Shown here piece after piece: positions 1 to 21,557 of a stretch of DNA of 21,557 nucleotides. Under the pieces are notes generated by a model. That model ran no database searches, had not been told where the DNA came from, and was given only the letters and a program-made list of their open reading frames with translations. The position numbers and the translations under genes are program-made. Origin of the DNA: a virus. The DNA is taken from positions 1 through 21,557 of the IMG/VR virus record IMGVR_UViG_3300022200_008430; one strand, given 5' to 3'. Every line of letters begins with the position of its first letter. Within the stretch, counting starts at the first letter, position 1.

Positions 1-646
1 ACATTTTTGCAACCTTTGAGTTTGATAAATTTTTATTTTCACTAAAAAGTTTTCTTATTTCTTCAACCTGTTCTTGGGTAAGTCGAGAATTAGGATTTTT
101 AGTTCCCGTTCTTGTCTTGGCGTATTCACTTATTTTCCTTCTACCTTCTGGGGAAGGAGGGGCATACATGTGTGGAAGAACGCCTCGCTTCTTTGCGGAT
201 GCGCTCATCTTTCTTTTGGTTTCCTCACTAAAAGTTTTACCTTTATGAGTCGCGCTTATCTTGGATTTGGTTTCTTCTGTGTGTTTTCTTCCAAGGCGGG
301 CTGCACGCAGTTTCTCTTTTGTTTCTTCGCTATGTTTTTTACCAAGCATGGACGAGCAGGTCTTTAATGCTTTGTTATATCCAATTTTTCTATTTAGACA
401 TCCACTCTCATCTATAATTTCCTGCTCCAAATCTAATAATTGTTCTTTTTTTGTTTCATGCAAGATTGAAAAATCAAAACAATCTTCCCCATACTTGTTC
501 CATGCATTTAGTAAATGTTCGTTTGAATGTATTCCTCTTCGTAAGCGAGATTTGTGAGAATACCATCTTCTTTCAATGTTTACACTGCTGCCTATATAAA
601 ATTTACCAGTTTTAAGATTTGTTATTTTGTATATTCCACAAGTCAT
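1..646 (-). CDS. GIY-YIG homing endonuclease with NUMOD3 repeats, 3' end outside window
   Basis: This is a free-standing homing endonuclease of the I-TevI type, which would cut a specific DNA site and so drive its own spread between phage genomes. 215 codons are open from ATG at 646 to the window edge, with no stop. The catalytic domain fills about residues 1-92: GIY at 4-6, YIG at 17-19, then R27, H31, H40, a glutamate in the LEQE segment (E74 or E76) and N91. These sit at nearly the same positions as the known active-site residues of I-TevI (Y6, Y17, R27, H31, H40, E75, N90). Three NUMOD3 DNA-binding repeats follow, starting GKKHSEETK (102), GRKHTEETK (119) and GKTFSEETK (136), with a degenerate fourth near 165-177. 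The visible end (about 186-215, RLTQEQVEEIRKL) looks like the start of a helix-turn-helix. GGTGA at 652-656 gives a plausible ribosome binding site 5 bases from the ATG. The gene follows the SbcCD fusion gene, which ends with its own stop, so it appears intergenic and not within an intron. Confidence 0.93.
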   Translation of the reverse strand, partial: MTCGIYKITNLKTGKFYIGSSVNIERRWYSHKSRLRRGIHSNEHLLNAWNKYGEDCFDFSILHETKKEQLLDLEQEIIDESGCLNRKIGYNKALKTCSSMLGKKHSEETKEKLRAARLGRKHTEETKSKISATHKGKTFSEETKRKMSASAKKRGVLPHMYAPPSPEGRRKISEYAKTRTGTKNPNSRLTQEQVEEIRKLFSENKNLSNSKVAKM

Positions 647-654
647 TTAATTCA

Positions 655-691
655 CCACCCATTTATCGGTTCGTCTATAATAAATAGGTAG
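655..691 (-). promoter_or_regulatory. Hairpin overlapping the homing endonuclease ribosome binding site
   Basis: In the minus-strand transcript the 12-base arm CTACCTATTTAT (691 to 680) can pair with ATAAATGGGTGG (666 to 655) across a 13-base loop (679 to 667). All 12 positions pair, two of them as G-U wobbles. The 3' arm includes the first two G residues of the GGTGA ribosome binding site (656-652), so the folded RNA would hide it in read-through transcripts from the upstream gene. T4 I-TevI is known to be controlled by a hairpin that sequesters its ribosome binding site; applying that here is inference. No folding energy was computed. Confidence 0.5.
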
Positions 692-704
692 GTCATCTAA
701 AAAA

Positions 705-3700
705 TTACACATTTATATAAGCATATCCATCTCTTTTTTCAATATCTATCGTCATATCAACAATGTCTTTCAAACCTTCAATATGGGTAATCAAAAATAC
801 AACTCTAAAATAACTTTTAATTAAATCTAAAATCCTCACAAACCCCTCCATGTTCTCAGCGTCTAGGGCGGTTCCCGGCTCATCTAAAATCATAATATCT
901 CCCTTCGGCATGTTGCTTACATTTAGTAGAGCAATTCTAATAGCAACAGCGGCAAGTGTTTTCTCTGCTCCTGAGCCATTCTCTAATGGTCGTGGGTCGT
1001 GTTTTGGATGTTTGATTTGAATGTCTAACTTATTGTCGTTGTTCTCAAAGAACACCTCAAACTCAACAACATTAGATAGAACTTTAGCGATCTCTGTGTT
1101 GATTACAGGTAATGCCTTCTTGATTACATCAAATGCGATGCCGTTGGAATGCATACAAGTCATGAATAAATCATAAGCAGAGTATTCCACATTCATCCTA
1201 TTCTTCTCTTCTTTCAGACTTTTTAGATTCTCCAACTTCTGCTCCAATGCCCCTTGCTTACCAACAAGAGTGTAAATCTGATCTTCGCAATCTTGTAGTT
1301 CTTGATCGGATCTTTCTTTATTAGTCTTCGCAAGTTCTAACTCGGTCATGACCTTTTCGATATTCTCAAGAACTTCTTTGTGCTCTTCGTAGTAATCTGC
1401 TACATCGTTTAGTTCTTTGATTTCACTTTCTAACTTTTGTAAAGCAGTGTTGGTTCGCTCTAAATCAAGAGTTAGGTTGGTCAATCTAGATTGTTCATCT
1501 TTCTTTTTCTCAGTTAGACGAGTCCAATTACTAATTGTGTTGCTGACTTTATCCACATCAATATCAGATAATTCACCAGCATTTAGTTTTAGTTTGTCTT
1601 CAACCTCGGACAAAACCTTCTTTGTGATTGATAAGTCCTGTTTAGCATTATGAGCATCTTTGATGAACTTACAAGAAGTTAGGAATTTGTCTCCACAAGG
1701 GATGTCTGTTAGAATTTTGATTTGACGGAGACTTGTTTCTTTTTCTTTCTCTTTCTTTTGTTGCTCTCGCAATAGTTCATCAATCTTATCTTGTAGTCCG
1801 TCCGCTTCTTCCTTTTGTTTGTTGAGGTTTAGGATATCGATTGTCTCTAATAGAGCATCTGCCTTTTCTAAAAAGCCTTCTTTGTCTTTGATCTCATTAG
1901 TTAGAGAACTGATTCTGTCTTTGAGAGACTTTTTATTTTGTCCTAGTCGCTCTAAGTCCTGACGAACTTGGCGAATAGAGATTGGATCTTCTGGAATCTG
2001 AGCAAGTTTATTCTCTAACTCAGCAATCTCATCCAACACAGAACTTAAGTTTTCCTTTAGTTCCGTACACAAGTTCTTTTGCTTTGCTACTGCTGCCCCT
2101 GCTCTAAAGATGTCGTCTTTTGTTTTCTTGATGTCCTCATCATAATCAACATCTTGGACTCTACGAAGGGCTCCTCGCAAATCAGCGGCATCATCTTTTG
2201 CTAACTTAAACTTTCTCTCAAAGAACTCTAAGTCAAGGAACTTTGCTAGAATTTCTTTACGACGGGTTGATCCTTCGTTGATAAATCCTAATGCTCCCAA
2301 CTGAGAAGACATCGATGTGTTTAGGAAGTCGTCTAAATCTCCGAAGACATTTCGGATTGCTTTGTCTGTACCGCCTCTTTCCGTTTGGTTAAGCGAGCCA
2401 ACCTCGCCCGATACTTGGTCCACATAGTCAAAGTCTGCTTGGGTTTTAGCCTCGTTCGTAACTTTGCCTTTAAGCTTCTTAATATATTTATCAGATCGGC
2501 GTGTGATTTGGTAAGTCTTATTATTAGCCTCAATCTCCACCAAACCAGACCCATAGTCTTTGTTCTGGTTGATAATGTTGTAAGTTTTTCGAATATTTTT
2601 AGAAGTATTATTATAAACTGTATAAAGCAAAGCATCAATGACGCTAGACTTTCCGCTATAATTTTTACCAAAGATTCCAACAGTCCCAGACAACTTATCA
2701 AAATCAATAGAGTTGCCCTCGCCATAGTTGAACAAATTGTCCCAACTAAACTTCTTAATCCGCCAGTGAACATTTCTAGATATATCTTCGTTCTCTTCAA
2801 CAACTTTGTTGTACTTTGAGTTAAGAGCGAAGACTTCATTCAGGGTATCCTCCGTAATATTGTAGTCTTTGAGGTACTCTTTAATTAGATCTTGTTGTGT
2901 CTTCTCATCTCGTAAGTTTTCAAACAATTCTGTGTCAATATTATTTTCCACCGATAAATCGTTTGTATTCGCTTTATTGAGGAAGGTAATACTCTCGGGC
3001 TTAAATCTATGCTTGGCGATGTCTACGGCTCTCCTGAGCCGTTCTAGAGGTATGTTTGAGTCTGCTACAAGTCGTAGTCTCGCTCCGTCTGGACAATTGA
3101 AACCATTTGGAATTCTGCCTGACTTGGTGAGTTTGATTGTAATAAAGGGTTTTGGGTTTACAAAGTTAATTTTTTCTCTTGTAAACTCTGTTTTGGACTG
3201 AATGTCCCAGATGAACATGCCTTTATCGTCTGTCTCACCAAAGTTTTGTTGGATTGTAGAACCAGCATAGGCAATTGTTCCTTCTTTGTTCAAGACCTGA
3301 GTTTTATGGATATCCCCAAGCATAGCATAATCGCAATCATCAAATATAGAAATGTTATGCTCTCCGTGCTCCATAACGAATCCAATGTCTGTACGGCTAT
3401 ATTTGATCGCACCATGGTAAAGTCCTATGTTGATTTTGTCTGGATTGGTTGGTTTTACCCAATTGTCTTCATCGAATACTGAAAGAACATTTAGACAAAA
3501 CTTATCGTCCAAGTGTGTCTCGCCAGCATTCTTGAGTAGATGTAAGTTCTTATGATCTAGGGCATCTACAATAGGAGTGATAGCATCCTGTCGGTAAGAG
3601 TTCCGTAGGTTGCCGTCATGGTTTCCTAGAATGATATATGTGGGGGCGATATCCGCCAGATTCTTCAGGAAGTCGGAGCATAACTCAACGAACTCTGGTG

Positions 3701-3857
3701 AAATCTGGGTCTTTGTGTGTGCGATATCGCCGCAGTGGATAATGTAATCCACTTCCCGTTCTTTCAAAGTAGCATAAAGTTGTTTGAATACTGCTTTATA
3801 CTCTTTGTGATATTTTAAATTTTTGATGTGTGTGTCTGCTATGTGAGCGAATTTCAT
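705..3857 (-). CDS. SbcD-SbcC (Mre11-Rad50) single-chain fusion nuclease/ATPase, gp47-gp46 equivalent
   Basis: This 1050-residue protein joins both subunits of the DNA-end-processing complex that are separate genes in T4 (47 and 46) and E. coli (sbcD, sbcC). The N-terminal Mre11-like nuclease has metal-binding motifs ADTH (D8, H10), GD (D44), GNHD (78-81), YHG (H148) and GDIH (181-184). Residues about 365-1050 are Rad50-like: Walker A G397-x4-G402-K403-S404, a Q-loop glutamine near 519, then long charged helices typical of coiled coil (about 545-720 and 735-890). A hook candidate C721/C729 lies between them. The ABC signature is NGSGAEK (960-966), Walker B is IMILDE (D992, E993) and the H-loop histidine is 1025. 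The expected role is ATP-driven end resection and cleavage of hairpins or branched DNA during phage recombination-dependent replication. The start overlaps the primase stop as TAATG. There is no frameshift or internal stop, so the fusion looks genuine. The spacing of the hook cysteines is unusual. Confidence 0.95.
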   Translation of the reverse strand: MKFAHIADTHIKNLKYHKEYKAVFKQLYATLKEREVDYIIHCGDIAHTKTQISPEFVELCSDFLKNLADIAPTYIILGNHDGNLRNSYRQDAITPIVDALDHKNLHLLKNAGETHLDDKFCLNVLSVFDEDNWVKPTNPDKINIGLYHGAIKYSRTDIGFVMEHGEHNISIFDDCDYAMLGDIHKTQVLNKEGTIAYAGSTIQQNFGETDDKGMFIWDIQSKTEFTREKINFVNPKPFITIKLTKSGRIPNGFNCPDGARLRLVADSNIPLERLRRAVDIAKHRFKPESITFLNKANTNDLSVENNIDTELFENLRDEKTQQDLIKEYLKDYNITEDTLNEVFALNSKYNKVVEENEDISRNVHWRIKKFSWDNLFNYGEGNSIDFDKLSGTVGIFGKNYSGKSSVIDALLYTVYNNTSKNIRKTYNIINQNKDYGSGLVEIEANNKTYQITRRSDKYIKKLKGKVTNEAKTQADFDYVDQVSGEVGSLNQTERGGTDKAIRNVFGDLDDFLNTSMSSQLGALGFINEGSTRRKEILAKFLDLEFFERKFKLAKDDAADLRGALRRVQDVDYDEDIKKTKDDIFRAGAAVAKQKNLCTELKENLSSVLDEIAELENKLAQIPEDPISIRQVRQDLERLGQNKKSLKDRISSLTNEIKDKEGFLEKADALLETIDILNLNKQKEEADGLQDKIDELLREQQKKEKEKETSLRQIKILTDIPCGDKFLTSCKFIKDAHNAKQDLSITKKVLSEVEDKLKLNAGELSDIDVDKVSNTISNWTRLTEKKKDEQSRLTNLTLDLERTNTALQKLESEIKELNDVADYYEEHKEVLENIEKVMTELELAKTNKERSDQELQDCEDQIYTLVGKQGALEQKLENLKSLKEEKNRMNVEYSAYDLFMTCMHSNGIAFDVIKKALPVINTEIAKVLSNVVEFEVFFENNDNKLDIQIKHPKHDPRPLENGSGAEKTLAAVAIRIALLNVSNMPKGDIMILDEPGTALDAENMEGFVRILDLIKSYFRVVFLITHIEGLKDIVDMTIDIEKRDGYAYINV

Positions 3858-4807
3858 TATGCTAACCTGTGATTCAAAAGTGAAGTCTCAGTGAACTTCT
3901 TAGCTTTTTGCTTTCTGTTGTGATAGATGTTTCTCGGCATTACACCGACATCTTGATAGCCCTTTGTATTAATTTTGTAAACATCAATCCCGTAAGACTG
4001 AAGAGATTTAGCAATCGCAACTTCTTTCTTTTGAGCATCGTGGTCTAGGGCTAAGTAAACCTTTGTGTTATGCTCTGTAATCTTTTGAAAGAGTGGATGT
4101 TGCTCGTCTAATGTTGAACCCAAGATAGGAACAACATTACCACTAGCATTGATAGCATCAAAGACACCTTCAACGATTACTAGTGGCTCATCAAAGTCCA
4201 AGAATAACTCGTTGAAAATAACTTTCTTAGAGGCACTTGGGTTCTTGTACTTTGGAAAAGCCTGCTTTGTAAACGACCTAGCAATAAAGTAGTTGATGTC
4301 TCCGTCCTTATCGAATGATGGAATAATAATCCTATCTTTGTAAAGCCCACTAGTACAGTAGCCAATCTTCCAAGTTATGATCTCTTCTCTCTCAATGTCC
4401 CTTCTACGAAGATAAGAGAGTGCTGGTAAAGCACTAGCAGAGAGCTTGTTAGATGTTAGTGTAGCAAACTCTTCTGGTAAGTCAATCTTTTGCTCTGTAA
4501 GCATCTGCTCTGTTGGAGGATTCAAGATCTCCGTTAGCTGTAACTCTAAGTCTGAGTGGTCAAAGATGTTACAAAGAGCATACCAATCTTCTCGTTGGGC
4601 TCGTGAGCCGTATCGCTTGATTAAATAAGTTACATCGTTACCTGAGAAGTCGCAAACCCAGCACTTAAATTTATTTTTATCTAAGTTGACCGACATCTTT
4701 TTCTTATGATGCTTACACTTAGGACAATAAAAAAGATTCTCCTTCCCATGATAGAAAGGAGAGCCTAAAACTTCTTTCAAGATTTTTAGTTTCTTTTGTC
4801 CTGACAT
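3857..4807 (-). CDS. DNA primase, DnaG type with zinc ribbon and Toprim domain, no helicase
   Basis: This 316-residue protein would make RNA primers for phage DNA synthesis. An N-terminal zinc ribbon is formed by C28, C31 (CPKC) and C49, C52 (CWVC). A basic primase-core segment follows at about 159-179 (RIIIPSFDKDGD then an ARSF motif). The Toprim catalytic core has the acidic motif VIVEGVFDA (E213, D217) and the DxD motif LALDHD (D255, D257). At this length it lacks the C-terminal DnaB-like helicase fused to the T7 gp4 type, and no helicase gene is visible in the window. The ATG at 4807 lies 22 bases inside the end of the RuvC-like gene, preceded by AGGA at 8-base spacing. The stop overlaps the start of the SbcD-SbcC gene. 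Its place between a resolvase and a resection nuclease fits a replication/recombination cassette. Confidence 0.9.
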   Translation of the reverse strand: MSGQKKLKILKEVLGSPFYHGKENLFYCPKCKHHKKKMSVNLDKNKFKCWVCDFSGNDVTYLIKRYGSRAQREDWYALCNIFDHSDLELQLTEILNPPTEQMLTEQKIDLPEEFATLTSNKLSASALPALSYLRRRDIEREEIITWKIGYCTSGLYKDRIIIPSFDKDGDINYFIARSFTKQAFPKYKNPSASKKVIFNELFLDFDEPLVIVEGVFDAINASGNVVPILGSTLDEQHPLFQKITEHNTKVYLALDHDAQKKEVAIAKSLQSYGIDVYKINTKGYQDVGVMPRNIYHNRKQKAKKFTETSLLNHRLA

Positions 4808-5310
4808 TTAATAGATCCTGCCTTTGCTAGAACAACTCCATCTGCTCGGTCGCAATAACCTGCCTTTGGATTGCCGTGTCTAGTATATTCTACTTCAAAA
4901 GTAGGCTCCATGTCAAGGACTGCTTCAAGTACGACTTTCTTAGTGTTTTGTCCACGAGCGATTTTAACATCGCATAACTTTCTCGCCTCTGAAGCTCCAA
5001 TGTAGTCCGGTTCGATCTTAAACATTTCGTTAACTATCCAGCTTACCATCCCATTGAATCTTTGTAGGGTCGCCATCGTTTTAGCAGATGACCCGCCCGA
5101 ATTGAAGAATGTGAATGGTTGCTCAATAAAAATATGCTCTATTGAGTTTAAATTTTTTAATTCTAATAATGAAGCTCTTACTTTGTTAGCCTTATCAAAG
5201 ATGTTCTTTTCTTTTCTTGTGTCGATGTGATCAGTATACAATAATTTGCCTGATTTGTCAACAATTGCTAAGCCTGTAATGCTTGTAGAAATATCTAAGC
5301 CTAAGATCAT
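4786..5310 (-). CDS. RuvC-like Holliday junction resolvase (RNase H fold)
   Basis: This 174-residue protein is the size of bacterial RuvC and would cut four-way or branched DNA during recombination or before packaging. The RNase H-fold acidic residues are visible: D6 in the first strand (LGLDISTS), E63 in FIEQP, and D154/D157 near the C-terminus (CDRADGVVLA). The segment IGASEARKL (about 104-112) also fits RuvC-family proteins. The start ATG at 5310 overlaps the stop of the upstream virion gene as ATGA and has no clear ribosome binding site, so translation probably depends on coupling. The last 22 bases overlap the primase gene. It is confidently a RuvC-fold nuclease; its exact substrate is inferred from family and neighbours. 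Confidence 0.9.
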   Translation of the reverse strand: MILGLDISTSITGLAIVDKSGKLLYTDHIDTRKEKNIFDKANKVRASLLELKNLNSIEHIFIEQPFTFFNSGGSSAKTMATLQRFNGMVSWIVNEMFKIEPDYIGASEARKLCDVKIARGQNTKKVVLEAVLDMEPTFEVEYTRHGNPKAGYCDRADGVVLAKAGSIKCQDKRN

Positions 5311-6518
5311 AAATCTAATTTTAACTTAAATGTATAATCTTGTTCAACAGTTTTTTTCACTGGATTGGCTACTTTTGCTACAGCGATTAAGTTTTTATCT
5401 TCATCGTAAACGCCAACCGTTCTGATATATGTGGTTGGTTCAAAGCTAGCTGAGTAAGTTGAGAACGAGCTAGAGACGATGTTTTTGACCTGTACTTTAC
5501 TACTTTCTTCATAATACTGAGAAGAAGTATTGTTTATATAATTTGCTTTTGTACTTGAATCGAGGTATGTTGGGTTGTTGCTCCAATTTAATTGATTTTT
5601 TGGAGCGTAAGCAAACATGGTTAGAGTTGGCTTTGGTACCGTTCCCTGTAAATCAACGACATAAGAGGAGCCCGTAATAGCTGTTCCAGCCGAACCTTCA
5701 ACGTTTACATAAGAACCAAAATGAATCCATTTAGGATCATCTAACACTGCTGATCCCGCTGAAGCTGTTGGTTGCTGATAATATTCCTGCTCACCACCCA
5801 AACTGCTTGTGTCGGTAAGGATAATTACACCTTCTTCATAAAGAGCAAAACCTACTACAGAGCCAGTTCCAATTGTCGTATTTGTTTGTTCTATAAGCTC
5901 ACCAGTCTTTGTTGTATCTTGAGCTTTTGCTAGCAGAGAACCACTTTTATAAAATTCTAAGCTAACACTCCCAGGCTTAATCATTGAACCATAAAATATA
6001 TTATCAATACTCAACATATTTATGTCTTGTAATAAATCACCGTCAATTGTATCTGCTTTTAAATCAAGCGTTTCTGTAAAATAAGAACTAAAATTAAACG
6101 CTGGGGCTCTATCTTTTCTATAATCAATTGAATTTTTTAATGAAAGAAATTTAGCTATTGATGAAGTTGATGGCGATCCAAAGCCAGTTGTATATTCTGG
6201 CTCGTATCCCCCAACACTGCTTTTCTTAATAAAATCTCTTTTCATCTCAAAAGAGAATCTAGCATAGGCAACAATTGGATTAGAGCCTTCAGTATTCGAT
6301 TGCTTATCTAAATTTGTAAATAAGTTATGCTTATTTTCAAAAATTATATTTAAATCATTAAATAGTAATGAACCAGTTTGATTTAGCGAAGGCGATGATA
6401 CAGGACCAACATCCACTTGATCATTTATATATGCTTTACCATTAAAAAAACTAAATTTATACCTTGGATTAGCTACTACTGTATTAGATATAATGTCGTT
6501 TTCTTTAAATTTATACAT
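5307..6518 (-). CDS. Phage virion protein, paralogue 2 of a tandem pair
   Basis: This 403-residue protein resembles, from memory, a structural-protein family common in large aquatic phages. The C-terminal half carries the family marks: FYGSMIKPGSVSLEFY (about 175-190), VVGFALYEEGVIIL (221-234), a WSNNPTY motif (312-318), and a terminal module TYIRTVGVYDEDKNLIAVAK (363-382) ending KLKLDL. The upstream neighbour shows the same order of motifs, with 16 of 40 identical residues over the last 40 in my hand alignment, so the two are paralogues. It is rich in Ser, Thr, Asn and Gly, with no membrane segment or signal peptide. It starts six bases after the neighbour's stop with no clear ribosome binding site, suggesting coupled translation. 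Its stop overlaps the resolvase start. The exact virion part (tail, baseplate or fibre) cannot be read from the sequence. Confidence 0.75.
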   Translation of the reverse strand: MYKFKENDIISNTVVANPRYKFSFFNGKAYINDQVDVGPVSSPSLNQTGSLLFNDLNIIFENKHNLFTNLDKQSNTEGSNPIVAYARFSFEMKRDFIKKSSVGGYEPEYTTGFGSPSTSSIAKFLSLKNSIDYRKDRAPAFNFSSYFTETLDLKADTIDGDLLQDINMLSIDNIFYGSMIKPGSVSLEFYKSGSLLAKAQDTTKTGELIEQTNTTIGTGSVVGFALYEEGVIILTDTSSLGGEQEYYQQPTASAGSAVLDDPKWIHFGSYVNVEGSAGTAITGSSYVVDLQGTVPKPTLTMFAYAPKNQLNWSNNPTYLDSSTKANYINNTSSQYYEESSKVQVKNIVSSSFSTYSASFEPTTYIRTVGVYDEDKNLIAVAKVANPVKKTVEQDYTFKLKLDL

Positions 6519-6524
6519 GTCATT

Positions 6525-7625
6525 TTAGTAGTCTAATCTTAATCTTAAAGTAAACTCATTAGATGGCGATTTCTTTAAAGGCTCACTTAATTTACCAACC
6601 GCTAAAAGTTGATTATCAGGACTGTATAGACCAACTGAAGTGACATAACTTACTGGTGGGTCACTCGGATTGTTCTTTACAACAATCTGGCTGGCGCTAG
6701 TGTAAGATGGGTTAGAACTATAGTTGAATTCACTATGGTTAAGCCTACAGAAATATACTGTTGAGTTTAATTCAGTGGTATTGTTAAATTCAATGTTGCC
6801 GATGTGGGCTCTTACACCATTTATAATATCATTAATAGAGCCACTTAACATGGCGTTTGATGGTGTTTGAGCGGCTCTTGCTCCGGTGCTGTCTGCATCG
6901 CCGCCACCAATTGAACCACTAGTAAGCTCTGTACCAAATGTCTGAGTATTGGCTGCTAACATAATTAAGCCAGCATCATAGAAGATAAATCCATGATTTG
7001 TCTCAGTTGGAACTGTTGCTGATTGTGTACCTTCTTGTAGGAAAGCATAGTCGCCCATGGGGGAGTTTGTTCTGTATGTTGTTGGACTGTTGGCTACAAC
7101 ATAAGCATCAGAAAAGACTTTTGTTCCAACAAATGGATTAGCAAATGAGCCGGTTCCCATTGTTAGACGGAAGCTACCTTTCTTAATCTCATCTTTCATT
7201 ATTGTTCTACTAAAGTTGATAAAGATGGCATCTGAGAATTTGTCTGGATCCCAAGTGTTTGCTGGGTTTAAAACTCCGGAAGCGTTAAATGGAACAACAT
7301 TTTGATTTGTATCATAGCCAACATATTGTTGAGCAAACAATCTATAAATATTATTTTTAAGAGTAGCTTGACTAAAAGCGGACTCGCCAGTACTGTCACT
7401 TGTTCTACCAGCAGTCATGCTAAATAAGAAGTTAGCTGATGAACTAGCATAGGGATAATCATAAACGTCAATGTGATCACTGTTTGAAAAGTATTTAATA
7501 TTACTTTCGGATGGAAATGTTCCATAGGTGTCTTTAATGATTGTTCCTGTTACTGGAATCTGCTCGTATAGGTTAGTTTTAAAACTTGTTGTATCGTCTT
7601 GTCCTAAATTTTTATAAATAGACAT
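6525..7625 (-). CDS. Phage virion protein, paralogue 1 of a tandem pair
   Basis: This 366-residue protein has the same domain order as the gene that follows it: IKKGSFRLTMGTGSF (147-161), HGFIFYDAGLIML (211-223), NYSSNPSY (301-308), and the C-terminal module SYVTSVGLYSPDNQLLAVGK (326-345) ending RLRLDY. The N-terminal halves differ, so the pair probably shares an assembly or docking module and has diverged elsewhere. A good ribosome binding site, GGAG at 7633-7636, lies 7 bases before the ATG at 7625, in a 15-base gap. Its strong site contrasts with the coupled genes around it and suggests independent, high-level translation. It is a structural protein by family resemblance and context; the precise function is unknown. 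Confidence 0.75.
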   Translation of the reverse strand: MSIYKNLGQDDTTSFKTNLYEQIPVTGTIIKDTYGTFPSESNIKYFSNSDHIDVYDYPYASSSANFLFSMTAGRTSDSTGESAFSQATLKNNIYRLFAQQYVGYDTNQNVVPFNASGVLNPANTWDPDKFSDAIFINFSRTIMKDEIKKGSFRLTMGTGSFANPFVGTKVFSDAYVVANSPTTYRTNSPMGDYAFLQEGTQSATVPTETNHGFIFYDAGLIMLAANTQTFGTELTSGSIGGGDADSTGARAAQTPSNAMLSGSINDIINGVRAHIGNIEFNNTTELNSTVYFCRLNHSEFNYSSNPSYTSASQIVVKNNPSDPPVSYVTSVGLYSPDNQLLAVGKLSEPLKKSPSNEFTLRLRLDY

Positions 7626-7632
7626 TTATTAT

Positions 7633-7637
7633 CTCCA
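7633..7637 (-). promoter_or_regulatory. Shine-Dalgarno site TGGAG
   Basis: On the minus strand TGGAG lies 7 bases before the ATG at 7625. It supports this start and is one of only a few clear ribosome binding sites in the window. Confidence 0.75.
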
Positions 7638-7640
7638 TCC

Positions 7641-8648
7641 TTATCTTTGTGTTCTAATGAGTTCTACTGGTACTGTAATTGACAATCCAGTTGTATTTCC
7701 TACGATTCTAATGCTCGTCTGAATAACGTCTACATTAACAGAAGTTCCAGCATAACCAGTTACCTGACTTGTTCTGTAGTTAGTGAAAATGTAATTTTGA
7801 TTCGTTTGGGTTACAACAAAAGAAGGTGATATAACGCTATCAGTACTAGGACCGGCAAAAGTTGCTGCTGGATTTGTTGCTTTGGGCAGGAACAATGTTG
7901 GTTCTGTAGATGTTGTTACATCATACACTCTTAAGTTATCATCTCCTGAAAAGACGTTTGATTTTGCTGCTGGTGTAGCGATTGTTGAACCAGCTATGTT
8001 GTTTCCTAAGCCTGCTGGCGCGGTGAGCGCTCCCCCAGTTGTGATTGTTGTACCGGGGACAACTAGCTTAATAAACCTATCGTCAACTATAATTGAGTAT
8101 TGAGTCTCGTCTAAGTTAGAATCAACCTGTGAGAGTGTTGTTAAAATTGGATCACCAGCATCAGCGTTATTAATACCTAGAGGAGTTCTTAATCTCAAAG
8201 TATTTACTGAGCCGTCAGCAGTTCTGGCATCCATAAAACCATCTTGTAACGCAACACTAGATGTTTCTGTGAAAGCGTCATAAGTGATATCATCAGCGAT
8301 TAGGGCATAAGCGCCTCTGCCGCTAGCAAACCCTAACTGTCCGACACTTGATGTATCACTTCTTAACTCTGGTAGGTAAAGTAAGTTTTGGTTTGCTATG
8401 GAAAACAATTTATGTTTTAGAGAAATGGAGGCATCAGTGTGGGCAATCTCTACTGGTAGGGCTAAAAGATCTAAATCAAAGTAAGCTGAGCCGCTAGAGT
8501 TTGTTTTATCATATAGACCATAATTGATCTCATCATCGCCTAAAGCGAACTTTGCTACCTTGAAAGTTCCTGCTGCCAGTCTCTTTCTTCCTTCGTCTGT
8601 CAAGACGGTATCTAGTAAAATATCGCCTGAGTTATCTAAAAATGCCAT
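7641..8648 (-). CDS. Phage virion protein with N-terminal LTxEGR...GxFK domain
   Basis: This 335-residue protein opens with a compact conserved domain: DILLDTVLTDEGRKRLAAG (9-27), then FALGDDEINY (34-43). This is familiar from virion proteins of large aquatic phages. The same domain starts the 281-residue protein encoded at 13951-14796; the two align without gaps over residues 11-43 with 15 identities. The middle is Ser/Thr/Asp-rich and likely beta-structured. The C-terminus (about 305-330, VIQTSIRIVGNTTGLSITVPV) looks like a closing beta-strand module. It is the first gene after a 58-base gap and has the strongest ribosome binding site here, so it may head a transcript running through the two paralogous virion genes into the DNA-metabolism genes. 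Structural role is inferred from family and neighbours. Confidence 0.75.
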   Translation of the reverse strand: MAFLDNSGDILLDTVLTDEGRKRLAAGTFKVAKFALGDDEINYGLYDKTNSSGSAYFDLDLLALPVEIAHTDASISLKHKLFSIANQNLLYLPELRSDTSSVGQLGFASGRGAYALIADDITYDAFTETSSVALQDGFMDARTADGSVNTLRLRTPLGINNADAGDPILTTLSQVDSNLDETQYSIIVDDRFIKLVVPGTTITTGGALTAPAGLGNNIAGSTIATPAAKSNVFSGDDNLRVYDVTTSTEPTLFLPKATNPAATFAGPSTDSVISPSFVVTQTNQNYIFTNYRTSQVTGYAGTSVNVDVIQTSIRIVGNTTGLSITVPVELIRTQR

Positions 8649-8706
8649 CTATTTTCTCCTTTAAATAAATAGTGGTTTAACACTTTAATTATCTCCCAAC
8701 TTATAT
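8649..8706 (-). promoter_or_regulatory. 58-base leader with AAAGGAG ribosome binding site and weak late-promoter-like element
   Basis: This is one of only two gaps longer than 15 bases. On the minus strand AAAGGAG (8662-8656) lies 7 bases before the ATG at 8648, a near-perfect ribosome binding site. At the upstream edge, CATAAATA (8711-8704) overlaps the stop of the preceding gene and differs at one base from the T4-type late promoter TATAAATA. AT-rich DNA produces such matches by chance, and no phage late sigma factor is visible here. A possible weak stem AGTG/CACT lies between. The ribosome binding site is firm; the promoter is tentative. Confidence 0.4.
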
Positions 8707-11697
8707 TTATGCCTCAGAGATTTCTTCATCTATCAATTCCGAATACTGTTCTATCTGTTTTAATAGAGCTTTTGTCTGTATTGGCTGTACCTTTTGTGTG
8801 TACTTTAAATTTATGTCAAAGACTCTTTTACTCTTCTTTGAGCGAACTCTAATTTTAAATTTAGGTGGTTGACCGCCTGGATTTAGTTGAGTACCATCAG
8901 GAAATACAGTTGTGGTATATACTCCCGATACGCCATCTCCAATTGAAGAGGCATCAACAGGCTGTAGCTGTTCAAAACTGGGCTTAACTTTAAGAAGTTT
9001 TTGAAAAGTCTTTGTAATAACTTTCTCATCTTCTACTGGATACTCATAAATGTTAATCTTTGCGTAAACATATCCAGAGTCCTCCACAACTTCAACTTCG
9101 TAAGTGAAGGAGGCATTAGAGTATAGCCCAACAATATCTCTACTAATAAAGGTATAGTAATATTTTTGATTTGGGATTACATTGCTTATGTAAGCTGTCT
9201 CACCATTTAAATAATCCAAGACAAACTTTTCACCATTATCAACTAAGTCTTGTAAACTTGTTGGTGGTCTATCTAATTTTCTAGCGTGTATTTCTGATAA
9301 ATCGTTTTCAGATCTAACAAGAACCATACCAGAGTCTAGATTAGGTTGAATTTCTTTAGATTTTGCTTTAACCTTTTCAACTAGTGATTTACCACCACTA
9401 ACATTTAAAGTATTGAATGCTGCGTCAGGCTTAACAGCTAGATAATCAAACTGAACAGACTCATCAAATCTAATCTTTATTTTATTATTCACATCGGCTA
9501 AAGCAACAAATGTGGCGTCTGGAGCTACTGGGGCTACATCAATATTATCCACTTCTAGACTTGGCTGTAATGGTAATTCAAAAATTCTTGATGAGTTGCT
9601 TTCAAATAGATCGAAATCAAATCTATCAAAAAATTCTTTTTGAGGTTCTTGAATTTCAATGAAAGATATTAAATTTTGATTAGGGTTAAAAAATACATCA
9701 TACTTTGAATTTATCTCTTCTCGTATACCGCTTAGAGAATATTTAAATTTATCAAACACGCCGTTTACAGGAGCTTGTCCTATTTGTCTTATTGTTAATT
9801 GTGAGGCAGTTGCTCTTCTTTGTATGTAATAATAAATAAAAATATCTTCACCAGTTTCAAAACTACGAGTTCGTTGACTAGCAATAAATTGAATTTTTCC
9901 AGTAGGTATTACATATTGATCTTGACTTAAGCCAGAAAACGGTACGCCTATTTTATAAAGTGTTCCTGGGAATGGTTGATAATCGCCATCTGGAATTTCT
10001 GGTAATATAGTGTCTATCCTTGCTTCAGTTTCAACAATCTCTGGGAACGCAAATCTCTGGAGTTCTTTTTTGGTTGTTAAAGTTAAGTTATCATAGTAAT
10101 AAAACTTACCATCAACATTATAAACACCAAGCAATGTATAGTAATATGTTTTTCCATAGATTATCTGAGAGTCAAAAATTCTTACCTGTTGTGAATCTTC
10201 TCTCAAGCGAATTGGGATATGATATGTCTGAACAACAGAGTCAAGCCAGTTTTGGTATAAATTTGGGTTTAAGGGCTGTTCGCTTTTAACAAGCTTTAAG
10301 CCAACAAGCCTTCCTCTTCTCACCAAGTTGTCTTGAACTGACCCATACGAGTAGCCTTTGCCTAAACTATCAACTGGCATAGCGCCTTTAAATAAGTTAG
10401 CCATTGTTACATTTTGAGGATTCTCAACGGCAAAAGTTTTTGCTGAAAACTTGTCAAAATTAAATGGAGTGGATAGTAGTGTAAAAATAGGAAATTGAGT
10501 ATTGCCAGCGGTATATTTTAATGAATCAAAATATTTTTCATAATCTTGTAATGAAGAGTCAGCAAGAAAGCTTGTTACCGCTGTTGCTAATTGTTCTTTT
10601 AGTGACTTTTGCTTTTCGATTCTTTCGTTATACAAAGCTAGTTGTTTTATAATTGATGCGTTTGAATTAGCTGAATTGTCTCTAAAGCTTGCTGCGTCAT
10701 TAACAGTAAATCCATAGTAGCGGACAATGTAATTCGCAAACCCAGTAATTAAACCTTTAGTTTTTGTATTGCTAATTCCATCTAACTCACTTAAGAAATA
10801 ATCTAAAATAGCAGCATCATATTGACTTATGCATTCTTGAATTGAGCTAATTGAGACATCATTTATCTTAGGAGTCGCTGGACTAGTTGTGTATGTAATT
10901 ACGCTTGTACTATTCTCAACCGGTGGAACTTGTATAGTTACAACGTTGTAGGCTTTATCAATACCAATGTCGCCTTCGCCACCTTCAGCTTCTATGTTTT
11001 TTTCTATTGAATCTGTCTGATTTGTAAAATAAATTAAATTTTGTAATTTAGAGATTGGATCTTTCGATAGTTCATTTTCGTTATCCGCTTTTACTTGCCA
11101 CTCTTGGTAGTTAGTCGCCAATTCAGTTTGTTTAGAGATTAACTCTAATTCACCATCTACTTTTGTTGTTTTAAAAGCATAGGCAAATTTCAGTGTTGTT
11201 TCGTCTTTATCTGGATTTAACTCACCGCCAGTGAAAAAATCATCGTTACTAGAGATGTCTGTTTTTTGTAGTTCTCTTGCTACAGTTCTTACAGACAAAG
11301 AAAAACTATCTTTACGTTCAATTCCTTCAGGTTCAAAGTTGTAGTCTTGAAACATTTGACCTGCCTGGGTTGTTTCAGCTTTTGAATCTAATGTCGCAAA
11401 TTTTTCTATCAACTGTTTATGAATAGCGTCTGGTATTTGATCAGCCGTTAAATTATTCACGCCGATCTTGATTGAAAATTTATTATCGCTTTCCTGAGTG
11501 AAAGTACAAAATCTTAAAGCATCGATGGCTAAGTTTAAGTCATTATCATTGGTGAGCGCCTTTTCAGACTGAGAGCCTTTGTAAATTAAATAATTTAAAA
11601 ATAACTTTCTCAACTCATCTGATGAAACCACAGTTCCATCGCTACTAAGATAGTGATCAAAAATAAGTCTATTTGGTGGATTGAAGTCTGTCGTCAT
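8707..11697 (-). CDS. Large phage virion protein with FN3-like segments
   Basis: This 996-residue protein is not matched to a named family. The N-terminal third (about 1-230) is mixed and acidic. A helical stretch lies around 290-400 (NERIEKQKSLKEQL region). Two segments look like fibronectin type III or similar beta-sandwich ends: YGKTYYYTLLGVYNVDGKFY near 515 and PNQKYYYTFISRDIVGLYSN near 850. The C-terminus is basic (KFKIRVRSKKSKRVFD) followed by an acidic helix. There is no signal peptide or membrane segment. The ATG at 11697 starts one base after the previous stop (TAA-A-ATG), with no clear ribosome binding site. Size, composition and its place among virion genes suggest a tail, baseplate or fibre component. 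That is inference. Confidence 0.65.
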   Translation of the reverse strand: MTTDFNPPNRLIFDHYLSSDGTVVSSDELRKLFLNYLIYKGSQSEKALTNDNDLNLAIDALRFCTFTQESDNKFSIKIGVNNLTADQIPDAIHKQLIEKFATLDSKAETTQAGQMFQDYNFEPEGIERKDSFSLSVRTVARELQKTDISSNDDFFTGGELNPDKDETTLKFAYAFKTTKVDGELELISKQTELATNYQEWQVKADNENELSKDPISKLQNLIYFTNQTDSIEKNIEAEGGEGDIGIDKAYNVVTIQVPPVENSTSVITYTTSPATPKINDVSISSIQECISQYDAAILDYFLSELDGISNTKTKGLITGFANYIVRYYGFTVNDAASFRDNSANSNASIIKQLALYNERIEKQKSLKEQLATAVTSFLADSSLQDYEKYFDSLKYTAGNTQFPIFTLLSTPFNFDKFSAKTFAVENPQNVTMANLFKGAMPVDSLGKGYSYGSVQDNLVRRGRLVGLKLVKSEQPLNPNLYQNWLDSVVQTYHIPIRLREDSQQVRIFDSQIIYGKTYYYTLLGVYNVDGKFYYYDNLTLTTKKELQRFAFPEIVETEARIDTILPEIPDGDYQPFPGTLYKIGVPFSGLSQDQYVIPTGKIQFIASQRTRSFETGEDIFIYYYIQRRATASQLTIRQIGQAPVNGVFDKFKYSLSGIREEINSKYDVFFNPNQNLISFIEIQEPQKEFFDRFDFDLFESNSSRIFELPLQPSLEVDNIDVAPVAPDATFVALADVNNKIKIRFDESVQFDYLAVKPDAAFNTLNVSGGKSLVEKVKAKSKEIQPNLDSGMVLVRSENDLSEIHARKLDRPPTSLQDLVDNGEKFVLDYLNGETAYISNVIPNQKYYYTFISRDIVGLYSNASFTYEVEVVEDSGYVYAKINIYEYPVEDEKVITKTFQKLLKVKPSFEQLQPVDASSIGDGVSGVYTTTVFPDGTQLNPGGQPPKFKIRVRSKKSKRVFDINLKYTQKVQPIQTKALLKQIEQYSELIDEEISEA

Positions 11698-11698
11698 T

Positions 11699-13954
11699 TT
11701 AAGCTTCTAAAATAAAATACCTGTTGTAAATAGATGTTTGTAATAATTCAGGTGTCTTTATGCCTAATGATTCATTTGTGTAATAATCAATTTGACACAT
11801 ATATTTTTCACCTGCCTCTAATCCTGATAAAACCTCATCAGTTAATAGAACATAATCGTTTTGTTCTGGTAGCAAGATTGTTACTTTGAATAATGATTTA
11901 AACATAAAGTAAATTATTCCATATACCACAAAACTTTTGTACAACTCATCTTTACTTAAGAACTCTGGGTTATTAAGTTCGTTTCTATAGTATTTGTATA
12001 AAAATAAAGATTGAATTGGTAAAGTATCAATGTTCAACTCAGCCTGTTCGTAGATTCGATAAAATTCATAGAACCTTTTTAAAAAGAATGGCTCTAAGCG
12101 ATTAAAGATTGTAAAAGCAAATAAGTTATTCCCTAAAAAGTTTGTTGGGTTTACTTCAGACTGTCTAGATCCGTTATTTCTTTGATCGGATGGGCTTACA
12201 TTGTCCACGCACAAATCTGTTCTAAGAGTTGCTGGAATCTCAAATGTCTTAATTATATTGGACGTACTTTGTAGATATGCTTCTCTGTCTGCTTCGGTTT
12301 TTAGATTTGGGACTTGAGACACCACTAAAGAATTTAAGTGAAATGTTAATTGCTCACTTTTTTGTTCGGTATAAAACTCGCTCTCTGTCACTTTTTCTAG
12401 ATTGTCTGCTAATGATAATTTAAGATCGTATCTTATATCGTTAGCAATAATCTCATCCATTGCCCTTACATATTGTAGCAAATCATCATATGAGAAGTCA
12501 TAAAAAACGTTTTTATCATTTGACAAGACCTTCTTATCTCTAACATAGTATGATTCGGCGCTAAGGTAACTTAGGGCTAGTGACTCTAAATCTGCTGTCT
12601 GTGTTCCTGATTTTGTATCGACCTCTGGTCCAACATCTTCATTAAAATACTTTTGGATCTCTAAGCCTGCTCTTTCTCTATAGGCTGAAATATCAATTGA
12701 ATTTATGGAGCTTTGTTGTTCGTTGAAAGTTATAACGTCCACAGCCCTTTCAGCATCTTTTACATCGATGGTTTTATCGTAATCTCTTTGGAGAGTGATT
12801 ATTTTTGAGTTTGATCTTTTTTCGTAATCAGTTGTTTGGTTAACCAAGTCTGTTATCTGCTTATTTACGTCCTTTAAATACTCTTTTAAAGCTGAGTTGA
12901 CTGCGATTGTATCACTGTTATTGTAGATAAATAATCTATCTTTTAGATCGTCCGAATTAGAAGAAATAATTCCATTTAAACCATCAAGAGTTTTTACAAT
13001 CTTATCTCTTTCGACACTGATAAATGGAACCAAATCTGTTCTTAATGAAGTGATAAAGGTTCTTTCTTCTTCTAACTTTGGTATCAAAGAAGTACTAGCG
13101 TATTCTGTGACTCCATCAATCATGCCAACTTCAATATTAAAGCTAAAATTCTCTTTCTTAAACTCATTACCAAACAATGTAAAATTGCCTTGGTATAAAG
13201 TTCCAAATACGTTTTCTAAGCCGGTTATTCCTGGCTGTTCTACATTAAAAGACATTTTGTCTTCTGAATTGTAAACGTAAGTGTTGACTTGTTTAATAAA
13301 ATTATTATCTGACAGGTAGTTGTTGAAATCTTGGTCTTCATTCAAAAATGGCAAAAAGTTATTATCTTTAAAATAGCCTTCTTGGTCTACTCCAAAAAAT
13401 ACAACAACATTTTTGTTTTTCTTTAAAATGTAAAAAAGATCAGAAATGTAACTTTGATTATATTTGTCTTTCTGACCTTCCAAGCTTTGCTGATAAAGCA
13501 TTTCTTTTTGTGTCTGTACCGATGTAGAGACTGCGTTTGAATTAACAATTCTAAGATCTGCGAAGTTGTTTGTTGTGATGTTGTTATTTTCTACCAAGCT
13601 TTGATTAAAAGTTTTTTGATATTTTGATAAAAGAAGCTCTTCTTTGTTATAGAAAGTTATGTAAACGTATACATTCCCAACAGGAATATCTGTTTGTACT
13701 TGTAAATTAATCTGCCCATCAGTCAAATAGTCATCAAGAGAATATTCTTTTGCTTCTTCAAAGTTTGGAGATTCGGTGATAGAAGATAAAAATACCACTT
13801 TAAAGTATAAAGGCGTTCCAATTCCTTCCTCTTCAACTGAGAACGTAGAGTCTATAAAACTTTTTACCCCGTCAAATTTATATTCAAAAGAGGTAGCTTC
13901 AACGTTCAAAGTCGCATCTGATAAAAAAGTATTTTCGTTTAGTACATTCATCAT
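11699..13954 (-). CDS. Phage virion-associated protein of unknown function
   Basis: This 751-residue acidic protein is not one I recognise. The first 125 residues are beta-rich (FKVVFLSSITE, GNVYVYITFYNKEEL). The middle (about 310-430) has long charged helices such as LKEYLKDVNKQITDL. The C-terminal part (about 610-700) is Phe/Tyr-rich (RFYEFYRIYEQAELN, then LFLYKYYRNEL). No catalytic motif, signal peptide or membrane segment is evident. The start overlaps the preceding stop as ATGA, and a second ATG follows immediately, so either of two adjacent codons may be used. The following gene begins one base after its stop. It is probably a structural or assembly protein, judged only from its position in an unbroken series of virion genes. 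Confidence 0.55.
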   Translation of the reverse strand: MMNVLNENTFLSDATLNVEATSFEYKFDGVKSFIDSTFSVEEEGIGTPLYFKVVFLSSITESPNFEEAKEYSLDDYLTDGQINLQVQTDIPVGNVYVYITFYNKEELLLSKYQKTFNQSLVENNNITTNNFADLRIVNSNAVSTSVQTQKEMLYQQSLEGQKDKYNQSYISDLFYILKKNKNVVVFFGVDQEGYFKDNNFLPFLNEDQDFNNYLSDNNFIKQVNTYVYNSEDKMSFNVEQPGITGLENVFGTLYQGNFTLFGNEFKKENFSFNIEVGMIDGVTEYASTSLIPKLEEERTFITSLRTDLVPFISVERDKIVKTLDGLNGIISSNSDDLKDRLFIYNNSDTIAVNSALKEYLKDVNKQITDLVNQTTDYEKRSNSKIITLQRDYDKTIDVKDAERAVDVITFNEQQSSINSIDISAYRERAGLEIQKYFNEDVGPEVDTKSGTQTADLESLALSYLSAESYYVRDKKVLSNDKNVFYDFSYDDLLQYVRAMDEIIANDIRYDLKLSLADNLEKVTESEFYTEQKSEQLTFHLNSLVVSQVPNLKTEADREAYLQSTSNIIKTFEIPATLRTDLCVDNVSPSDQRNNGSRQSEVNPTNFLGNNLFAFTIFNRLEPFFLKRFYEFYRIYEQAELNIDTLPIQSLFLYKYYRNELNNPEFLSKDELYKSFVVYGIIYFMFKSLFKVTILLPEQNDYVLLTDEVLSGLEAGEKYMCQIDYYTNESLGIKTPELLQTSIYNRYFILEA

Positions 13955-14796
13955 TCTGGTTCAGGCTCACATAGTTCTTCTGGATCGGCTACTATCTCTG
14001 AATAAATATCTTTTGTTTTGAAATTACTTTCAAATCTAGCTTCTTCATCAAGCAATACATTGAAATATTTTTCAACAGAATCTGGACTATCAATATTTTC
14101 TTCATCAAAATAAAGTCTTTTCAACTTGTATTGATCCTGGGAAGCCCCATTTGGCTTCAATATTTCAAATACCTCTATCTCAAACTCTCTAGCTTCTGCT
14201 GGTTCAAAAACATTTAGCTCCTCTAAAAATATGAAAAGGTCCTCATTTCTATTATCAAAATACAATCTAGTTCTGTTACCACCGTTAGCTAGTTCTTCAG
14301 TATATTGATAAAGTTTGTAGTTGACGTTAACATTAAATTGAGGAATTCTTTCTTCAAAAGTGTTAACAGATTTGAGAGTACCACTTGATGTTTGTTCATC
14401 GTTTAAATTAGTTAAAAAGATATCTTTTTGAGAAGTTGAAAAAACATCTGGTAAATAAGGGCTTTCATTAAATGAAATCTGCCATGCTGGGGCATATTCA
14501 TTTTGTATTTGATAACTTCCTATTGGATTTTTAAGAAGATTTGTATTATCATTTGTGATAGTACCACCCAAATCATTAATCTGATCTATAGATGGTATTG
14601 CTTTATCATATAAACCATCTTTAATTCTTTGCTTAGAAGCATTCTGAACCTCGTCATTATCTGCTTCATAAACAATATCAGCGTCATAAAATTCATAGTA
14701 GGCTGGCTTAAATTTGCCCTTAGCCATGAATTCGCGACCTTCGCGGGTCAGAATAACGTCTAATACTTCTTGTTTTTTATCAAAAATATCAGCCAT
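13951..14796 (-). CDS. Phage virion protein sharing the N-terminal LTxEGR...GxFK domain
   Basis: This 281-residue, strongly acidic protein begins with VLDVILTREGREFMAKGKFK (11-30) and FYDADIVY (36-43), the same short domain that begins the 335-residue protein encoded at 7641-8648. The rest differs. A middle segment (about 140-230) is beta-like and acidic (VNVNYKLYQYTEEL, then FEIEVFEILKPNG), and the C-terminus ends in an acidic tail (DPEELCEPEPE). The start overlaps the stop of the giant virion gene by one base (TAATG). The stop overlaps the next start as ATGA. A shared N-terminal domain on otherwise different proteins suggests a common attachment site in the particle. The function is otherwise unknown. 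Confidence 0.7.
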   Translation of the reverse strand: MADIFDKKQEVLDVILTREGREFMAKGKFKPAYYEFYDADIVYEADNDEVQNASKQRIKDGLYDKAIPSIDQINDLGGTITNDNTNLLKNPIGSYQIQNEYAPAWQISFNESPYLPDVFSTSQKDIFLTNLNDEQTSSGTLKSVNTFEERIPQFNVNVNYKLYQYTEELANGGNRTRLYFDNRNEDLFIFLEELNVFEPAEAREFEIEVFEILKPNGASQDQYKLKRLYFDEENIDSPDSVEKYFNVLLDEEARFESNFKTKDIYSEIVADPEELCEPEPE

Positions 14797-17700
14797 TATT
14801 CATCATCTCCTTCATATTCTAGTCCTAAATCAACTTTTGCCATTTCAATTAATGAGTAGAAGTCATGTGGATAGTTGTAACCAAAGATAGAATTCACAGG
14901 CTCAGTTCCATAAATTGATTTATTCTTAATCTCGCTGTAAGTCAAGTTTCTACGATATTTCGCCTTAAATATCTTAAATCTCATTTCTTTTGGTAGCTTA
15001 CCACCAAATAGGTCATTATTTAAAACGCTTGGGCTGATAATTTCACCCTCTTTAATATCATGAGTTATATTAAACTTCTCCATTGAGACTTTTGTACCAG
15101 CGCTGGGTAGAACACCTTGCCACCATTTAGAAAGATCTTCTTGGTTTAAATCTTGTGTTACTTCAAAAATATACATTGCGAAAGGTGGTAAAATTGGACC
15201 ATAATCATCCTGTTCCAATCTACGATCAGCGGCATCTCTCTTTAGCATATAATTTAATTTTGGTGGTAAAATCAACTCTCTTTGTAAAGCCAGCATATTT
15301 GATAAAGTACTTCTGTTTTCTTTATCGATATTTGAATATGCTCTTTCAAATTGATCTACTGGATAGTGAAAGAATACCTCTTCTTCACACTCGTTCGTTA
15401 CAAATGGGACTACAACTAAAAATTCTTTTAATTTAGTACTCTCAGCTAACTGGCTTACAACCTTTTGCTCTGCTTCAAAACCAACTGCTTCAGCTAAAGA
15501 TCCAGTGGTTCTAGCCACCTCTGTCCCTGGTCCTCTTACAAACAACTTCAATCCACTATTTGTATCAGTTGAATATTGATGCCAGACTCCTCTGTTAATA
15601 TCGTCATCTGCCGTTCCATCGCCGCCATCAGTTCCATCATACTTAATCGCTGTTACTCCGACATAGTTATGAACTGGGCATTCCCATCTTAAAGTTGGTG
15701 TCCACTGTGATTCATTGTTTGAAGCAAATAAATCAACGCCAGCTTCAATAGTCATAAACGGAGAGCTTGAATTAACTGATGATTCTCCGTAGCCATATGT
15801 TGCTGCTGCGTTCGAATCAACCATTTGTTTATTCTTATATGTTTTTGTTGAATAGTATAAAATATCGTTTAAAGTGGGGTCTCTTTCTGTTACAGCGGTT
15901 CTAAAAGAATTATAATCAAAATTTAATGTAACAATTGCTTCATTTTGAGCCCATGATGCTGCTGGATCTATTGCTCCCTCAACCCTTGTTGCTGAAACTG
16001 ATCCGAACTGTCTATTCCAGGTTGTAAGAGAAGAAGTTTGTGACTGATAAAAACAAGAATGTACAATATATGGAAAACCATTTGCCGATGGATCGTCGTG
16101 GTTTGTAAAGTCAGGCTTCTTAGAAACTACAATATCCATTGAGTAGTTATCAAAATTGCCCTGTGAAAAGGTCCACTCTGATACGGGCTTGCTTTTAATT
16201 GATGTTAAAGTTGAGTTCTGAACAAAAGTATCCACTACACCAGCATAAAAGTTTGATGCTGCTAGGGCGTACTTTGGATCAATATATCCGATAGAAGCTG
16301 TAGAATTAAACTGGTTTTCAAAGTCATTTTCTATGATAGAAGAAGACACATTTATGTGTGTTGCTGGATCTATAATAGCCTCAAAAGGAATTCTATTCCA
16401 TTTTTGAGTGGTAGAATCTGGATTTATTTCTGTTGGATCTAATGGATTTGTTATGCTTCCACTTATCCAATTGGCGCTATCAATAGCAACGCCAGCCCTG
16501 ATTGAGCCATATGTTAATCTAGAAAATATAACATTGTTTAATGTTTGAAAAGTTGCTGCCGATCCTGCTAGGCTTACATTAGGACCAATTGATGAACTAA
16601 ACAAAGTAGATAATTGTAAAGTTCTTTGTGAAGGATAAAAGCCATCATATGGTAGTAGCTTTTTAGCTGCGCTCAAATTAATTGAGATTTTTTTAGCATC
16701 CCTTTCTTGGATGTTTCTTACAATTTCAATTGCTGGAATGTCGTCAGAGTGAGCGTATGTCTCTAGGAAGCTCTCATTATTGTCCGTTGTTTGACTGCCT
16801 GTTAGTGATAGGGATTGGTAGCTGTTGTTAGATAGATCATAACCATTATCAACAATGTCGCCAATATGTTCAGAAATTTTATACTCTGGTACAATTGAAT
16901 GATCCTTTGCTATGATTCTTAATTCACTATTCCAAATTGAATAATTATCGTCAAAAGCTCCCTGACCAGCAGAATCGCTAGTTCCAAATTGTACTGTATT
17001 TCTTGGAGAGCTAGCAGTCACATAAGTATAGTCTCCTACAGTTAAATTATATAATTGATATCTACCAAATCTAACGTTTAAATCACCAAGTACTTGACCC
17101 GGCTCTTGATTGATGTTCATCAATTCGCCGCGATGTGAAGGAATTGACGCGTCCTCACCAACATCCATGGACCAAAATGAGAAAGGCTGATAGCTAGCGC
17201 CTTGTTGTGATCCATTTAGATTTGCGACTCTGTTATCAAGACTATCTCTCCAATTAAAAGAAAAACTGCTTCTATCTCTTGCTTTTGATAAGTAAGCGTT
17301 TGTCTCTTTTGGATAAATTGTTTCACCATAAACAACAGAATTTAGTTTAACAGCGTTATTACCTTTTGTGTAAAGGCTAGATACCGCGTTAAATAAAGAT
17401 TGTCTCTTGTCTAAATTTTTAAAGTTCTTTAAACGATCAGGGTTATCAATCTTACTACCACTGTAATCATAGTAGTTGCCGTAAAAATCGTAGTTATTAG
17501 CATAAGTGTAATAAAGTAGCAAATCTTTTTCTATCTTTTCACCGCCGACAACCTCTTCAGATTTTACATTATGTATTACTGGTTTGTATTTTGAAGATAC
17601 TGGAGAGTGATTAATTCTTATTTCACCGGGCTCTGTACCGGCTATAATCAAATTATTGTTTCTTAAATACGTTGCTACAGGATGTTGTCCAGTTCTTAAC

Positions 17701-19385
17701 TGTTTGAATGATGGATAACCATATGGACCATTTATGTTTAAGAAATAAATACTAGCAGAGGAGGGCTGTGTTCCATCCGTGTAAGCAGTTGGAGCTACAA
17801 TTAAATTGCTATTAGCAGTCAATTCATAATGATAGCCTGCGGTACCTATTTTGCTGGGCGGTGTTGAGTATCCTAAAAAGTTAACTATCTCTGCTTCGCC
17901 TACACCCCTTAAAGAACTACTGTAGAAGGTAAGACCATCAGAACTTGAAGCAAATCCATAAAGACCATCCATAGATAAGGCTGGGTCTGCTGATGAACTA
18001 ATCCACCAATATCCAAAATCTTTCCTTGGAATATTGTAAGAAACAAACCCATTATCAAATAATGAACCAGTGTAAACAACTCCTGCCGAAGTTGTCTTTA
18101 GTTTGTTTACTCTATTCCTTTGGACTTTATGAAATGAACCTGTTGTTGTTGATCCTGATTCGTAACCACCAAAGGCAGATGGAGTTTGGTAAAATGAATT
18201 TAAATTGTTTACTACTTCTCTGTTTCTATATGGTAAAGCGTTATAAGGGCTGTATTCAGCCGCCTCAACATCAAGATATCCCTCACTTAAAGTGGCAACT
18301 TCACCTGGGGCTGAAAAGCGATTAACAATAACAGTTTTATTGTATGTTCCATCAGATAATGCTCTATTTGGTAAAGCAAAATCAATTACGCCAGATACTA
18401 CTGTTGATTCTGACTCGGTGATATCGAAGCCGCCCTGATCTCTAAAGGCTAAATTATTTTCTTTTCTACCATTCGTGTTTACAACTTCATAGTTGCTTGT
18501 GAAGTTGCCTAAGTGTTGTGAGCCTGTTGTGGTTTTAATATTTCTTACATTGTAAACTCTTTTTACCAACTCTTCTCTAGAAAATTTAACTCTGGGAATG
18601 TTCATGTCATAAGTTGAACCGCCAAAGTCTTGTCTCGGATTAAAGATTTGAACCTTGTTTGCTCCACCATAATTCTCTATTTTATAAAGTTCTGGGCGGT
18701 CTTCAGATTGTCCAACCTCTGTGTGTCTGTGTTTGTAACCACCAACATGCTGCTCTGTAAATGGGCTTTGTAGTGGTGATTGAAAATCATCACCATAATA
18801 CAAATCAAGATGGTGACCCATTAAAGAAGCATCTGTTGAATCAAAAAACCCACCTTTACCTGATATTGTAAATCTTAATGGAAGCTTTTTTGGATCAATA
18901 GTGTTTCTACCAGTTCTAGAATTAACAATCTCAACACTAAAGTCAGCAAAGTTTTTTACCAGTTCTTGATCAACTATTGGCTGATCTTTTTTGGTTAAAA
19001 ATATGCTATTTCCAACCCTTTCTGATTGGATCAAAGGTAAAATAATATTGCCTTCTTGGTTTGCTCTTTGCGATCCATAAAAAGCAATGATTTCATACTC
19101 TCCGTCAATAAAGCCAGCTACGGCTCTGTTTTCAAACTCCACCTCATTTAATGTAGCAATGTGTGTTGCTATTTTAGTTTTTTGTATACCAGAGTCTCCA
19201 CTGTCCAAGCCAGCTTCATCTCTTTTGGCATATATGGCGTACCAAGCGTTTGTTCCGGTTGAATCATCAGCATTTGTGTATCTAGAGTTCTTGTATGAGC
19301 TTAAAAACTGATTTACTTTTTCAGAGGCTTGCCTGTTTAGTGGAACTAAAAATGGTTGAAAATGTCTTTTCTTTATTTCACTCAT
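14796..19385 (-). CDS. Giant phage virion protein (1529 residues)
   Basis: This is the largest gene in the window, and it resembles, from memory, a giant structural-protein family of large aquatic phages. Recognisable blocks include EQHVGGYKHRHTEV (211-224), with a histidine cluster H213, H219, H221; VNRFSAPGEVATLSEGYLD (about 355-373), then YNALPYRN; and SFHKVQRN (about 415-422). Near the C-terminus are FAMYIFEVTQDLNQEDLSKW and, at the end, YNYPHDFYSLIEMAKVDLGL. Composition is Ser/Asn/Tyr/Gly-rich, with no signal peptide or transmembrane helix. The start ATG overlaps the upstream stop as ATGA. Such a protein is probably a tail, baseplate or host-contact component. The histidine cluster could bind metal, as in some tail-tip proteins, but this is inference. 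Confidence 0.75.
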   Translation of the reverse strand: MSEIKKRHFQPFLVPLNRQASEKVNQFLSSYKNSRYTNADDSTGTNAWYAIYAKRDEAGLDSGDSGIQKTKIATHIATLNEVEFENRAVAGFIDGEYEIIAFYGSQRANQEGNIILPLIQSERVGNSIFLTKKDQPIVDQELVKNFADFSVEIVNSRTGRNTIDPKKLPLRFTISGKGGFFDSTDASLMGHHLDLYYGDDFQSPLQSPFTEQHVGGYKHRHTEVGQSEDRPELYKIENYGGANKVQIFNPRQDFGGSTYDMNIPRVKFSREELVKRVYNVRNIKTTTGSQHLGNFTSNYEVVNTNGRKENNLAFRDQGGFDITESESTVVSGVIDFALPNRALSDGTYNKTVIVNRFSAPGEVATLSEGYLDVEAAEYSPYNALPYRNREVVNNLNSFYQTPSAFGGYESGSTTTGSFHKVQRNRVNKLKTTSAGVVYTGSLFDNGFVSYNIPRKDFGYWWISSSADPALSMDGLYGFASSSDGLTFYSSSLRGVGEAEIVNFLGYSTPPSKIGTAGYHYELTANSNLIVAPTAYTDGTQPSSASIYFLNINGPYGYPSFKQLRTGQHPVATYLRNNNLIIAGTEPGEIRINHSPVSSKYKPVIHNVKSEEVVGGEKIEKDLLLYYTYANNYDFYGNYYDYSGSKIDNPDRLKNFKNLDKRQSLFNAVSSLYTKGNNAVKLNSVVYGETIYPKETNAYLSKARDRSSFSFNWRDSLDNRVANLNGSQQGASYQPFSFWSMDVGEDASIPSHRGELMNINQEPGQVLGDLNVRFGRYQLYNLTVGDYTYVTASSPRNTVQFGTSDSAGQGAFDDNYSIWNSELRIIAKDHSIVPEYKISEHIGDIVDNGYDLSNNSYQSLSLTGSQTTDNNESFLETYAHSDDIPAIEIVRNIQERDAKKISINLSAAKKLLPYDGFYPSQRTLQLSTLFSSSIGPNVSLAGSAATFQTLNNVIFSRLTYGSIRAGVAIDSANWISGSITNPLDPTEINPDSTTQKWNRIPFEAIIDPATHINVSSSIIENDFENQFNSTASIGYIDPKYALAASNFYAGVVDTFVQNSTLTSIKSKPVSEWTFSQGNFDNYSMDIVVSKKPDFTNHDDPSANGFPYIVHSCFYQSQTSSLTTWNRQFGSVSATRVEGAIDPAASWAQNEAIVTLNFDYNSFRTAVTERDPTLNDILYYSTKTYKNKQMVDSNAAATYGYGESSVNSSSPFMTIEAGVDLFASNNESQWTPTLRWECPVHNYVGVTAIKYDGTDGGDGTADDDINRGVWHQYSTDTNSGLKLFVRGPGTEVARTTGSLAEAVGFEAEQKVVSQLAESTKLKEFLVVVPFVTNECEEEVFFHYPVDQFERAYSNIDKENRSTLSNMLALQRELILPPKLNYMLKRDAADRRLEQDDYGPILPPFAMYIFEVTQDLNQEDLSKWWQGVLPSAGTKVSMEKFNITHDIKEGEIISPSVLNNDLFGGKLPKEMRFKIFKAKYRRNLTYSEIKNKSIYGTEPVNSIFGYNYPHDFYSLIEMAKVDLGLEYEGDDE

Positions 19386-21557
19386 TGCCTATCGATTGCT
19401 CCTCCGATGATAATCTCATCGCTGCCCGGTCCAGAAAGAGCCGTTGCTCCAGAGTCGCTTCCATAAACAGTTGTTGGATCACTTATGGATGGATTAGCAG
19501 GCTTCAATAAATAGTCAGACTTGATAATACCTTTTGATTTTGGTATTAAATGCTTTTTATGTCCTGGGCGTTCAAAGATATGATTTTCGACAATTGTTCT
19601 CACTCTTTCTGACGCATCAGCAGAAGCTGGCATTAAGTTAAATAAAACGCTCTCAATTGCGCTATCTAAGAACTTGTAGAGAGTCACATATTTTTCTAAA
19701 TCTGGTTCATTTTCTACTCTACTAAAGAAATTTTCTCTAGCGATTCTAAGTTCTTTGTTGAATGTTTGATGTTCTGATTGAACTGATCCAACCATTGAGC
19801 CATAATCAAGAACACCGGCAAATGTTTTTAACATCTCTCTTGAGATAGTGTCGTACATACTTGCTTCTAATGAGAAGAAATACTTTACTGGTCTATTGTC
19901 TAAGAAGTATAGATCGTCATCGTTTTCAAGAATCTGAATCATATTGTCTGTATTCAGATTCTCTGGAATTTGCTGTGTCATTATGTTCAGATATTGAATA
20001 TCTTTAACATCTGCCGATGTAGCAAATCCTTTACCTTTTGCCGTATTTTGTATTCCAACTATCTTTGAATAATCGCCATACTTAGAAACTGAATTTATTG
20101 AGCCAGATGAAAGATCTGGTACGGTAAACTCACCTGAGCTATCTGATGACGTTACAATATTAAATCCCCAATTTAAAGCCAAGGTATCAAATTTTGGAAT
20201 ATAAATCTCATCAAACGATGGACTGAAAGTAAATGTGTTGTCATACGCTTCTTTTCTGCCAAATGATGTAGCGTCTCTGGCATGAGCTTTTAATTCTTCT
20301 TCTTCAAGATAATCAGCCCAAGCCAAAACATTTAACAGCTTCATGTTTGATCTATAGGTTAAAGACCCTGTAATATTTTCTTTTTCAGCGCCAGCATAGA
20401 CTCTCTTATCTGCTCCAATAAAAGCTGCGCCATCCACCGCAGACAAACTTGCTGTTAAAGTAAAAGAGTTTTGTAAAATATCTTGCTCGTAATTGTAGCC
20501 GTTGAATTCAATTTTATATCCTGCGCCACTAATGTCCTTAAAAGAATCTAAATCATATTTTACTCTAGCAGACAAACTCCACCTTGAATTATCGTATACA
20601 TCATAAAAACGTTCAGATTCAAGTAGGACGCCCATTGATGAGCTTAATTGGAACTTAGCTGTATTATCATCTTTAATCGCCCTGACGCTAATGTCGGCGG
20701 CGTCAGGAGCAATTACAGTTGTTTGATCTGTAAAGTTTGCCTCCCTAACACCAAATACAGAAGCTGTAACGATTGCTGGACTAGTGAGATTAATAGAATC
20801 TTGATAAGTTGGAGGCGTTTTTGGAAAAACAGTATTTGCTTCAACTGTAAAAGCAACATAATCGTCTGTCGATCCTGAGATATACGGTGATGAATTTGAA
20901 TTTCCAGATTCAGAAAAGTTGAAAATCACGCCTTCTGAATTTTGAGCATCAGCAAATGGCGTTAAATCTAAAGAATCATATTTAATTGATGAGTTTTTAT
21001 AATCATCTTGTAGGACATATTCAGCATTATTGGCGTACACATTAAAGTTAAATAAATCATCGTCTATGCCGTAGCATCTCAAAAGATTTCTTATTGCTTT
21101 TACAGTACCTTTTGATTTATTGATATGATTTAAATTATTGTAAATGTTTTTATAAATGAGATTTTTAATTTCATTTAATTTATCTTCAAATTTTCTTTTA
21201 TCATCCTGATTCGCGATTGTCTCTAAAACATTTTTATCAATAAACAGTTCTGGAACATCAAAACCTAAAGAAGTTAGCAGTCTTCTATTGTAGGGATTGG
21301 CAGCAACATTATTATTATCTTGATACTCTGCTTCATGAAATTTTGGTATTTGAGTGATTTGAAGATGGAGGCTATCAAGATAACTACCCATAACCTGTAA
21401 TAGATTTTTTAGCTCGCCACCTTGAGATTGGTCTTCATCCAACATCCACATTGGAATTGAGTTTTGTAAACTACCAACATTGCTAGCATCATGTTGTGTA
21501 CCAGATGCTTCAAGATTGGTTGATAATGTTATTACGTCTGGGTGTGTCGCGTATATT
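19382..21557 (-). CDS. Phage virion protein with LamG-like middle, 5' end outside window
   Basis: The frame is open to the right edge: 35 codons precede the first ATG at 21451 and read IYATHPDVIT...QNSIP with no stop, so the true start lies beyond the window and 724 residues are visible. Positions below count from the window edge. The N-terminal part (about 40-160) is helical, with GGELKNLLQVMGSYLDSLHL and KGTVKAIRNLLRCYGI; the second loosely recalls a motif of P2 gpI-type tail proteins. About 230-440 looks like a LamG/concanavalin-type lectin fold, including RVYAGAEKENITGSL and the closing WADYLEEEELKAHARD. The C-terminal part (about 530-680) is helical and well organised (FFSRVENEPDLEKYVTLYKF, then LMPASADASERVRTIVENH). 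It is likely a tail or baseplate protein, possibly contacting surface glycans. The stop overlaps the next start as ATGA. Confidence 0.75.
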   Translation of the reverse strand, partial: IYATHPDVITLSTNLEASGTQHDASNVGSLQNSIPMWMLDEDQSQGGELKNLLQVMGSYLDSLHLQITQIPKFHEAEYQDNNNVAANPYNRRLLTSLGFDVPELFIDKNVLETIANQDDKRKFEDKLNEIKNLIYKNIYNNLNHINKSKGTVKAIRNLLRCYGIDDDLFNFNVYANNAEYVLQDDYKNSSIKYDSLDLTPFADAQNSEGVIFNFSESGNSNSSPYISGSTDDYVAFTVEANTVFPKTPPTYQDSINLTSPAIVTASVFGVREANFTDQTTVIAPDAADISVRAIKDDNTAKFQLSSSMGVLLESERFYDVYDNSRWSLSARVKYDLDSFKDISGAGYKIEFNGYNYEQDILQNSFTLTASLSAVDGAAFIGADKRVYAGAEKENITGSLTYRSNMKLLNVLAWADYLEEEELKAHARDATSFGRKEAYDNTFTFSPSFDEIYIPKFDTLALNWGFNIVTSSDSSGEFTVPDLSSGSINSVSKYGDYSKIVGIQNTAKGKGFATSADVKDIQYLNIMTQQIPENLNTDNMIQILENDDDLYFLDNRPVKYFFSLEASMYDTISREMLKTFAGVLDYGSMVGSVQSEHQTFNKELRIARENFFSRVENEPDLEKYVTLYKFLDSAIESVLFNLMPASADASERVRTIVENHIFERPGHKKHLIPKSKGIIKSDYLLKPANPSISDPTTVYGSDSGATALSGPGSDEIIIGGAIDRQ

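Follow-up and report, generated by a model that had tools for sequence, protein, structure and literature searches.

The window analysed here is the whole 21,557-nucleotide stretch of viral DNA (IMG/VR record IMGVR_UViG_3300022200_008430), at the left end of which an sbcD-sbcC fusion gene is followed, on the minus strand, by a short leader and a homing endonuclease gene. The features of this locus are the following:

2-646, minus strand: 5' part (215 of 234 codons) of a GIY-YIG/NUMOD3/HTH homing endonuclease gene, complete as L003:5338-6042
653-694, minus strand: predicted leader hairpin, its 3' arm with a Shine-Dalgarno-like GGGTGG (654-661), its loop and 5' arm holding a putative target copy
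667-687, minus strand: copy B of native Walker-B coding DNA, CTATTTATTATAGACGAACCG, which would read LFIIDEP; proposed operator or target mimic
690-704, minus strand: copy A, a weaker Walker-B-like repeat, TTTTTTAGATGACCT, 22 nt upstream of copy B
705-3857, minus strand: chimeric sbcD-sbcC fusion ORF of 1050 aa, both host gene and putative target
705-918, minus strand: foreign sbcC 3' end of ~70 codons (left boundary approximate), which would have arrived together with the endonuclease
876-896, minus strand: Walker-B codons recoded to IMILDEP, where the native motif is [LIV]F[IV]LDEP; putatively a target version that resists cutting

The first-pass annotation had described the left edge as an I-TevI-like GIY-YIG endonuclease, and the minus-strand stretch from 646 to 2 is confirmed as the start of such a gene. 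The frame is open from its ATG and runs off the window edge, as had been noted, after 215 codons; the leftward extension then recommended is supplied by L003, a contig that overlaps the window by 3,857 bases without a mismatch and in which the frame continues intact to a stop at 234 aa and closes with an HTH-like C-terminal stretch ending in KVAKMYGVSLSTIKRVKYGISYKN. The same 234-aa protein is encoded by L002, a 96%-identical contig of another assembly. Profile searches, likewise recommended, return Pfam GIY-YIG (4.7e-12) and NUMOD3 (4.7e-13), NCBIfam TIGR01453 (98.8 bits, the cut-off being 56) and the I-TevI catalytic domain 1mk0 in the PDB (3.6e-15); that domain is the closest solved structure both by sequence and in a Foldseek comparison of an AlphaFold model (mean pLDDT 83.6; TMt 0.86-0.89 to 1mk0 and 1ln0). 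Neither of the two outcomes named at first pass as counting against the annotation, a lost frame or a missing GIY-YIG match, was therefore observed. The catalytic residues agree with this assignment, since Y6, Y17, R27, H31, H40, E74 and N91, the Y, Y, R, H, H, E and N of the I-TevI type, are unchanged across 27 homologues. R27, H31, H40 and N91 had been named correctly at first pass, and the glutamate, placed there at 74 or 76, is settled as E74 because it is this residue that is invariant. The three to four NUMOD3 repeats originally counted are reduced to 2-3 stretches by the HMM. Separate C-terminal DNA-binding modules are thus present, with NUMOD3 above cut-off and HTH matches below the Pfam cut-offs, the model placing C-terminal helices at 191-203, 209-216 and 220-227; the Pfam scan showed no zinc finger match.

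The adjoining gene fuses SbcD and SbcC in a single ORF (705-3857), as do dozens of related metagenomic phages, and its nearest isolate is Microcystis phage Mel-JY01, with a full-length match of ~29%. A DnaG-type primase (3857-4807) and a RuvC-like Holliday junction resolvase (4786-5310; weak PHROG matches of about 1e-8) precede sbcDC, a replication and recombination block that adjoins apparently structural genes. A structural-looking protein of 1529 aa (14796-19385) has no match among 50,697 phage records. The phage seems to belong to a group without close isolates.

The endonuclease had been viewed as an element placed just after sbcD-sbcC; the adjacency holds, whereas the idea that it merely follows the gene does not, as the 3' end of sbcC has also been replaced. 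Compared with that of its nearest kin, L090, the window sbcC shows 84-87% nucleotide identity upstream of Walker B and 70% over the last ~190 nt. In L003, a second SbcC C-terminal copy (running from ILDLVKGYFDVTLLITHIE to EISKTDDGYAFVNQ and a stop, with a frameshift inside) lies directly after the endonuclease stop and is 90% identical to the native L090 tail, including a perfect stretch of ~55 nt. The tail in use thus matches L090 at 70% and the displaced copy at 90%, and therefore the working sbcC is chimeric, its native 3' end having been pushed behind the endonuclease. The proposed comparison with insert-free relatives leads to the same result, in that endonuclease-free close relatives (L082-L084, L088-L091, L108, L110, L115) have sbcC ends of the displaced type and not of the type in use in the window. 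Similarly, the displaced tail of L005 is 83-87% identical to L234, L239 and L253 and the tail in use 69-75%; because the L005 remnant is closest to its own kin, L003 and L005 represent independent events.

A displaced native tail is recognised behind the endonuclease in three lineages (L003/L002, L005 and L384), its frame broken in L003/L002 and uninterrupted in L005 and L384. The displaced tails of L005 and L384 start at the Walker-B codons, and that of L003 starts ~60 nt further on. None is recognisable in L004, L312/L313, L124 or L387; candidate alignments to kin in L004, L313 and L124 were rejected, as they were confined to a few bases immediately ahead of the next gene. The divergence of the tails in use was judged against 287 pairs of endonuclease-free sbcC genes, in which the tail was compared with the 900 nt upstream and proved on average more conserved (+0.035). 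In carriers the relation is reversed (L003, -0.069; L004, -0.118; L312, -0.104; L313, -0.108; L005, -0.029), with 7% of the control pairs reaching the value of L005 and 1% that of L003.

Duplicated sbcC ends also occur around other cargo. Beyond the window, at L003:6796-6871, another displaced sbcC tail follows the first after 690 nt, a nested displacement. The cargo between them consists of an MKITKDYLKKL gene, an MMAAAKAF gene that is truncated and joined to the end of the adjacent gene, and an MKVGDLVK gene; because this cargo is unrelated, some duplications here may arise without the enzyme. The endonuclease-free L085 and L086 have a duplicated sbcC 3' end (L085:9103-9630) on either side of a small MKITKDYLKRL gene. 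This gene belongs to a paralogous family with that N-terminus in common, and the L085 member at 10004-10870 has pentapeptide-like repeats.

The arrangement recurs well beyond the window. Endonucleases 50-70% identical to that of the window lie directly downstream of sbcC in L004, L312/L313, L005, L124, L384 and L387. In a tree of 60 GIY-YIG homologues, five sbcC-linked endonucleases (L003 included) form one clade with 100% support, and with two further carrier lineages found beside those of the tree, the gene occupies the same sbcC position in at least six sbcC lineages. The carriers fall into three separate clades of a tree of the sbcC core, from which the tail was excluded; between these clades the endonucleases are 60-70% identical and the sbcC cores 28-38%, an excess that is a mark of horizontal movement into one site.

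The position of that site is suggested by the Walker-B codons. The motif xF[IV][LM]DEP is found at 115 of 121 endonuclease-free sites (lost in 6) and is lost in seven of eight carriers, which have IMILDEP, IMCLDEP, TMICDEP (twice), SFWLDEP, LMVMDEP and TLFLDEP instead. The exception, L384, carries the endonuclease together with a native-type IFVLDEP, but there the endonuclease has lost ~37 aa and copy B of the leader is degraded. Recoding is associated with endonuclease presence (Fisher 1.3e-7, or 1e-5 when collapsed to six lineages, kinship being ignored in both), and a phylogeny-controlled version of the test had only three independent pairs and hence no power. Recoded Walker B without an adjacent endonuclease is found in L235 (SFWLDEP, L235:3832-4024), L314 (IMIMDEP, L314:2025-2217) and L102/L103/L106/L109; the sbcC genes of L235 and L314 are possible resistant or post-loss alleles and would fit a loss of the element after its spread. 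Leader DNA, in turn, matches native Walker B at up to 20/20 positions: when the best 20-mer of each of five leaders was located in 110 sbcC genes without the endonuclease, it lay on Walker B in 60-92 of them, as compared with 2/200 for shuffles. The starts of the displaced tails, the recoding and the leader copies all point to the Walker-B codons of sbcC as the probable target, and the recoded 3' end would confer resistance to the element's own enzyme. The sbcC neighbourhood had been raised as a cutting site at first pass, and on this comparative evidence the adjoining sbcC is very probably what is cut.

The leader between the two genes is about 58-64 nt long and carries a copy of the putative target. 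That of the window folds at -15.5 kcal/mol, and hairpins of -15.5 to -25.6 kcal/mol are predicted in the leaders of L003, L004, L312/L313, L005, L124 and L384, with a 3' arm that contains or abuts the Shine-Dalgarno; those of L004, L312/L313, L005 and L384 are homologous to the window's, that of L124 is different, and the leader of L387 folds poorly. The Walker-B copies lie mostly within the hairpin, and a second Walker-B-like core stands exactly 22 nt upstream in five of seven leaders (core identity of copy A to copy B at shift 22, 7/12 in the window and 11/12 in L124). The frame of the Walker-B copy relative to the endonuclease differs between loci, so the copy is conserved as DNA. As for known RNAs, only sub-threshold RybB matches to the hairpin (E 0.19) were returned, and these are taken as chance. 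I-TevI of phage T4, in the account cited, has a hairpin that hides the RBS, and also an operator that agrees with the homing site at 15/20 positions and is bound but cut about 100-fold less (PMC2988022). Since I-TevI combines both elements, it can be reasoned that the Walker-B copies and hairpin of the present leader would serve self-repression of the endonuclease.

A second interpretation of the leader, given considerable weight though rated somewhat below an even chance, is that the Walker-B copies are scars of past insertions into the target and that the hairpin is a terminator rather than part of a regulatory operator. It draws on a T-rich stretch past the stem in L004, L005 and L384, and on the right junctions of L005 and L384, which also hold target sequence, so that the endonuclease there seems to be flanked by target copies. 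However, the copies are still recognisable although the endonucleases have diverged to 50-70% identity, their 22-nt spacing is kept in five of the seven leaders, and the Shine-Dalgarno lies within the stem.

The locus as a whole is likely to be a selfish, 3'-end-replacing homing element, spread among uncultivated phages, that cuts sbcC at Walker B and installs a resistant 3' end, a proposal drawn from sequence comparison. During co-infection, the enzyme would cut the Walker-B codons of sbcC in phages without the element, and repair off the carrier genome would copy the recoded, functional, cut-resistant 3' end together with the endonuclease into the recipient. The recipient's own 3' end would be pushed downstream, where it may act as a right homology arm before decaying. 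In read-through transcripts the leader hairpin would hide the ribosome-binding site, and the Walker-B copies would be the operator for self-repression by the enzyme, with no cut made, as has been demonstrated for I-TevI.

It is unlikely, by comparison, that the gene is an ordinary free-standing endonuclease beside sbcC, of the kind of the T4 Seg enzymes, whose flanks were co-converted and whose downstream fragments would be tandem duplications that arose incidentally. Both free-standing endonucleases of phages and co-conversion are well documented in the literature cited (PMC2988022), sbcC-tail duplications surround other cargo nearby (the second L003 tail, L085/L086), and a displaced tail is missing from four carrier lineages; against this, the displaced tails of three lineages lie directly behind the endonuclease and are closer to their own kin than the tail in use, the tails in use are unusually divergent, and the leaders copy Walker-B DNA. 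A spliced element in sbcC, such as a group I intron, with a 5' part that mimics the C-terminus while splicing restores the native tail, is largely refuted and can be regarded as most improbable, for although TIGR01453 is named 'group I intron endonuclease' and the remnants of L005 and L384 keep an unbroken frame, Rfam finds no intron in the window, L002-L005, L124, L312 or L313, the tail in use is a complete homologous SbcC C-terminus, and splicing cannot restore a protein in L003/L002 or in the carriers without a tail, because the remnant is frameshifted or absent there.

The 3'-end-replacing element finds its closest counterpart in the WHO elements of Torulaspora and Lachancea yeasts (Coughlan et al. 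2020), in which an endonuclease gene lies downstream of its target gene FBA1 and is proposed to act through cutting of the target, carrier-templated repair that brings in a resistant 3' end, and displacement of the old end as a homology arm, with later decay and clusters of nested fragments (PMC7282813). The phage locus likewise has an endonuclease downstream of its putative target and united with a replaced 3' end, nested fragments, and, in L003/L002, L005 and L384, the recipient's old 3' end displaced downstream. The two differ in that WHO is a yeast nuclear element with an HO/intein-type enzyme bearing a zinc finger and directed at FBA1, whereas the phage protein is of the GIY-YIG/NUMOD3 type and linked to sbcC; the leader hairpin with target copies is a feature of the phage element, and resistance from the replaced 3' end, shown for WHO, is putative here. 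The phage element would work like WHO and is not WHO by descent.

Fungal mitochondrial 'gene hybrids' formed by mobile ORFs (Allomyces atp6; Glomus atp6, atp9, cox2 and nad3), as far as the source cited describes them, also combine a foreign C-terminus, an endonuclease ORF (GIY-YIG in one case) and a displaced native C-terminus, with a similar identity contrast of 91-98% for native and 64-81% for inserted C-termini (PMC3630166). They differ in being mitochondrial and mostly LAGLIDADG, and a target copy in a leader hairpin is not among the features described there. I-TevI of the T4 td intron shares with the phage element its catalytic domain (1mk0/1ln0), an RBS-hiding hairpin and a target-like site just upstream of the ORF; it lies in an intron and targets td, whereas the phage element is intronless and has sbcC as its probable target, and the operator role established for I-TevI is presumed for the sbcC-linked element. 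The Seg genes of T4 are similar as free-standing phage GIY-YIG genes that need no intron to spread, and differ in being intergenic, with cut sites hundreds to thousands of bp away and no displaced gene end described in the account cited (PMC2988022). In the open-licence literature, no paper was found on homing endonucleases of phages in connection with sbcC or gene-end replacement, and a prior description is possible.

Similar loci may be more widespread. An exploratory screen for the end of a flanking gene duplicated across the endonuclease returned 6 of 95 GIY-YIG loci against 9 of 782 other ORFs used as controls; Fisher's test gives roughly 0.003, a value that is probably conservative, because several of the nine control matches are nucleases (at least four by inspection, including an HNH-like gene at the nrdB 5' end, to which Pfam gave no name). 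The six loci comprise two sbcC lineages, the 3' end of a glycosyltransferase and the 5' ends of an endolysin, a Holliday-junction resolvase and an SH3/amidase-like gene. At L196:3023-4775, a GIY-YIG endonuclease and a family-2 glycosyltransferase form a single in-frame ORF of 556 codons, which is followed by a second glycosyltransferase C-terminus. Nuclease genes flanked by the duplicated 5' end of the downstream gene are found at L131:3791-5309 (endolysin), L134:2900-4267 (Holliday-junction resolvase), L034:10560-12238 (nrdB), L037:9290-10685 (SU10-type adaptor) and L010:5750-7136 (SH3/amidase-like gene), which suggests a mirror-image, 5'-end-replacing form and a wider class. It is an evenly poised proposition that phages harbour a general class of gene-end-replacing homing cassettes, a WHO counterpart in which the 3' or 5' end of an important gene is swapped for a cut-resistant version, and of which the sbcC branch keeps a target copy in an RBS-hiding hairpin for self-repression.

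SbcCD-type nucleases help to process the breaks on which homing depends, which makes sbcC a notable target. Gene-end replacement has so far been described in yeast nuclei and fungal mitochondria; if the present interpretation is true, it would add to introns and inteins a third means by which a homing gene can reside in an important phage gene, and one that requires no splicing. It would also account for conserved phage genes that acquire chimeric ends, and the cut site, the resistant alleles and the self-repression site of such elements would be predictable from sequence alone.
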